Below are positions 1 to 64,000 of a stretch of DNA of 64,000 bases, piece by piece (the first letter of the stretch is position 1; the number at the start of each line of letters is the position of its first letter). Where the stretch lies: positions 1,612,001 to 1,676,000 of the forward strand of contig NC_005125.1 in assembly GCF_000011385.1 (NCBI RefSeq). The letters run 5' to 3'. The translations under genes and the position numbers were made by a program. Source of the DNA: Gloeobacter violaceus PCC 7421 (lineage in GTDB: Bacteria > Cyanobacteriota > Cyanobacteriia > Gloeobacterales > Gloeobacteraceae). Under the pieces are notes generated by a model that ran no database searches, was not told the DNA's origin, and saw nothing but the letters and a program-made list of their open reading frames with translations.

Positions 1-41
1 GACTGTCCATACGCTCCACCCGAAAAGCCCACGATCGAAAG

Positions 42-47
42 TATAAT
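42..47 (+). promoter_or_regulatory. possible -10 box before the cyclophilin gene
   Basis: A TATAAT hexamer lies about 43 bases before the GTG start at 90. No convincing -35 element is seen 16-19 bases upstream, so this is only a candidate promoter. Confidence 0.35.
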
Positions 48-89
48 TGGGCACCGTGCGTTCCGATTCAGTCTCTGGCGAGAACCGAA

Positions 90-812
90 GTGAGATTGTT
101 GAAGTTGTGTTTGGGCTTTACCCTGCTTGCCGCCCTGGGCGGCTGCACCGGCGCCCCCCCAAAATCCGACCGGGCCGGAGCCGAACCGGTTGCCGTTCCT
201 GCCGAATACGCCAATTTTCCCCGGTTGACGGGTAAAGCCCTGGTCGAATTGACCACCACCCAGGGGCCGATCACCATCGTCCTCGACGGCGACCGCGCCC
301 CGATCAACGCCGGCAACTTTATCGATCTGGTGCAAAAGGGCGTCTACACGGGCACGGCCTTCAATCGCTTCGAAAAGGGTTACCTGGTGCAGGTGAGCGA
401 TCCCCAGGGCAAAAACGACGGCGGCTACCTCGATCCGGCCACCGGCAAGATCCGGCGGGTGCCCATCGAGATCATTCCTGAGGGTGCCTCCCAGCCGGTT
501 TACGGCAAGACCCTCCGCCAGGCGGGGATCCCCGAGAAGATTTTCCCGGTGATGCGCCACTTGCCCGGAGCGGTCGGTCTGGCGCACACCGAAAAAGACC
601 CCAACTCCGGTTCGACCCAGTTTTATATCACCTACGCCAACAACGAAATGGTCAACCCGCGCGGCAACTTCCTGGATGGGCGCTACACGGTCTTCGGTTA
701 CGTGGTGGATGGTCTGACCAACGCCGAGAAACTGCGCATCGGCGATAAGATCCTCTCTGCAAAGGTGGTTCTGGGGACCGAAAAGTTCCAGCCCTCCGCT
801 GCCGGTAAATAA
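90..812 (+). CDS. cyclophilin-type peptidyl-prolyl isomerase, lipoprotein
   Basis: A predicted peptidyl-prolyl cis-trans isomerase that would assist folding of exported proteins. The N-terminus is a lipoprotein signal peptide: Arg/Lys, a hydrophobic stretch, then a lipobox-like LAALGGC with Cys at about residue 19. The mature protein is therefore likely lipid-anchored outside the cytoplasmic membrane. Cyclophilin-like signatures follow: VELTTTQGPITIVLDGD, the AFNRFEKGYLVQ region (residues about 90-105) and the conserved SGSTQFYITY block near residue 174. The 240-residue length fits cyanobacterial secreted cyclophilins. The start is GTG with only a weak GAGAA upstream. It converges on the polyphosphate kinase gene, with a 3-bp gap between stops. 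Function is from family knowledge; the substrate is unknown. Confidence 0.85.
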   Translation: MRLLKLCLGFTLLAALGGCTGAPPKSDRAGAEPVAVPAEYANFPRLTGKALVELTTTQGPITIVLDGDRAPINAGNFIDLVQKGVYTGTAFNRFEKGYLVQVSDPQGKNDGGYLDPATGKIRRVPIEIIPEGASQPVYGKTLRQAGIPEKIFPVMRHLPGAVGLAHTEKDPNSGSTQFYITYANNEMVNPRGNFLDGRYTVFGYVVDGLTNAEKLRIGDKILSAKVVLGTEKFQPSAAGK

Positions 813-815
813 TCC

Positions 816-2906
816 TCAGCGGCTGAGCGCCCGGTCGATGAGCACCTGCTGGGAGCTGATTTCGATTTCACCGGGCAACGCCTGACGGCGGGCGTAGGCG
901 CCGTTGGTCTGCAACTCCCAGCTCTGGCGGTTGTCGCTGAGCAGCAGATTCAAAAAAGCGACCAGTTCCTCGCGCAGGCGCGGCTCTTCGACAGGGGTCA
1001 TCACCTCGACGCGCCGATCGAGATTGCGGGGCATCCAGTCAGCAGAGCCGATGTAGACTTCGCTGTTGCCGGCGTTGCCGAAGTAGAACACCCGCGAATG
1101 TTCGAGCAGGCGGCCCACGATGCTGATGACGCGAATATTTTCGCTCACCTCGGCATAGCCCGGCCGCAGACAGCAGATGCCGCGCACAATCAGATCGATG
1201 TGCACCCCGGCCTGGGAAGCCCGGCACAGCGCCCGGATCAAAATCGGGTCGACCAGGGAATTCATCTTGGCGATGATCCGCCCGGGAGCCTCGGGGGAGC
1301 GCGCGGCAATCTCGCGGTCGATCAGTTCGACAAATTGGTCGCGCATGCGGGCAGGAGCGACCAGCAGCTTGCGGTAATGGGTCTGGTGGGAGTAGCCGGT
1401 CAGATAGTTGAACAAATCGGTGACGTCGGCCCCCAGATCCGGCCTGCAGCTAAATAGACCGTAGTCGGTGTAGAGATTGGCGGTTTTGGAGTTGTAGTTG
1501 CCGGTGGCCAGATGCACGTAGCGACGGATGTGGCCTTTTTCGCGGCGGACCACCAACAGCGCCTTGGCGTGGGTCTTAAGACCCACCAGGCCGTAGACGA
1601 CGTGCACCCCGGCGCGCTCCAGGGCTCGCGCCCAGTTGATGTTGTTCTCTTCGTCGAAGCGGGCTTTGAGTTCCACCAGCACCGCCACCTGCTTGCCGTT
1701 TTCAGCGGCGCGAATCAAGGCGCGCACGATAGGCGAGTCGCCGGAGGTGCGGTACAGGGTCTGCTTGATGGTGAGCACGTCCGGATCGTCCGCCGCCGCC
1801 GAGACGAAGCGCTCGACGGTGGCGGCAAACGAATCGTAGGGGTGGTGCACCAGCCGGTCGCCCTGGCGGATGAGCTGAAAGATATCGAGTTGAGGGTTGC
1901 GAAAATCGGGCGGCACCTGGGCGCTAAAGGGCCGGTGCTTGAGATCGGGCCTCTCCAGCCCGGCCAGTTGCCAAAGACAGCGCAAATCGAGCAAGCCGTT
2001 GATTTCATAGACGTCCTGCTCGTCCAGTTCGAGTTCTTCGAGCAGGCGCGCACGCACGTGAACCGGCATCTGGGGGGTAATCTCCAGACGCACCGCTTCG
2101 CCGAAGCGGCGATTGCGCACCGACTGCTCGATGGTGAGCAGCAGATCTTCGGCTTCTTCCTCGGCCATTTCCAGATCGCTGTTGCGCGTGAGCCGAAACG
2201 GATGCCGGCTGAGGACTTCCATGCCCGGAAACAGCTGGTCGAGGTGGGCACCGATCACCTCTTCAAGCGAAACGAACTGATTGGGAATCCCGAGCGGCAC
2301 CAGACGCGGCAGCCCCTGGGGTACCTTGACGCGGGCGAACAGTTCCTTGCGGCTCACCGGATCGCGCACCAGCACCGCCAGGGACAGGCTCAAGTTGGAG
2401 ATGTACGGAAACGGGTGACCCGGATCGACCGCAAGCGGGGTGAGCACCGGGAAGACCTGCTCCTCGAAGTAACGCTGCAGCCGCTCCTGCTGCCGGGGCA
2501 GAATCTTGATCTCGCCGTAGTCGCAGATGCGGATGCCCTCTTCGGCGAGCCTCGGCAAAATCTGGGTGCGCAGCGCCATCGTCTGGGTCTCGAGCAACGG
2601 CCGCAGCCGGTGGGCGATGGCGTCGAGCTGCGCCTGCGGTCCAAGACCGTCGGGGGTTTTGTTCGTCAAACCCAATTCGACCTGTTGCTTGAGGCCCGAG
2701 ACGCGCACCATGAAAAATTCATCCAGGTTGCTGCTGAAGATGGCCAGAAACTTGAGCCGCTCCAACAGCGGGTTGCGCTCGTCGAGCGCTTCGTCGAGCA
2801 CCCGGGAATTAAATTCGAGCCAACTGAGTTCCCGGTTAATCAGAAGCGCCGGGTCGTCCAGCCCAATTTTAGTTTCAACGCTGTCTGTGATGGAAGTCTC
2901 GCTCAT
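816..2906 (-). CDS. ppk: polyphosphate kinase
   Basis: Predicted polyphosphate kinase 1, which reversibly transfers the ATP gamma-phosphate to polyphosphate. The 696-residue length is normal for the family. The N-terminal domain begins with the typical NRELSWLEFNSRVL (residues about 23-36). The motif HLATGNYN near residue 465 carries the His that is autophosphorylated in characterised PPKs. The later GSADWMPRNLDRRVE block is the second phospholipase-D-like half. The start is ATG at 2906; no strong ribosome-binding site is visible. It is transcribed divergently from the site-2 protease gene across a 190-bp gap. No linked exopolyphosphatase is seen. Confidence 0.95.
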   Translation of the reverse strand: MSETSITDSVETKIGLDDPALLINRELSWLEFNSRVLDEALDERNPLLERLKFLAIFSSNLDEFFMVRVSGLKQQVELGLTNKTPDGLGPQAQLDAIAHRLRPLLETQTMALRTQILPRLAEEGIRICDYGEIKILPRQQERLQRYFEEQVFPVLTPLAVDPGHPFPYISNLSLSLAVLVRDPVSRKELFARVKVPQGLPRLVPLGIPNQFVSLEEVIGAHLDQLFPGMEVLSRHPFRLTRNSDLEMAEEEAEDLLLTIEQSVRNRRFGEAVRLEITPQMPVHVRARLLEELELDEQDVYEINGLLDLRCLWQLAGLERPDLKHRPFSAQVPPDFRNPQLDIFQLIRQGDRLVHHPYDSFAATVERFVSAAADDPDVLTIKQTLYRTSGDSPIVRALIRAAENGKQVAVLVELKARFDEENNINWARALERAGVHVVYGLVGLKTHAKALLVVRREKGHIRRYVHLATGNYNSKTANLYTDYGLFSCRPDLGADVTDLFNYLTGYSHQTHYRKLLVAPARMRDQFVELIDREIAARSPEAPGRIIAKMNSLVDPILIRALCRASQAGVHIDLIVRGICCLRPGYAEVSENIRVISIVGRLLEHSRVFYFGNAGNSEVYIGSADWMPRNLDRRVEVMTPVEEPRLREELVAFLNLLLSDNRQSWELQTNGAYARRQALPGEIEISSQQVLIDRALSR

Positions 2907-3022
2907 CGGAGCATACCCAGTTTTTTCACATCATGGCACCCGTCCCGGCCGATGGCAGTATTCAAGACTGCATAGACCCTCCCAGCCCTCTCCACCCATT
3001 GATGGAGCATGGCTCAAGTCAA

Positions 3023-3052
3023 TTGACTCTCTGCTTAGAATTAGTCTAAAAT
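3023..3052 (+). promoter_or_regulatory. sigma-70-type promoter for the site-2 protease gene
   Basis: TTGACT (3023-3028) and TAAAAT (3047-3052) are separated by 18 bases and lie about 45 bases before the ATG at 3097. A good AAGGAG ribosome-binding site precedes that start by 7 bases. This is the best consensus promoter in the ppk-protease gap. Confidence 0.6.
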
Positions 3053-3096
3053 GGGAAATATGAAAGGGATGTTTTTCCCAAGCAAGGAGTCCATCC

Positions 3097-4230
3097 ATGC
3101 AAGAGGTCACGCAGAAAAAAGGCGCCATTCGGGCGGGCAGCCTGTTTGGGATTCCATTTTTCATCGATGTGTCCTGGTTTTTGATCTTGGCGTTTGTGAC
3201 CTGGTCCTACGGCTCGGCCCTGGGCGCCCAGCACCCCGAGTGGGGCACTCTTGTGCCGTGGCTGACCGGTTTCGTCTCGGCGCTGCTGCTGTTTGCCTCG
3301 GTGCTGCTGCACGAGTTGGGCCACAGCTTTGCCGCCATCGCCCAGGGCATCCGGGTGCAGTCGATTAGTTTGTTTTTGTTCGGCGGTGTCGCCCAGATCG
3401 AGCGCGAGTCCCGCTCGCCGTGGGGAGCGCTCGTGGTCGCCCTGGCGGGTCCACTGGTGAGCATTGCCCTGTTCGGGCTGTTTTACGGACTTGAGCAGGC
3501 GCTGTCCCTGGCGGGTCCCGCGGGCGCGGTGGTGAGCTTGCTTGCCATGGTCAACCTGGCGCTTGCCATCTTCAACATGCTGCCCGGTCTGCCGCTTGAC
3601 GGCGGCAACGTCCTCAAGGCGCTGGTCTGGGGTGTGACCGGCAACCAGTACAAGGGCATCCGCTTTGCCGGCATCACCGGTCAGGGGGTCGGCGTATTGA
3701 TGATGCTGGGGGGGTTGTTCGTGATCGGCAACTTCAACGGCCTGTGGTTTGCGATTATCGGCTGGTTCGTCTTCAGCAACGCTCGCCGCTACAGCGAGTA
3801 CGCCCGCGTCCAGGGACGGCTGAGCGGCCTGACCGCCGTGCAGGCGGCCGTGCGCACCGAACCGGCGGTACCGGCCCACGCAAGCCTGCGCTCCTTCGCG
3901 GACCTGTACGCGCTGGGCAGTTCCCAGGTGAGCTTTCTGGTCACCGACTACGACGGTCGCCTGGTGGGCCGCATTGACCGGGGCGCCCTGTTGCGGCAGC
4001 CGACCGAGATCTGGGCAATCACCCCGGTCAGCGCAGTGATGCAGCCGGTGGATGCGAGCGAGACGGTCGCTGCCGACCAGCCCCTCGACGAAGTGCTGAC
4101 CCGATTGCAGGAGAAGCGCCTGCCGCGCATCCCTGTCTTGCAGCCGAGCGGTCTGTTGGTGGGCCAGGTGCGTATAGAAGATATCCAGCGGTTCTTTGCG
4201 CGTAAAGAACCGCTGCGCCTGGCCAGTTAG
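3097..4230 (+). CDS. site-2 protease family metalloprotease with C-terminal CBS region
   Basis: An M50 (site-2 protease) intramembrane zinc protease. The zinc-binding HELGH motif is at about residues 72-76 in a hydrophobic segment, and the second metal-ligand motif NMLPGLPLDGG is near residues 158-168. About six hydrophobic segments occupy residues 15-225. The C-terminal part (about 235-377) resembles a CBS pair, with VSAVMQPVDASETVAADQPL and the RLPRIPVLQPSGLLVGQV strand pattern. This CBS tail is common in cyanobacterial and archaeal homologues and may bind adenine nucleotides. The start ATG has a clear AAGGAG site. Its substrate, perhaps an anti-sigma or membrane regulator, cannot be deduced from neighbours. 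Confidence 0.9.
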   Translation: MQEVTQKKGAIRAGSLFGIPFFIDVSWFLILAFVTWSYGSALGAQHPEWGTLVPWLTGFVSALLLFASVLLHELGHSFAAIAQGIRVQSISLFLFGGVAQIERESRSPWGALVVALAGPLVSIALFGLFYGLEQALSLAGPAGAVVSLLAMVNLALAIFNMLPGLPLDGGNVLKALVWGVTGNQYKGIRFAGITGQGVGVLMMLGGLFVIGNFNGLWFAIIGWFVFSNARRYSEYARVQGRLSGLTAVQAAVRTEPAVPAHASLRSFADLYALGSSQVSFLVTDYDGRLVGRIDRGALLRQPTEIWAITPVSAVMQPVDASETVAADQPLDEVLTRLQEKRLPRIPVLQPSGLLVGQVRIEDIQRFFARKEPLRLAS

Positions 4231-4260
4231 TTAGTCTTCCAGCTTGATCGAGTCTCCAGA

Positions 4261-4288
4261 AGCCCTCCCCGCGCAGGGGGGGCTTTTT
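4261..4288 (+). terminator. rho-independent terminator after the site-2 protease
   Basis: An 8-bp GC-rich stem (AGCCCTCC with GGGGGGCT, one G-U pair) and a short loop are followed by TTTTT. It sits in the gap between two convergent genes and has its T-run only on the + strand. Confidence 0.75.
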
Positions 4289-5367
4289 CATGGGTTCTGA
4301 TAGTTGAAGACCCGGTTGATGTCCTCCTTTTGGAAGCCGAGCACGAACGGGTGGCGGCAGCCGTTGATGAGCTGCACGTCGTAGATTTCTTCGATACCGG
4401 TGTCAAAGGTGAGCCAGGCTTCGACGGTACCCGTCTTGAGATTGACCACCTGCACGCCGCACTGGAGGCTGCCGCTGTTGTCGATGGGCGTACCGCCAAA
4501 GGTGGCCTTCTCGCGCACCTTCGACAGACCCACAAAGGCGTACCAGCCCCAGATGCCCAGACCCCGCAAAAAACCCGGCAACTGCACAATCGGCTGCCAT
4601 TTGCCCGCCTGGACATCGAGGGTGCCCAGTTCGCCCCGTCCGGAGTTGAGCACCCAGAGTTGGCGCTGGTAGAGCCTGGGCGAGTGGGGCATGGCAAACC
4701 CCTTGTAAATCACCTCGTTGCTCGCAATATCGATGGCGCAGCCGCCGTTATTTTTGTCGGCCCGCCAACCGGCGGCGTAGTCGGTTGCCCCGAGGGCGAC
4801 GGCGTAGCGCGGTCTGCCGTTATCGAGAGCGACGCTGTTGAAGTGGCAGCGGTCCTCCGGCGCCAGACGGCTGATAAAGCTGGGTTTCCAGGTGGGCACA
4901 AAGCTGCGGGTCCGGCTGACGCGCGCCAGACAGGAAAACAGCGTATTAACCAGATGAATTTCGCCATCCAGCAAAAACACGTCGTGGGCGGCCACATCGC
5001 CGGTCACAAACGAGCACTGCGGCAAGTAGAGATTGTCGTAGTCACGGTCGGGATAGTGAGCGGCGAGCAGTTCAGGCGCTTTGACAAACGACCAGATCTG
5101 GTTGCGAGTAGCGAGCACCATGCCCTGATCGTGGGGGAACAGGCCCATCGCCTTGTTGTAGGTACGCATCAACAGGCGCAGCCGGTTTTGATAGGTGCTG
5201 ATAAAGCAGAGCTTGCCCGCCTGGTAGGTGGTGAGGGCCAGGGTGACGCCGAGCCGGTCGAGCAATTCCGCAAAACTCGGAGAGTGGACAAAGGTGACCG
5301 GAGCCTCACCGGCACTGGCGTTGGCGGCATCGGTGGTGGCGGCGGTGTTCGTATTGCTTGTGGTCAT
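4288..5367 (-). CDS. TIGR03032-like conserved protein
   Basis: A 359-residue soluble protein resembling the TIGR03032 / DUF4915 family of unknown function, recognised from phrases such as LALTTYQAGKLCFIST and FNSVALDNGRPRYAVALG. The repeated aromatic and Gly-rich strand pattern suggests a beta-propeller-like fold (inference). The chosen start is the ATG at 5367 (MTTSNTN). An open frame extends upstream to 5460, but its leader is Arg/Ser-rich and unlike the family. No clear ribosome-binding site is visible at either start. It follows the aldehyde dehydrogenase on the same strand but is separated by 330 bp and a terminator, so it is probably transcribed separately. No catalytic residues can be assigned. 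Confidence 0.7.
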   Translation of the reverse strand: MTTSNTNTAATTDAANASAGEAPVTFVHSPSFAELLDRLGVTLALTTYQAGKLCFISTYQNRLRLLMRTYNKAMGLFPHDQGMVLATRNQIWSFVKAPELLAAHYPDRDYDNLYLPQCSFVTGDVAAHDVFLLDGEIHLVNTLFSCLARVSRTRSFVPTWKPSFISRLAPEDRCHFNSVALDNGRPRYAVALGATDYAAGWRADKNNGGCAIDIASNEVIYKGFAMPHSPRLYQRQLWVLNSGRGELGTLDVQAGKWQPIVQLPGFLRGLGIWGWYAFVGLSKVREKATFGGTPIDNSGSLQCGVQVVNLKTGTVEAWLTFDTGIEEIYDVQLINGCRHPFVLGFQKEDINRVFNYQNP

Positions 5368-5697
5368 GGTGAATCTGTGGAGTGCCGAAGGGAAGTGGTT
5401 GCTGGACGTGCAGCCTTCACTGAGAGTACTCCGAGCTACCCTGCGCGCAAGGGGAAGCAAACAAAAAAACGAGAAAAACCGTTCATCGGCCCACTAACTC
5501 GGGAGGCAGTCCGGGTCAAAGCCCTGGGAAAGCTGTTCTCCGGCAGCATATCAGCGGTGGGGCACCGGTCGGCAATCGGCCTGACCCGTGGGCTGGGGCG
5601 AGCAGCAATAAAACACCCGCCCCCGAAAGGGCGGGTGGGATGCAAGACGAGGTGTAGACAATACGGCACCGGAGGTGTGCCGGATCTCTGCGCTCAA
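5368..5697. other. intergenic region, no gene
   Basis: 330 bp between two minus-strand genes. It holds the aldehyde dehydrogenase terminator (5608-5637) and must hold the promoter of the downstream TIGR03032-like gene. No consensus -35/-10 pair, RNA gene or conserved small ORF could be recognised. Confidence 0.6.
5608..5637 (-). terminator. rho-independent terminator after aldehyde dehydrogenase
   Basis: On the minus strand a perfect 9-bp stem (CACCCGCCC with GGGCGGGTG) around a 6-base loop is followed by TTTTATT. It lies 60 bp past the aldehyde dehydrogenase stop. Confidence 0.8.
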
Positions 5698-7221
5698 TCA
5701 GAAGAAGCCCTGGGGCTTGGTGTCGTAGCTCACCAGCAGGTTTTTGGTCTGCTGGTAATGGCTCAGCATCATCTTGTGGGTCTCGCGGCCGACGCCGCTC
5801 GCTTTGTAGCCGCCAAAAGCGGCGTGGGCCGGGTAGACGTGATAGCAGTTCACCCAGACGCGACCGGCCTGGATGCCGCGGCCGACCCGGTAGGCGGTGT
5901 TGATGTCGCGCGACCAGACGCCCGCCCCAAGGCCGTAGGGGGTGTCGTTGGCGATGCGCACCGCCTCCTCGGCATCTTTGAAGGTCGTCACCGCGAGCAC
6001 CGGCCCGAAGATTTCTTCCTGGAAGATGCGCATCTGGTTGTGGCCCTTCATCACCGTCGGCTTGTAGTAGTAGCCCCCAGCGAGCCCTTCGCCCGGTTCA
6101 CTGTTGCGCTCGCCGCCGATGAGCACCTCGGCCCCTTCCTGCTTGCCCAATTCGACGTAGCGGGCGATTTTTTCCATTTGGGCCTGGGAGACCTGGGCGC
6201 CCAGCATCGTCTCGGGGTCGAGGGGATTGCCCTGTTTGATGCTTGCCACACGCCGGACGGCCCGGTCGATGAATTTTTCGTATATCGACTCGTGCACCAG
6301 GGCGCGCGACGGGCAGGTGCACACCTCGCCCTGGTTGAAGGCGAACATCACAAAGCCTTCGACGGCCTTATCGAGAAAGTCGTCGTCGGCGTTCATGACA
6401 TCGGCAAAAAACAGATTCGGCGATTTGCCGCCCAGTTCGAGGGTCACCGGCACGATGTTTTGGGCCGCGTACTGCATGATTTGGCGGCCGGTCTCCGTCT
6501 CGCCGGTGAAAGCCACCTTGGCGACGCGCTTGCTGGCGGCAAGGGCCTTGCCCACCTCGGGACCGGGGCCGATGACGACGTTGAGCACCCCGGCCGGGAG
6601 CAAGTCGCCCACGACCTCCAGCCACACCAGAATCGAGGCGGGGGTGGGACCGGCGGGCTTGAGCACCACGCAGTTGCCCGCCGCCAAGGCCGGGGCCAGT
6701 TTCCAGGCCGCCATCAAGATCGGAAAGTTCCAGGGAATAATCTGCCCCACCACCCCCAGCGGTTCCGGGAAGTGGTAGGCGATTGTGTTGCCGTCGATTT
6801 CGCTGATCGAACCTTCCTGCGCCCGGATGCACCCGGCGAAGTAGCGGAAGTGATCGACAGCGAGCGGCACGTCGGCGCCGGTGGTCTCGCGGATCGGTTT
6901 GCCGTTGTCCCAGGTCTCGGCCACCGCCAGCTTGTGCAGATTCGCTTCCATGCGATCGGCGATCTTGAGCAAAATGTTCGAGCGCTCGGCCGCCGAAAGC
7001 GCCCCCCAGCTTTCGCGCGCCGCGTGGGCGGCGTCAAGGGCCAGTTCGATGTCCTCGACCGTCGAGCGGGGCACCTGGCAGAGTACCCGGCCGTTGACGG
7101 GTGTGATGTTGTCGGTGTACTGCCCTTTGAGCGGTGCTCGCCACTGACCGCCGATGAAATTGTCGTAACGGGGTTTGAAAATCGATTCGCTTGCGGACGC
7201 CGCTGGAGCTGCAACTACCAT
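5698..7221 (-). CDS. NAD-dependent aldehyde dehydrogenase, AldB/ExaC type
   Basis: Predicted cytosolic aldehyde dehydrogenase of 507 residues that oxidises acetaldehyde-like substrates to the acid. The general-base Glu lies in [14 protein letters not shown], and the catalytic Cys is in [14 protein letters not shown] near residue 300. The [11 protein letters not shown] form is typical of the acetaldehyde dehydrogenase II group. The Rossmann motif [12 protein letters not shown] precedes it. The chosen start is the ATG at 7221, with a good GGAGGT 8 bases upstream. The longer frame to 7371 is unlikely because it lacks a ribosome-binding site. It lies downstream of rimM on the same strand with a 152-bp gap, so co-transcription is uncertain. 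Confidence 0.93.
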
Positions 7222-7373
7222 GGGCCTTACCTCCACATTGCTCGGCCAACCCAACCAGGATGACTCCGGGACTGTCTTCTCGACATTAATAAATGTCCGA
7301 TTCGATACAAAATTTTGGCATTCGTTGACATGCCGCCCAAGACCGGGGCGCCTGGCCTCCGGCAGCGGCAATT

Positions 7374-7919
7374 TTACGCTTCGTCGGCTTCCGCCGCCTC
7401 CGGATCGAGCAGACCCGGTATCGCAACCACCTCGATGCGCCCCGCTTCCAGATCGACCACCGGCACCAGTGCATGGACAAAGGGCACCATCACTGTCTTC
7501 CCGCCGCTCAATCGAATGACCAGCAAATCATTGCCCGCCCGCGTCATATCACTGACCTCACCGATTGCTTCACCGGTATCCTGACGAAATACCCTCACTC
7601 CCATCAGATCCGGCAGCCAGAATTCGCCCGCAGCCAGCACCGGCCGCTCGGCGGCGCCGATCCAGAGGGTGGAGCCCACCAGCTTTTCGGCGGCGTTGCG
7701 CTCCTCGACACCCTCGAAGCGGCAGACAAACAGATCCTTCCCCGGTATAGCCCGGCCACTTTGCAATCGGAACACCCGGCCATCGTCGAGCGAGCGGCCC
7801 ACCAGGCGCGCTCCCGGGCGGGTGAGCCGCTCGGCAAAGTCCGTCGCCGGCTGCACGCGCACCTCGCCGCGCAGACCCTGGGCAGCGACGACTTTGCCGA
7901 TCTCAAGCCATTGCTGCAC
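7374..7919 (-). CDS. rimM: 16S rRNA processing protein RimM
   Basis: Ribosome maturation factor for the 30S subunit head; the family binds ribosomal protein S19. The 181 residues show the two expected halves. The first is an N-terminal beta-barrel beginning [19 protein letters not shown]. The second is a C-terminal PRC-barrel with [13 protein letters not shown] (about 115-127) and the [19 protein letters not shown] segment. The start is GTG at 7919 without an obvious Shine-Dalgarno. It is divergent from the RNase E gene across 352 bp, so two RNA-processing genes share this control region. Confidence 0.93.
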
Positions 7920-7991
7920 GTTGCGTTTTGGCGCGCTGCTATCTATTGAAGCAAACGCCCCCGAGACCGGTGGAGAATTTGGGGTTTGGCC

Positions 7992-8021
7992 TTACGGTTC
8001 GGGCAGGGTTGACGGTATAAT
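7992..8021 (+). promoter_or_regulatory. candidate promoter for RNase E
   Basis: TTACGG (7992-7997) and a consensus TATAAT (8016-8021) are separated by 18 bases, giving a predicted transcript start near 8028 and a leader of about 245 nt. Confidence 0.5.
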
Positions 8022-8067
8022 CGCGGTGGTCGGATGCTTGCCAGAGCGAACCTTCCGGGCTTGCTGA

Positions 8068-8087
8068 TGATATTCTGCCGAATATCA
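8068..8087 (+). promoter_or_regulatory. perfect hairpin in the RNase E leader
   Basis: TGATATTC, loop TGCC, GAATATCA: a perfect 8-bp AU-rich stem in the predicted 5' untranslated region. Such a structure could be a cleavage or binding element for RNase E autoregulation; that role is inference. Confidence 0.45.
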
Positions 8088-8271
8088 GCTGCGCTTCGAC
8101 TACATTCTGGACAACTTTGCCGAATCAGCGTTTTTTGGAGTGCGACGCTTGCGCTGTCCTCTCCCGTTTTTTGGCACATCGCTGCCAGGCTGTTTAGTAC
8201 CTCGCGAAATGAGCCCAATTGCCTGCTGCTGTGACGGACTGAAGGTGCCGTCACTTTTCACAAGGAGTCCT

Positions 8272-10260
8272 ATGCCCAAGCAAATCATCATCGCGGAACA
8301 ATACCGTCTGGCGGCGGTATTTGCAGAAGATCAAATTCAAGAACTCATCGTCGCCTCCGGCAACCACCAGGTCGGAGACATTTACCTGGGCATCGTTGAG
8401 AACGTGCTGCCCAGCATCGACGCCGCTTTCGTCAACATCGGCAATCCCGAACGCAACGGCTTCATCCACGTCACCGACCTCGGTCAGATCCGGTTGCGCC
8501 GCTCCTCCGCTTCGATTAGCGAACTGGTCACCCCCCAGCAAAAAGTGCTCGTCCAGGTGATGAAGGAGCCCACCGGCAACAAAGGTCCGCGCTTGACCGG
8601 CAACGTCAGCCTGCCGGGACGCTTTTTGGTGTTGATGCCCTTCGGCCGGGGCGTCAACCTCTCGCGGCGCATCCGCGACGACGACGAGCGCAATCGCCTG
8701 CGTGCCCTGGCGGTGCTCATCAAACCCCCGGGCATGGGCCTGCTGGTGCGTACCGAGGCGGCCGGCATGGACGAGCAGGGCGTTCTCGAAGATCTCGAAA
8801 GCCTGCTCAAGCAGTGGGAGAAAATTCAGAAGCAGACCGCCGAGACCCGGGCTCCGGCCTTGCTCAACCGCGACGAGGACTTTATTCAACGCATCTTGCG
8901 CGACGCCTACGGCGCCCAGGTCAACCGCATCGTGGTGGATTCCCACGTCGGGGTCAAGCGTGTCAAGCAGCACCTGCTCAACTGGAACGGCGGGCGCATG
9001 CCCCAGGGCGTCTACGTCGAGCACCACCGCGAGCCCAGTTCGATTCTCGATTACTTTCGGGTCAACGCGGCAATTCGCGAGGCGCTGCGGCCCCGCGTCG
9101 ATTTGCCCTCCGGCGGTTACATCATCATCGAGCCCACCGAGGCGCTCACGGTGATCGACGTCAACTCCGGTTCCTTCACCCGCTCGGCGACTTCACGCGA
9201 GACGGTGCTGTGGACCAACTGCGAGGCGGCCACCGAAATCGCCCGCCAACTGCGGTTGCGCAACATCGCGGGCATCATCATCATCGACTTTATCGACATG
9301 GACGCGCGCCGCGACCAGTTGCAGGTGCTGGAGCACTTCTCCAAGGCGCTCAAAGCCGACAAGTCGCGCCCGCAGATCGCTCAGCTCACCGAACTGGGCC
9401 TTGTCGAGATCACCCGCAAGCGTCAGGGCCAGAGCATCTACGAGATCTTCGGCAAGCCCTGCCCCACCTGCGACGGCCTCGGCATCACCACCCACCTGCC
9501 CGGCACTCGCCACGAGCCAGGCACCGAGGCTCTACCCACCTTTGCCCCGTCCGCCGAGGAACTGGAAGGCTTCGAAGGTGAAGGATTTGCCGGGGCCGGG
9601 GCCGGCGGCGAGTACGAAGAGGAAGAATCGTCGGATCTCGACCTCACGGCCCATCCGGTTTTTCGCAACGACCGGCGCCGCCTGCCGATGGAGCGCCGAC
9701 CGGCGGCGCCACCGCCGGCCGGCAACGGTGCCCCGGGCGGAACCGCCGGTGGACGCAACCGCCGCCGCCGCGGCCGGGGCGGCAACGGCCGCGGCGGGCC
9801 GGAGGAGGGCCTGGGACGTCCCGCGATCGAGACGGGCGAACCGGTTCCCGGCGCGTCCCCGCCTTCGCCGGCCGCCCGTGCGCCCGAGGCCGAACCGGCG
9901 GAGGCAGCGCCTTCGATGCCAGGCTACGGCGGCTACGAAGATCGCCACGACGAAGGCGCCCAACCGACGCAGCCTCCGATCGAAGCGCCCGAGATGCCCA
10001 TCGACCACATCCCTGCCGCCGAGCAGGAAGTGCTCGCCTACATGGGGCTGCCCGCCGAGCTGTTGAGCGGTCCGGCCATCACCTCGGGCAACACCTCGAT
10101 CCTCTCGGTCCGGCCGCCCAGTCCCGACAAACCCGAAGACGAAGGGGGCGAGGAGGGCGAGGGCGATCCGCGCCGCCGCCGCCGCCGCCGCACCACCCGC
10201 AGCAAAGCCCCCGAGGCGCAGAACACCCCGGAGCCGGTTCCCGCCAATCCGGAGGAATAA
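8272..10260 (+). CDS. rne: ribonuclease E/G
   Basis: Endoribonuclease for mRNA decay and rRNA/tRNA processing. The start is ATG at 8272 with AGGAG 6 bases upstream (662 residues). The catalytic core has the S1 domain ([20 protein letters not shown] onward, about residues 35-125) and the DNase I-like active-site segment [13 protein letters not shown] (about 289-301). IIIDFIDMD carries a conserved acidic patch. The zinc-link motif CPTC is near residue 397. The tail after about 430 is acidic and low complexity, with an Arg/Gly tract ([15 protein letters not shown]) and a near-terminal [11 protein letters not shown]-terminal poly-Arg peptide in cyanobacterial RNase E binds polynucleotide phosphorylase, so this one probably does too (inference). 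rnhB follows immediately. Confidence 0.95.
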
Positions 10261-10264
10261 CATC
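10251..10264 (+). promoter_or_regulatory. Shine-Dalgarno site in front of an ATC codon at the rnhB 5' end
   Basis: GGAGG (10251-10255) is followed after 6 bases by an in-frame ATC at 10262. The site overlaps the RNase E stop codon and has normal spacing. No ATG, GTG or TTG in the rnhB frame lies between the upstream stop at 10066 and 10346. This makes ATC a candidate initiation codon. Confidence 0.5.
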
Positions 10265-10942
10265 AAGCGGCCGTCTCAGACTCCCCTGCCTTCGCTGGAG
10301 CGCGAGCGCGCCCTATGGGCGGCGGGCATCCGCCGTCTGGCGGGGGTGGACGAGGTCGGCCGCGGTGCCCTGGCCGGTTGTGTGGTGGCGGCGGCGGTGG
10401 TGTTGCCGCCGGATATACCCCTTGCGGCCCTCGCCGGGATCACCGATTCGAAGTTGCTCGATCGCCCCCGCCGCGAAGCGCTCCACGAGCGCATCCTGGC
10501 CCTGGCATCGGCGGTGGGCATCGGCAGCGCCTCCGTGGGCGAGATCGACCGGCTCAATATCTTGCGGGCGACCGCCCTTGCCATGGGCCGCGCCCTGCAC
10601 CGGGTGGCCCCGGTCGAGCATGTCCTGGTGGACGGGTTGCCGGTGGCCGAACTGGGAATCACCCAGACCGCCATCGTCGGTGGAGACCGCACCAGCCTCA
10701 GTATTGCCGCCGCTTCGATCGTGGCCAAGGTGACCCGCGATCGGTGGATGGAGCGGCTGGACCGGCGCTTTGCGGGCTTCGGTTGGGCCACCAACGCCGG
10801 TTACGGTACCGCCTTTCACCGCGAAGCGCTGGCTCGATTGGGAGTTACCCCTCTGCACCGGCGCAGCTTCGCCCCGGTGCGCCTGGTGGTCCAAAAGAAT
10901 TTGTTCGATGAACCGCCGCCGGGCGGGCATTTCGTTGAATAG
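10262..10942 (+). CDS. rnhB: ribonuclease HII, apparently non-canonical start
   Basis: Removes RNA from RNA/DNA hybrids and misincorporated ribonucleotides. The active-site motif [10 protein letters not shown], the segment [11 protein letters not shown], the catalytic [13 protein letters not shown] block and C-terminal [11 protein letters not shown] identify type 2 RNase H. The first standard codon in frame is GTG at 10346, which would begin exactly at VDEVGRG and remove the first beta-strand. Upstream codons read [18 protein letters not shown], matching the conserved helix and strand that precede this motif in the family. The true start is therefore upstream, most likely ATC at 10262 behind a good GGAGG site (226 residues). 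CTG at 10286 or 10295 is an alternative. It is adjacent to rne, so co-translation is likely. Product certain, start uncertain. Confidence 0.85.
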
Positions 10943-10950
10943 TTAAGCGC

Positions 10951-10974
10951 GGGTGCATAAAATAAAATGCACCC
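10951..10974. promoter_or_regulatory. perfect inverted repeat after rnhB
   Basis: GGGTGCAT and ATGCACCC form a perfect 8-bp stem around an A-rich 8-base loop, 8 bases past the rnhB stop. No T-run follows on either strand, so it is not a classical terminator. It could be an mRNA-stabilising hairpin or an operator for gltB. Confidence 0.45.
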
Positions 10975-11083
10975 TGTCGCCAGGAACGACGCGGCTTTGT
11001 CTACGCTGGTAGTGAAGCGTCTCAATCCGGCGGGGAAGCGCTGTCAGCAAAGTTCATACGATTAGTTCCACCGAGCGTCCGAC

Positions 11084-14000
11084 ATGATCGATCCCAATTG
11101 GTTTGCAGACGAATTGATGCACGAACACGACGCCTGCGGCGTCGGCTTTTTGGCCGACAGCCGCGGTCGAGCCAGCCACGATCTGATCGTCCGGGCACTT
11201 GAAGCGGTCACCTGTTTGGAGCACCGGGGCGGCTGCGGCGCCGACCGCGACTCCGGCGACGGCGCCGGTTTGCTCAGTGCGGTTCCCTGGTCGATCATCG
11301 ACGCCTGGTGCGCCGGGTCCGGTCTGGCCACGCCCGACCCCGACCGGCGGGCGGTGGGCATGCTCTTCTTGCCGCGCGACGCACAGATCCAGCAGCGCTG
11401 CCGGGCCATCGCCACGGAGCGCTTCGCGGATGAAGGCTTTCGGGTGGTAGGTTGGCGGCCGGTGCCCGTCCGCCCCGATCACCTCGGCCTGCAGGCAGCT
11501 TCGACCCGGCCGGACATCCTCCAGGTCATCCTCGAATCTGAACACCCCTGCCCGCCCACCGAGCGCGAACGCAAGCTGTATCTGGCGCGCAAGGCCATCC
11601 GCTCGAGCATCGATCAAGGCTTTGCCCGGGAGGTGGCGCGCGATTTTCACTTTGCTTCGCTCTCGTGCCGGACGATTGTCTACAAGGGCATGGTGCGCTC
11701 GGAGGTGCTCGGACGCTTCTACGAAGATCTGCTGGATGAGCGCTTCGAGAGCACTTTTGTCCTTTATCACCGCCGATTCTCGACCAACACCTTTCCGCGC
11801 TGGCCGCTCGCGCAGCCGCTGCGGCTGCTCGGACACAACGGCGAAATCAACACCGTCCTGGGCAACCGCAACTGGATGAGCGCGCGCGAGCCGGATTTGA
11901 AAAGCGAACTGTGGGGCGGGCGCATCGAGAAGCTCAAGCCCATTCTGGAGCTGGAAGGTTCCGACTCGGCTTCCCTCGACAATGCCTTTGAACTGTTGGT
12001 CCGCTCGGGGCGCGACCCGCTGCATTCGATGATGATGCTGGTGCCGGAGGCCTACGACAACCAGCCGGCGCTCGCCGACTTTCCGGAGGTGGCCGGTTTC
12101 TATCAGTACCACGGCCCCCTGCAGGAATCCTGGGACGGCCCGGCGCTGGTGGTCTTCTCCGATGGGGTGCAGGTGGGGGCAACCCTCGATCGCAACGGCC
12201 TCAGGCCCGCCCGCTACGCGATCACCGACGACGGTCTGGTGATCGTCGCTTCGGAGGCGGGGGTGGTCGATGTGCCCCTCGAACGGGTGATCGAAAAGGG
12301 GCGCCTCGGCCCCGGCCAGATGATCGCCGTCGATCTCGAATCGGGCGAAATTCTCAAAAACTGGGACATCAAACAAAAAGTGAGCCGACGGCAGCCCTAC
12401 CGCGAGTGGGTGACCCGTCACCGGCAGACCCTCGAAGCCCAGCCCTATCTGGACGGCCCGCAGCTCGACACTCACGATCTGCTGGTCCGCCAGCGCGCCA
12501 CCGGCTACACCCTCGAAGACGTCGAGCGCGTTATTTTGCCCATGGCCCAGGCGGGTAAAGAGCCAGTGATGTCGATGGGCGACGACACGCCCCTCGCGGT
12601 GCTCTCCCAAAAGGAGCGGCTTTTGTACGATTACTTCAAGCAGCGCTTTGCCCAGGTGACCAACCCGCCCATCGACCCCATCCGCGAAGGGCTGGTGATG
12701 TCGCTGGAGATGTACCTGGGGCCGCGCGGCAGCTGGCTTGAAGAAAAACCCGAATTTGCCCGGCTGTTGCGGCTCACCAGCCCGATTCTCAACGAAAACC
12801 AACTGGCCGAGCTGCGCTCCCTCGATGCACCGTTCAACTCCCGGACGCTCGCACTGGTCTTTGCACTCGACGAGGGCACCGAAGCGCTCGAAAAGCGCCT
12901 GGAGGCGCTGTGCGCCGAGGCCGAGCAGGCGGTGCGCTCAGGCGCGAGCGTCCTGATTTTGAGCGATCGCGCCCTTGGCGGCGAGCGGGCCACCCTGCCG
13001 CCGCTTCTGGCCGTGGGAGCCATCCACCACCACCTGATCGCCGTCGGCCTGCGGTTGCGCGCGTCGCTGGTGGTCGAGACCGCCCAGTGCTGGAGTACCC
13101 ATCACTTTGCCTGTCTCTTCGGCTACGGCGCCAGTGCGGTCTGTCCCTACCTGGCTTTTGAAACGATTCGCAACTGGTGGGCGGCCCCCACCACCCGCGA
13201 ACTGGTGCGCAACGGCAAAATCGAAGATCAAAGCGTCACCCGGCTGCAGCAAAATTATGTCTGCTCCGTCGAGGCGGGCATTCTCAAGATCCTCTCCAAA
13301 ATGGGCATTTCGCTACTCAGCAGCTACTCGGGCGCCCAGATCTTCGAAGCAATCGGCATCGGTGCCCCGGTGATCGGCAAAGCTTTCTGCGGCACCATCT
13401 CCCGGGTGGGCGGCATGGGTTTTGCCGACATTGCCCGCGAGGCGCTGCAGTTTCACATCGCCGCCTATCCGGATGTCTCCGCCCAGAAACTGGTCAACTA
13501 CGGCCTGATCACCTACCGGCCGGGGGGCGAATTTCACATCAACAATCCAAAGATGGTCAAGGCGCTGCACGCCGCCATCAAACTGCCCGAGCGCGCCGGG
13601 GCCGAGCGCGAACGGCTCTACGGCGAATATATCGATCAGATTCGCTCCCGCCCGCCCGCCGCCCTGCGCGACTTGCTCGAATTTAAAAGCGATCGCTCCC
13701 CGATTGCCCTCGAAGCGGTCGAATCCGTCGAGAGCATCCTGCACCGCTTCTGCACCGGGGGCATGTCCCTGGGAGCCCTCGGGCGTGAGGCCCACGAAGT
13801 GCTCGCCATCGCCATGAACCGCATCGGCGGCAAATCCAATTCCGGCGAAGGGGGCGAAGACCCGGTCCGCTTCAAGCCGCTCACCGACGTCCTGCCCGAC
13901 ACGACTTCGCCGTCGCTGCCGGGCATTGTGGGTCTACGCAACGGCGATTCGGCCAGTTCCGCCATCAAGCAGGTGGCGAGCGGCCGCTTCGGCGTCACCC

Positions 14001-15688
14001 CCGAGTATCTGGCAAGTGCCCGCCAACTGGAAATCAAGATCGCCCAGGGGGCCAAACCCGGCGAAGGCGGCCAACTGCCCGGCCACAAAGTCGATCACTA
14101 CATCGCCACGCTGCGCCGCTCGAAGCCCGGCGTCTCGCTCATCTCACCCCCGCCCCACCACGACATCTACTCGATCGAAGATCTGGCCCAGTTGATCTTC
14201 GATCTGCACCAGATCAACCCCAAGGCGTTCGTCTCGGTGAAGTTGGTGGCCGAAGTGGGCATCGGCACGATCGCCGCCGGGGTGGCCAAGGCCAACGCCG
14301 ATGTCATCCAAATCTCAGGCCACGAGGGCGGCACGGGCGCTTCCCCGCTCAGTTCGATCAAGCACGCGGGGGTGCCCTGGGAACTGGGGCTCACCGAAGT
14401 GCATCAGGTGCTGCTGGCCAACCAGTTGCGCGACCGGGTGACCCTGCGCGTGGATGGGGGCCTGCGCACCGGCTACGAAGTGGTGCAGGCGGCGATGCTC
14501 GGTGCCGAGGAATACGGCTTCGGCTCGATTGCCATGATCGCCGAGGGGTGTATCATGGCCCGCGTCTGCCACCTCAACACCTGCCCCAAGGGGGTCGCCA
14601 CCCAGAACCCCGAGTTGCGCCGCCGCTTCGACGGCTTACCGGAACACGTCGTCAATTTCTTCTGGTTCATCGCCGAAGAGGTGCGTTCGCTCCTCGCCTC
14701 CCTCGGTTACCGGAGTCTGGAGGAAGTGATGGGCCGGGTGGACCTGCTTATCGAGCGCGAGGTGCCCCTGGCCAAGACTGCGCGGCTGGATCTGACCAGC
14801 CTGCTGGGCGGTCCGGAGCATGCCGGTCGCGACTGGCTTGCCCACAGCGAGTGTGCCCACGGCAACGGGCCGGTGCTGGATGACTTGATCTTGCAAGATC
14901 CCGAAATCGAGTGGGCCATCGCCCACCACGGTCAGGTCCACAAGTTTTTCCCGGTGCTCAACACCGACCGATCGGTGGGAGCGCGCGTGAGCGGCCGGAT
15001 CGCCGGACTGTACGGCGACACCGGCTTTGGGGGCGAACTGGTGCTGGTCTTTAGCGGCTCAGCGGGCCAGAGCTTCGGCGCCTTCAACCTGCAGGGGATG
15101 ACTCTCGTACTCACCGGCGAGGCCAACGACTACGTGGGCAAGGGCATGAACGGCGGTGAAATTCTGATTCGGCCCTTTGCAGGCGCCCGCTACGAACCCC
15201 ACCGCAACGTGATCATCGGCAACACCTGCCTGTACGGGGCGACGGGCGGGGCGCTGTTTGCCAACGGCCAGGCGGGCGAGCGTTTTGCCGTGCGTAACTC
15301 GCTGGCGACCGCCGTCGTCGAAGGCTGCGGCGATCACGGCTGCGAGTACATGACGGGTGGTGTGGTCGTTGTACTCGGCCCGGTGGGCCGTAACTTCGGG
15401 GCGGGCATGACCGGCGGCATCGCCTATGTGTTCGACGCCGACGACAGCCTGCGCGCCCACGTCAACCTCGACAGCGACAAAGTGCTGCAGCGCGTTCCCC
15501 GAGGTGCGGGCGAAGCCCAACTGCTCGGCCTCATCCAGGACCACTACCGCAAGACCGACAGTGACCTGGCCCGGCGGATTCTCGAAAACTGGGAAGCACA
15601 TCTGCCCCTGTTTTGGCAGGTGGTGCCCCCGTCTGAAAAAGATTCGCCCGTAGCCCGCAGCGAGTCAGTGCTCACCCCGGCGGAGTAA
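11084..15688 (+). CDS. gltB: ferredoxin-dependent glutamate synthase, large subunit
   Basis: Makes two glutamates from glutamine and 2-oxoglutarate. At 1534 residues it has the full GltB/GlsF layout. Cys18 in HDACGVGF would become the N-terminal nucleophile of the class II amidotransferase after propeptide removal. A central domain follows, then the FMN/2-oxoglutarate synthase barrel with KSNSGEGGEDPVRF and ISGHEGGTGASPLSSI. The iron-sulfur Cys cluster is CIMARVCHLNTCP (about residues 1157-1169). The C-terminal GXGXG beta-helix contains GEANDYVGKGMNGGE. No small subunit (gltD) is adjacent, which fits the ferredoxin-dependent cyanobacterial enzyme, but the electron donor is inferred. The ATG start has only a weak GAG upstream. 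Confidence 0.95.
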   Translation: MIDPNWFADELMHEHDACGVGFLADSRGRASHDLIVRALEAVTCLEHRGGCGADRDSGDGAGLLSAVPWSIIDAWCAGSGLATPDPDRRAVGMLFLPRDAQIQQRCRAIATERFADEGFRVVGWRPVPVRPDHLGLQAASTRPDILQVILESEHPCPPTERERKLYLARKAIRSSIDQGFAREVARDFHFASLSCRTIVYKGMVRSEVLGRFYEDLLDERFESTFVLYHRRFSTNTFPRWPLAQPLRLLGHNGEINTVLGNRNWMSAREPDLKSELWGGRIEKLKPILELEGSDSASLDNAFELLVRSGRDPLHSMMMLVPEAYDNQPALADFPEVAGFYQYHGPLQESWDGPALVVFSDGVQVGATLDRNGLRPARYAITDDGLVIVASEAGVVDVPLERVIEKGRLGPGQMIAVDLESGEILKNWDIKQKVSRRQPYREWVTRHRQTLEAQPYLDGPQLDTHDLLVRQRATGYTLEDVERVILPMAQAGKEPVMSMGDDTPLAVLSQKERLLYDYFKQRFAQVTNPPIDPIREGLVMSLEMYLGPRGSWLEEKPEFARLLRLTSPILNENQLAELRSLDAPFNSRTLALVFALDEGTEALEKRLEALCAEAEQAVRSGASVLILSDRALGGERATLPPLLAVGAIHHHLIAVGLRLRASLVVETAQCWSTHHFACLFGYGASAVCPYLAFETIRNWWAAPTTRELVRNGKIEDQSVTRLQQNYVCSVEAGILKILSKMGISLLSSYSGAQIFEAIGIGAPVIGKAFCGTISRVGGMGFADIAREALQFHIAAYPDVSAQKLVNYGLITYRPGGEFHINNPKMVKALHAAIKLPERAGAERERLYGEYIDQIRSRPPAALRDLLEFKSDRSPIALEAVESVESILHRFCTGGMSLGALGREAHEVLAIAMNRIGGKSNSGEGGEDPVRFKPLTDVLPDTTSPSLPGIVGLRNGDSASSAIKQVASGRFGVTPEYLASARQLEIKIAQGAKPGEGGQLPGHKVDHYIATLRRSKPGVSLISPPPHHDIYSIEDLAQLIFDLHQINPKAFVSVKLVAEVGIGTIAAGVAKANADVIQISGHEGGTGASPLSSIKHAGVPWELGLTEVHQVLLANQLRDRVTLRVDGGLRTGYEVVQAAMLGAEEYGFGSIAMIAEGCIMARVCHLNTCPKGVATQNPELRRRFDGLPEHVVNFFWFIAEEVRSLLASLGYRSLEEVMGRVDLLIEREVPLAKTARLDLTSLLGGPEHAGRDWLAHSECAHGNGPVLDDLILQDPEIEWAIAHHGQVHKFFPVLNTDRSVGARVSGRIAGLYGDTGFGGELVLVFSGSAGQSFGAFNLQGMTLVLTGEANDYVGKGMNGGEILIRPFAGARYEPHRNVIIGNTCLYGATGGALFANGQAGERFAVRNSLATAVVEGCGDHGCEYMTGGVVVVLGPVGRNFGAGMTGGIAYVFDADDSLRAHVNLDSDKVLQRVPRGAGEAQLLGLIQDHYRKTDSDLARRILENWEAHLPLFWQVVPPSEKDSPVARSESVLTPAE

Positions 15689-15752
15689 AGTGGGCTTGCA
15701 AAAGGCGAACCCCACTCTCAGTCGCGGCAAATCTTTGTCGGCCGGAACGTTA

Positions 15753-16418
15753 CTAACGGGTGGTGGTGGTCTGCTCCGGCTCAACCTTGGCTTTTTTGGC
15801 GGCTTTGTGCTCGGCGCGCTCGTCCATGAAGTGGCGGACGACCCCAAAGGCGATGATGGCGACCACCAACAAAATCAGCCCCCAGATACCGATGCCCTCA
15901 AAAAACTTGAGCACCGCCACCCCAAAAAAGTAAGCGGCAGTGCCGATCGCCCCGCCCCAGGCGAACGCGCCCATCGCATTAAAAAGCACAAACTTCGGCC
16001 AGGGCATGCGGGTGATCCCCGCCAGAGGACCCGCCAGGATGCGCAACAGCACGATAAACCGTCCAATAAACACCGCCCAGGCGCTGTTTTTCAAAAAAGC
16101 TGCCTCGGCGCGGTCGAACTTGTCCTGGGTCAGCCCAAAGACTTTGCCATACTTGAGCACCAAGTCGCGCCCGAAGCGCCGACCGATGAAGTAGCCCATG
16201 TTGTCGCCCAAGATGGCGCCGCAGATGGCTGCAATCAGCACCAGCGGAAAGGCGAGGATCTCCTTAGAAGCGAGCACCGAAGCCAGGATCAGCGTCGTCT
16301 CACCGGGCAGAGGCAAGCCGGAATTTTCAAGAAAGATGATTCCCGCGATCAGCAGGTAACCGAGTGGACCGTTGGACTCAAGAAAGTGTTGAATGGACTC
16401 CGCCAGTTGCTCAATCAT
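15753..16418 (-). CDS. DedA family membrane protein
   Basis: A 221-residue integral membrane protein of the DedA/SNARE-associated (VTT) family. The family signature is present: FLENSGLPLPGETTLILASV (residues about 30-49), then GDNMGYFIGRRFGRD and the R-x-x-x-G-segment FIGRFIVLLRILAGPLAGI. Four to five hydrophobic helices end near residue 195. The C-terminus is a charged Lys/Glu/Thr tail. DedA proteins act in lipid carrier recycling and membrane homeostasis; the substrate here is unknown. It converges on gltB across 64 bp and is divergent from the MerR gene. Confidence 0.9.
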   Translation of the reverse strand: MIEQLAESIQHFLESNGPLGYLLIAGIIFLENSGLPLPGETTLILASVLASKEILAFPLVLIAAICGAILGDNMGYFIGRRFGRDLVLKYGKVFGLTQDKFDRAEAAFLKNSAWAVFIGRFIVLLRILAGPLAGITRMPWPKFVLFNAMGAFAWGGAIGTAAYFFGVAVLKFFEGIGIWGLILLVVAIIAFGVVRHFMDERAEHKAAKKAKVEPEQTTTTR

Positions 16419-16558
16419 CGTACCTGCCGTCTGGGAAAGATGGTTGCAGCGGTCGCACCCCTCTCAATCTTACAGGCCATTGCCCCACCACGGTTTTTCA
16501 GTTTCGCACTCAAGTCAATTGCGTGCTGTTGCCGCCTCATCGGCTATTGTACTGTTTG

Positions 16559-16589
16559 TTGCACTGATTGTTCGCCGGAAATTTATACT
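16559..16589 (+). promoter_or_regulatory. candidate promoter with long spacer before the MerR gene
   Basis: TTGCAC (16559-16564) and TATACT (16584-16589) are separated by 19 bases, about 47 bases before the MerR start. A 19-base spacer is the typical length at promoters activated by MerR proteins, so autoregulation is possible. Confidence 0.35.
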
Positions 16590-16635
16590 GGTATTCGGAT
16601 TCGGAACCGGTGGGACATTCAGAGGGACAGCGGCA

Positions 16636-17064
16636 ATGGACGTTCGCAAGAAGGGCTACCGCATCGGTGAGTTGGCGCACCTGGCGAAGGTGAATCCCCG
16701 TACGATCGACTTTTACACCCGCGAGGGGTTGCTTGAGCCCCTCGACCGCGCCGACGCGCATCAGCACCGCTATTACCCGGCCACCTCCCTCGACCGGCTG
16801 GACCTGATCAAGCACCTGCGGGGCCGCCACATGAGCCTGGCAGAAATCCGCGACCAGCTCAAGTGCGTGCAGCGGCCGGAGCAACGCGAGGTGATCCAGA
16901 CATTGCAACTGGTCTGCCGACAAATTGACGACCTGCAGCACCAGCTCAAGGACCTTTCGCCCATCGCTTCTCAGACCGACCGGGCACTAGTGATGGTCAT
17001 GACCGTGGAGGCGATGCAGAAGGTGGCGACTCTCACCGCCGCGCTCACAACCCTGCTCGCGTGA
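16636..17064 (+). CDS. MerR family transcriptional regulator
   Basis: A 142-residue regulator. The N-terminal winged helix-turn-helix begins GYRIGELAHLAKVNPRTIDF (residues 6-25) and continues YTREGLLEPLDRADAHQHRY, the MerR signature. A coiled-coil dimerisation helix follows (about 78-120). The C-terminus lacks the paired Cys of metal sensors and has no obvious drug-binding domain, so the ligand is unknown. The chosen start is the ATG at 16636; an open frame reaching 16393 lacks family similarity. Its stop overlaps the thiD start by four bases (GTGA), so the two are probably translated together and the regulator may control thiamine synthesis (inference). Confidence 0.85.
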   Translation: MDVRKKGYRIGELAHLAKVNPRTIDFYTREGLLEPLDRADAHQHRYYPATSLDRLDLIKHLRGRHMSLAEIRDQLKCVQRPEQREVIQTLQLVCRQIDDLQHQLKDLSPIASQTDRALVMVMTVEAMQKVATLTAALTTLLA

Positions 17065-17867
17065 CGATCGCCCGCGCGCTCACCATCGCCGGGTCCGATT
17101 CGGGCGGCGGGGCGGGTCTACAGGCCGACCTGCGCACCTTCGCCTTTCACAAAGTGCACGGCATGTCCGCCGTCACCTGCCTGACCGCCCAGAACACCCT
17201 CGAGGTACAGGGGGTGGTGCCGGTGGAGCCCGATTTCGTCGCCCTGCAAGTCAAAGCGGTGGTCGGGGATATTGGTCTGGATGCCGTCAAGACGGGCATG
17301 CTGCTGAACGCCGGGATCATCGCCCGGGTCGCCAGGCTGGCTGTCGAGCTGCCTTTGCCGAATCTGGTGGTGGACCCGGTGATGGTGTCGCGCACGGGTG
17401 CCCAGCTCATCGACGATGACGCCGTGGTGGCACTCAAGAGCAAACTGTTGCCTTTGGCGATCCTCGTGACGCCCAATTTGCACGAGGCGCGGCTGCTAAG
17501 CGGGATCGCCATCGAAACGATTGCCGATATGCAGATAGCTGCCTACCGGATCGCAGAGCTTGGAGCACGCAGCGTGCTCATCAAAGGCGGTGCCCTCGCG
17601 GTCGGACGCGGCACGGATGTCTGGTACGACGGCGGCGAATGCGTCGTGCTGACGGGCGATACGATCGACACCCCTCACACCCATGGCACCGGCTGCACCC
17701 TGGCCGCGGCGATTGCCGCCAACCTCGCCCTCGGTCTTCCGCTGCGCGAGGCGATCGTGCAAGCCAAAGCCTACGTCACCGCCGCGCTGCGCCATAGCCT
17801 GGCGATTGGCCGCGGCCAGGGACCGGTAGGCCACTTCTGGCCGTTGCTCGGCGATGCCGACGGTTAG
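17061..17867 (+). CDS. thiD: hydroxymethylpyrimidine/phosphomethylpyrimidine kinase
   Basis: Phosphorylates HMP and HMP-P for thiamine pyrophosphate synthesis. The 268 residues show the ribokinase-type fold with the N-terminal AGSDSGGGAGLQADLRTF (residues 10-27), QVKAVVGDIGLDAVKTGML and VDPVMVSRTGAQL. The anion-hole and catalytic-base motif HTHGTGCTLAAAIAANLALG is near residue 215. The start is GTG at 17061, overlapping the MerR stop. No THI-element riboswitch is recognised upstream. No other thiamine gene is in the window. Confidence 0.92.
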   Translation: MTIARALTIAGSDSGGGAGLQADLRTFAFHKVHGMSAVTCLTAQNTLEVQGVVPVEPDFVALQVKAVVGDIGLDAVKTGMLLNAGIIARVARLAVELPLPNLVVDPVMVSRTGAQLIDDDAVVALKSKLLPLAILVTPNLHEARLLSGIAIETIADMQIAAYRIAELGARSVLIKGGALAVGRGTDVWYDGGECVVLTGDTIDTPHTHGTGCTLAAAIAANLALGLPLREAIVQAKAYVTAALRHSLAIGRGQGPVGHFWPLLGDADG

Positions 17868-17969
17868 GTTTGGGCGTTCGGTTTGGCAGCCAGGGACTTC
17901 AGCGATTCCGCCTCTCGGACTCTGTAGCCGCCGGAGCCTACTTGCAAGCTGCTTGTCCTGGCCCGGCAC

Positions 17970-17998
17970 GGCAGAGCGCTGGATTCGCACTCCAGAGC
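17970..17998 (+). other. tRNA-like fragment (D-arm half plus anticodon arm)
   Basis: The segment GGCAGAGCG followed by CTGGA, a 7-base loop TTCGCAC, and TCCAG resembles the 3' half of a D-arm plus a full anticodon arm. The anticodon would be CGC (Ala), with U33 and A37 in the expected places. No T-arm (GGTTCGA) or acceptor stem can be found on either side, so it is not a functional tRNA. It may be a relic of a tRNA or a chance match. It lies between the thiD stop and the 3' end of the next gene. Confidence 0.3.
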
Positions 17999-18798
17999 TA
18001 GCCAGTCATCGGTTTTTGCCCCCAAGTAGCGATTGTTGTGTAGTAGAGCCCCCAGACTTTTGGATCTCCAGCCAGCCGGGCGTACTGTTCAACATCTTCC
18101 TGGTTTGCTGCACCTGTCGCAGCCAGGCGTTCCGTCAAATGCGTCAATGACACACCCATCATGCGGGCGACACCCGAACCTCCCGGCACCAGGGGCAGAT
18201 CCGCTTCAGCCGCCACATTCTCCAGACCCAGATCCTGACAGAGCACCGGCAACCGCCGTCCAAAGCTCGGATCGATGCCCATGGCGGTGTACATACGCAG
18301 AACCGCTTCGTTCACCCGCATTACCGCTGCCGCATCATTTCCTTCCCGTTGTAGCGGCGCAGCCGTCGTAAAGTCCGGTTCTTCCAAAAGCAGCCAGCCG
18401 CCTGGTCTGAGGGCACGAACCATGTTAGTCAAGGCTTCTTGCCAGCGCGGAATATGGAGCAGAACATAGCGCGTGTGAATCAGGTCAAACATCTCATGCT
18501 CAGACAATGTCACGATGTCCTGCCGGCGAACTTCCACGTTGGCAGGCACTAGGCGCAGGGCCGAATGCGGCCGGATATCCAAAGCGAGGACACGGCCCTG
18601 CGCCTCCACCTGTTCGGCCAGCCACCGCATCACAGAACCGGCACCGGGGCCAACCTCCAGACAAGACCAGCCGGGTTTCACTCCCAGCTGAGCTATCCGG
18701 CGGCACGTGGCAGGGTCGAAGCACTCCTCGATCGCCCGCAGGCGCCGCCACTCCGCTTCTTCGGCGTGGTCGGCAAAGACGTAATTGATGGTCCCCAA
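17998..18798 (-). CDS. class I SAM-dependent methyltransferase
   Basis: A 266-residue Rossmann-fold methyltransferase. Motif I is CLEVGPGAGSVMRWLAEQV (about residues 46-64), the acidic ribose-binding residue follows in VLALDIRP, and post-motif residues are in DLIHTRYVLLHIP and LRPGGWLLLEEPDF. The acceptor substrate is unknown; the architecture resembles small-molecule methyltransferases of the UbiE type. The start is TTG at 18798 with a GGAGA about 12 bases upstream. It follows the Uma2 gene by 48 bp on the same strand, so a shared transcript is possible. Confidence 0.8.
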   Translation of the reverse strand: MGTINYVFADHAEEAEWRRLRAIEECFDPATCRRIAQLGVKPGWSCLEVGPGAGSVMRWLAEQVEAQGRVLALDIRPHSALRLVPANVEVRRQDIVTLSEHEMFDLIHTRYVLLHIPRWQEALTNMVRALRPGGWLLLEEPDFTTAAPLQREGNDAAAVMRVNEAVLRMYTAMGIDPSFGRRLPVLCQDLGLENVAAEADLPLVPGGSGVARMMGVSLTHLTERLAATGAANQEDVEQYARLAGDPKVWGLYYTTIATWGQKPMTG

Positions 18799-18846
18799 AC
18801 TGCGGTCTCCAAATCGCCAGAAAGTTGCTCCGAGAGCATCTTAGGA

Positions 18847-19608
18847 TTAAAGTGCGTCCGGATCCACTCCCAGCGCCCTCAGTCGTTCCACCAGAGCCGC
18901 GGCTCGTTGCTCCGCCTGCTGCGCTCGCTGCTCCGCCTGTTCCGCCCGCTGCCGTTCACGCTCCTCGGGAGTCAAAATCCATTCGCCGCTTGCACCGTAC
19001 CAGCGCAGCCACTGGCGTTCCATACCGGTGAACTTCCCTTCCCACAGACCCAATCCGATCTGCAACTCATCGATCCACAGACGGGTCTGGAACAGCTCCC
19101 GATACGTCGCGCCTTCCAACCGGAACAGCCGGAAGGTATTCGCTTCGCGATTGAACAGGACGTAGTACGGTACTCGCAGAAGGCTCTCGTATACTTCCCA
19201 CTTACTGGGTGGCTGCCGACCGCGTAGGGTCTGGCCTTGGTCTTCTTCCTGGGTATTGGGTGAGAGCAATTCCACCACCACAATCGGATTGCGGCCTTCA
19301 CGCCAGATAACATAGCTCAACCGACCGGCATCCACCAGGCGAGGCACTCCTACCACCGCGAACCAGTCGGGACGCTTGTAGTAGCCGGTGTTGCGAACGT
19401 CGTAGTACAAGTTGAGGTCCGCAGCCGTGAAGACCTGGTCCTCCGGGTAAGCTACGGGTCGGAAGGTTTGACTCAAAAGTTGCGGCTGCCAATCGTGAAA
19501 CTCATCGGGCAAACCGGGTTCCTCGGGATTCTCACTCGACAAATCATACATCGACGGCAGCGGCGGCGAGGGTGAGGGAGAAAACGTCGGTTTGTAAGGC
19601 GCTGTCAT
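18847..19608 (-). CDS. Uma2 family (DUF820) protein with coiled-coil tail
   Basis: A 253-residue member of the Uma2/DUF820 family, very abundant in cyanobacteria and assigned a PD-(D/E)XK nuclease-like fold. Seen are TAADLNLYYDVRN, the segment PIVVVELLSPNTQEEDQG (likely the acidic active-site strand) and KWEVYESLLRVPYYVLF. The last 45 residues are repetitive Glu/Arg/Gln heptads (EQAEQRAQQAEQRAA), a predicted coiled coil typical of this subgroup. No nuclease activity is proven for most members and the cellular role is unknown. A second Uma2 gene lies at 28963-29613. Confidence 0.85.
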   Translation of the reverse strand: MTAPYKPTFSPSPSPPLPSMYDLSSENPEEPGLPDEFHDWQPQLLSQTFRPVAYPEDQVFTAADLNLYYDVRNTGYYKRPDWFAVVGVPRLVDAGRLSYVIWREGRNPIVVVELLSPNTQEEDQGQTLRGRQPPSKWEVYESLLRVPYYVLFNREANTFRLFRLEGATYRELFQTRLWIDELQIGLGLWEGKFTGMERQWLRWYGASGEWILTPEERERQRAEQAEQRAQQAEQRAAALVERLRALGVDPDAL

Positions 19609-19670
19609 CGGATGGAGTTCCCCAGCGAGTTTGTCCTGAGCACCAGGATAATTCCATCGAGTTCAAACTC

Positions 19671-19701
19671 AAAAAAAGGCCGCGCCTTGGAGGGCACGGC
19701 C
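19671..19701 (-). terminator. rho-independent terminator after the lipoprotein gene
   Basis: Minus strand: GGCCGTGCC, six-base loop, GGCGCGGCC (9-bp stem with one internal mismatch), then seven T. It lies 37 bp past the stop at 19738. Confidence 0.75.
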
Positions 19702-19737
19702 GAGGATAAGCGTTATCGCTTCTGAGAAGAAAGGGTC

Positions 19738-20604
19738 TTAGCGGCGACGGCCACCGGCACGCATCCGGCCGCTACCGAAGCCGCTGCTGCTGCGGGAGCG
19801 ATCGACGGTGCTGCCGCCGCTGGACGGGTCGGTGGAGCGCAGCGTGCTGCCGCCGAAGCCCGAACCGCTGGAGCGGGTGGAGTTGGGGCTGGTGCGCTGA
19901 GAACGGCTCGCCGAGGAACCAAAGCCGCCGCCGGTGCCGAGTGAGCGGCTATTGCGCGTGGCGGCAGGCAGAGCACCGCCGTTGCGCGTCTGGTAGTTGC
20001 TGACCGCTTGGCCGTAGGTGTTGCCGTAGCCGCCGTAGCCCGCCATACCGCCCGCTGCGTAGGCCGGAGGCATGTAGTAGCGGGGGGCAAAGAGCATGTT
20101 GCCGATGGCCGCACCGGCCAGCGAAGCGGCGAAGGGCGTCCAGAAGCTCGACTCCTGGCGGACGACCACCGTCTGTTGCTCACCGGTCTGGGGATTGGCC
20201 TTGGTCTCGGTGACGTTGTGGACGTAGCCGATCTTGGAGTCCGGGGTCAGATAGAGCACCGGCTTGCCGCCTTCGACTTTGAGGTAGCTCTTCTTGCCGG
20301 CTTTGATCTCTTCTTCGCTCAGCTGCGCCATCTGCAACTCGGCGGTGCGCAGGCTGGAGGAGCTGCCGGGCGGGGTGTTGAGCAACAGCAGGCTGTACTC
20401 GCCGCTGGCGTCGTTGTAGTTGGCCTGCTGGAGCGGATACTGGCCGTCGGCCAGGGGCTTTTGAGGCGCGGTGGCGGTGGTACCGCCCTGGCGGTTGCCG
20501 GCGGTCTCGCTCTGGTTGCTGCCGCAGGCGACGGTGGTCAGGGTCAGCGTCAGCGCCAGCAGCACGGATAGGGACTTTTGCAGAGGCGAAGCGGATGATT
20601 TCAT
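19738..20604 (-). CDS. hypothetical lipoprotein with Gly/Ser/Arg-rich tail
   Basis: A 288-residue exported protein of unknown function. It begins with a signal peptide and the lipobox-like LTTVACGS (Cys at about residue 27). A middle region (about 50-140) is soluble and charged. A hydrophobic FAASLAGAAIGNMLFAP segment (about residues 152-168) may be a glycine-zipper-like membrane span. The last 110 residues are low complexity: Tyr/Gly-rich, then Ser/Gly/Thr/Arg-rich and very basic at the end. It is 61 bp downstream of the DUF1517 gene on the same strand and probably co-transcribed with it. The tail resembles the N-terminal low-complexity region found in many DUF1517 proteins, which suggests a functional link (inference). 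Confidence 0.75.
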   Translation of the reverse strand: MKSSASPLQKSLSVLLALTLTLTTVACGSNQSETAGNRQGGTTATAPQKPLADGQYPLQQANYNDASGEYSLLLLNTPPGSSSSLRTAELQMAQLSEEEIKAGKKSYLKVEGGKPVLYLTPDSKIGYVHNVTETKANPQTGEQQTVVVRQESSFWTPFAASLAGAAIGNMLFAPRYYMPPAYAAGGMAGYGGYGNTYGQAVSNYQTRNGGALPAATRNSRSLGTGGGFGSSASRSQRTSPNSTRSSGSGFGGSTLRSTDPSSGGSTVDRSRSSSGFGSGRMRAGGRRR

Positions 20605-20665
20605 CGTTTGCCAAGGTGTATAGAGAACGGGTCACATGAACTGGACGGAAGTGGCGGGCGGGCTC

Positions 20666-21271
20666 TTAGATGGGAACCAGCTCCGGGAAATTGACCAGCA
20701 ACTGGTCGGCAGTCAGCTCGTCGCCCAGTTGGGCCGGGGAGAAGTGCACCTGAAGGGCGCGCAACCGGCCGTTGTAGTGCAGGTTGATGAGCGCCTGGAT
20801 CCCTTTGCCGAGCGCCTCGGCGCTCGAAAGATCGCTCTCGAGTTCGGGGCATTCACCTTCGAAGGCGACGGTGATCATCACCACCAGATTGCGGGTGACG
20901 GGCAGGGCCAGCGGTTTATCCGCCGGGAGAGTGGCCGCCTCGAGATCCGGACCGCTCAGATAGCGGCGGGCCGAGTCGGTGTAGAGGGCGTTAAATTCGT
21001 CACCCGCCTGCCCTTCTTCCCAGAACACGTCGCCCTCGTTGGCCACCGAGCGCCAGTAGGTGTCGTACTGCAACAGTGCCTGGGCAATATTGGCCAGGCT
21101 CTCGCCCAACACCTCCATATCGCCGTCGGCAGCCACCGCCCGCCGTCCCTCTTCGTTGAGGACTCCCAGCATCGGGGCGGCGTCTTCGCCGGCCAGATGA
21201 ATGAACAGGCGGCACACCACAAAGCGGGTCCGGCCCGTCATGCGGTTCAATCGGTCTCGCCAGGATGTCAC
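20666..21271 (-). CDS. DUF1517 family protein, truncated form
   Basis: A 201-residue protein resembling the C-terminal part of the cyanobacterial/plastid DUF1517 family. Matches include the ALLQYDTYWRSVANEG segment (about 87-102), NLVVMITVAFEGECPEL, and the final GDELTADQLLVNFPEL. Family members normally carry an N-terminal low-complexity region and a membrane helix before this domain. Here the N-terminus (TSWRDRLNRMTGRTRF) lacks a helix, so the protein looks soluble. The start is GTG at 21271 with no strong ribosome-binding site. It is the first gene of a probable two-gene operon with the lipoprotein downstream. Function unknown. Confidence 0.7.
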   Translation of the reverse strand: MTSWRDRLNRMTGRTRFVVCRLFIHLAGEDAAPMLGVLNEEGRRAVAADGDMEVLGESLANIAQALLQYDTYWRSVANEGDVFWEEGQAGDEFNALYTDSARRYLSGPDLEAATLPADKPLALPVTRNLVVMITVAFEGECPELESDLSSAEALGKGIQALINLHYNGRLRALQVHFSPAQLGDELTADQLLVNFPELVPI

Positions 21272-21389
21272 GGGTTTCTCATGAACCTACACTTCTATGT
21301 TAATTAACAAACAGTAAAAGAGCAAAGCGTCTTACCCCTAGGGGCTCGGCAAGCCGTGCGACGATGATGCCGTGTCTACAGCGCCTGCC

Positions 21390-22721
21390 ATGAACGCCAA
21401 CTTCGACAGCGAAGCGGGGATTCGCGCCTACTACGACCAGGCTCCCTATCCGAATTATCCCCTCGAAACGACCCACGCCGATAACGCCGACGCACTCTAC
21501 CTGCACAACTTGATGACGCCCTACTACTTGCGCAACCAGCGCGTCGTCTCGGGTGCCGGTAAACGCATTCTCGATGCCGGGTGCGGCAGCGGCTTCACCA
21601 GCCTGGCCCTTGCCCAGGCCAATCCGGGGGCACGCATCGTCGGTATCGACCTCTCGGAGCGCTCGGTGGCGGTCGCCCGCGAGCGCCTCGCTTTTCACGG
21701 CTTTAAAAGCGCCGAGTTTCACGCGCTGCCCATCGAGCGGGTGGGGGAGCTGGGCGAGGATTTCGACTTGATCAACTGCGACGAAGTGCTCTATTTGCTG
21801 CCGGATCCGGGGGTGGGGCTTGCCGCCCTCACGGGGGCGCTCGCCCCGGACGGCATCCTGCGCGCCAATCTGCACGACCGGCACCAGCGCGCCCCGCTCT
21901 TTCGCGCCCAGCAGGCGTTCGCCTTGCTGAACGCCGTGGGCAAGGTCGAGGGAGAGGCGCGCTACGCCCTGGTGAGCGATGTGATGGAGTCTTTGGGCGA
22001 CCGGGTCTTCCTTAAGCAGAGTTGCTGGGGCTACGCGGGTGAGGAACACCGCTACGCCGAGTGGATCGCCATGAACTATCTGCTCGAAGGCGACAAAGGT
22101 TTCACGATCCCGGAGCTGTTCGCGATGCTGCGCCAGGCAAATCTCGAGTTTGTCTGCATGCTGCAGTGGCCGGAATGGGAACTGGTGAACCTGTTCAAAG
22201 AGCCCACCGACTTGCCGCCGCAGTTTGCGCAGATCTACCGCTCCGCTTCGCCTGAGGTGCGGCTGCACCTGTACGAACTGTTTCACGGCAACCACCGGCT
22301 CATCGACTTCTGGTGCGCCCACCCCGGCCGGGGCCGGCCTTATCGGCCTCCGGCCCGATGGAACGCAGAAGAACTGGCCGCCGCCCGCGTTCACCTGCAT
22401 CCGCAGCTTTGCACCGAACAACTCAAAGCGGACTTGATGGCGAGCCTGGCACAAAACAGCGATTTTCAGATGAACCGCTACCTGCGCGCCCCGCGCGGCG
22501 GCGAATTCACCCTCGATAGCCTCATCGCCCGCGGTCTGCTGCCGCTCTGGGAAGGACCGCAGCCGTTGGAGACGCTGATTGAAAGCTGGGTGGCGGCGGT
22601 CTGCGCCCAGACGGCGGCGGCCGGGGGCGCGATCGATCCCGAGCGGCTGCGCGGCGACTTGCTCAACTTTGTGGCCTACGGCGAGCGCTTCGCCTATTTT
22701 CTGGTCGAACGGACGGCTTGA
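21390..22721 (+). CDS. methyltransferase with regulatory domain, tandem copy 1
   Basis: A 443-residue SAM-dependent methyltransferase. The N-terminal YDQAPYPNYPLETTH precedes the Rossmann domain; motif I is LDAGCGSGFTSLALAQ, followed by VGIDLSERSVAVARERL and INCDEVLYLLPDPG. The C-terminal half (about 210-440) resembles the methyltransferase regulatory domain (PF10119 type), with LHLYELFHGNHRLIDFWCAHP. The ATG at 21390 is preferred over GTG at 21372 because it places YDQ at residue 15, as in copies 2 and 3. It is 3 bp ahead of copy 2 and so probably co-translated with it. A 374-bp internal block is identical to copy 3. Substrate unknown. Confidence 0.85.
   Translation: MNANFDSEAGIRAYYDQAPYPNYPLETTHADNADALYLHNLMTPYYLRNQRVVSGAGKRILDAGCGSGFTSLALAQANPGARIVGIDLSERSVAVARERLAFHGFKSAEFHALPIERVGELGEDFDLINCDEVLYLLPDPGVGLAALTGALAPDGILRANLHDRHQRAPLFRAQQAFALLNAVGKVEGEARYALVSDVMESLGDRVFLKQSCWGYAGEEHRYAEWIAMNYLLEGDKGFTIPELFAMLRQANLEFVCMLQWPEWELVNLFKEPTDLPPQFAQIYRSASPEVRLHLYELFHGNHRLIDFWCAHPGRGRPYRPPARWNAEELAAARVHLHPQLCTEQLKADLMASLAQNSDFQMNRYLRAPRGGEFTLDSLIARGLLPLWEGPQPLETLIESWVAAVCAQTAAAGGAIDPERLRGDLLNFVAYGERFAYFLVERTA
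21495..21868 (+). repeat. 374-bp block identical to 24146-24519
   Basis: Direct repeat inside tandem methyltransferase copies 1 and 3, covering the SAM-binding domain. I compared the two stretches base by base and found no mismatch from CTCTAC to GCGCGCCAA, while the flanks diverge at once. Confidence 0.95.
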
Positions 22722-22724
22722 ACC

Positions 22725-24017
22725 ATGGAAGAACTGTTGCTGCTTGACCAGCTGCGCCGGCAGTACGACCAGACACCCTACCCAAAAGTCGCCATCGAAA
22801 GCGTCCACGACCGCGACTCCCTGTGGCTGCACAGCTTCATCACCCCCTACTACCGACGCCACCGGCGGCTACCCCCGAGCGGCGTCCCCCTACGCATCCT
22901 GGATGCGGGCTGCGGCAGCGGTTACACCTCCCTGGCGCTCGCCCAGGCCAACCCGGGGGCGCAGCTGGTCTGCCTGGATCTCTCGGCGGCCTCCCTCGCG
23001 GTGGCCTGCGAACGGCTCGCCTTTCACGGCTTCACGGATGTCGAATTCCACGATCTGCCCATCGAGCGGGTGGGAGAGTTGGGTCGGCACTTCGACTTGA
23101 TCAACTGCGACGAAGTGCTCTATTTGCTGCCGGAACCGGGGGTGGGGCTTGCCGCCCTCACGGGGGCGCTCGCCCCGGACGGCATCCTGCGCGCCAACTT
23201 GCACAGCGCCTACGCGCGGGCGGCGGTCTTTCGCGCCCAACGGGTCTTCCAGATGATGGGGCTTACCAATGGCACACCGGGCGAAGCGGAGATGGAACTG
23301 GTGCGCTCGACGATGGACGCCCTCAACAACAGTACCCACCTCAAAATCGACACCTGGGTGCCCACCATCCACCTGCACGACGACTTGGAATGGTACCAGC
23401 TCAACTATCTGCTCGCAGGCGACAAGGGCTACACCGTGCCGGAGGTGTTCGCTCTGCTCGCCGGGGCAAACCTCGAATTTATCAGCATGGTGCTCTGGCC
23501 GACCTGGGACGTGCGCTGTTTGTTTCGCGATCCCGACCGCCTGCCGCCGCTGTTTGCCGAACGGTTGGCGGACAAATCGCCGGTAGAACGGCTGCACCTG
23601 TACGAACTCATCCACAGCCCCCACCGGCTCATCGACTTCTGGTGCGCCCACGCCGCTCAGCAGCCCGCCGCGGCCAAACCGCCTGCCCTGGAGCACAACC
23701 CGCACCTGCACCTGCATCCGCAGTTGCGCACGGACAGCCTGCGCGAACGCCTGGAGCAAGCGCTCGGCGAGGGCAAATCTTTTGAGTTGCAGCAGCATAT
23801 TCGCTTTCCCTTCGGCGAACCGCTCCCCGATGCGCAGATGGCGGGCTGCCTGCGGCCGCTGTGGGATGGGCCGATGGAACTGGAGCGCTTCGAGCGCCAC
23901 TGGCTTGAATTTGCCCGCGTCACGGGCCAACCGGAGCCGGCCGGCCGGCCGGGAGCGTCCCGCCGCTTCGCCGCGGCGGCGGAAAGCTTACTGTATCTGC
24001 TTTTCGAATCCATCTGA
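22725..24017 (+). CDS. methyltransferase with regulatory domain, tandem copy 2
   Basis: A 430-residue paralogue of its two neighbours. N-terminal YDQTPYPKVAIESVH, then motif I LDAGCGSGYTSLALAQ, VCLDLSAASLAVACERL and INCDEVLYLLPEPG. The C-terminal regulatory-like domain contains LHLYELIHSPHRLIDFWCAHA. Most of the gene is moderately divergent from copies 1 and 3, but 23091-23197 matches both with one mismatch. The start ATG lies 3 bp after the copy 1 stop, without its own clear ribosome-binding site, suggesting coupling. The mixed similarity shows exchange between copies. Substrate unknown. Confidence 0.85.
   Translation: MEELLLLDQLRRQYDQTPYPKVAIESVHDRDSLWLHSFITPYYRRHRRLPPSGVPLRILDAGCGSGYTSLALAQANPGAQLVCLDLSAASLAVACERLAFHGFTDVEFHDLPIERVGELGRHFDLINCDEVLYLLPEPGVGLAALTGALAPDGILRANLHSAYARAAVFRAQRVFQMMGLTNGTPGEAEMELVRSTMDALNNSTHLKIDTWVPTIHLHDDLEWYQLNYLLAGDKGYTVPEVFALLAGANLEFISMVLWPTWDVRCLFRDPDRLPPLFAERLADKSPVERLHLYELIHSPHRLIDFWCAHAAQQPAAAKPPALEHNPHLHLHPQLRTDSLRERLEQALGEGKSFELQQHIRFPFGEPLPDAQMAGCLRPLWDGPMELERFERHWLEFARVTGQPEPAGRPGASRRFAAAAESLLYLLFESI
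23091..23197 (+). repeat. 107-bp block shared by all three methyltransferases
   Basis: The stretch coding FDLINCDEVLYLLP to DGILRAN differs from copies 1 and 3 by a single base (A instead of T in GGA-CCG), whereas surrounding sequence of copy 2 is much more diverged. Towards its 3' end it continues as a match to copy 3 only. Confidence 0.85.
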
Positions 24018-24040
24018 GCGAGCCTTCGCAGGAGGTTGTC

Positions 24041-25363
24041 ATGGGCCACGATGCCGAGCACCTGGAGCGCGTGCGCGCCCAGTACGACACCGCTCCCTAC
24101 CCGCGCATCCCGCTGCACCACGCCCACAGCGAGGACACCGCCATGCTCTACCTGCACAACTTGATGACGCCCTACTACTTGCGCAACCAGCGCGTCGTCT
24201 CGGGTGCCGGTAAACGCATTCTCGATGCCGGGTGCGGCAGCGGCTTCACCAGCCTGGCCCTTGCCCAGGCCAATCCGGGGGCACGCATCGTCGGTATCGA
24301 CCTCTCGGAGCGCTCGGTGGCGGTCGCCCGCGAGCGCCTCGCTTTTCACGGCTTTAAAAGCGCCGAGTTTCACGCGCTGCCCATCGAGCGGGTGGGGGAG
24401 CTGGGCGAGGATTTCGACTTGATCAACTGCGACGAAGTGCTCTATTTGCTGCCGGATCCGGGGGTGGGGCTTGCCGCCCTCACGGGGGCGCTCGCCCCGG
24501 ACGGCATCCTGCGCGCCAACTTGCACAGCGCCTACGCCCGCGCGCCGGTTTTTCGCGCCCAGAAATTTTTCCAGACCCTGGGGCTTGCGGGTCACAGGGA
24601 CGAAGCGGAGGAAATCGCCCTGGCGCGTCAGACCATGGAGCGGATGAACGACGGTGCCCAGCTCAAAAAGGACGCCTGGACACCCTTTGCGAGTCTGCAC
24701 GACGACAGCGAATGGTACCGGATGAATTATCTGCTGGTGGGCGACAAAGGCTTTACGATTCCCGAGACCTTCGCGATGCTCGCCGATTGCGGCCTCGAAC
24801 TGGTCAATATGCTCCTGTGGCCCACCTGGGAGCTGCGCCACTGGTTCAAAAGCGGCCAGCCGCCGCCCCTGGTCGCCGCCCAGATTGGCAAACTGACCAC
24901 CGCCGAGCGGCTGCACCTGAGCGAACTCATCCACAGCTCCCACCGGCTCATCGATTTCTGGTGCGGCCATGCCGGACAAAGCCGTCACCGCGATCCTATG
25001 GAAACCTGGGATGCGGGCGACTTTGCCGCGTCCGTGCTGCATCTGCACCCGCAGCTTGCCACCGAAAGGCTCAAGCAATTTCTGCTCGACTGCCTGGAGG
25101 CAGGGGAACCCTTCAACTTCAACCAGCACATGCGGGTGCCCTACGGCGATCCGATTGTCATCGACGGCATGGAGGCAGCGCTGTTGCCCCTGTGGGACGG
25201 CCCCCAGCCCTACGCCGAATTCGAGCGGCACTGGGTGCGCCTCGCGGTGCGCAGGACCACCGTCGCCCGCCCCGTCTTCGAGCACACCGCCCGCGGCGAG
25301 TTGCGCCGCTTTGTGCGCCGGATGGAGAGCCTGGCCTATTTGATGGTGGAACCTGTGGGATGA
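24041..25363 (+). CDS. methyltransferase with regulatory domain, tandem copy 3
   Basis: A 440-residue paralogue with its own strong AGGAGG ribosome-binding site before the ATG. N-terminal YDTAPYPRIPLHHAH, then a SAM-binding domain identical in amino acids to copy 1 across about 124 residues. The C-terminal regulatory-like domain (LHLSELIHSSHRLIDFWCGHA) differs clearly from copy 1. It ends 60 bp before ccmP. The three genes form one same-strand cluster; the differing C-terminal halves may give different partners or substrates, while the catalytic half is kept uniform (inference). Confidence 0.85.
   Translation: MGHDAEHLERVRAQYDTAPYPRIPLHHAHSEDTAMLYLHNLMTPYYLRNQRVVSGAGKRILDAGCGSGFTSLALAQANPGARIVGIDLSERSVAVARERLAFHGFKSAEFHALPIERVGELGEDFDLINCDEVLYLLPDPGVGLAALTGALAPDGILRANLHSAYARAPVFRAQKFFQTLGLAGHRDEAEEIALARQTMERMNDGAQLKKDAWTPFASLHDDSEWYRMNYLLVGDKGFTIPETFAMLADCGLELVNMLLWPTWELRHWFKSGQPPPLVAAQIGKLTTAERLHLSELIHSSHRLIDFWCGHAGQSRHRDPMETWDAGDFAASVLHLHPQLATERLKQFLLDCLEAGEPFNFNQHMRVPYGDPIVIDGMEAALLPLWDGPQPYAEFERHWVRLAVRRTTVARPVFEHTARGELRRFVRRMESLAYLMVEPVG
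24146..24519 (+). repeat. 374-bp block identical to 21495-21868
   Basis: Partner copy of the direct repeat, offset 2651 bp. Recombination between the two copies could delete or duplicate about one and a half genes. Confidence 0.95.
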
Positions 25364-25423
25364 TGGGGCAGTGCACGTCGGCCCAGAAGCGCTGCCGCGC
25401 CCGGAGCCGATGGAGAGGAAATT

Positions 25424-26065
25424 TTGGGAGTAGAACTGCGCAGTTACGTCTACCTCGATAACCTGCAAGCGCAGTTCGCGGCTTTCCTGGGGACGATCGC
25501 ACCGGGGTTTTTGCCGCTGCCTGGGGACGCTTCGCTGTGGATCGAGATTTCCCCGGGCATCGAGATTAACCGGATCACCGATATCGCCCTCAAAGCCGCC
25601 GTCGTGCGGCCGGGGCTGCAGGTGGTCGAGCGGCTGTTCGGTAGCCTTGAAATTCACTCCAACCGCCAGGGGGAGACCAAGACTGCCGGTCAGGCGATTC
25701 TTGAGTACCTCGGAGTGCGCGAGCGCGAGCGCCTCAAGCCGCGCGTCATTTCAAGCCAGATTATCCGCAACGTCGACCCGCACCAGACCCAGCTCATCAA
25801 CCGCTTCAAGCGCGGTCAGATGATCCTGGCGGGCCAGACATTGTTCGTGCTGGAGGTGGAACCCGCCGCCTACATTGCCCTCGCCGCCAACGAAGCCGAA
25901 AAAGCCGCCAACATCAACATCCTGGAAGTGTTGCCCTTCGGCAGCTTCGGGCGGATGTACCTGGGGGGCGAGGAGCGCGACATCATGGTCAGCTATTCCG
26001 CCTCCATCGCCGCGGTCGAAAATGTCTTCGGGCGCGAAGATCCGGCGGCCGGGCGCCGGGAATAA
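25424..26065 (+). CDS. ccmP: carboxysome shell protein CcmP (tandem BMC domain)
   Basis: A 213-residue protein that I recognise as CcmP, the pseudohexameric tandem-BMC shell protein of beta-carboxysomes. It starts [20 protein letters not shown] and contains [20 protein letters not shown], the VSSQIIRN-like [19 protein letters not shown] (residues about 107-125) and [16 protein letters not shown]. Length and both BMC halves match characterised CcmP, whose double-layered trimers have a gated pore for larger metabolites. The start is TTG at 25424 with GGAGAGGAA upstream. It is a satellite locus: no other ccm gene is near. It follows the methyltransferase cluster by 60 bp on the same strand. Confidence 0.92.
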
Positions 26066-26156
26066 ACACTACAAACGGCGCGATATCACTCAGTGCTCCC
26101 GAATAGGGCAAACCCGGCCGCTGCAGCGAGCGACCGGGCGATGTACTCGAAGACGG

Positions 26157-27965
26157 CTACTTGCGGGCGGCTTTGAGGGCCAGCTTGCGCAGGCGGATGG
26201 ACTTGGGAGTCACTTCCACCAGTTCGTCGTCGTTGATGTACTCAAGAGCGCGCTCCAGGCTCATAATCACAGGCGTCTTGAGCTGCACCAGTTCTTCGCC
26301 CCCGGCGGAGCGCATGTTGGTGAGCTTCTTGGTCTTGCAGATGTTCAGTTCGAGATCCTGCTGGCGGTTGTTCTCGCCGATGATCATGCCGGCGTAGACG
26401 CGGGTGCCGGGGGTGATGAAGAAGATGCCCCGGTCCTCGGCGTTCTGCAGGGAGTAGTACGTCGCATCGCCTTCCTCGAAGGCGATGAGCACACCGTTTC
26501 TGAGCGTTTCCATTTCGCCCACCGTCGAGCGGTAGTCGAGGAAGGAGTGGCTCATGATCCCTTCGCCGCGCGTGAGGCGCAGGCACTCGGTGCGAAAGCC
26601 CATCAACCCGCGAGCGGGGATCACAAATTCGAGCTGGGTGCGGCCGTTGCCGAAGCTCTGCATGTTCTGCATCTCGGCACGGCGGCGGCCGAGGTTGGAG
26701 ATGCAGCCGCCCGCCGCGTCGTCGGGCACATCGAGCACCAATAGTTCGAACGGCTCGTAGACCTGGCCGTCTACCACGCGGAAGATCACTCGGGGTTTGG
26801 AGACTTGAAACTCATAACCCTCCCGGCGCATCGTCTCAATCAAGATGCCCAGGTGCAGCTCGCCGCGGCCGGAGACCAAAAAGCGATCGGGCGAATCGGT
26901 CTCCTCGACCCTTAGCGAGACGTTGGTCTCAAGCTCTTTGAAGAGGCGCTCGCGCAGCTTGCGGGAGGTGACGTGCTTGCCCTCCTGGCCCGCAAAGGGC
27001 GAGTCGTTGACTGAGAAGGTCATCTGCAGGGTCGGTTCGTCGACTTTGATGAGCGGCAGCGCCTCGGGGTGCTCGGCGCTGGTGAGCGTCTCGCCGATGT
27101 TGGCGTCGGCAAAGCCCGCCACCGCCACGATATTGCCCGCGTAAGCCTCGGTAAGTTCGATGCGGCTGAGGCCCTCGAAACCAAAGAGTTTGACCACCTT
27201 GCCCCGCTCGATCTTGCCGGAGTCTTTGACGATGGCGATGGTCTCGTTGGCGCGGATCGAACCGTTGTGGATCTTGCCCACGACGATGCGGCCCAGGTAC
27301 TCGGAGTAATCGAGAGTGGTTACCTGCAGCTGCAAAGGCTTGGTCGGATCGCCCACCGGCGCCGGAACGTGGCGCAAGATGGCCTCGAACAGAGGCTGCA
27401 TGTCCTTGGATTCATCGGCCAGATCGTTTTTGGCGTAACCCGACAGCCCCGAGGCAAAGAGCACCGGAAAATCGATCTGATCGTCGTCGGCCCCCAGTTC
27501 GATAAACAGATCCAGCACCTTGTCGATAGCGCGGTGCGGGTCGGCCTGGGGCCGGTCGATCTTGTTGACCAGCAAGATGGGCTTGAGACCCTTTTCGAGT
27601 GCCTTTCTGAGCACGAAGCGCGTCTGGGGCATCGGCCCTTCGTTGGCGTCGACGATGAGCAGGCAACCTTCGACCATGCCCAGCACCCGCTCGACTTCGC
27701 CGCCAAAATCGGCGTGGCCGGGAGTGTCCACGATATTGATGAGATGGTCGAGGTAGCTTACCGCCGTGTTCTTGGCCAGGATCGTGATTCCGCGCTCGCG
27801 CTCGAGGTCGTTAGAGTCCATCACGCAGGTTTCCACCACTTCGTTGTCCCGGAAGATCCCGGACTGCCTGAGCAGAGCGTCAACCAGGGTGGTCTTGCCG
27901 TGGTCGACGTGGGCAATAATCGCGACGTTGCGAATCTGAGCCGGACTCAGACGGTTGGTTTCCAT
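26157..27965 (-). CDS. typA: ribosome-associated GTPase TypA/BipA
   Basis: Translational GTPase of 602 residues, involved in ribosome assembly and stress adaptation. G1 is [15 protein letters not shown] (about residues 19-33), G2 [10 protein letters not shown]3 [16 protein letters not shown]4 NKIDRP. Domain II, the EF-G-like V domain and the BipA-specific C-terminal part with [27 protein letters not shown] and [17 protein letters not shown] follow. Start ATG at 27965. It converges on ccmP across about 90 bp. Length and motifs are complete. Confidence 0.96.
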
Positions 27966-28049
27966 GGATAGGCCCGAAGCTGGTGGTTTTACAAAAGTTA
28001 AGACTTGAGCCCTATCCTAGCATTCTTCGCCCAAGGCCGTCAGTTGCGC

Positions 28050-28397
28050 TTACGACGCCGAGACGCGGTCGTCGACGGGTCTTGCACCTTCGCCCCATAT
28101 CCCTTCGTACTTGGTCACTTCGATGTCCCCCAGGACCGTCACCTGGCAGGCGAGCCGCCGCCCGCCTTCGACGCCTTTGTGCGGGGGCAGTCCGAGACGA
28201 AACTTCTCCCGGCCGCCCGGTTCTGAGACCGGCCCGGCGATACCCACAGCACAGGTGCCGCAGGTGCCGAGGCCATGGCAGTTGATCAGGGACGACGGGC
28301 CGTTGTACAGAGGCACGTTCTGCTCGAGCAAAAACTGGCGGAGGTTGGCTCCCTGGGCGCAGGTGTAGGTCTTGCCGAAAATTTTGACTTGTGGCAT
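28050..28397 (-). CDS. 2Fe-2S ferredoxin with adrenodoxin-type Cys spacing
   Basis: A 115-residue ferredoxin. Cluster ligands are in NCHGLGTCGTC, i.e. C-x5-C-x2-C, with the fourth Cys in RRLACQ near residue 86. The C-x5-C-x2-C spacing is that of adrenodoxin/ISC-type ferredoxins, not the C-x4-C-x2-C of photosynthetic ferredoxin, although the rest resembles cyanobacterial 2Fe-2S proteins. The start is ATG at 28397 with GGGAGAGA upstream; the frame further upstream overlaps the ndhM promoter and is not family-like. It is divergent from ndhM across 127 bp. The redox partner is unknown. Confidence 0.85.
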   Translation of the reverse strand: MPQVKIFGKTYTCAQGANLRQFLLEQNVPLYNGPSSLINCHGLGTCGTCAVGIAGPVSEPGGREKFRLGLPPHKGVEGGRRLACQVTVLGDIEVTKYEGIWGEGARPVDDRVSAS

Positions 28398-28524
28398 CGC
28401 TCTCTCCCGATGGCTCGCCTGCCTCCAGGGTATCCGCCCGCTTCCATCCCGGCACAGCGGGCACCGGGAGCCACAAAAGCCGGTGTTACAATCCAAGTTG
28501 AAATGCCCGAGCCAGGCGACGCCG

Positions 28525-28884
28525 ATGTTGAAGTCCACCACCCGCCACGTCCACATCTTTGCTGCCGACATCCGCAACGACAATTTCATCGCAAGCGACA
28601 CCAAGCTCACCCTCGATGTCGATCCGGACAACGAATTTATCTGGAACGACCCGGCGCTGCAAAAGGTTTACAGTGAGTTCGATCGGCTGGTCGCCGCCTA
28701 CACTGGCCTGGCCCTCACCGAGTACAACCTGCGTCGCATCGGTTCGGATCTTGAAAATTTTATCCGCGGCCTTTTGCAGCAGGGCGAAATCGCCTACAAC
28801 CTCGACAGCCGCGTACTCAACTTCAGCATGGGCCGTCCGCAGGTCAGAGGCCCCGGCCAGATTGAAAACCGCCCCGGCCAATAG
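28525..28884 (+). CDS. ndhM: NAD(P)H-quinone oxidoreductase subunit M
   Basis: Oxygenic-photosynthesis-specific subunit of the NDH-1 complex, located on its hydrophilic arm and needed for cyclic electron flow. The 119 residues match the family from the first residues, LKSTTRHVHIFAADI, through TLDVDPDNEFIW, TEYNLRRIGSDLENFI and the end YNLDSRVLNFSMGRPQ. The start ATG at 28525 gives the expected length; the frame upstream of it is not family-like. No other ndh gene is near. It is divergent from the adrenodoxin-type ferredoxin. Confidence 0.94.
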   Translation: MLKSTTRHVHIFAADIRNDNFIASDTKLTLDVDPDNEFIWNDPALQKVYSEFDRLVAAYTGLALTEYNLRRIGSDLENFIRGLLQQGEIAYNLDSRVLNFSMGRPQVRGPGQIENRPGQ

Positions 28885-28962
28885 CTTCACTCCCGGATCG
28901 GTATAGAATTTCCGGCTGCGGGAAATTTCAACCGACTCACGCCGCCTGACCGAATCCGCAAA

Positions 28963-29613
28963 ATGCAGGAAGCGCGCCAAACCAGAGGTCCGATTCTCGA
29001 CAGCGGCGATCACCTGACTCGTCCCGAATTCGAACGGCGCTACCGGCAGATGCCCCATCTGAAAAAGGCGGAACTCGTCGAAGGAGTCGTCTTTGTGCCA
29101 TCGCCCGTCCGCATTGGCAGTCATGGCCGACCGCACGCCCACGTAGTCGGCTGGCTGACGCTGTATTGCGCGGCCACACCCGGCGTGGATATCGGCGACA
29201 ACGCCACGGTGCGCCTGGATCTCGACAATGAGCCTCAGCCGGACGCTCTGCTGCGCCTTGAAGGCGGCACCTCGACCATTAGCGTCGACGGACACGTGGA
29301 AGGCCCGCCGGAACTGGTTGCCGAGATTGCCGCAAGCAGTGCCTCCTACGATCTGCACGAAAAGTTGCGCGCCTACCAGCGTAATGGGGTGCAGGAGTAT
29401 CTGGTCTGGCGTGTCGAAGACAGGCAAATCGATTGGTTTACCTTACAAGATGGCCGTTATGTTCTGTTGCCTGTCGATGATGAATCCGTCATCCGAAGCC
29501 GGGTTTTCCCAGGGCTATGGCTGTGTGTTTCGGCGCTGTTGAACGGTGAACTTGGAACTGTTTTTGATTGGCTGCAACGCGGTCTACAAGACCGAAGCTA
29601 CAAAGAATATTAA
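28963..29613 (+). CDS. Uma2 family (DUF820) protein
   Basis: A 216-residue Uma2/DUF820 protein with the predicted PD-(D/E)XK-like fold: acidic strand motifs in DLDNEPQPDALLRL and PPELVAEIAASSASYDLHEK, then YQRNGVQEYLVWRVED. It lacks the long coiled-coil tail of the copy at 18847-19608. It lies between ndhM and pyrG on the + strand, with an independent promoter for pyrG downstream. Function unproven. Confidence 0.85.
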   Translation: MQEARQTRGPILDSGDHLTRPEFERRYRQMPHLKKAELVEGVVFVPSPVRIGSHGRPHAHVVGWLTLYCAATPGVDIGDNATVRLDLDNEPQPDALLRLEGGTSTISVDGHVEGPPELVAEIAASSASYDLHEKLRAYQRNGVQEYLVWRVEDRQIDWFTLQDGRYVLLPVDDESVIRSRVFPGLWLCVSALLNGELGTVFDWLQRGLQDRSYKEY

Positions 29614-31470
<1,857 letters not shown>

Positions 31471-31582
31471 CCGGATTGGCCGAATCGAAAATGCTCCAAG
31501 ACTTGCCCTAGTGGCTGACCTTCAGCTAAGCTGCTTGCAACCCCTACATCTAGAGTAGGGGAGCGCCTGGAGGGCCGCTGCG

Positions 31583-33028
31583 ATGGCGAGACAGTGCTGG
31601 AACCGCTGGACGGGCTGGTGGTGGGGATTATGCTTGTGCGCAACGGGGATGCCGGTGTTTGCCCAGGGTGAGCCGCAACTGCCCGCGGCCACCGAGCCGC
31701 CGCGTATCGCCGCAAGCCGCTACCAGGCGGGGGCGGATCTGCAGACGGTGGTGGCGCTGTTGCAGCAGCAGGCCCTCGATGAGGGGGGGCGCACGGCGTC
31801 CCTCAGCAGCGAGCGCAGCTACCGCGAACTGGTGGTCGCCCAGGAGACCGAGGGCAAGGGCCGCGATCCGAAGCTGGTCGAGTACGAGGTGATCACCAAG
31901 GTGCTCGGCAAGTACGGCGCCAAGGGCGACGCGCTGCTGACGCCTGAGCAGTTGCAGCGCGAGCGCCAGCGCGATCGGGCGAGTGTGTCGGTGACACCGG
32001 TGGGCGAAGGCATTGCCCAGGTGCAGCTCGCCTCCATTGGGTTCGGTTCTGCCTCCCAGGTGAGCCAGGCACTGCATCAGGCGGACCACAGCCGCGGGGT
32101 GATCCTTGATCTGCGTGGAGCCGGCGGCGAGGATGCCCAGTCGGTGGCGGATACAGCCCGGCTCTTTTTCCCGACCGGCGCTTCGCCGCTGGTGCAGACG
32201 GTCGGGGCGCGCGACAGCGTCCGGCGCTGGGACAGCAAAGTGCGGGCAGTGGCCGTCGATCTGCCGGTGGTGGTGCTCATCGACAAAAAGACGCGGGCCG
32301 GGGCGGAGGCGCTTGCCGCCCAACTCGGGCGCACCGGCCGCGCCCAGGTGCTGGGCACGCGCACGGCGGGGTCGGATCTGTTCAGCGAAAGTTTTGCGCT
32401 GCCCAGTGGGGCGGCGGTGCGGTTGGTGACCGGCCGCTGGCGCACCGGCGACGGTCGCGGCCTGGCCGAGGGAGTCGAGCCCACCGAACCGAGCGGCACA
32501 GACCCGCTGCCGCGGGCGGTCGAATTGCTCGCCTCCCAGCCGGGCCGGCCCCTGAAGCCCACGGTATTCCCGGCGCGCGGCGAAATCGGTGATAAAACCC
32601 TCGGATTCAACGCCGGCACGGGCGATCTGGGCCTGGCCGGGGCGGTCGAGTACTTCCGCGGCGGCGAGAGCAACGCCATGCGCCCGAGCGACGAGCTAAA
32701 AATCTGGTTTGTCCCGGACTACATCGTCCTCAACTACAAGCCGTCCTCGTCGCTACTCAACTTTTTTGCCGACCGCATCTATTCGACCGCCGCGAACACC
32801 GTCACCGACAAGGGCATCCGCATCGGTTCGGGCTACAACGACATCCTCGAAGCCTACGGCAATCCGGGCACCGGCGGGTACAACGAACTGTTTCCGTTTC
32901 CGGAGCGCTCCCGGGCCAACCGCCCGGACCGCTACTACGTCAATTACGATGCCATTGGAGTAAGTTTCGGCCTGGAGACCGGCACCAATGTCGTGCGTGA
33001 AATCGGCATCTACAAACCCGGCAGTTAA
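31583..33028 (+). CDS. S41 peptidase-like protein lacking the catalytic dyad
   Basis: A 481-residue exported protein with signal peptide (cleavage after about residue 27, VFAQ). Residues about 140-310 resemble the core of C-terminal processing peptidases: GIAQVQLASIGFGSASQV, RGVILDLRGAGGEDAQSVAD, and VVLIDKKTRAGAEALAAQLG. In active enzymes the last motif has the nucleophilic Ser; the aligned residue here is Ala239. The general-base Lys, about 25 residues later in GKG, aligns with Ser264 (TAGSD). No PDZ domain is apparent. The C-terminal 150 residues, with NDILEAYGNPGTGGYNELF, are not recognised. I infer a non-proteolytic scaffold or substrate-binding protein. Confidence 0.75.
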   Translation: MARQCWNRWTGWWWGLCLCATGMPVFAQGEPQLPAATEPPRIAASRYQAGADLQTVVALLQQQALDEGGRTASLSSERSYRELVVAQETEGKGRDPKLVEYEVITKVLGKYGAKGDALLTPEQLQRERQRDRASVSVTPVGEGIAQVQLASIGFGSASQVSQALHQADHSRGVILDLRGAGGEDAQSVADTARLFFPTGASPLVQTVGARDSVRRWDSKVRAVAVDLPVVVLIDKKTRAGAEALAAQLGRTGRAQVLGTRTAGSDLFSESFALPSGAAVRLVTGRWRTGDGRGLAEGVEPTEPSGTDPLPRAVELLASQPGRPLKPTVFPARGEIGDKTLGFNAGTGDLGLAGAVEYFRGGESNAMRPSDELKIWFVPDYIVLNYKPSSSLLNFFADRIYSTAANTVTDKGIRIGSGYNDILEAYGNPGTGGYNELFPFPERSRANRPDRYYVNYDAIGVSFGLETGTNVVREIGIYKPGS

Positions 33029-33040
33029 CCGGCGCCCCCT

Positions 33041-34171
33041 GTGAAAGTCGCCCTCGTCCACGAGTACCTGATCAAGCAGGGCGGCTCGGAGAACGTGGTG
33101 GAGGCGCTCAAGGGGTTGTTTCCGGAGGCGCCCATCTACACCAGCTACTTCGGGGCGGCGACGATGCCCGAGCGCTGGCGCCGCTACGACGTGCGCCCGT
33201 CGTTTTTGCAAAAACTGCCCCTGGGGGGCAGCACCAGCTATCAGAGGCGGCTGCAGTATGTTTTGCCCCTGATGCCCGCCGCCTACGAGAGCTTCGACCT
33301 GCGCGAATTTGATGTGGTGATTTCCAGTTCCCACGCCTTCGCCAAAGGGGTGCTCACCCGCCAGGACGCGCTACACCTGAGTTATATCCACACGCCGACG
33401 CGCTATCTGTGGGATATGACCTGGGAGTACCAGCGCGATTTTCGGGTGCCGCTGGTGGGCGCCTTGATGCCGCTGGTGCTCAGTGCGCTGCGCACCTGGG
33501 ACTTTCAGGCCGCCCAAAGGCCGGATCACCTGATGGCCAATTCCCGCTATGTCCAGCAGCGCATCGCCAAGTTTTACCGGCGGCCTTCGACGGTCATCTA
33601 TCCGCCCGTGGACACCCAGTTCTTTCAGCCGGTGGCGGCTCCGAGCCTCGATTACTATCTGGCGGCGGGCCGCTTCGTGCCCTACAAGCGTCTGGATCTG
33701 GCCATCGAGGCGTTCAACCGCCTGGGGCTGCCGCTGTGGGTGGCGGGCGAAGGGCCGGATCTGGGGCGGCTGCGGGCTAAGGCGCGGCCGAACGTGGTGT
33801 TCTTGCCCTATCAACCCCCCAAGCAACTGGCGGAGTTGTTCGCCAACTGCCGGGCTTTGATCTTTCCGGGAGAAGAAGATTTCGGCATCGTGCCGGTGGA
33901 GGTGCAGGCGTGCGGCAGACCGGTGGTGGCCTACGGGCGCGGCGGGGCCACCGAGACGGTGGCCGACGGCGAAAGCGGCGTGCTCTTTGGCGAGCAGACG
34001 GTCGAAGCGCTGGTGGCGGCGGTGGAGCGCTGCGAGCAGACCCGCTGGTGGCCCGAACGCATCCGCGCTCGGGCCGAAAACTTTTCCCAGGCGCGCTTCG
34101 GTCAGGCGGTGCGCTCGTGCGTGGCGCGCGCGCTGGCGGGGGAACTTAATTTTGGCCCGGGGCGTGCCTAG
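33041..34171 (+). CDS. glycosyltransferase family 4
   Basis: A 376-residue GT-B glycosyltransferase. N-terminal VALVHEYLIKQGGSENVVEA, middle IHTPTRYLWDMTWEYQRDF, donor-binding C-terminal half with FVPYKRLDLAIEAFNRLG (about residues 212-229) and the EX7E-like FPGEEDFGIVPVEVQACGRP. It probably acts on the cytoplasmic face in surface polysaccharide synthesis; the sugar and acceptor are unknown. The GTG start is 12 bp after the previous stop, suggesting co-transcription with the S41-like gene. A strong terminator follows. Confidence 0.9.
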   Translation: MKVALVHEYLIKQGGSENVVEALKGLFPEAPIYTSYFGAATMPERWRRYDVRPSFLQKLPLGGSTSYQRRLQYVLPLMPAAYESFDLREFDVVISSSHAFAKGVLTRQDALHLSYIHTPTRYLWDMTWEYQRDFRVPLVGALMPLVLSALRTWDFQAAQRPDHLMANSRYVQQRIAKFYRRPSTVIYPPVDTQFFQPVAAPSLDYYLAAGRFVPYKRLDLAIEAFNRLGLPLWVAGEGPDLGRLRAKARPNVVFLPYQPPKQLAELFANCRALIFPGEEDFGIVPVEVQACGRPVVAYGRGGATETVADGESGVLFGEQTVEALVAAVERCEQTRWWPERIRARAENFSQARFGQAVRSCVARALAGELNFGPGRA

Positions 34172-34213
34172 GAGCGTTGTGTACAGACCCCAACCCCCTC
34201 GATGCTAGTTTCC

Positions 34214-34245
34214 CACCGGAGCCCTCGGGCTTCGGTGTTTTTGTT
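34214..34245 (+). terminator. rho-independent terminator after the glycosyltransferase
   Basis: A 10-bp stem (CACCGGAGCC with GGCTTCGGTG, one G-U pair) and CTCG loop followed by TTTTTGTTT. Confidence 0.85.
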
Positions 34246-34311
34246 TGAAGTTTTTTTCGATCCGTTAGTGTAAGTAAGAAAGCAGCTCATCGATGGAGTG
34301 AACCATCCACC

Positions 34312-36285
34312 ATGACGACCTCGGGCGTCAAAACGCTGCCACTGCTGCCCGTTCCCGGCTCCGGCTCTGGCAAAACTCCTCTGGGGCGTTGGTTGAAGGC
34401 CGGAGGACCAGGAGGAGAGCACCACGCGGAGAAGACCCAGCCCTGGTACACGGTGCTCTGGCTCACAGGAGTCGATTACTTCTCGACTTTGGGTTATCAA
34501 CCGGGTATCGCCCTGCTGGCAGCGGGGGCGATCTCCCCCCTGGCGACGCTGATGCTGGTGGTCGTCACCCTGGCGGGAGCATTGCCGGTCTACATCCAGG
34601 TGGCAAAGCGCTCCTACATCGGCCAAGGGTCGATCGCGATGCTCGAGAACCTGCTTTCGGGCTGGTCGGGCAAATTGCTGGTGCTGGTGCTCATCGGCTT
34701 TGCCTCGACCAGTTTCATTATCACGATGACCCTTTCGGCTTCAGATGCCGCCGAGCACCTCGTCAAAAATCCCCTGCTCGAACCGTACCTGGAAGGTTTC
34801 AACCTGCCTTTGACGCTGCTGTTGCTCGCATTGCTCGCCGTGGTCTTCTTGCTGGGCTTCTCGGAGGCGGTCGGTCTGGCCGTGGCGGTGGGAGTGCCCT
34901 ATATCCTGCTCAACATCGTGGTGCTCGCCCGTTGCCTGATGGAGATCGCCGCCAGACCCGAGGTGATCGGCCGCTGGCAAGGCAATCTCCTGGCTCTGGG
35001 GGATTGGACCGGCCTGGTGCTGCTGGCGGCGCTCGCTTTTCCGAAACTGGCCCTTGGACTGAGCGGTTTTGAAACGGGGGTGTCGGTCATCCCTCTGGTC
35101 AAAGGCGACCCTGAGGACCGCAACAAGCCTGCGCCGGAAGGCCGCATCCGCAACGCCCGTTATCTGCTCGCCTCGGCGGCGGTGCTGATGAGTGGGCTAT
35201 TGATTAGTTCGAGCTTTGTGACCACGCTGCTCATCGAGCCGGCTGCCTACCGGCCGGGCGGACCGGCCGCGGGGCGCTCGCTCGCCTACCTGGCGCACGA
35301 GTACCTTGGGGAACTGTTCGGCAGTATCTACGATGTTTCGACGATCGCCATTCTCTGGTTTGCCGGCGCTTCGGCGATGGTGGGTCTGCTCAATTTGATC
35401 CCGCGCTACCTGCCGCGCTACGGGATGGCTCCCTCCTGGGTGAGCTATAACCGGCCGCTGGTGCTGGTGCTCTTTGCCATCAATGCGCTGGTGACATGGC
35501 TGTTTGACGCGAATGTGGAAGCGCAGGGGGGCGCTTATGCCACCGGGGTGCTAGCGCTGATTCTCTCGGCGGCGGTCGCCGTGGCACTCTCGTTGGGGCG
35601 CGAAGGGCAGCTCTACCGCCGCACCCGCGATCGACTGCTGAGCATCTATTTCTGGCTGGTGGCGGCGATCTTCGCCTACGCACTGTGGGACAACAATATC
35701 GAACGACCGGACGGGGTGATCATCGCCAGTTTCTTCATCGCCTTCGTACTGGTAGTGGGGATCGGCACGCGCCTCAGGCGGGCCACCGAACTGCGCGTCG
35801 AGCAGGTCACCTTCGCCGACGATCTCTCAGCCGAGTTGTGGCCGAAGCTGCTCGGCAAAAAAGTGGCTCTGGTGCCATTGATCAGCAACGCCCCCGGTCC
35901 CCGCGAGCGCAAGGCCAACCAGATTCGCAACTACTACACCATCCGCCATCCGTTTGCCTTTTTGCACGTCAATCTGCGCGACGATTGCAGCGACTTTACG
36001 GGGGGCCTGAGGCTGCAGATCCGCCAGGAGGGCGAGAACTTTGCGCTCGAGGTGTTCGGGGCGGTGGCCATCGCCAACGCCATCGCCTACCTGAGCGAAC
36101 TGATGGACCCGGTCTCGGTTTTTTTGGGGCTCACCCGCAAGAATATGACCGAGCAGTCGCTCAACTACATCCTCACCGGCCAGGGGGAGACCGGCCTGAT
36201 GGTCTACCAGATCCTGGTGCGCTATTGGGAATGGACCCCAGGCGAAGAGGACGTCAGGCCTTTGATCTTTTTGCTCAGCGAGTGA
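34312..36285 (+). CDS. APC-superfamily amino acid permease
   Basis: A 657-residue integral membrane transporter. After a polar N-terminus (about 45 residues) the first helix carries [20 protein letters not shown], the unwound TM1 motif of APC-type symporters. About 12 hydrophobic segments extend to about residue 490. The remaining 165 residues are soluble ([40 protein letters not shown]), an extra cytoplasmic domain of unknown role. The substrate is not predictable. Its 3' end overlaps the convergent gatA 3' end by 11 bp. Confidence 0.85.
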
Positions 36286-37744
36286 GCGCTTCTGCCGCCA
36301 GGGCCGGGGTGCGTTTGTGCCATTCGGTGGCCTGCTCGTAGGCGTAGGCGGCCCGCAAGAGCTTGCCCTCCTCCAGGGCGTTCGCCATGATCTGAAAGCC
36401 GATGGGCAGGCCCTTGGCGTCGAAGCCGCAGGGGATGCTCGCCCCGGCCACCCCCGCCAGGTTGAGGGGGATGGTGTAAATGTCCGAGAGGTACATGCTG
36501 AGCGGGTCGCTCACCTTGTCGCCGAAGGCGAAGGCAGTGGTAGGAGCGGTAGGACCGACCAGCACGTCGACTTTGGCGAAGGCGTCCAGGTAGTCCTGCT
36601 TGATGAGCGTGCGCACCTTCTGGGCTTTTAAGTAATAGGCGTCGTAGTAACCGGCCGACAGCGCGTAGGTGCCCAGCATGATGCGGCGCTTCACTTCGCT
36701 GCCGAACCCTTCCTCGCGGGTCCGTCCGTACATCGGCACCAGCGCGTCCGCCTCCCGGTCGCGCAGACCGTATTTGACGCCGTCGTAGCGCGCCAGGTTG
36801 GCCGACGCCTCGGAGGTGGCAATGATGTAATAAGTCGACAGTCCCCGGGCAAAGCGCGGGCAGCTCACTTCCTGAATCTGGGCTCCCAGATCCCGCATCA
36901 CCTCGATTGCCTCGAAGACGGCGTCGGCCACGTCGGGATCGAGACCCTCGGCAAAAAATTCTTTGACGAAACCCACCTTTACGCCCTTGAGGTCGCTTAT
37001 CAGGGCCTGACGATAATCGGGCACGTTCACCGCCAGACTGGTCGAATCGAGGGGGTCGTGGCCCGCGATCGCCTGCAGCACCAGGGCGGCATCCTCCACC
37101 GTCCGGGTAAAGGGACCAATTTGGTCGAGCGAGGAGGCAAAGGCGATCAGGCCGTAGCGTGAGACCAGCCCGTAGGTGGGCTTGAGGCCGACCACGCCGC
37201 AAAAAGATGCGGGTTGGCGGATCGAGCCGCCAGTATCGGATCCCAGGGAGGCCACCGCCTCGCAGGCTGCCACCGCCGCCGCCGAACCGCCCGAGGAGCC
37301 CCCCGGCACGCGGCCCAGATCCCAGGGATTGCGCGTCGGGCCGAAGGCGGAATTTTCGGTCGAGGAGCCCATCGCAAATTCATCGAGGTTGGTCTTGCCG
37401 ATGATGAGCGCCCCCTGCTCCTCCAACCGGCGGGTCACGGTCGATTCGTAGGGCGGGCGGTAGTTTTCGAGAATTTTGGAAGCACAGGTGGTGGGAATGC
37501 CCACCATGCACAGGTTGTCCTTGACCGCGACCGGCACCCCGGCGAGCAGGCCCGGATCTTCGCCTCTGGCGATTTTTGCATCGACGGCTTCAGCTGCTGC
37601 GAGGGCGCGCTCTGGGGTGAGGCGCAAAAAGGCATGGACCTCCGTGTCGAGTCTTTCGGCCCGCTCCAGGTACTGCCTGGCCACTTCCACAGCCGAGCGC
37701 TCTTTACTTGCGACCTGCGAGCGCAGCTGTCCGATCGATGTCAT
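36275..37744 (-). CDS. gatA: glutamyl-tRNA(Gln) amidotransferase subunit A
   Basis: Amidase subunit of GatCAB, which converts Glu-tRNA(Gln) to Gln-tRNA(Gln) in organisms lacking GlnRS. The 489 residues contain the complete amidase triad: Lys75 in PVAVKDNLC, cis-Ser140 in [14 protein letters not shown] and nucleophile Ser164 in [12 protein letters not shown]. Start: ATG at 37744 has AGGA at a proper 9-base distance; the ATG at 37750 is an alternative only two codons longer. gatB and gatC are not adjacent, as is common in cyanobacteria. Confidence 0.95.
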
Positions 37745-37898
37745 TTGCATATTTCCTGTCCACACAGACAACCATCGTACCGATTTGGCCCCGATTCTGG
37801 AACAATCGACACCGTTTGTCCGATTCAAACTCATAGTATGGTGGGGCTACGACAGGGCCGAAGCGCAACACTTCGTGACTTTCACCCAGAGGATGACG

Positions 37899-38897
37899 AT
37901 GGTCCAGCAACAACTACCTCCGACGCGCTACCACATCGACCGCCCAGAGGCGCTGGTCCTCTACCGCGACATGGTCCTCGGGCGGACCTTCGAGGACACC
38001 TGCGCCCAGATGTACTACCGCGGCAAGATGTTCGGCTTTGTGCACCTCTACAACGGTCAGGAAGCCGTCTCCACAGGCGTCATCAAGGCTATGCGCCCCG
38101 ACGATTATGTGACGAGCACCTACCGTGACCACGTCCATGCCCTCTCGAAGGGGGTGCCGGCGCGCTCGGTGATGGCGGAGCTGTTCGGCAAGGCCACCGG
38201 TTGCTCCAAGGGCCGCGGCGGCTCGATGCACCTGTTCTCGGCGGAGCACAATCTGTTGGGAGGTTTCGCCTTCGTGGCCGAAGGGATCCCGATTGCCACG
38301 GGAGCGGGCTTCACGGCGGTCTACAAAGGCACCGATCAGGTGAGCGCCTGCTTTTTTGGCGACGGCGCCACCAACAACGGCCAGTTTTTTGAGTGCTTGA
38401 ACATGGCGGCCCTCTGGAATCTGCCGGTGCTGTACGTGGTCGAGAACAACCTCTGGTCGATCGGCATGTACCACCACCGCGCCTCCTCGGTCATCGAAAT
38501 CTACAAAAAAGCGGACGCCTTCGGTATTCCCGGGGTACGCGTGGACGGGATGGACGTGCTCGCCGTGCGCGCGGTGGCCAAAGAAGCGATCGAACGCGCC
38601 CGCGCGGGCGGCGGCCCGACTTTAATCGAATGCACGACCTATCGCTTTCGGGGCCATTCGCTGGCGGACCCGGACGAGCTGCGCGACCCGGCCGAAAAAG
38701 AATTCTGGCGCAAACAAGATCCGATCCCGCGCCTGGCGGCCTTTGTCCGCGAGCAGGAACTGGCCAGCGCCGAGGAACTCAAAGCCATCGATCAAGAAAT
38801 AAGAGCCGAAATCGACGATGCGGTCCTCTTTGCCGAGGAGTCCCCCGAGCCACCCATCGACGAACTCTATCGCTTCCAGTTTGCGGAGGACGCATAG
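37899..38897 (+). CDS. pdhA: pyruvate dehydrogenase E1 component, alpha subunit
   Basis: Thiamine-diphosphate-dependent decarboxylation of pyruvate, alpha subunit (332 residues). Motifs: [39 protein letters not shown] and the TPP/Mg site [20 protein letters not shown] (about residues 154-173), then the regulatory-loop-like region YHHRASS. The start ATG at 37899 (MVQQQ) sits 6-7 bases after AGAGG; ATG at 37893 is too close to that site. It is 4 bp upstream of pdhB, a tight operon. It is divergent from gatA. Confidence 0.95.
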
Positions 38898-38901
38898 CTT
38901 T

Positions 38902-39885
38902 ATGCCGGTCAAACTGTTTTACGAAGCGCTCAAAGACGCCATGGCCGAAGAAATGCGCCGCGACCCCAATGTCTACGTCTTAGGCGAAGATGTCGGACAC
39001 TACGGCGGCTCCTACAAAGCCACCAAGGACCTCTACAAAGAATTCGGCGAACTGCGATTGCTAGACACCCCCATCTGCGAAAACGCCTTCACAGGACTGG
39101 CCGTCGGCTCCGCCATGACTGGCCTGCGGCCCATCATCGAAGGGATGAACATGGGCTTTTTGCTGTTGGCCTTCAACCAGATCGCCAACAACGGCGGCAT
39201 GCTGCGCTACACCAGCGGCGGACAGTTCAAAATCCCGATGGTCGTGCGCGGTCCCGGCGGGGTCGGCAAACAACTGGGGGCTGAGCACTCCCAAAGGCTC
39301 GAAGGTTACTTCAACAACGTCCCCGGCCTGAAGATCGTGCACACTTCGACTGTCTACAACGCCAAGGGCCTGCTCAAAGCGGCGATCCGCGACGACAACC
39401 CGGTGATGTTTTTTGAGCATGTGCTGTTGTACAACCTCAAGGAGGATATCCCCGAGGAGGAATACCTATTGCCTTTGGACAAAGCCGAAATGGTCAAGGA
39501 AGGCCGCGATGTGACGGTGCTGACGTATGGGCGGATGCGCCACCACTGCACCGAGGCGCTCCAGGAGCTGGCCGCGCGCGACATCGATGTGGAAGTGATC
39601 GACCTGATATCGCTGAAGCCGCTGGACCTGGAGACGATTGGCCGCTCGCTCAAAAAGACGCACCGGGTGGTGATTGTCGAGGAGGACATGAAATCCGGCG
39701 GGGTGGGTGCGGAGATTGTGGCAAGTATCGACGAGCACTATTTCGATTATCTGGACGCGCCGGTGTTGCGTCTGGCGTCGAAGGATGTGCCGGTGCCGTA
39801 CAACGGCCGGATGGAGGCGACGGTGATCCCGCAGCCGCAGGATATCGTCCAGGCTGTCGAAAACATGCTTGCTCTGCGCGTTTGA
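38902..39885 (+). CDS. pdhB: pyruvate dehydrogenase E1 component, beta subunit
   Basis: The 327-residue beta subunit of pyruvate dehydrogenase E1. Recognised from [56 protein letters not shown] (His in the active-site channel) and the C-terminal [18 protein letters not shown]. Immediately downstream of pdhA and no doubt co-transcribed with it. E2 and E3 genes are not in the window. Followed by an 11-bp inverted repeat shared with the convergent cpcS-type gene. Confidence 0.95.
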
Positions 39886-39889
39886 GCGC

Positions 39890-39925
39890 ATTCCAGGCGG
39901 CAGAGATGTGCTCGCCGCCTGGAAT
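39890..39925. terminator. inverted repeat between convergent pdhB and bilin lyase genes
   Basis: ATTCCAGGCGG and CCGCCTGGAAT form a perfect 11-bp stem with a 14-base loop in the 45-bp gap between two stops. No long T-run follows, so it may be a bidirectional terminator of modest strength or an mRNA 3'-end stabiliser. Confidence 0.55.
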
Positions 39926-39930
39926 CCAAA

Positions 39931-40455
39931 TTAGATGCGCTTCTCTAGATACTGGCCAATCATCTGCTGCTCGCCGAGGCGCGAGATGATCGTCTGGCGC
40001 GTGCGATAGCGCTCGCCGACCAGTTTGAGTTCTTCTTCGAACACCGAACCGTTGTACTCGGTGCGCAGGTGCAGCGTGTCTGGATCGGTAAAGCGGTAAA
40101 GGGCGGTGACCGGCTTGCTGGTGGCAAAACCCCGGTCGCGATAGAGCGTATCCCCAAGTGCCCCAAATAGGGTAATCCCTTCGGACTGCTCGCGGCCGGT
40201 CAGCTTTGCACTGCTGCGCCAGTGAATTTTGGCTCCGCAGACCAGAGGCATTTCTGTCGACAGGCTGTGCAACCCAGCCAGTTCGATGAGTTCTGCACTG
40301 CCCGAGGGCAAGTAGGCAATCTCGAGCAAGCTCTCCATCTCCTGGGTGCGGCCTTCGGGCAGCGTGTAGTAGCGCCGCTCGGAGCGCCAGTGCCCCTCGG
40401 AGCGCTGGAACAGGCGCGAAATCAGCGATTCGGAAGATTGAGTGAGAGTTTGCAC
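39931..40455 (-). CDS. cpcS: phycobiliprotein chromophore lyase, CpcS/CpeS family
   Basis: Predicted bilin lyase attaching phycocyanobilin to a Cys of phycobiliproteins. Family phrases: FQRSEGHWRSERRYYTLP, LYRDRGFATSKPVTALYRF and the terminal EQQMIGQYLEKRI. The beta-barrel lipocalin-like length of about 175 residues is right. The chosen start is GTG at 40455, which has AGGA 8 bases upstream; a TTG at 40503 extends the frame by 16 residues but has no ribosome-binding site. It is isolated from any phycobiliprotein gene. Specificity among S-type subclasses is not assignable by eye. Confidence 0.85.
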   Translation of the reverse strand: MQTLTQSSESLISRLFQRSEGHWRSERRYYTLPEGRTQEMESLLEIAYLPSGSAELIELAGLHSLSTEMPLVCGAKIHWRSSAKLTGREQSEGITLFGALGDTLYRDRGFATSKPVTALYRFTDPDTLHLRTEYNGSVFEEELKLVGERYRTRQTIISRLGEQQMIGQYLEKRI

Positions 40456-40738
40456 CGGTCTGTGTCCTGTCGAGACGACCGGGGCAGAGACTGAACCGGT
40501 CAATGTAAATTTTCTTTATCCTAGCACCGCTTTGCTGGCATTCTCTGTGCAGTAGGGAGTATACGGATAAGTTGACTGCCGCTACTTCAGGCAGGTGACC
40601 CGCCAACCGGCGGTACCGGCGATACTTCTCGGGAACCTGTCTTTGGATAGGCATGAGGCCCCGGTCGCGTCGAACATACTTACTTAAATAGAGCAACTGT
40701 TTTTTCGTAGCTGAATTTAGTGCAAGGGAGAAGTGAGG

Positions 40739-41152
40739 ATGGAAGCTCGTGCCCGCAACGTTGTACTGGTGGTAGAGGACAACTCCATCGATTCGCTGAT
40801 GATCGAGCGCACCTTCTGCAAGGCGGCGGCCGACAGCGAGTGTCACTGGGTCAGCTCCGCTGAAGAGGCGATGCGCTACCTCGAAGGTGCAGGCCACTAC
40901 GCCGATCGCGAGAACTTTCCCTTACCCAGGATCGTGGTCACGGACCTGCGCTTGCCGGGGTCATCCGGCCTTGAACTACTCGCCTGGATCCAGAAGCGCC
41001 CGGAACTCAAAGATCTGCCGGTGCTCGTGTTGACCGGCACGGGCAACCGCGAACTCGAGCGCGCCTACCAGATGGGGGCTTACTTCTATTTGCTCAAACC
41101 CCTGGCGACCGAAACCCTGGTAGAAGTGCTTAGTTCCTTCCAGACGGCCTGA
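40739..41152 (+). CDS. single-domain response regulator, intact receiver
   Basis: A 137-residue CheY-like receiver of the Rcp1 type. VVLVVEDNSIDSLMIERTF holds the acidic pair, VVTDLRLPGSSGLELL the phospho-acceptor Asp, VLVLTGTG the Thr and YLLKPL the Lys, so phosphorylation competence is expected. The ATG at 40739 is preferred over GTG at 40733, with AAGGGAG at a suitable distance. It converges on the hybrid histidine kinase (28-bp gap). Probable partner of that kinase or of a phytochrome elsewhere (inference). A similar pseudo-receiver lies at 42875-43288. Confidence 0.9.
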   Translation: MEARARNVVLVVEDNSIDSLMIERTFCKAAADSECHWVSSAEEAMRYLEGAGHYADRENFPLPRIVVTDLRLPGSSGLELLAWIQKRPELKDLPVLVLTGTGNRELERAYQMGAYFYLLKPLATETLVEVLSSFQTA

Positions 41153-41180
41153 GCCTGGGCGCTCGTTGGGATTGCGGGCT

Positions 41181-42683
41181 TCACCCGTCTGCGACCGGCG
41201 GCAGATCTACCCAGAAGCGGCTGCCCTGCCCCAGATCCGCCTCGACGCCCGCCCGGCCCCCGTGCTGTTCGATGCCCTTGCGTACGATGGCCAGGCCGAT
41301 GCCGGTACCGGGATAGGTCTCACTGCCGTGCAGCCGTTCGAAGACGCGAAAGATGCGCTGATGGTTCTCGGGGGACACACCGATGCCGTTGTCCTCCACC
41401 CACAGCCGCACCCAGCGGGAGCCTTCCCGGTCGTGTACGTCGGCACGGATGCGCACGCGGGGAGTGACCCCCGGGGCGACGAACTTGATCGCATTGGTCA
41501 GCAAGTTGAGCAGGACCTGAACCAGGGTATTGAAGTGGCCGTGCACCTCGGGAAGCGGACTAGCCACCTGCACCTCGGCTCCGACTTCCTGTAGTTTGGT
41601 CTGCAGCTGGGTGAGCACGGCGGAAATCACCGTGTTGAGATTGACCGGTTGCGGGTGGGTGTCGGCTCGTCCCAGGCGGCTGTAGGTGAGCAGATCCTGG
41701 ATAAGCGTGTCCATTTGCTGGCTGGAGCGGACGATCAGTTGAGCGTACTGGTGGGCGGTGGGGGGCAATTGGGCGGAAAAATCTTCAAGCAGCGCCTGGG
41801 CCAATCCCTGCATGTTGCGCAGGGGCTCGCGCAGGTCGTGGGAGACCGAGTAGGTAAATGCCTCCAACTCCTGGTTGGCCGCCTCCAACTGCACGGTGCG
41901 TTCGCGCACCCGCCTTTCCAGTTGTTCGCTGTTTTGCTTGCGAGCGCTGATATCCTCGATCAGTCCGTCGATGATGCCGCCGTCCTCCCCAGCGCTGAGC
42001 GTGGCGCTCAACAGCACCCACAGTTCGCTGCCGTCCGGCCGCTGCAGCAAAATCTCGTTCTCCCAGTAGCCCTCCGGGGCACCGTCCGGCGGTGGGCAGT
42101 ACAGCTGCTCGAAGGGCAACTGCTGGATTTGTCCGCTCGAAGTGAAGCCCAGCAACTGCAAAAAGGCGATGTTGCACTCGATGAGCCGGCCGCCCACACT
42201 CGCCCGAAACACGCCGACGTGCAGCCGGTTGAGCAGCGTCTGCAGGCGCGACTGCAACCGCTCGACGCGCCGGTTGGCCCGGGTGAAGGCAAGCGCCGAG
42301 CGTACCGCTCCCGCCAGCCGGATGTACTGCCGGGGAGACTTGGTCACGTAGTCGTCCAGCCCATCCTTCATCGCCTGGGCAGCCAGTTCACCGTTGCTGC
42401 TGTTGGTGAACATGATCACCGGGCAGTCCGGAAAGCGCCGCTTGACCCGCCGCAGCACCTGCAGTCCGTCTCCCCAGTGCAGCTGGTAGTCGGTAATCAC
42501 CACATCGAAGCGCTGGGTCGCCAGAGCCCCTTCGAAGGCCGCCTGGTCGGTGATTTGCTCGGCTTGCAGGTTGGGAAACTCCTGGGTCAGCTCCCGCAGG
42601 GCAAGCAGCCGATCGCCGGGGTTGTCGTCGATGAGAATAATGCGCAGGTCTGGACTGGCCATGAAGGTGGATTGGGACGGCAT
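41181..42683 (-). CDS. hybrid sensor histidine kinase (REC-PAS-HisKA-HATPase)
   Basis: A 500-residue cytosolic kinase. An N-terminal receiver (about 10-130) has the Asp in VITDYQL; a PAS-like domain (about 145-260) includes FRASVGGRLIECNIAFLQLL; a coiled-coil linker leads to the H-box FTYSVSHDLREPLRNM (about 280-295). The ATP-binding N, G1 and G2 boxes are LLNLLTNAIKF, WVEDNGIGVSP and GTGIGLAIVRKG. No transmembrane helix is present. The receiver-first order suggests it is itself an intermediate in a relay. It lies between two receiver genes, convergent with one and divergent from the other. Confidence 0.9.
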   Translation of the reverse strand: MPSQSTFMASPDLRIILIDDNPGDRLLALRELTQEFPNLQAEQITDQAAFEGALATQRFDVVITDYQLHWGDGLQVLRRVKRRFPDCPVIMFTNSSNGELAAQAMKDGLDDYVTKSPRQYIRLAGAVRSALAFTRANRRVERLQSRLQTLLNRLHVGVFRASVGGRLIECNIAFLQLLGFTSSGQIQQLPFEQLYCPPPDGAPEGYWENEILLQRPDGSELWVLLSATLSAGEDGGIIDGLIEDISARKQNSEQLERRVRERTVQLEAANQELEAFTYSVSHDLREPLRNMQGLAQALLEDFSAQLPPTAHQYAQLIVRSSQQMDTLIQDLLTYSRLGRADTHPQPVNLNTVISAVLTQLQTKLQEVGAEVQVASPLPEVHGHFNTLVQVLLNLLTNAIKFVAPGVTPRVRIRADVHDREGSRWVRLWVEDNGIGVSPENHQRIFRVFERLHGSETYPGTGIGLAIVRKGIEQHGGRAGVEADLGQGSRFWVDLPPVADG

Positions 42684-42874
42684 AGCTTAACTTTGCTTGA
42701 AATTTGGTGAGGAGCGACTCTGCGCAAAGGAGTGTTTTTCATTTTCCCAGGCATTGGGGCTGCTATCAAAAACTTCTAGAAGCGGCCGGCGGTGCAAAGG
42801 GACTTTGGGATCATCGGTACAGGCCACATGGTACGGTACCCTGTATCGGGCATTTTGAGGGAATCAGCGCGGCG

Positions 42875-43288
42875 ATGAGGGCGGAGCGGCGGACGATTTT
42901 GCTGGTGGAGAACAACCCGGCGGCCGTGGTGATGGTGGAAAGGGCCTTTCGCCAGGGGCAGCTCGATTTTGCACTCAAAGTGGTCCTGGACGGACGCGAG
43001 GCGCTACTCTATCTGGGCGGCGAGCCACCCTACACCGACCGCGAGAGCTATCCATTGCCGGTGATGGTAATCTCGAATATCCAGATGCCCCACGTCAGCG
43101 GCTTCGAGTTGCTCACCTGGATGCGCCGGCAGGACCACCTCAAGGACATACCGGTGGTGATGCTTTCCAGTTCCGCACTGGAGAGCGACAGCGACCAGGC
43201 CTACGCCCTTGGGGCTTTTTCGTACCTGATCAAACCTATAGGAACCGAATCGCTCATCAATGTCGTGCAGTCGCTGAACCTGTCCTGA
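42875..43288 (+). CDS. pseudo-receiver protein lacking the phospho-acceptor Asp
   Basis: A 137-residue receiver-fold protein paralogous to 40739-41152. Where active receivers have Asp in the D-x-x-MP motif, this one reads VISNIQMPHVSGFELL, placing Asn68 at the phosphorylation site. The acidic pair is also changed (VENN, Asn13/Asn14). Ser (VVMLSSS) and Lys (YLIKP) are retained. It is therefore unlikely to be phosphorylated in the usual way and may act as a constitutive or protein-binding regulator. The start ATG at 42875 has GAGGG 14 bases away; upstream frame to 42704 is not family-like. Divergent from the hybrid kinase. Confidence 0.85.
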   Translation: MRAERRTILLVENNPAAVVMVERAFRQGQLDFALKVVLDGREALLYLGGEPPYTDRESYPLPVMVISNIQMPHVSGFELLTWMRRQDHLKDIPVVMLSSSALESDSDQAYALGAFSYLIKPIGTESLINVVQSLNLS

Positions 43289-43430
43289 GCGCTCCGGGGC
43301 CAACCAAACCCACCTGAGCGACAAATCCGACCTGAGGCAGATGGAGCGCCAGACCGCCTTGCCCCGATAATCGGAATGCTTGTCGGCAGTTGTTGTCTGT
43401 ATTCACACCATCGAGCTTCGTTGCCCAACA

Positions 43431-45845
43431 ATGAGCATCATCCAGAAGATCGTCTCAAAGTGGCAATACTTTGTCAGCTCCTTTTTTTACCTGGGTTATA
43501 CCCAGAAAGCTTTGCAATATTCCTTTTGGCGAGACGGGATTGAACGACGATTTCCACCGCCCGCCCTCCAGGGTTTCGAGCGACCCGGCAAGCTTCTTGA
43601 GCACCGCACTGAGAGCTGGGGTGTGCACTGCCGCTTCGAGCACAGCGAACTGACCGTGCGCTTTTTGGCGGCGGATCTGGTGCGCTGCGACTGGTTGTCG
43701 GAACAATTGCCGGTGCCCTACGCCATCGCCCGCGACGAGTGGCCGGCGCTCGCCGTGGAGGTCCAGGCGGGTGCCCAGGGTGTCGAAGCGACCACGGGAG
43801 CGATGCGGGTGCGCGTCACCCCGGACGGCCGGGTGCGCTTCGCCGATGCCGATGGGCAGACCCTGCGCGAGGAATTGCCCCCGGACCACCAGCGAGGCGG
43901 CTGGGTGCACCGGGTGTCGCTGGCCGAGCAAGAGCGGATCTACGGCCTCGGCGAGCGGGCCGCTCCCCTGAATTTGCGCCTGGCCCGCGATGCGGGCGGG
44001 GGGGCGACGGCCTTTCAGATGTGGAACTTCGACATGGCGGGGCGCTACGGCCCCGGGGCCGATCCGCTCTATATCTCGATTCCTCTCTATATCAGCTTGC
44101 AACCGCAGGGAAGTTATCTGGTCTTCTACGAAAACTCCTTCCCGGCCGCCTTCACCTTCAAACAGGAGGCGGTCGCCGCCTTCGAGGGCGGCGCCCTGCG
44201 CTATTACGTGGGAATCGGTCCTGTGGAGAAGCTGCTGGAGCGCTACACGGAGTTGACCGGCAGGCCGCCGTTGCCGCCCAAATGGGCTCTGGGCTATCAC
44301 CAGTCGCGCTGGGGTTACGAGACCGAGGCGGCCGTGCGCAACGTCGCCCAGGCCTTTGAGGCCAACGACATTCCCGTAAGCGCCATCCACCTCGACATCG
44401 ATGTGATGGACGATTTCAAGGCGTTCACGATCGACCCCAAGCGCTTTCCGCTGTTGGGCGAATTTACCCGGGATCTGGCCCGGCGGGGCGTGCGGTTGGT
44501 GAGTATCCTCAACCCGGCCATCAAGGCCGATCCGGATCTGCCGATCTTTCGCGACGGGATGGAGCGCAAGGCCTTTGTGACCACCCCCAACGCCCAAGCG
44601 GTGATTGCCCCGGTCTGGCCGGGCTGGTGCGCCTTTCCGGATTTTAGCGACCCCGAGGTCCGCCACTGGTGGAGCGAGCAGTACCGCTACCTGCTCTCGC
44701 TCGGGATCGCCGGTTTCTGGCACGACATGAACGAACCGGCCGCCTTCGTCGCCTGGGGCGACCGATCGCTGCCGCGGCCGACCCGTCACTCCATGGAAGG
44801 CCGGGGCGGCGATCACCGCGAGGCGCACAATCTGTATGGTCTCTTGCAGGCACGGGCGGGGTACGAGAGCCTGTGCACCTTCCGGCCCGAGGTGCGGCCG
44901 TTTATCGTCTCGCGGGCGGGCTGGGCGGGTCTGCAGCGCTACGCCTGGACGTGGACCGGCGACACCGAGAGCAGTTGGGGGGCGCTCGCCATGACCGTGG
45001 CCCAGGTACTCGAACTGGGCCTATGCGGCATCCCCTACTCCGGCCCCGACACGGGCGGCTTCCGGGGCAACCCAACCTCTGAGCTGTACGTGCGCTGGAT
45101 GCAGCTGTCGGCGTTTTTGCCCTTCTTTCGCACCCACGCCTCCAACGATGCGCGCAGCCGCGCTCCCTGGACCTTCGGCGAACCGTCGCTGGGCATCGCC
45201 CGGGCGTTCATCAAGCTGCGCTACCGGCTGCTGCCGTACCTCTACACGCTCTGCTGGGAGGCCAGCCGACGCGGGATTCCCCTGGTGCGCCCCCTATTTT
45301 GGGCCGATCCGGGCAACAAACGGCTATGGGACATCGACGACGCATTCATGCTGGGAGACGCCCTGGCCGTCTATCCGGTGGTACGCGAGGGCGAGCGCGC
45401 CCGGGAGGTCGTCTTGCCTGCGGGGCGCTGGTACCACTTCTGGGACGATCAGGTGCTGGAGGGGCCGGGCAGCATCCGCCTCGACGCACCGATCGAGCGC
45501 ATTCCGCTGCTGGTCAAAGCCGGCAGCGTATTGCCGATGGAGGAGGATGGCCATCTGGCTTTGCACCTCTATGCGCCCGAGTCCGGCGCATTCGCAGGGG
45601 CAATATACGAGGACGCCGGGGACGGCTACGGGGCAAACCGCATCGAGCGGCTGCGATTCAGCCGACGCGGGGAGGGCTTGGTGCTGGAGCGCTCCTGGGA
45701 AGGGGGCTTTGCCTTTCCTTACCGGGGGGTGCGCGTTTTTGTGCATGGTGTCCACGTGGGGCGCGCACGGGTGGATGGCCGGCAGACATCCTGGTCTGGG
45801 GAGTACTTGCAGGTAGACAGCTTTCGGACTTTGGAGCTGGATTGA
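43431..45845 (+). CDS. GH31 family alpha-glucosidase
   Basis: Predicted retaining alpha-glucosidase or related alpha-glycosidase of 804 residues. The N-terminal beta-sandwich includes RIYGLGERAAPLNLR; the barrel has WALGYHQSRWGYETEA and AIHLDIDVMDDFKAFT. The nucleophile Asp lies in GFWHDMNEPAAFVAW and the acid/base Asp in WTWTGDTESSW. The C-terminal beta domains follow, with AGRWYHFWDDQVLEG. No signal peptide is evident, so it is likely cytosolic and may act on glycogen-derived maltodextrins (inference). The ATG at 43431 is preferred over TTG at 43380, though neither has a strong ribosome-binding site. Confidence 0.92.
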   Translation: MSIIQKIVSKWQYFVSSFFYLGYTQKALQYSFWRDGIERRFPPPALQGFERPGKLLEHRTESWGVHCRFEHSELTVRFLAADLVRCDWLSEQLPVPYAIARDEWPALAVEVQAGAQGVEATTGAMRVRVTPDGRVRFADADGQTLREELPPDHQRGGWVHRVSLAEQERIYGLGERAAPLNLRLARDAGGGATAFQMWNFDMAGRYGPGADPLYISIPLYISLQPQGSYLVFYENSFPAAFTFKQEAVAAFEGGALRYYVGIGPVEKLLERYTELTGRPPLPPKWALGYHQSRWGYETEAAVRNVAQAFEANDIPVSAIHLDIDVMDDFKAFTIDPKRFPLLGEFTRDLARRGVRLVSILNPAIKADPDLPIFRDGMERKAFVTTPNAQAVIAPVWPGWCAFPDFSDPEVRHWWSEQYRYLLSLGIAGFWHDMNEPAAFVAWGDRSLPRPTRHSMEGRGGDHREAHNLYGLLQARAGYESLCTFRPEVRPFIVSRAGWAGLQRYAWTWTGDTESSWGALAMTVAQVLELGLCGIPYSGPDTGGFRGNPTSELYVRWMQLSAFLPFFRTHASNDARSRAPWTFGEPSLGIARAFIKLRYRLLPYLYTLCWEASRRGIPLVRPLFWADPGNKRLWDIDDAFMLGDALAVYPVVREGERAREVVLPAGRWYHFWDDQVLEGPGSIRLDAPIERIPLLVKAGSVLPMEEDGHLALHLYAPESGAFAGAIYEDAGDGYGANRIERLRFSRRGEGLVLERSWEGGFAFPYRGVRVFVHGVHVGRARVDGRQTSWSGEYLQVDSFRTLELD

Positions 45846-45860
45846 CGGGCGCAGGTCCGC

Positions 45861-47099
45861 TCAGTTGCGGCCGTTGGGCTGCTGCATCGACATCGGCGTT
45901 GTCCCGTTCGGAAGCATTTGCCACGGCTGGCCGTACTCCAGAAAGGCCAGCTCGACGCCGCGCTCGCGCAGCTCGGCGTCGATTTTGTAGTAGAGGGCGC
46001 TTTTGATGCGCAGTTGCTCCTTAGGAGTACCGCACCAGGCCCACAGCTCAAAGAGCATCCCCAACTCGCGCCATCCCCGGAAGATCACTTCCGGAACAGG
46101 ATTGGTGAGCACGCGCCGCTCCTCGGAGGCAATTTTAAGCAGCGTCTCCGTCACCACCTCCGGATCGCCGCTGCCGCGTACCAGTACTTCGAGGGACAGG
46201 CGAGCCCGGTTCTCGGCGGTGGACCAGTTGAGCACCTGCTGATCGACCAGCAGGGTATTGGGAACGATCAGCCGCGAGCCGTCGAAGCGGCGCAAGGTGG
46301 CGGCGCGCAGGTTGACGCTTTCGACGACGCCGTCTTTGTTGTCGATGACGATGTAGTCGCCCACCTGCACGGGCCGCTCAATCAGCAACACCAGTCCGCT
46401 GATGAAGTTGCGCGCCAGGTTCTGCAGGGCGAAGCCCACACCCAGGCCGATCACCCCCAGCAAAATGGCGATCGAGCCGAGATCGATACCTGCCAGCTGC
46501 AACAGCAAAATGTAGCCGACGGCGCTGATCACGTAGTTGCAGACGGTGGCGATCGCCTCCTGGCTGCCGATGGTCAGGTTGAAGCGGCTGAGCACGAAGC
46601 GCTTGAGCACCACCGCCGAGAGGCGCGAGGCCCAGAAGACGGCAAAAGCGAGCACCAACAGCAACAGCAGCGTACCCAGGGGAAAGCGCGTCTTGTCGAT
46701 GGTGAGCACCGGCACCTGCCACACCCCGACCAAAAAATCGGCCACCCCCCCCAGCAGCAATGCCACCTGGGAGCGCAATGGATCAAGACCTTTGAGGTTT
46801 CCGGCGGCCAGCCAGAGGGCCGCAAACCACACTCCCCCCTGCAGCAGGCCAAACAGGCTCCTCAACCACGGGTCGAAGCGCTGGTCGCCGATAAAAAACT
46901 TCAAGCGGCCGCGAACAATATTCAGTCCCCAACTGCCCAGCGCTCCCAGGACCACCGAAGCGACGGCCATCAACCACTGCAGCGCTTCGAGGGGCACGGT
47001 GATGAGCGGCATCTCGCTCTGCGCCCCGGCCGGTAAGGCGAGCGCCCCCCAGAGCCCCGCCGCCTGCGCTAAAAGAGAATAGCAATGCCGCCTGCGCAT
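45861..47099 (-). CDS. MscS-type small-conductance mechanosensitive channel
   Basis: A 412-residue membrane protein. After a possible signal peptide (residues 1-27), several hydrophobic helices lead to the pore-lining TM3: AILLGVIGLGVGFALQNLAR, with the Gly/Ala pattern of MscS (about residues 219-238). Then comes the beta-domain motif RPVQVGDYIVIDNKDGVVESV and the C-terminal alpha/beta domain. It probably protects against hypo-osmotic shock. Start ATG at 47099 chosen; the frame stays open to 48137 but overlaps the divergent DEP gene and is a codon-bias shadow. It diverges from the DEP-CpcT operon across 57 bp, so both may share a control region. Confidence 0.9.
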   Translation of the reverse strand: MRRRHCYSLLAQAAGLWGALALPAGAQSEMPLITVPLEALQWLMAVASVVLGALGSWGLNIVRGRLKFFIGDQRFDPWLRSLFGLLQGGVWFAALWLAAGNLKGLDPLRSQVALLLGGVADFLVGVWQVPVLTIDKTRFPLGTLLLLLVLAFAVFWASRLSAVVLKRFVLSRFNLTIGSQEAIATVCNYVISAVGYILLLQLAGIDLGSIAILLGVIGLGVGFALQNLARNFISGLVLLIERPVQVGDYIVIDNKDGVVESVNLRAATLRRFDGSRLIVPNTLLVDQQVLNWSTAENRARLSLEVLVRGSGDPEVVTETLLKIASEERRVLTNPVPEVIFRGWRELGMLFELWAWCGTPKEQLRIKSALYYKIDAELRERGVELAFLEYGQPWQMLPNGTTPMSMQQPNGRN

Positions 47100-47156
47100 G
47101 TCCCAAGTGTAGAGCACGTTCCCGGGACGCCTGCGGCGGTTCTTCCGGAGGCTCGT

Positions 47157-48155
47157 GTGATCGTTCAACGCAAAGGGGATCCCGCCGAACGCATCCGGGC
47201 CGTCGGCCTCGACCCGCAGCAACTCGTCGAGGATGCTTATACCCGCCTCGAGATTCGCGAGCGCTGGTATTTTTTTGTGCGCTTCCCGCGCTGCTTTGTA
47301 GGCAGCGAGGCGGTGCTGTGGCTGACACGCCACTACAGCATCCCCAAAGAGATCGCCGTCATGCTGGGCAACGACCTTATCGAGATGTCGGTGTTCCACC
47401 ACGTGCTCGACAACTGGGATTTTCGCGACGACTATCTGTTCTACCGCTTCTACCGCGACGAGAAAAACAGCGTCGGCGCCCCCTATACCCGCGAGCAGGC
47501 CCTCGCGGTCTTGATGCAGCTGAAGGTGCCGCAACTCGACTCGCTGGTGGTGCAGTTCTACCAGGCAGTCACCATCCAGGATCACAGAGTCGGGTTGCGC
47601 CTGTTTCGCCGCTGCTTTGTGGGCAAAGACGCCGCCTGCTGGTTTCGGCGGCGCTTCAATTTCGAACGATCCCAGGCCATCGCCCTCGGTAACGCGCTCA
47701 TCTCGCTCAGGGTTTTCCACCACGTCCTGGATAGCGCCAACTTTGAAGACGGCGAGGTGTTCTATCGTTTCTACGACGACGAATACAGCACCGACGTGCT
47801 CACCCCCCAGCAGGTCTACCGCCGGGCCTGGCAGACCATCCAGAGTTACGGCATCGCCGATATCGACACGTTTATCGCCCAGTGCAAGCGCGCCCCCAGT
47901 CTCGGGCTCAAAGAGCGCGTCTACGGCTCTGTGTATTATCCGGAGTGCTTTGCCGGTTTCGACGCGGTGAGCCTCTGGTCGGACCTGCTGCAGATCACCC
48001 GCCCCGAGGCGGTGGCCCTCGGCAACTACCTGCTCGACCTGGGACGGCTCTACCACGTCGAGGGCCGCTGGGGGTTTCAAGACGCCTACTTGCTCTACCG
48101 CTTTACCAGCCCCGAGCAGATCGACCGGGTGGCCCAACCGGCGGAGGACATGTAA
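47157..48155 (+). CDS. protein with three DEP domains
   Basis: A 332-residue soluble protein made almost only of three DEP-like domains (about residues 35-125, 135-225 and 255-325). Each shows a CF-G-x-x-A segment, an ALGN-type helix and the HV-x-x-x-FxD-x-x-FYRF ending: RCFVGSEAVLWL and HHVLDNWDFRDDYLFYRF; RCFVGKDAACWF and HHVLDSANFEDGEVFYRF; ECFAGFDAVSLW and YHVEGRWGFQDAYLLYRF. DEP domains mainly occur in eukaryotic G-protein signalling and bind membranes or receptors. The GTG at 47157 has GGAGG 5 bases upstream. The stop overlaps the next start (TAATG), coupling it to a CpcT-type bilin lyase. Confidence 0.8.
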   Translation: MIVQRKGDPAERIRAVGLDPQQLVEDAYTRLEIRERWYFFVRFPRCFVGSEAVLWLTRHYSIPKEIAVMLGNDLIEMSVFHHVLDNWDFRDDYLFYRFYRDEKNSVGAPYTREQALAVLMQLKVPQLDSLVVQFYQAVTIQDHRVGLRLFRRCFVGKDAACWFRRRFNFERSQAIALGNALISLRVFHHVLDSANFEDGEVFYRFYDDEYSTDVLTPQQVYRRAWQTIQSYGIADIDTFIAQCKRAPSLGLKERVYGSVYYPECFAGFDAVSLWSDLLQITRPEAVALGNYLLDLGRLYHVEGRWGFQDAYLLYRFTSPEQIDRVAQPAEDM

Positions 48156-48706
48156 TGAGCGACTGGCAGACCGTGCGCACCTGGCTGGCGGGCACCTACT
48201 CCAACCGCGCCCAGGCGATGGCGGAGCCGGTCTGGTTCATTCCGGTCACACTCTGGTATGTGGAAGTGGCCGGGCTCTTCGGCGAAGGGGCGGGCTTTTT
48301 TACCGAGCAGGTGAGCGAGCACACCCCCAACCAGCCCTACCGCAGCCGGGTATTACAGTTGCTCGATAACCCCTTGCGGCTGGAGAATTATCGCCTCAAA
48401 GACCAGAAAGTCTGGGCCGGGGCGGCAAAGGACCCAGAGCGTCTCGGGCGGCTGAGGGCGGACGACTGCGAGCAGCTTCCCGGCTGCACGCTCTATCTGG
48501 AGCGCCGGGGGGAGACGTTCACGGGCAAGATGCAACCCGGAGGCGGCTGCCGTCTTTTTCCCGGTGACGCCAGCTATGTCGAGATCGAATTTGAACTTGG
48601 CGAGCGGTTGTTTTTCACCCTCGACCGTGGCTTCGAGGCCACTACCGGCGAGCAGACTTGGGGATCCCGGGCCGGGGCGTACCGATATTTGAAGCAGCTG
48701 CATTGA
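48155..48706 (+). CDS. cpcT: phycobiliprotein chromophore lyase, CpcT/CpeT family
   Basis: A 183-residue T-type bilin lyase, predicted to attach phycocyanobilin to a beta-subunit Cys. Family features: LAGTYSNRAQAMAEP (residues about 11-25), HTPNQPYRSRVLQLL, LENYRLKDQKVWAGA, EQLPGCTLYL and C-terminal GSRAGAYRYL. The start ATG overlaps the DEP stop by one base, so translation is coupled. There is no phycobiliprotein gene nearby. Whether the target is CpcB, PecB or another subunit cannot be told from sequence alone. Confidence 0.87.
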   Translation: MSDWQTVRTWLAGTYSNRAQAMAEPVWFIPVTLWYVEVAGLFGEGAGFFTEQVSEHTPNQPYRSRVLQLLDNPLRLENYRLKDQKVWAGAAKDPERLGRLRADDCEQLPGCTLYLERRGETFTGKMQPGGGCRLFPGDASYVEIEFELGERLFFTLDRGFEATTGEQTWGSRAGAYRYLKQLH

Positions 48707-48744
48707 TGGGGCAGGCTACAGTCCGCCACGGCCTAGGGCAACTT

Positions 48745-49485
48745 CTACCACAGCGACAAAATCGCTGATGTGTCTGTGTCCACCGGGCAATTAGCTTCGG
48801 AACACCTCCGAGCTTTTCCGCCCACAGAGCCATCCGATGCATACACCAGTTCGACCGGCCATGTGATCTCTGCCCGGCCAAAAAAATAGACAAATTTGGA
48901 GTTAACCTGATCAAACTGGCGACGATTGACGTAGAGGACAGTGCTCAAGATCCGCACTTCTTCTTCCGGATTGAGATACGTGTCATACTGGCTCCCGCCA
49001 CCACCTTTGTAGCGGCGACCAAAAGTAAAGATGACTTCTTCTTGGGTCTTGCGCAGATAGCGGATGCGGTTGACCGTGTCTGGTAGAATCTCGTTGCTTG
49101 TCGACAAAAGCTTGCTTGGCTTGGTATCCACCTGTACTCCATAGACGTTCACCGTGCTCAGCAACAGGCGCAAGGGTGCCTTGCCAACGTTGCGGATGCT
49201 CCCGCGCACTTGGACAGCGACCATGTCGCCGCGTCGGCCGACTTTCTCAAGTTCGGTGGTAGCCACCATAGCGAGCGGTTCGTTGGCCGGTTTAATCCGA
49301 TCTTCGTAGATAAACGAGTAGAAGGCCCAGACGCCGGCGGCGATGATCGCCACCACCTGTACACCTGCACTCACTGTCTCGGCTGCCCACTTCAATGAAG
49401 CAAGCCGGACCAACAGAGGTCGCTTGCTGGCTGGCGTCGGCACAGCAGCACCGACCGAAGACTCTTGCTGCCGGGAAACGTCCAC
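48745..49485 (-). CDS. hypothetical single-pass membrane protein
   Basis: A 246-residue protein of unknown function. One hydrophobic helix (about residues 38-58, SAGVQVVAIIAAGVWAFYSF) follows a short polar N-terminus. The remaining part is predicted beta-rich and extracytoplasmic, with VAVQVRGSIRNVGKAPLRLL resembling an immunoglobulin-like strand pattern. GTG start at 49485 with a GAGGGG site 5 bases upstream. It lies 61 bp downstream of an RHH regulator on the same strand, so the two may be co-transcribed. No family recognised. Confidence 0.65.
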   Translation of the reverse strand: MDVSRQQESSVGAAVPTPASKRPLLVRLASLKWAAETVSAGVQVVAIIAAGVWAFYSFIYEDRIKPANEPLAMVATTELEKVGRRGDMVAVQVRGSIRNVGKAPLRLLLSTVNVYGVQVDTKPSKLLSTSNEILPDTVNRIRYLRKTQEEVIFTFGRRYKGGGGSQYDTYLNPEEEVRILSTVLYVNRRQFDQVNSKFVYFFGRAEITWPVELVYASDGSVGGKARRCSEANCPVDTDTSAILSLW

Positions 49486-49546
49486 ATTTTCCCCTCAACC
49501 CGCCACCGACAGTGTACTTCAGGCAGTCCGGCGCATCCTGGCCCGC

Positions 49547-49846
49547 TCAATTGCTGCTATCCAACCACGCCCGTTCAATGTCCTCCAGGCGCTCGTCGCG
49601 TGCCTCCTGCAAAAGGTCGGCAGGCAACAAGCCATGCTGCTCCTGCAGTCGCTTGCGCATTCGGGTCAAAGCTTCGATAGCCTGCATTGCCTGTTGCAGA
49701 CCGACCTGCCGCCGGTTCCGCTCAAAATAATCCCGCACGATTTCGCGCATCACCTCGGAGAGTGTACGTCCCTGCTCTCGGGCAATCTCGGCCAACTGTC
49801 GGTGCTGCTCAGGTTCCAGCAAAATTTGAGCGCGGTATAAAGCCAC
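49547..49846 (-). CDS. ribbon-helix-helix protein, antitoxin-like
   Basis: A 99-residue protein whose first 45 residues fit the ribbon-helix-helix DNA-binding fold of CopG/VapB-type antitoxins: ALYRAQILLEPEQHRQLAEI, then REQGRTLSEVMREIVRDYF. A helical acidic C-terminus could bind a toxin. GTG start at 49846 with GGGAGGG upstream. No recognisable toxin is adjacent; the downstream gene codes for a membrane protein. It is probably an orphan antitoxin or simple regulator. Confidence 0.7.
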   Translation of the reverse strand: MALYRAQILLEPEQHRQLAEIAREQGRTLSEVMREIVRDYFERNRRQVGLQQAMQAIEALTRMRKRLQEQHGLLPADLLQEARDERLEDIERAWLDSSN

Positions 49847-49951
49847 ATCGCCCTCCCTACAATTACACCTACACAGATGTAATCGTAGACGCCACCAGTG
49901 AAGCCGCCTCCCAGGCGTCTACTCCTCAAGACAGGTTGTGCACACAGACCA

Positions 49952-49980
49952 TTGACCCTGCCGCCTGGATCGTTTACAAA
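49952..49980 (+). promoter_or_regulatory. promoter of the TetR-type gene
   Basis: TTGACC (49952-49957) and TACAAA (49975-49980) are separated by 17 bases. The predicted transcript start falls inside the palindrome that follows, and the leader would be only about 24 nt. Confidence 0.5.
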
Positions 49981-49981
49981 T

Positions 49982-50003
49982 AATAAGTAAGCACTCACTT
50001 ATT
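49982..50003. promoter_or_regulatory. palindromic operator before the TetR-type gene
   Basis: AATAAGTAAG-CA-CTCACTTATT: two 10-base half-sites with one mismatch, ending 8 bases before the ATG. Position over the predicted start of transcription and similarity to TetR-family operators suggest autorepression. Confidence 0.6.
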
Positions 50004-50010
50004 TATTCCC

Positions 50011-50592
50011 ATGGGCCGCCGCCGCATCATCGATCCCGAACAGATCATCCAGGCCACGCTGGTGGTTCTCTCCACCCACGGCGTGGAGGCGGTGACCATT
50101 GCCCAGATTGCCAGGCAGGCGGGTATCTCCGAGGCATCGATTTACAAGTGCTTTGCCAGCAAGGAGGACTTGCTGCGCGCCTGCATCAGCGAGAGCGTCG
50201 AGCCGCAGGAATTCTGGCGCAAGTTGTTTGCCCAGGGCGAGTCGCGGCCGGTCAATGTCCTGCTGGAGGAAGCCGCCCTTTTCACGGTGCGCTACTACTG
50301 CCAGCATCTGCCCACCTTACTGCTGAGGGCCTTGCGCCCGCAGGCGGACGATTGCTGCAGCGGTCCGCTGCAGACGATGAAGTTGCAGACGCACTACTTT
50401 CGGCTCGAAATCGAGCGTCGGCGCATCCGGCCGGGCGACCCTCAGCGCCTCTCAGCGGCTTTCTGCGGCCCGCTGTTCTATTACGTGTTTATCTCCCGGG
50501 CTTTTTTGGGCGGTGAGGCCCCTACTCCACCCGAGCAGTTCGCCCGCCAGTGGGCGCAGGACTTCTGGCAGAGCGTCCGCCCGAACGCATGA
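50011..50592 (+). CDS. TetR/AcrR family transcriptional regulator
   Basis: A 193-residue regulator. N-terminal helix-turn-helix: IIQATLVVLSTHGVEAVTIA and QIARQAGISEASIYKCFASK (about residues 8-47), then an all-helical ligand domain. ATG start without a visible ribosome-binding site; the leader is short. The palindrome overlapping its own promoter implies autoregulation. No efflux pump is adjacent, so the ligand and other targets are unknown. ClpC follows 62 bp later on the same strand, but a separate promoter for it is likely. Confidence 0.87.
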   Translation: MGRRRIIDPEQIIQATLVVLSTHGVEAVTIAQIARQAGISEASIYKCFASKEDLLRACISESVEPQEFWRKLFAQGESRPVNVLLEEAALFTVRYYCQHLPTLLLRALRPQADDCCSGPLQTMKLQTHYFRLEIERRRIRPGDPQRLSAAFCGPLFYYVFISRAFLGGEAPTPPEQFARQWAQDFWQSVRPNA

Positions 50593-50654
50593 GTTTTCCG
50601 CAAGTTTAATCTTTCGCTCAACGGCCGTCGCAGGGCGGTACTTAAGGAGGTTCC

Positions 50655-52991
50655 ATGTTTGAGCAATTCAGCCCGTCGGCTCTCCAGGTGCTCAACCTGG
50701 CCAAGCAGGAGTCATTGCGCCTCGGCCAGAACGCCGTCGGTACCGAGCAGCTTCTGCTTGGACTGCTGGCCCATTCCGACGCCGTCGCCGCCCAGGTGCT
50801 GACCGAGCTGGGCCTCAGCCTGGCCGGTGCCCGCCGCGAGGTGGAGAGCATCGTGGGCAAAGGTGAGAGCCGTCCGAGCCAGCGCGTCGCCTTTACCCCC
50901 CGGGCGGGGCGGCTTATCGAGCAGGCGCTCATCGAGGCCAACGGCTTCGGCCAGCGCCTGGTCGAACCGGAGCACTTGCTTTTGAGCATGCTGCGCGACA
51001 ACGAAGGGGTGGCAAGCCGCGTGCTCGATGAATTCGGCGTCGACCGCGACAAGGCCCGCCAGATGCTGCTCGAAAGCCTGGGGGATGCGGCCAAAGCGAC
51101 CTCTGCTTCGCGCGGCAACGAGCAACCGCGCCGCAGCGACAGAGCTTCCCGCAGCGGCGGACCGCTCGAACGCTTTGGTCGGGATCTGACCGAACTGGCC
51201 CGCGGCGGCAAAATCGATCCGGTCGTGGGGCGGGCCGAGCAGATCGAGCGGGTGATCCAAATTCTGGGTCGCCGTACCAAAAATAACCCCGTACTCATCG
51301 GCGAACCGGGCGTCGGCAAGACCGCCATCGCCGAGGGCCTCGCCGTGCGCATCGCCGAGGGCGACGTGCCCGAGATGCTTTTCGATCGCCGCATCGTGAG
51401 CCTGGACATGGGCCAGGTTTTGGCCGGCACCCAGATGCGCGGCGAATTTGAGGAGCGCCTCAAGGGCGTCATGCAGGAAGTGATCGCCTCCAAGGGGCAG
51501 ATTGTCCTGTTCATCGACGAACTGCACACCCTGGTGGGAGCCGGGGCGAGCGAGGGCGGCATGGACGCCGCCAACTTGCTCAAGCCCGCCCTGGCGCGCG
51601 GCGAACTGCAATGCATCGGGGCGACCACCCTCGATGAGTACCGCAAGCACATCGAGCGCGACGCCGCCCTGGAGCGCCGCTTCCAGCCGGTAACGGTGGG
51701 TGAACCGAGTGTGGATGAGGCGATTGCCATCCTGCAGGGCCTCAAGGTGCGCTACGAGGAGCACCACAAGCTGCGCTACACCGACGCCGCCCTCGAAGCG
51801 GCGGTGCGCCTATCGGATCGCTACATCGCCGATCGCTTCTTGCCGGACAAGGCCATCGATCTGATCGACGAAGCCGGTTCGATGATCCGGGTGAAACTTG
51901 CCCGGGGCGCCGAGTTGCCCGCCATCGTCGATAGCGAAGCGATTGCCCAGGTGCTCTCGGAGTGGACAAACATTCCGGTGGGCAAGCTCACGGGCGAAGA
52001 GGCCACCAGTCTGGTGCACCTCGAAGCGCGGCTGCACGAGCGCATCATCGGCCAGCACCCCGCGGTGAGTGCGGTGGCCAGGGCAGTTCGCCGGGCGCGC
52101 GCCGGCATGAAGTCTCCCGAGCGTCCGCAGGCGAGCTTCATCTTCGCCGGCCCTACCGGTGTCGGCAAGACGGAGCTGGCCAAGGCGCTCGCGGCTACGG
52201 TCTTCGGCTCTGAAGACGCGATGATCCGCCTCGACATGTCCGAATTCATGGAGTCCTACACGGTGAGCAAGCTGATCGGCTCGCCCCCCGGCTACGTGGG
52301 CTACGACGAGGGCGGTCAGCTCACCGAGGCGGTGCGCCGCCGGCCCTACACGGTGATCCTGCTCGATGAAATCGAGAAGGCCCACCCGGATGTGTTCAAC
52401 ATCCTGCTGCAACTCCTCGACGACGGCCGGCTCACCGACGCCAAGGGCCGCACCGTGAGCTTCAAGAACGCGCTCATCATCATGACCAGCAACCTCGGTT
52501 CGCGGGTCATCGAGCGCGGCGGCGGCGGACTCGGGTTCAACACCACCGGCAGCGCGGGCGAGCGGCGCTACGTCGCCATCCGCGACCGGGTTCAAGAAGA
52601 GCTCAAGCAGGTCTTCCGCCCCGAGTTCCTCAACCGCCTCGACGAGGTGATCGTCTTCCAGCCGCTGGACCGCGAGGAACTGGGCCAGGTGGCCCGGCTG
52701 CTTCTGAACGAGTCGCTGGAGCGGGTACGCGAACTGGGCATCGAACTGGAGGCGAGTCCCGCCTTCATCGACAAGGTCATCGCCGAGGGCTACTCCCCGG
52801 CCTGGGGCGCCCGTCCTTTGCGCCGCGCCGTGCAGCGCCTGCTGGAGGATTCTGTCGCCGACGCCGTCCTACTCGGGCGGCTGGTGAGCGGTGAGCGCTA
52901 CTTGGTAGATGTCGACGCCGACGGCAAGGTGATCTTCATCTACCCGGATCTGGCCGACGCCAAGGCGGAGATGGCCATGAGCGCCCGATAG
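50655..52991 (+). CDS. clpC: ClpC-type AAA+ unfoldase without middle domain
   Basis: Hsp100 unfoldase expected to feed ClpP. Two Clp_N repeats (residues about 1-145) start [20 protein letters not shown]1 has Walker A GEPGVGKT (about residue 216) and Walker [11 protein letters not shown]2 has GPTGVGKT (about 499) and [15 protein letters not shown]. The ClpP-contact loop [10 protein letters not shown] is present near 626. At 778 residues it is shorter than usual: between [14 protein letters not shown] and [19 protein letters not shown] only about ten residues remain, where ClpC normally carries the coiled-coil M-domain with a UVR motif. Good ribosome-binding site (AAGGAGG) before ATG. Confidence 0.92.
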
Positions 52992-53015
52992 TTCAGTTTC
53001 TCAGTCACTCGGACG

Positions 53016-53048
53016 GCCCCTTCCTGGAAGCAGGAAGGGGCTTTTTTT
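53016..53048 (+). terminator. rho-independent terminator after clpC
   Basis: Perfect 11-bp stem (GCCCCTTCCTG with CAGGAAGGGGC), GAAG tetraloop, then seven T. Confidence 0.95.
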
Positions 53049-53089
53049 GCACCTGCTGCATGGCCAGGGGGTTCCGACTCGCCTTGAGA

Positions 53090-53107
53090 TCTAGACAAAT
53101 GTCTAGA
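53090..53107. promoter_or_regulatory. perfect palindrome upstream of the antitoxin gene
   Basis: TCTAGACA-AA-TGTCTAGA is a perfect 8-base inverted repeat with a 2-base centre, 53 bases before the antitoxin start. This is the expected kind of site for autorepression by an Xre-type antitoxin. Confidence 0.65.
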
Positions 53108-53160
53108 ACAACTGTTAGGCCTGAGGTACTCGCAAGTGCCCTGTGCTTAGGAGAGCCTCC

Positions 53161-53511
53161 GTGTCGAAAAGCAGTGCCGGTGTCAACCTGTGGGATCCCG
53201 GGCAGGTCCGTAAAGGCTTCGATCTTTCGCGCGAGCGGATGAGCAGCTTACTGCAAGTCAGTTCGAAGACGTACGAGCGCTGGGAAAAAGGAGTTGCAAC
53301 ACCGGCGGAGGCGCAAAAATGGAAACTGGCCAGGCTCAGCGAGATTTTGGCACTGGGATCACTTGTGTATACCCCCGAAGGGCTGCGGGAATTTCTACAA
53401 ACCCCCATGCCCGCCTTTGATGGCAACTGCGCCCTTGAGATGCTCCGGCGCGGCGAGTTCGAGAGGGTACTTGCCGCCCTCGCCGCCGATTACGAAGGAC
53501 TCGGTTACTGA
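53161..53511 (+). CDS. antitoxin of the Xre/MbcA/ParS (DUF2384) type
   Basis: A 116-residue protein. The first part is a Xre-like helix-turn-helix (KGFDLSRERMSSLLQVSSKT, then YERWEKGVATP, about residues 20-55). The C-terminal toxin-binding segment LREFLQTPMPAFDGNCALEM and RRGEFERVLAALAADYEGLG is the DUF2384 signature of RES-type toxin-antitoxin systems. The GTG at 53161 follows AGGAG by 8 bases. The stop is immediately followed by the GTG of a RES toxin fragment, the normal operon order. With the toxin broken, it is probably an orphan that may still bind the upstream palindrome. Confidence 0.8.
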   Translation: MSKSSAGVNLWDPGQVRKGFDLSRERMSSLLQVSSKTYERWEKGVATPAEAQKWKLARLSEILALGSLVYTPEGLREFLQTPMPAFDGNCALEMLRRGEFERVLAALAADYEGLGY

Positions 53512-53751
53512 GTGGTTTTGGCCTCCTTTGTGCGGCCCTGGCGGGGATACGGCGTCCGGCACATCCCCGTAAATTCGCCATTCGGCGTGCTGGATTTTCG
53601 GTTTTCGGCTCAAGCGGACGGCAACCGTTGGAACCGCCAAGGAGAGCCAACTTTGTACCTGGCAAGCGAAAAGGATGGTCCTGGTGGCGCTCACTTGCTT
53701 TTGCCGGGCTGGCCCTGGTCGTATTTCCGCACATCATTCCGATGTCGGTGA
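53512..53751 (+). pseudogene. RES-domain toxin, 5' fragment
   Basis: Directly after the antitoxin stop an open frame codes for about 56 residues resembling the start of RES toxins (NAD-degrading ADP-ribosyltransferase-like fold): HIPVNSPFGVLDFRFSAQ, then NRWNRQGEPTLYLASEKDG. The NRW-N-x-x-GEPTLYLA motif is strongly family-like. After about 53680 the frame loses similarity and ends at 53751, whereas complete RES toxins have well over 100 more residues. The following DNA matches the end of cydB in another frame, so the gene was cut by a deletion or rearrangement. No toxin activity is expected. Confidence 0.7.
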
Positions 53752-53894
53752 CCATCTACCAGGCCGCCGCCGCTCCCAGTGCCCTGGTGTTCATGATCAT
53801 CTTTATGGGCTTTTTAATCCCAATCATGCTTGCCTACAACATCTTCCAGTACGTCGTCTTCCGCGGCAAAGTCACCGGCGGTCATTACGAGTGA
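53680..53894 (+). pseudogene. cydB: 3' fragment of cytochrome bd quinol oxidase subunit II
   Basis: In the +3 frame relative to the RES fragment, codons to the TGA at 53894 give about 70 residues matching the CydB C-terminus: SLAFAGLALVVFPHIIP, MSVTIYQAAAAPSALVFMII and LAYNIFQYVVFRGKVTGGHY. The pattern of a Pro-rich loop, AAAP, a last transmembrane helix and YVVFRGKV is diagnostic. Complete CydB has 330-380 residues, so about four-fifths is missing, and cydA is absent. A TTG at 53628 could start an 88-residue peptide running through the RES DNA, but that is probably meaningless. Rearrangement remnant. Confidence 0.7.
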
Positions 53895-53946
53895 AGCTTG
53901 CGGATCCAACTCGCTCTTAAGCCTCAAGAGAAAGTGCCGCTATCCA

Positions 53947-55209
53947 TCAAGACTGCACCTTCCCGGCCGCATTGACCGCGGGCGGCAGGCGCACTTCCAG
54001 CCAGCCCAGCACCAGACAGTCGAGGAGCAGCAGCAGCCCAAAGCCCGGCCAGAGCCAGTCGCTCAGAGGCCGGGGCAGATCCAGGATCCGTCCGCCCACG
54101 GCGGGGCCGATCATATAACCCAACGCCCAGCACTGGGAATTGATCGACAGGTACACCCCCCGCATATTTTGCGGGGACATCGCCGCCACCAGCGTCGCCG
54201 CCGCCGGATGCATAAAGGTGAGCCCCACCGCCGCCACCGCCAAAGCCAGTGCCGCGAGACCCAAAGCGGACCCCGCGATGGTTCCGGCAAGCCAGATGAT
54301 GACCAGCGCCGCCGCCAGCACCACCGCTGCGAGCATCAGGGTGCGGGTGCGCCGCCAGGCCGAAGTGCCCCGGGCCACCCACAGCTGAATGGCGGCCATC
54401 AGCGCGACGTGCAGGGTGAAGCAGGCACCCACCGCCTCGGTGCTGAGGCCCGCGAAGTTGCGCAGGTAGACGGGCACGGTGCTTTCGAGTTGGGCAACGA
54501 TCGTGGTGAAGACCAGGTTTGCCGCCGCGTACAACCACAAGTTGCGGTCGCGCAGCGCCTCAGGATAACCCCCCAGGGATGGGTGCGCCTCCAGATGCTC
54601 CGGGCGCGTCTCGGGGACACCCCGGGCCACCACGGCAAAAAATCCCAAAAACGCGCAGGCGTTGAGCCAGAAGAGCAGACGGTAGTTGCCGGTCAGGGCG
54701 ATCACCGCAATGCCCACCACCGCCCCCAATCCCAGACCGATGCTGTCGCCCGAGCGCGTAAGACCGTAAGCTTCGGCGCGCTGCTTGCCCTCGGTCAAAT
54801 CGGCCACCACCGCCTCGTTGGCGGGCCAGTAAAGGCCGAAGCCCCAACCGGTAATCACGTTTGCCGCCACGAAGAGCGCGAAATTGTCCGCAAGCGCAAA
54901 CATGACATAACCGACGCTCAAGATCACCAGGGCCGCCAGCAGCGTGCGCCGCCGCCCCCAATCGGGGCGGTCGGTGAGCGTGCCGCCCACCAGGCGGGCG
55001 AAAATGCCGCTGACTGCCGAGGAAGCGAGGCCCAGCCCGAGCTGGGTGTAGCTGATGCCCAGCGCACCGGTAAAAAAGATGGCCGAATAGAACAGCACGA
55101 AGCCCAGCCCGAGCGAGGCGAGCAGCCGACCGGCAAACAAAATCCAGACGGGCGCCGGCAGGTCCGGCAGGAAGCTAGGGCGCGCCGTTGCGGGCGGCTT
55201 GCTCGTCAC
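53947..55209 (-). CDS. major facilitator superfamily transporter
   Basis: A 420-residue, 12-helix transporter. The loop 2-3 signature GTLTDRPDWGRRRTLLAALV (about residues 76-95) marks the MFS. Helix 4-5 GWGFGLYWPANEAVVADLT and the second-half loop follow. Similar to drug/metabolite exporters of the DHA1 type; the substrate is unknown. The GTG start has GGAG 8-9 bases upstream and overlaps the end of the TPR gene by 35 bp on the same strand, so the two form an operon. Confidence 0.85.
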   Translation of the reverse strand: MTSKPPATARPSFLPDLPAPVWILFAGRLLASLGLGFVLFYSAIFFTGALGISYTQLGLGLASSAVSGIFARLVGGTLTDRPDWGRRRTLLAALVILSVGYVMFALADNFALFVAANVITGWGFGLYWPANEAVVADLTEGKQRAEAYGLTRSGDSIGLGLGAVVGIAVIALTGNYRLLFWLNACAFLGFFAVVARGVPETRPEHLEAHPSLGGYPEALRDRNLWLYAAANLVFTTIVAQLESTVPVYLRNFAGLSTEAVGACFTLHVALMAAIQLWVARGTSAWRRTRTLMLAAVVLAAALVIIWLAGTIAGSALGLAALALAVAAVGLTFMHPAAATLVAAMSPQNMRGVYLSINSQCWALGYMIGPAVGGRILDLPRPLSDWLWPGFGLLLLLDCLVLGWLEVRLPPAVNAAGKVQS

Positions 55210-56059
55210 TGGTAGGCTCCGGCAGTCGCTCCAGGGCCGCTTTGATGCGCGGGGTGGTCAGCACCATCGCCGCGTCCGCCAGCAGCTTGGTACCCCAGAG
55301 ATTTTCTTTGAGGTAGTCGAGTTTGCCGTAGCGCTTGTCGAAGCCCAGCGCCTCCTCGCTGAGGGTCAGGCCCCTTTCGCGCTCCCCCTGGCTGAAGAGC
55401 GCCACCCCGAGGGCGAGCTTCGGCTCGGCGGCCTTGGTATTGATGGCCACCGCCTGCTCCCAGCGGCTTTTGGCTTCGTCGATGCGGCCCTGCTCGTAGC
55501 GGATGAGGCCGATGTTGTTGATGGCTTCCCAGAAGGTCTTCTTGAGGGCGACCGCCTTTTCAAAAGCACCCACCGCCTCCTCCGGCCGCTCGAGCAGCAC
55601 GTAGGCGTTGCCGAGGTTGAAGTATTCGTCGACGGCCTTGGGATCGAGCTTGAGGCCGCGCTCGATGGCATCGGCGGCGGCCGGATAATTTTTGAGGCGG
55701 CTGTTGACCAGGCCCAGATTGAACTGAAAGCGGGCGTTGTCGGGGGCCAGTTCGCTGGCGAGCTTCAACTCGGTGAGGGCCGCCTCGGGCTTGTTGTTCT
55801 GCAAATAAATGCCGCCCAGGACCGTGTGGGCCTGGGGGTTGTTCTTAGAAAGCTGCACCGCGAGTTGGGCCATCCCCTCCGCCTCGCCGTAGCGCGCCAC
55901 CTGTACCAATCGAATCGCTTCTTCGGCCAGCTGCATCGACTGGCGCTGCAACTGGTCGGCCGCCAGCGACGGGACGGTGACCAGCGGGGTCTGGGCGTGC
56001 GCTGCAGGCATAGCCAGGGCGCTTGCCACCAGAGCGAGGGCGAATAAACGATTCCACAT
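55175..56059 (-). CDS. exported TPR-repeat protein
   Basis: A 294-residue protein with a signal peptide (residues 1-22, AMPAAHAQ) and about five tetratricopeptide repeats between residues 35 and 215: AEGMAQLAVQLSKNNPQAHT, PEAALTELKLASELAPDNAR, YPAAADAIERGLKLDPKAVD, PEEAVGAFEKAVALKKTFWE and IDEAKSRWEQAVAINTKAAE. Likely periplasmic scaffold. It is the first gene of an operon with the MFS transporter and may assist it (inference). Confidence 0.85.
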   Translation of the reverse strand: MWNRLFALALVASALAMPAAHAQTPLVTVPSLAADQLQRQSMQLAEEAIRLVQVARYGEAEGMAQLAVQLSKNNPQAHTVLGGIYLQNNKPEAALTELKLASELAPDNARFQFNLGLVNSRLKNYPAAADAIERGLKLDPKAVDEYFNLGNAYVLLERPEEAVGAFEKAVALKKTFWEAINNIGLIRYEQGRIDEAKSRWEQAVAINTKAAEPKLALGVALFSQGERERGLTLSEEALGFDKRYGKLDYLKENLWGTKLLADAAMVLTTPRIKAALERLPEPTSDEQAARNGAP

Positions 56060-56188
56060 GCGTCAAAAACCTACGGACCGGCGGAAATGGGCTCTACTCA
56101 GTGTAACGGCTCAACCCCGACCCTCCCAGTGCGGGCGGGCACGGCGTGGCACAATGGCACCAGAACGAGGCGTGAAGGAACGTAAACC

Positions 56189-56365
56189 ATGACCGAGCAG
56201 GAGATTCGCGAGGGGGTAGAAAAGGTGCGCCGCGAGCGGGCCAATCTGCTGCAGCTGATCGAAAAACCCGATCTCAGCCTCGACACGCGCCAGGACGTCA
56301 ACCAGGCCCTCGAAGAAATCGACGATCTGCTGGTGGAATTCGAACGCACCTTCCCGGGCGGCTAG
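56189..56365 (+). CDS. small acidic helical protein
   Basis: A 58-residue frame, MTEQEIREGVEKVRRERANL to a C-terminal RTFPGG, with the heptad-like charge pattern of an alpha-helical hairpin (EIREGVEKV and QALEEIDDLLVEFER). GC-rich codon use matches the neighbours. It ends 6 bp before coaBC, so an operon is likely. A GAAGGAA element lies 8 bases upstream of the ATG as ribosome-binding site. Family unknown to me. Confidence 0.7.
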   Translation: MTEQEIREGVEKVRRERANLLQLIEKPDLSLDTRQDVNQALEEIDDLLVEFERTFPGG

Positions 56366-56371
56366 CGGGCG

Positions 56372-57580
56372 ATGTTCGCGGGTCGGCGCGTCCTGGTGGC
56401 CGTCACCGGCGGCATCGCCGCCTACAAAGTCTGCGAGGTGGTCTCCACCCTCGCCCAGGCGGGCGCCTCCGTGCGCGTGCTGCTCACGGAGGCGGCCGAA
56501 CGGTTTGTAAGCGCCCTCACCTTCGCCACCCTGGCGCGGGCGCGCGCTTACACCGACGCCGACTTTTGGTCGGCGGAGCACGGCGCGCCCCTGCACATCG
56601 CCCTGGGCCAGTGGGCCGAGGTGATCTTGATCGCACCCGTCACCGCCCACACCCTGGCGCGACTGGCCCTGGGGCTCGCCGACGACCTGCTCACCAACAC
56701 GGTGCTCGCTTCGAGCGCCCCGATTTTGCTTGCCCCGGCGATGAACACCCAGATGTGGGAACAGGAGCCGGTCGCAGCGCATGCGCAGACGCTGATTACC
56801 CGGCCGCGCTACCACCTGAGCGGTCCTGGCCGGGGGCGGCTTGCCTGCGACGCGGTGGGAGCCGGGCGCCTCAGCGAACCGGCGGTGCTTTTGCGCCACC
56901 TCGGTTCGCTTCTTTGGAGCGGCGGCAAACAGGATCTGGCGGGCAAAACCGTGCTGGTCACCGGCGGCGGCACCCGCGAGTTTCTCGACCCGGTGCGTTT
57001 TATCGGCAACCCCAGCAGCGGCCGGATGGGTATTGAGCTGGCCGCCGCCTGCGCCCACCGCGGCGGGACGGTGCACTTGGTGCTGGGTCCGACGCACCTG
57101 GAGGCCCCCCCGGAGGTCGATTGCCACCCGGTGGTCGGCGCCGCCCAGATGGCCCAGGCCACTTTTGCGCTGTTCGAGCGGGCACATTTGACATTCATGG
57201 CCGCGGCGGTGGCCGATGTACGCCCAAGCCAAATCCACATCGACAAAATTCCCAAAAACCAGCTGGGCAATAGGCTCACCCTGGAGCCGGTCGAGGATAT
57301 TTTGCTCGAACTTTCTCGCCGTAAGCAACCCTGGCAAACACTGGTCGGTTTTGCCGCCCAGACCGGCGAGGACTGGTTGGTTCCCGCGGCGGCCAAGCTC
57401 AAAGCCAAACACCTCGATTGGCTGGTGGCCAACCGCGTCGACCTCCAAGAGCAGGGCTTCGGCGGTGACAACAATCAGGCTATGCTCTTAAGCAGCCGCG
57501 GGGATATGCATGCGATTCCCCTGATGAGCAAACTGGAGATGGCCCACCGCCTGCTGGATCGAATGGAGACTCCCGCGTGA
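56372..57580 (+). CDS. coaBC: phosphopantothenoylcysteine decarboxylase / phosphopantothenate-cysteine ligase
   Basis: Bifunctional coenzyme A enzyme, 402 residues. The CoaC flavin domain (1-190) has VAVTGGIAAYKVCEVVSTL, the catalytic PAMNTQMWEQEP motif and the substrate-clamp Cys in RLACDAVGAGRLSEP. The CoaB domain (about 195-402) begins GKTVLVTGGGTREFLDPVRF and contains NPSSGRMGIELAAAC and IPKNQLGN. ATG start 6 bp after the small helical ORF. It overlaps the next gene start by four bases (GTGA). Confidence 0.95.
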   Translation: MFAGRRVLVAVTGGIAAYKVCEVVSTLAQAGASVRVLLTEAAERFVSALTFATLARARAYTDADFWSAEHGAPLHIALGQWAEVILIAPVTAHTLARLALGLADDLLTNTVLASSAPILLAPAMNTQMWEQEPVAAHAQTLITRPRYHLSGPGRGRLACDAVGAGRLSEPAVLLRHLGSLLWSGGKQDLAGKTVLVTGGGTREFLDPVRFIGNPSSGRMGIELAAACAHRGGTVHLVLGPTHLEAPPEVDCHPVVGAAQMAQATFALFERAHLTFMAAAVADVRPSQIHIDKIPKNQLGNRLTLEPVEDILLELSRRKQPWQTLVGFAAQTGEDWLVPAAAKLKAKHLDWLVANRVDLQEQGFGGDNNQAMLLSSRGDMHAIPLMSKLEMAHRLLDRMETPA

Positions 57581-57843
57581 TCCGCACACCCTGGTTCGAC
57601 GAGCAAACCGGCGAGTTGGCCTTCCAGGTGGTCAGCCGCGCAGACTCCTGGCAACTGGCCCTCGCGGACGGGGTGGTTACCCGGGAAGAACTGCACGCCC
57701 AAACCCAGAGTGTGACCAGGCTGTTGCGGGCCATCGACGAGCGGGTCGACGACGAAGTGCACAACTTGATCACCGAGGCGCTCAAGGAACTCTCGGTGCT
57801 GCACGCCATGCAGGTGTTTTACGCCTCGGAGGAAGCGGGCTAG
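57577..57843 (+). CDS. conserved cyanobacterial small protein
   Basis: An 88-residue soluble helical protein beginning IRTPWFDEQTGELAFQVVSR and containing ADGVVTREELHAQTQSVTRL and LITEALKELSVLHAMQVF. I think it belongs to a small cyanobacteria-specific family (DUF6761-like), but this is from memory and unverified. GTG start overlaps the coaBC stop by four bases, so it is co-translated with it. Function unknown. Confidence 0.75.
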   Translation: MIRTPWFDEQTGELAFQVVSRADSWQLALADGVVTREELHAQTQSVTRLLRAIDERVDDEVHNLITEALKELSVLHAMQVFYASEEAG

Positions 57844-57884
57844 CGGCCGGGGCGCTATGCTGTCTTCAAAAAAGAGGAACGACC

Positions 57885-58532
57885 ATGGACGAGGAGTCGG
57901 CCGCACCCGAAAGTCACACCCCCGACCGCCCGAGGGAGCCGGTGGACCAGGAGGCGCTTGCCGCCTACTGGAAGTGCGCCGCCGAGGAGGCCGAGCAACT
58001 GTGCCTTGAGCAAATGGAGATTGCCCGCCAGGCCCATACCAGCCGCCAGGAAGCCGAAAGTGCTCTGATTGTGCAACGCCAGACCATTGCCAGCCAGCAG
58101 GCAGAGCTGAGCGAACTGCGCCGCAATTTCGATCGCTCCAGTGGGATCATCCGCTCGCTCGAGCAGCGCCTGGCCACCCTGCAGGAGCAATTGACCCAGC
58201 GCCCGGCCGCTTCGCCCCAGTGGGAAGCCAGAATCGCCGAAGCCGACCGGTGCATCCGCGAGCATGCCAGCGCCGCCGAGCAGGCGCAAGCCCGGCTGCT
58301 CAAAGCGAACGAACGCATCATCGCCCTCGAACGGCAACTGCTTCAACTCAAAGGCGTCCTGGAGCGCAGCGCCTCCGACCGCTGCCAGTCGCCGCTCTCC
58401 CTTCCTGAATCGATCGACATCACCGGGACAAACGCCCCAATCCCCAAGGGTCCGCCACGGGCGCGCTCCGGCCACAGTCTGGTGCGCTTACCGGCATTCT
58501 TGGAAACTTCCCAAGATCGCAGGGAATGTTAG
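57885..58532 (+). CDS. coiled-coil protein of unknown function
   Basis: A 215-residue protein. Residues about 28-165 are nearly all helical heptads rich in Glu, Gln, Arg and Ala (EAEQLCLEQMEIARQAHTSR, QASIASQQAELSEL-type pattern), i.e. a long coiled coil. The final 50 residues are Pro/Ser/Arg-rich. Short acidic N-terminus; no signal or membrane helix. ATG start with AAAAGAGGAACG upstream (GAGGAA). Last gene of the coaBC transcript, followed by a terminator. Confidence 0.7.
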   Translation: MDEESAAPESHTPDRPREPVDQEALAAYWKCAAEEAEQLCLEQMEIARQAHTSRQEAESALIVQRQTIASQQAELSELRRNFDRSSGIIRSLEQRLATLQEQLTQRPAASPQWEARIAEADRCIREHASAAEQAQARLLKANERIIALERQLLQLKGVLERSASDRCQSPLSLPESIDITGTNAPIPKGPPRARSGHSLVRLPAFLETSQDRREC

Positions 58533-58618
58533 CGGCAATACAGGTGCTGGCGGCGGGACGTGTCAGGATACACGCAGACTAACCTAACTGTCAGGCCCAT
58601 TCTCTGGACTCCCGGAAA

Positions 58619-58645
58619 CCCCCTGGAGGAGAGGGGCTTTTTTTT
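58619..58645 (+). terminator. rho-independent terminator after the coiled-coil gene
   Basis: Short 5-bp stem (CCCCT with AGGGG) with a 7-base loop followed by eight T. Located between two convergent genes. The stem is short, so its strength is uncertain. Confidence 0.55.
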
Positions 58646-58648
58646 GGG

Positions 58649-59434
58649 TTACTGTTCGAAGCTTTTGAGTAGGTATTGGACTTCATTTAGGGATAAACCG
58701 GAGCGCTCGCAAGCCACTTCGAGGTCGCGCGTGTCGATAAGCAGGTTGATTAATCCGGCAATCTGGCGGCGGATCGCGCCTCCCTTCCAGTGCCAGACGC
58801 GCTCCTGTACCGCCAGCAACCGATCCGCGGTGGCGACGGTGCCGTCTTTGAGCGGAATGGCAATCTGGGCCAGCGCCGCAGCCGGCCCCGGCGCCATTGG
58901 TGGCGATGCCGTCGTCGGCACAGCAACGGCAAGCGCACTCGGGCGCAGAGGCAGCGGGGCAAGCTTCATCCAGGGCGCGGTCCCCACACTCGGGCGGCGC
59001 ACACCGTCCGGCTCTGAACTGGTCACGGCTTTGAGGGCAATGGACGACTCTTCCCCGAAGGGCTCTGCAGGCGCAAACATCGCCGCCGAATCGGCAGGGA
59101 CCGCCGATTCGCCAAACGGCAACGCGGCAGCAACCAACGGCAACGGTCCACCTCCTACCGGCTCCGCCGTTTGTAAAGGTTCAGCCGCGCTTACCGGCAC
59201 CTCGGCACCGATAAGCCGGACTTCCACCTCACCGACAGGCTGTGAAGGCGTCTTGAACGGCAGCACTGGAGCAGCCTCTGTTCCCAGGATCTGCCCTTGC
59301 CTTTCGGGATTGGCATACCCCAAACCAGTGCCGCAGAGGAAAAGAACCCCTGCCGCCGGCATCCACATCCAGCGATTTACCCGCACGGCTTTTACCACCC
59401 ACTCCTGCAGCAGATTGCAAAGTGCAGTATGCAT
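58649..59434 (-). CDS. membrane-anchored hypothetical protein
   Basis: A 261-residue protein with one hydrophobic helix at about residues 23-41 (WMWMPAAGVLFLCGTGLGYA), then an Ala/Pro/Val-rich, low-complexity linker to about residue 185. A C-terminal helical domain (about 195-261) follows, with LLAVQERVWHWKGGAIRRQI and LEVACERSGLSLNEVQYLLK. The short cytoplasmic N-terminus may also form a helix. No family recognised; possibly a cell-envelope or polysaccharide-associated protein. Confidence 0.65.
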   Translation of the reverse strand: MHTALCNLLQEWVVKAVRVNRWMWMPAAGVLFLCGTGLGYANPERQGQILGTEAAPVLPFKTPSQPVGEVEVRLIGAEVPVSAAEPLQTAEPVGGGPLPLVAAALPFGESAVPADSAAMFAPAEPFGEESSIALKAVTSSEPDGVRRPSVGTAPWMKLAPLPLRPSALAVAVPTTASPPMAPGPAAALAQIAIPLKDGTVATADRLLAVQERVWHWKGGAIRRQIAGLINLLIDTRDLEVACERSGLSLNEVQYLLKSFEQ

Positions 59435-59791
59435 TCCCGACTCCGCCGCAGCCAGACCGATAGCGACTAGGGATAAAGTTTTGGCGGCTCAAGGGCACTG
59501 ACCTAAAACTTGTCGTCCGAAAATGATCGATGAAACTCTATCTGTGTCGCACGATACGACTTCCGCATCTTTCGCGAGCATTAATTCAGTGTTATCCTGC
59601 AAGTCAGGCCCAACAAGCTTCCTGGAAACCGGCCTTGCCGAGGTCTGGAACCTTGAGCCTCTACACGTCCTGCAATATAGCTTCACGCAGTATATAAGCA
59701 AAATCTGATAAAACGTTAGTGCTTGTGGGGTGTCATCTCGGGCTGGGGGGCGAACCCGCGTTTAAGTACATGTATATGCTGAGCACGAGTA
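59435..59791. other. AT-richer intergenic region
   Basis: 357 bp between divergently transcribed genes, visibly richer in A/T than its surroundings from about 59510 to 59720. It contains one 61-codon frame (59523-59708) without ribosome-binding site or familiar protein features. A TATATAAG element near 59691 might be part of the kinase promoter. No RNA gene, transposase remnant or clear operator could be recognised. Confidence 0.5.
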
Positions 59792-61426
59792 ATGATCGGT
59801 AGACTGCTCGACGGGCGTTACAAGATATTGCAGATCCTGGGCGCGGGTGGCTTCAGCCAGACTTATCTTGCCCTTGACACGCGGCGGCCCAGCAGTCCTA
59901 CCTGCGTCGTCAAGCACCTCAAGCCCACCAGTGAGAATCCCGGTTCGCTGCAGATTGCCAGGCGTCTTTTTCGCAGTGAGGCGGAGACGCTTGAGCGCAT
60001 CGGGCACCACGATCAAATTCCGCGGTTGCTCGCCTACTTTGAAGAGGACGAAGAGTTTTACCTGGTGCAAGAATTTATCGAAGGACACGTTCTGGCCACC
60101 GAGCTGCAACCGGACGCGCCGATGGGCGAAGCCCGAGTGGCGGCGATGCTCCAGGATGTGCTCTCGACGCTCGCGTTTGTACACAGCCAGGGGGTCATCC
60201 ACCGCGACGTCAAGCCTGACAATCTGATTCGCCGCAGCAGCGACGGCAAGCTGGTGCTGGTCGATTTTGGAGCGGTCAAGACCGTCTGGTCGCGCCCGGC
60301 AGCTTTGCCTGGAGGTCAGCGCGGCGGCACGGTCGCAGGCACGATCATCGGTACCCCAGGCTACATGTCCACCGAGCAGGGTCGGGGCAAACCGCGCCCG
60401 AGCAGCGACATCTATGCGCTGGGGATGATCGGCATCCAGGCGCTGACCGGGCTCAATCCGATGGAACTTCCCGAAGATTCGCGCACAGGCGAGCCGCTCT
60501 GGCAGGACAACGCCCAGGCAAGCCCGGGACTGTGCGCGATTCTCAGCAAAATGGTGTCTTACCACTTCAAGGACCGCTACCAGACGGCCCACGAAGCCCT
60601 CGAAGCGCTCCAACATCTTTACGCCAGCCCCGGCAGCACGTCGGCAGCCACCGTCGAGCGGACACCACCGCCGCTCGAAGCGCCGCAGGCCCGCGAAGAA
60701 ACGTACTACGGTCAGCCCTTACCAGTTGAAATGCCGGTTCTGCAGCAGACGCCGCCCCCGGTTGAGACGCCGCAGGCCCGCGAGGAAACCTATTACGGCC
60801 AACGCCTGCCGCTCTCAGTCTCCGAGCTGCCTCCACAAACCGCATCAGCATCGGCCCCGCAGCAGGTGTCGCCCCGCCGGACGCTGGCACTGACCGGTGC
60901 TGTCCTCGCCGCCGTCGCTTTGGGCTTTTTGGCCTATCGTTCCTTGGCAAACCGCCCATCACCGCAACTGTCCCCGGTGCCCCAAGCGCCCGAGCGTGTA
61001 CGGCCCAAGCAGGCGCTCGGCGTTCCTGCCAAGTTGCCCGTAGCAAACCCAGCGCTTCGCGACGCTTCTAAATCCGCCCCCCAAGCCATCCGCCCCGTGC
61101 GCCCGCCCGCGCCGGTGCCGACCAAACCGCCGACTGCCGCCGCGCCGGTTGTCAAAACTACAGCACCGCCTCCGGCAGTCAAGGCGGCACCCACCGCGTC
61201 CGTCCGGCCGAAACCCATGGTCAAAGACGCCGCTGTCCAGCCCAAACCCAAACCGCCGCAAAATCGGCCTGCACCGGTCCAACTCCCCACCGTGACTGCA
61301 AAAGGCCCGCCTGCCAAAACGGCCTCCCCACCGGAACTGTTTTTGCCTGCCAAAGCGCCCGTCAGCGCCCCGGAGACACCGGATATCCTCAGGCCCGCGG
61401 ACAAGCCCCTCGAGCCGCCAAAGTAG
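59792..61426 (+). CDS. membrane-anchored Ser/Thr protein kinase
   Basis: A 544-residue Hanks-type kinase. Gly loop LGAGGFSQTYLA (about residues 16-27), the ATP-binding Lys in CVVKHLKP, catalytic HRDVKPDNLI (His137-Arg-Asp139), Mg loop LVDFGAVK, and GTPGYMSTEQGRGKPRPSSD. One transmembrane helix lies at about 364-384 (LALTGAVLAAVALGFLAY). The remaining 160 residues are Pro/Ala/Lys-rich and probably periplasmic. The juxtamembrane linker has two copies of PQAREETYYGQ. Proline-rich tail may span or bind the cell wall. Substrates unknown. Confidence 0.9.
   Translation: MIGRLLDGRYKILQILGAGGFSQTYLALDTRRPSSPTCVVKHLKPTSENPGSLQIARRLFRSEAETLERIGHHDQIPRLLAYFEEDEEFYLVQEFIEGHVLATELQPDAPMGEARVAAMLQDVLSTLAFVHSQGVIHRDVKPDNLIRRSSDGKLVLVDFGAVKTVWSRPAALPGGQRGGTVAGTIIGTPGYMSTEQGRGKPRPSSDIYALGMIGIQALTGLNPMELPEDSRTGEPLWQDNAQASPGLCAILSKMVSYHFKDRYQTAHEALEALQHLYASPGSTSAATVERTPPPLEAPQAREETYYGQPLPVEMPVLQQTPPPVETPQAREETYYGQRLPLSVSELPPQTASASAPQQVSPRRTLALTGAVLAAVALGFLAYRSLANRPSPQLSPVPQAPERVRPKQALGVPAKLPVANPALRDASKSAPQAIRPVRPPAPVPTKPPTAAAPVVKTTAPPPAVKAAPTASVRPKPMVKDAAVQPKPKPPQNRPAPVQLPTVTAKGPPAKTASPPELFLPAKAPVSAPETPDILRPADKPLEPPK
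60683..60802 (+). repeat. tandem PQAREETYYGQ repeats in the kinase linker
   Basis: Two 33-bp units (60683-60715 and 60770-60802) encode identical 11-residue peptides 29 codons apart with synonymous differences. This shows selection on the peptide. Tyr pairs and Thr make it a candidate docking or phosphorylation site. Confidence 0.8.
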
Positions 61427-61435
61427 GCGCGCCTT

Positions 61436-62425
61436 CTACTTGATATAGATCTTGTAAGTCCGCCAGGCAGCCCCGCGCCAGGCCAGACGGATGAGCGCCT
61501 GGCGGTCGAGGCCGGTGCTCTTCAGGGCTTCATCGACGGTCGAGCCGCGCTCCATGCGCACGACAAAATTTTGGGTCTGCCCGTATACTGCAGCTTCGCG
61601 GCTCAGCACTTTGCGCTCGACGCTGAGCCTGAGTCCGAGCAGCACATCGTCCGTGGTGGCGTCGTAGCCGCTGATTTTGCCGACGGCAACCGCGCCCGGA
61701 CGGGCCGCGACGGGCGACGGGGAGGGGGCGACGGCGGGAAGCTCGGTAGGGCGACTGGCACTGACCAGGGGCATCGCTGTGGCCGGGGGTGCCGCCGCAG
61801 GCTCGTCCACCGGGACCGGAGGGGACGCGGCGAGCGGCGGGCGGACGGGCCGGGGGTCGGCTTGCGCCCCGGTGCTTGCCAGGGTGGTGGGGCCGGTAGG
61901 GGACCGGCTGGTCGGGTCGGATGGCTGGGGAGGCGCGGGGGGAGAGACGGTCGCCTGCCTGCGGGCGGCGGACGGGGCGGCGGCGCGTCTGCGGGCCGCA
62001 TCGAGCATGGCGCGCGCCTGGGGAGCATCGGGGGCGTTTGGGGCCAATTCGAGATAGCGGCCGTAATCGTCCACTGCCCGGTTGAACTCTTTGAGATCGT
62101 TGTAGACGACGGCCCGGTTGAAGTAGGCGTTGGCGTAATCGGCCTTGCGATCGATGGCCAGGCCGAAATCGTCGGCAGCACCGCGCAAATCGCGCATCAA
62201 GTAGCGCGTGATGCCACGGTTGACGTAGGCGGCGGGCTCATCGGGGCTGCGCTGGAGCACTTCGTTCCAGATTTTGAGCGCCTTGGTGTAGTTACCCTTG
62301 TTCTGTTGGGCGTAAGCGTCCTTGAACAGCTGTTGCAGGTTGGTTTGCGACCCTACCGGACCGGCCGGTCCGCTTATCCATACCAGCGAGGCCAGACCCG
62401 CACCAAGCAGCCAGCCATGCTTCAC
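61436..62425 (-). CDS. exported TPR protein with Pro/Ala-rich linker
   Basis: A 329-residue protein. Signal peptide at residues 1-25, then three TPR units (about 28-145: YTKALKIWNEVLQRSPDEPA, LRGAADDFGLAIDRKADYAN, FNRAVDDYGRYLELAPNAPD). A Pro/Ala/Ser-rich linker (about 150-245) follows and then a C-terminal basic domain with YDATTDDVLLGLRLSVERKV and ALIRLAWRGAAWRTYKIYIK. The GTG at 62425 has GGAGG 10 bases upstream; the frame upstream is not signal-like. Convergent with the kinase gene, 10-bp gap. Likely periplasmic scaffold. Confidence 0.75.
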   Translation of the reverse strand: MKHGWLLGAGLASLVWISGPAGPVGSQTNLQQLFKDAYAQQNKGNYTKALKIWNEVLQRSPDEPAAYVNRGITRYLMRDLRGAADDFGLAIDRKADYANAYFNRAVVYNDLKEFNRAVDDYGRYLELAPNAPDAPQARAMLDAARRRAAAPSAARRQATVSPPAPPQPSDPTSRSPTGPTTLASTGAQADPRPVRPPLAASPPVPVDEPAAAPPATAMPLVSASRPTELPAVAPSPSPVAARPGAVAVGKISGYDATTDDVLLGLRLSVERKVLSREAAVYGQTQNFVVRMERGSTVDEALKSTGLDRQALIRLAWRGAAWRTYKIYIK

Positions 62426-62604
62426 CTCAATGGCGCCTCCACCGCAATTCACCAGAGGGCAATCCGCCAGGCAATCCCGCCGCTGGAGCCCGCCGGGTCC
62501 GCTGGCCACTTCAGGGTACCGCGATCTGCGTCGATTGGCTCACCCGCCGCCGCCCTAAGCGCGTGTTAAGCTCGGGGCAATCGTTGAGACCTCGGGTGGT
62601 GGCG

Positions 62605-64000
62605 ATGCGCTTGCGCAAATGGTGGACGGCGCTGTTGGGCTGGATGGCACTCGCGCTCGCTGGCACAGCGGCCCTCGCCGAACCGATGACCCTCCCGCAA
62701 GAAGCGGTGATCGCTTTTCGTGACCCGGTTTCACAGGCGTTTCTGAAGGCACTGCAGGCACGCCATGGTGTACGCTTCGAGGCCAACAGCCGCTTCTCCG
62801 GCGATGGGCGGGTGTTTCGGGTGCGCTACGCGCCGGGCAAGGGCGCCGAGGTAGGCGCGCTGTTGTCGCAGCTGGTGCAAAGCGACGTGGCCGAGTACGC
62901 CGAGCCCAACTACGTCTACCGCACCCTCGGTTTTCCGAACGACCCGCTCTATCCAAAGCAGTGGAATCTGCGCGCCATCGGCATCGAGAGCGCTTGGCAA
63001 AAGGCGGACGGTAGCGGGGCTGTGGTCGCAGTCATCGACACCGGCGTGGCCCGCAGGCTGCCGGATATGGCCCAGACCGACTTTGTGCTCGGCTACGACT
63101 TTGTCAACGACGACGACGACGCCACCGACGATCAGGGGCACGGCTCCCACGTCGCGGGCACCATCGCCCAATCGACCGACAACGGCGAAGGGGTGGCGGG
63201 GATCGCCTACCGGGCGCGGATCATGCCCGTCAAGGTGCTCGATCGCTACGGGTCCGGGTCCGCCCTCGACGTGGCCGAGGGCATCAAGTTTGCCGCCGAC
63301 AACGGCGCCAATGTGATCAACCTCAGCCTCGGCGGCCCCGGCGACAGCTCGGTGTTGCGCGAGGCGGTCGATTATGCCCACCGCAAGGGTGTGGTGGTCG
63401 TCTGCGCCGCCGGCAACGAAAGCGCTCCCCAGGCATCCTACCCGGCTCTGTACGCCAACTGCCTGAGTGTCTCGGCCACCGGCCCGGACGGATCGCTGTC
63501 ATTTTTCTCGAACTTCGGGCGCGGCGTGGATCTGAGCGCTCCCGGCGGTGACAAGAGTGCTCTGGGAGCCGACGGCGGCATCTTGCAAAACACCATCGAC
63601 GACCAGGGCAATTCTACCTACGCGAGCTACCAGGGCACCTCGATGGCTGCTCCCCACGTGGCCGGAGTGGCGGCCCTCGTCTATAGTGCCGGGGTGCAGG
63701 ACGCGGCTGAAATTCGCAAGGTGCTGCTCAGTGCCACCCGTCCGGTGGGCCACGACTTTCAAAACCAGCACGGTGCCGGGCAACTGAACGCCCAACTTGC
63801 CCTCGACAGCCTCGAAAACCCTTATTGGTTCTTCCGGGGAGGCTTCTGGTGGTTGGTGCCGCTGGCCACCCTCGCCGTTGGTATTGTGCTGGGGGCGTTG
63901 GTGATGCTGGGCAGCCGCGCTATCGGTTTTAGCGAATTTTTCTACGCCATCGGCTTTGCAGCCACGGGACTCGGCTTCTTTCCGCTGTCGGCCTTCGGCA
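62605..64000 (+). CDS. subtilisin-like serine protease, 3' end beyond the window
   Basis: At least 465 residues, continuing past the window edge. A signal peptide (residues 1-25, ALAGTAALAE) is followed by an inhibitor-I9-like propeptide (about 30-105). The S8 domain has catalytic Asp145 in VVAVIDTGVA, His179 in DDQGHGSHVAGTI and Ser346 in YQGTSMAAPHVAG. After about residue 400 come hydrophobic segments (WFFRGGFWWLVPLATLAVGI and GFSEFFYAIGFAATGLGFFP), a membrane anchor with at least two helices. Such a C-terminal multi-span tail is less usual for subtilases. ATG start at 62605 has no strong ribosome-binding site. Confidence 0.85.
   Translation, partial: MRLRKWWTALLGWMALALAGTAALAEPMTLPQEAVIAFRDPVSQAFLKALQARHGVRFEANSRFSGDGRVFRVRYAPGKGAEVGALLSQLVQSDVAEYAEPNYVYRTLGFPNDPLYPKQWNLRAIGIESAWQKADGSGAVVAVIDTGVARRLPDMAQTDFVLGYDFVNDDDDATDDQGHGSHVAGTIAQSTDNGEGVAGIAYRARIMPVKVLDRYGSGSALDVAEGIKFAADNGANVINLSLGGPGDSSVLREAVDYAHRKGVVVVCAAGNESAPQASYPALYANCLSVSATGPDGSLSFFSNFGRGVDLSAPGGDKSALGADGGILQNTIDDQGNSTYASYQGTSMAAPHVAGVAALVYSAGVQDAAEIRKVLLSATRPVGHDFQNQHGAGQLNAQLALDSLENPYWFFRGGFWWLVPLATLAVGIVLGALVMLGSRAIGFSEFFYAIGFAATGLGFFPLSAFG

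Follow-up and report, generated by a model that had tools for sequence, protein, structure and literature searches.

The window analysed here, a stretch of 64,000 nucleotides of the Gloeobacter violaceus PCC 7421 genome (positions 1,612,001-1,676,000), contains a gene for a protein with three DEP domains, flanked by a divergently oriented MscS-family channel gene and an overlapping gene of the CpeT/CpcT family of T-type lyases (Table 1). An earlier reading of this DNA from its letters alone (the sequence-only reading) had described a triple-DEP protein coupled to a CpcT-type bilin lyase and diverging from an MscS channel, and the last of these statements is confirmed by profile matches to PF00924 and PF21082.

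Table 1 Genes and features of the MscS/DEP/lyase locus (positions within the window)
Feature	Position	Strand	Evidence or remark
MscS-family channel	45861..47099	-	PF00924 E 8e-21, PF21082 E 3e-10; divergent from DEP gene
Full ORF of triple-DEP gene	47085..48155	+	opens at ATG 47085, 356 aa
GGAGG, likely ribosome-binding site of DEP gene	47147..47151	+	5 bases before GTG 47157
Triple-DEP gene	47157..48155	+	probable GTG start, 332 aa; 3 x PF00610
DEP domain 1	47247..47450	+	PF00610, 75.4 bits
DEP domain 2	47568..47771	+	PF00610, 66.4 bits; most basic, net +4
DEP domain 3	47904..48104	+	PF00610, 61.4 bits; most diverged of the three, long branch in DEP tree
TAATG stop/start overlap	48153..48157	+	sequence; translational coupling inferred
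CpeT/CpcT-family gene, taken as Glr1538	48155..48706	+	183 aa; PF06206; own Gloeobacteraceae clade

The open reading frame of the DEP gene extends upstream to an ATG that would make it overlap the start of the MscS gene by 15 bases. The 72 bases from this ATG to the GTG (47085-47156, only 24 codons) show 42% amino-acid identity to G. kilaueensis, and their differences peak at codon positions 2 and 3, which is not a coding-like pattern. The core of the protein is 75% identical to that of G. kilaueensis, with differences of 0.18, 0.11 and 0.40 at the three codon positions. The non-coding pattern of the upstream segment and the GGAGG motif close to the GTG indicate that translation probably begins at 47157 and not at ATG 47085. 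Both the DEP gene and the lyase gene show coding constraint in their substitution patterns.

The presence of three DEP domains in one soluble protein, as the sequence-only reading had it, is real. A Pfam search placed every repeat far above the PF00610 cut-off of 32.7 bits, with all three matches spanning profile positions 2 or 3 to 72 of 72 and the whole protein matching with an E-value of 2.8e-57, and hydropathy revealed no stretch hydrophobic enough for a membrane helix. With a net charge of about -5, the protein is not basic overall. Among themselves the three domains share 29-43% identity, and each is 80-83% identical to its counterpart in G. kilaueensis, indicating that the triplication is older than the split from G. 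kilaueensis and that all three domains have been kept under constraint. An AlphaFold2 model from a 4-row alignment had a mean pLDDT of 42. The PF00610 search found no second DEP gene in the G. violaceus genome and no DEP domain at all in 14 control genomes, NCBIfam contained no model for either the DEP protein or the lyase relative, and no plasmid carrying the DEP protein was found. A scan of genome contigs with the Gloeobacter alignment gave only the 98% relative Aphanocapsa lilacina HA4352-LM1 (G389), and a literature search for glr1537, which would be the expected number of the DEP gene, yielded no paper.

A soluble bacterial protein with three DEP domains is an uncommon architecture. The closest proteins of solved structure, DEPTOR and P-Rex1 (PDB 7owg and 8tua; E 1e-13 to 1e-16), also have tandem DEP domains, but are eukaryotic regulators with further domains, whereas the Gloeobacter protein consists of three DEP domains and linkers only. 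Also comparable are the stand-alone DEP proteins of other cyanobacteria (G386, G060 and others), which are soluble and of the same DEP family, but differ in having an N-terminal region of 70-110 aa, absent from the Gloeobacter protein, followed by one DEP domain (two in Thermostichus-like genomes). This N-terminal region (L077:7991-8533, L067:8141-8641 and relatives) has no strong Pfam match and looks common to the stand-alone proteins. In the DEP tree, the three Gloeobacter domains group together and, with weak support (76/88), with the stand-alone DEP domain of G386, from which we infer that a stand-alone cyanobacterial DEP protein gave rise to the triple DEP by duplication within Gloeobacter. 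The DEP domains of G241 and its relatives, which we take from their kinship to be Thermostichus-like, form a clade of their own (99/98), indicating that their doubling was independent of the tripling in Gloeobacter.

The lyase relative matches PF06206 with 188.6 bits (cut-off 21) over profile positions 2-181 of 181, and the CpcT structure 4o4o with an E-value of 5e-35. Three CpeT homologues were reported from G. violaceus in 2008, namely Glr1182 (with apcD/cpcBA), Glr1193 (with cpeS/cpeT) and Glr1538 (183 aa, no context noted) (PMC2408579), and the gene in the window was taken as Glr1538 because it encodes 183 aa and lies outside the phycobilisome cluster. In a CpeT/CpcT-family tree of 64 rows, Glr1538 grouped with its Gloeobacteraceae orthologues (82/79) and was excluded both from the clade of Nostoc CpcT with the Glr1182-like and Glr1193-like copies (98/97) and from the clade of Glr1193-like, phycoerythrin-cluster CpeT with G000_1269 (100/100). 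We know of no lyase activity for any member of the Glr1538 clade. Since Glr1538 falls outside the CpcT and CpeT clades and inactive members of the T family exist (PMC2327270), the label CpcT-type given by the sequence-only reading is too specific, and the best reading of Glr1538 is that of an orphan T-lyase paralogue. It shares with the CpcT/CpeT lyases the PF06206 domain, an approximately equal length and most of the invariant family positions (PYR, GC, D-RG and WG), and the retention of these positions makes bilin binding plausible; it differs from them in its position outside both clades and outside the phycobilisome gene cluster. A fourth CpeT-family paralogue of G. violaceus, with an apparent signal peptide, is encoded at 468,778 (468,778-469,308; L069:6476-7321). 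Signal-peptide proteins of this kind (also L067:12613-13251) sit on a very long branch and possibly have a non-lyase role.

The stop codon of the DEP gene (TAA, 48153-48155) and the start codon of the lyase gene (ATG, 48155-48157) have one base in common, so that the overlap noticed earlier is genuine. Bacterial genes often overlap in this way, which counts against reading a special link into it. The junction is TAATG (1-base overlap) in G. violaceus and G389 and GTGA (4-base overlap) in G390 and in G388, presumably G. kilaueensis; persistence of the overlap with altered letters favours selection for coupling. The overlap further suggests that the DEP protein and Glr1538 are translated together. 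The trio of MscS, DEP and lyase genes is kept, with the MscS gene divergent, in all four Gloeobacter genomes at protein identities down to 73%, and nothing is inserted between the DEP and lyase genes, whereas insertions occur directly downstream of the lyase. Two parts of the surroundings vary between these genomes, the DNA directly downstream of the lyase gene and the flank upstream of MscS; in the place of positions 48707-50010 of the window, G. violaceus, G390 and G388 each have ORFs of their own, marking an insertion-prone site. It was considered whether the trio had survived a complete rearrangement of its flanks, and this was rejected, as tblastn showed that G. kilaueensis retains the downstream TetR and Clp genes in synteny too, so that only the upstream side and the insert differ. 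The trio is therefore part of a conserved stretch, making its conservation weaker evidence.

Outside the genus, the pairing of DEP and CpeT-family genes breaks down. In the other genera of Gloeobacteraceae sampled (G391 and G392), lyase orthologues (258 and 240 bits) lie beside unrelated genes, and a search with the DEP protein gave no match in either genome. DEP domains occur in 23 of the 386 cyanobacterial genomes sampled, and CpeT-family genes are present in all 22 DEP-bearing genomes outside Gloeobacter. In these 22 genomes, DEP and CpeT-family genes come within 2 kb of each other once, where 0.05 such pairs would be expected (P about 0.05, and about 0.12 for a limit of 5 kb). The one pair within 2 kb is that of the Thermostichus-like G241, with its relatives G397 and G398 arranged likewise, and in all three the DEP and CpeT genes are convergent with ruvA between them. 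This proximity is near chance and was rejected as support, given the convergent order, the intervening ruvA and the presence of CpeT-ruvA without DEP in G085. In Thermostichus-like genomes (L095:7855-9011, L152:6671-7862) a divergent CpeT relative overlaps ruvA with or without a double-DEP gene. G386, in which a CpeT gene lies 4 kb from DEP, was also rejected as support, that CpeT belonging to the long-branch paralogue group with apparent signal peptides. Where second copies of CpeT in other cyanobacteria were inspected, neither DEP nor MscS genes occurred within about 7 kb of them. The expectation of DEP-cpcT adjacency in other cyanobacteria is thus not borne out, as the pair is confined to Gloeobacter and the sister genera keep the lyase without DEP. 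The sequence-only reading had made conservation beyond this one genome a test of the link, and here the outcome is divided, with the pair kept across four Gloeobacter genomes and not conserved beyond the genus.

Judged from gene fusions, the best-attested partner of DEP domains in cyanobacteria is instead MscS, a connection that the sequence-only reading had overlooked. DEP forms the C-terminus of an MscS channel in 12 of the approximately 29 DEP genes of the 22 other cyanobacteria, and a further copy in G399 brings these fusion proteins to 13 (L076, L078, L082, L083, L087, L088, L092, L093, L097, L098, L099, L101 and L155, from many cyanobacterial families). The channel parts of the fusions form a single clade (97/99) that also includes an unfused channel of G241. 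This fusion clade suggests that DEP domains regulate mechanosensitive channels in bacteria; the literature searched contained no paper on DEP-fused MscS channels. The Gloeobacter locus resembles the fusions in bringing DEP and MscS together, but as divergent neighbours, with the DEP protein unfused and the channel grouping with unfused MscS proteins and not in the fused clade. The Gloeobacter DEP domains also do not group with the MscS-fused ones in the weakly resolved DEP tree. The possibility that the Gloeobacter trio is a split MscS-DEP fusion was accordingly rejected, as neither its MscS nor its DEP domains group with the fused forms.

The pair is real but restricted to the genus, and a joint function of the DEP protein and Glr1538, as read from the sequences, is a tentative proposal. 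The suggestion that the overlap signals joint function holds in so far as coupling is kept genus-wide with changed junctions, and is weakened by the absence of the pair outside Gloeobacter. In Gloeobacter, which has no thylakoids, the phycobilisomes sit on the cytoplasmic membrane; in eukaryotes, DEP domains dock to membrane lipid or protein. The coupling, combined with what DEP domains do in eukaryotes, leads us to favour, tentatively, a reading in which the DEP protein is an adaptor that docks to the membrane or to a membrane protein and also to the co-translated Glr1538, which would then work at the cytoplasmic membrane. The three DEP domains joined by linkers would form a soluble cytosolic adaptor, produced through translational coupling in near-equal dose with Glr1538. 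By analogy with eukaryotic DEP domains it would bind a membrane or membrane-protein surface, and the coupling suggests that it may also bind Glr1538. Glr1538, in a bilin-binding or chaperone-like role, would thereby be held at the cytoplasmic membrane near the phycobilisomes. It is also plausible that the divergent MscS gene is controlled jointly with the pair. The lack of a basic charge on the DEP protein as a whole speaks against the adaptor reading, as do the lyase orthologues of the sister genera that have no DEP neighbour. A more far-reaching version, in which a DEP scaffold docks the bilin-lyase relative, perhaps senses the state of the membrane via MscS, and so brings the attachment or repair of pigments to the cytoplasmic membrane, is distinctly doubtful. 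If a DEP scaffold does dock a lyase relative, this would be a use of DEP docking in bacteria that has not been described before, and a membrane-docking partner for a T-type lyase relative would be a concrete answer to the question of lyases and pigments flagged in 2008 (PMC2327270).

Other explanations fit part of the same evidence. The genes may simply be neighbours that share a promoter region or an overlap without joint function, the DEP protein acting in unrelated signalling and Glr1538 being an orphan paralogue. This agrees with the lack of DEP-CpeT conservation beyond Gloeobacter, including the single close pair among 22 genomes, and with the retained TetR and Clp synteny, but sits poorly with an overlap maintained by differing junction sequences and with the absence of inserts between two genes that have insertions just downstream, and we regard it as somewhat unlikely. 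It is unlikely, too, that the DEP protein regulates the divergent MscS from the cytosol, as a detached counterpart of the DEP domains in the fusions, with the lyase relative an operon bystander. The number and single clade of the MscS-DEP fusions and the invariable divergent arrangement in Gloeobacter point that way, but both the channel and (with weak resolution) the DEP domains stand apart from the fused forms, and divergent neighbours need not interact.

In a further explanation, Glr1538 would be an active lyase that attaches bilin to phycoerythrin or phycocyanin, assisted by the DEP protein as a chaperone-like helper that does no membrane docking. We consider this very improbable, as Gloeobacter already has Glr1182 and Glr1193, encoded in the phycobilisome cluster, to represent the canonical clades, the T family includes inactive members, and CpeZ, the precedent for such a helper, is not known to be a DEP protein. 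In its favour are the PF06206 membership and CpcT structure match of Glr1538, the improvement of CpeT activity by CpeZ (PMC10254012), and the description in a 2008 review of the relation of Gloeobacter's many S- and T-type lyase genes to its biliproteins as open (PMC2327270).

Further DEP architectures were encountered among the cyanobacteria sampled. Thermostichus-like genomes encode Ser/Thr kinases in which the kinase domain is followed by DEP (L079, L085, L153 and L156 in the domain scan), and L157 groups with these kinase-DEP proteins in the DEP tree. In G131, DEP is fused to a SnoaL domain, and the gene is followed at a distance of 1.3 kb by a same-strand gene for an unfused MscS (L081:8157-11744).
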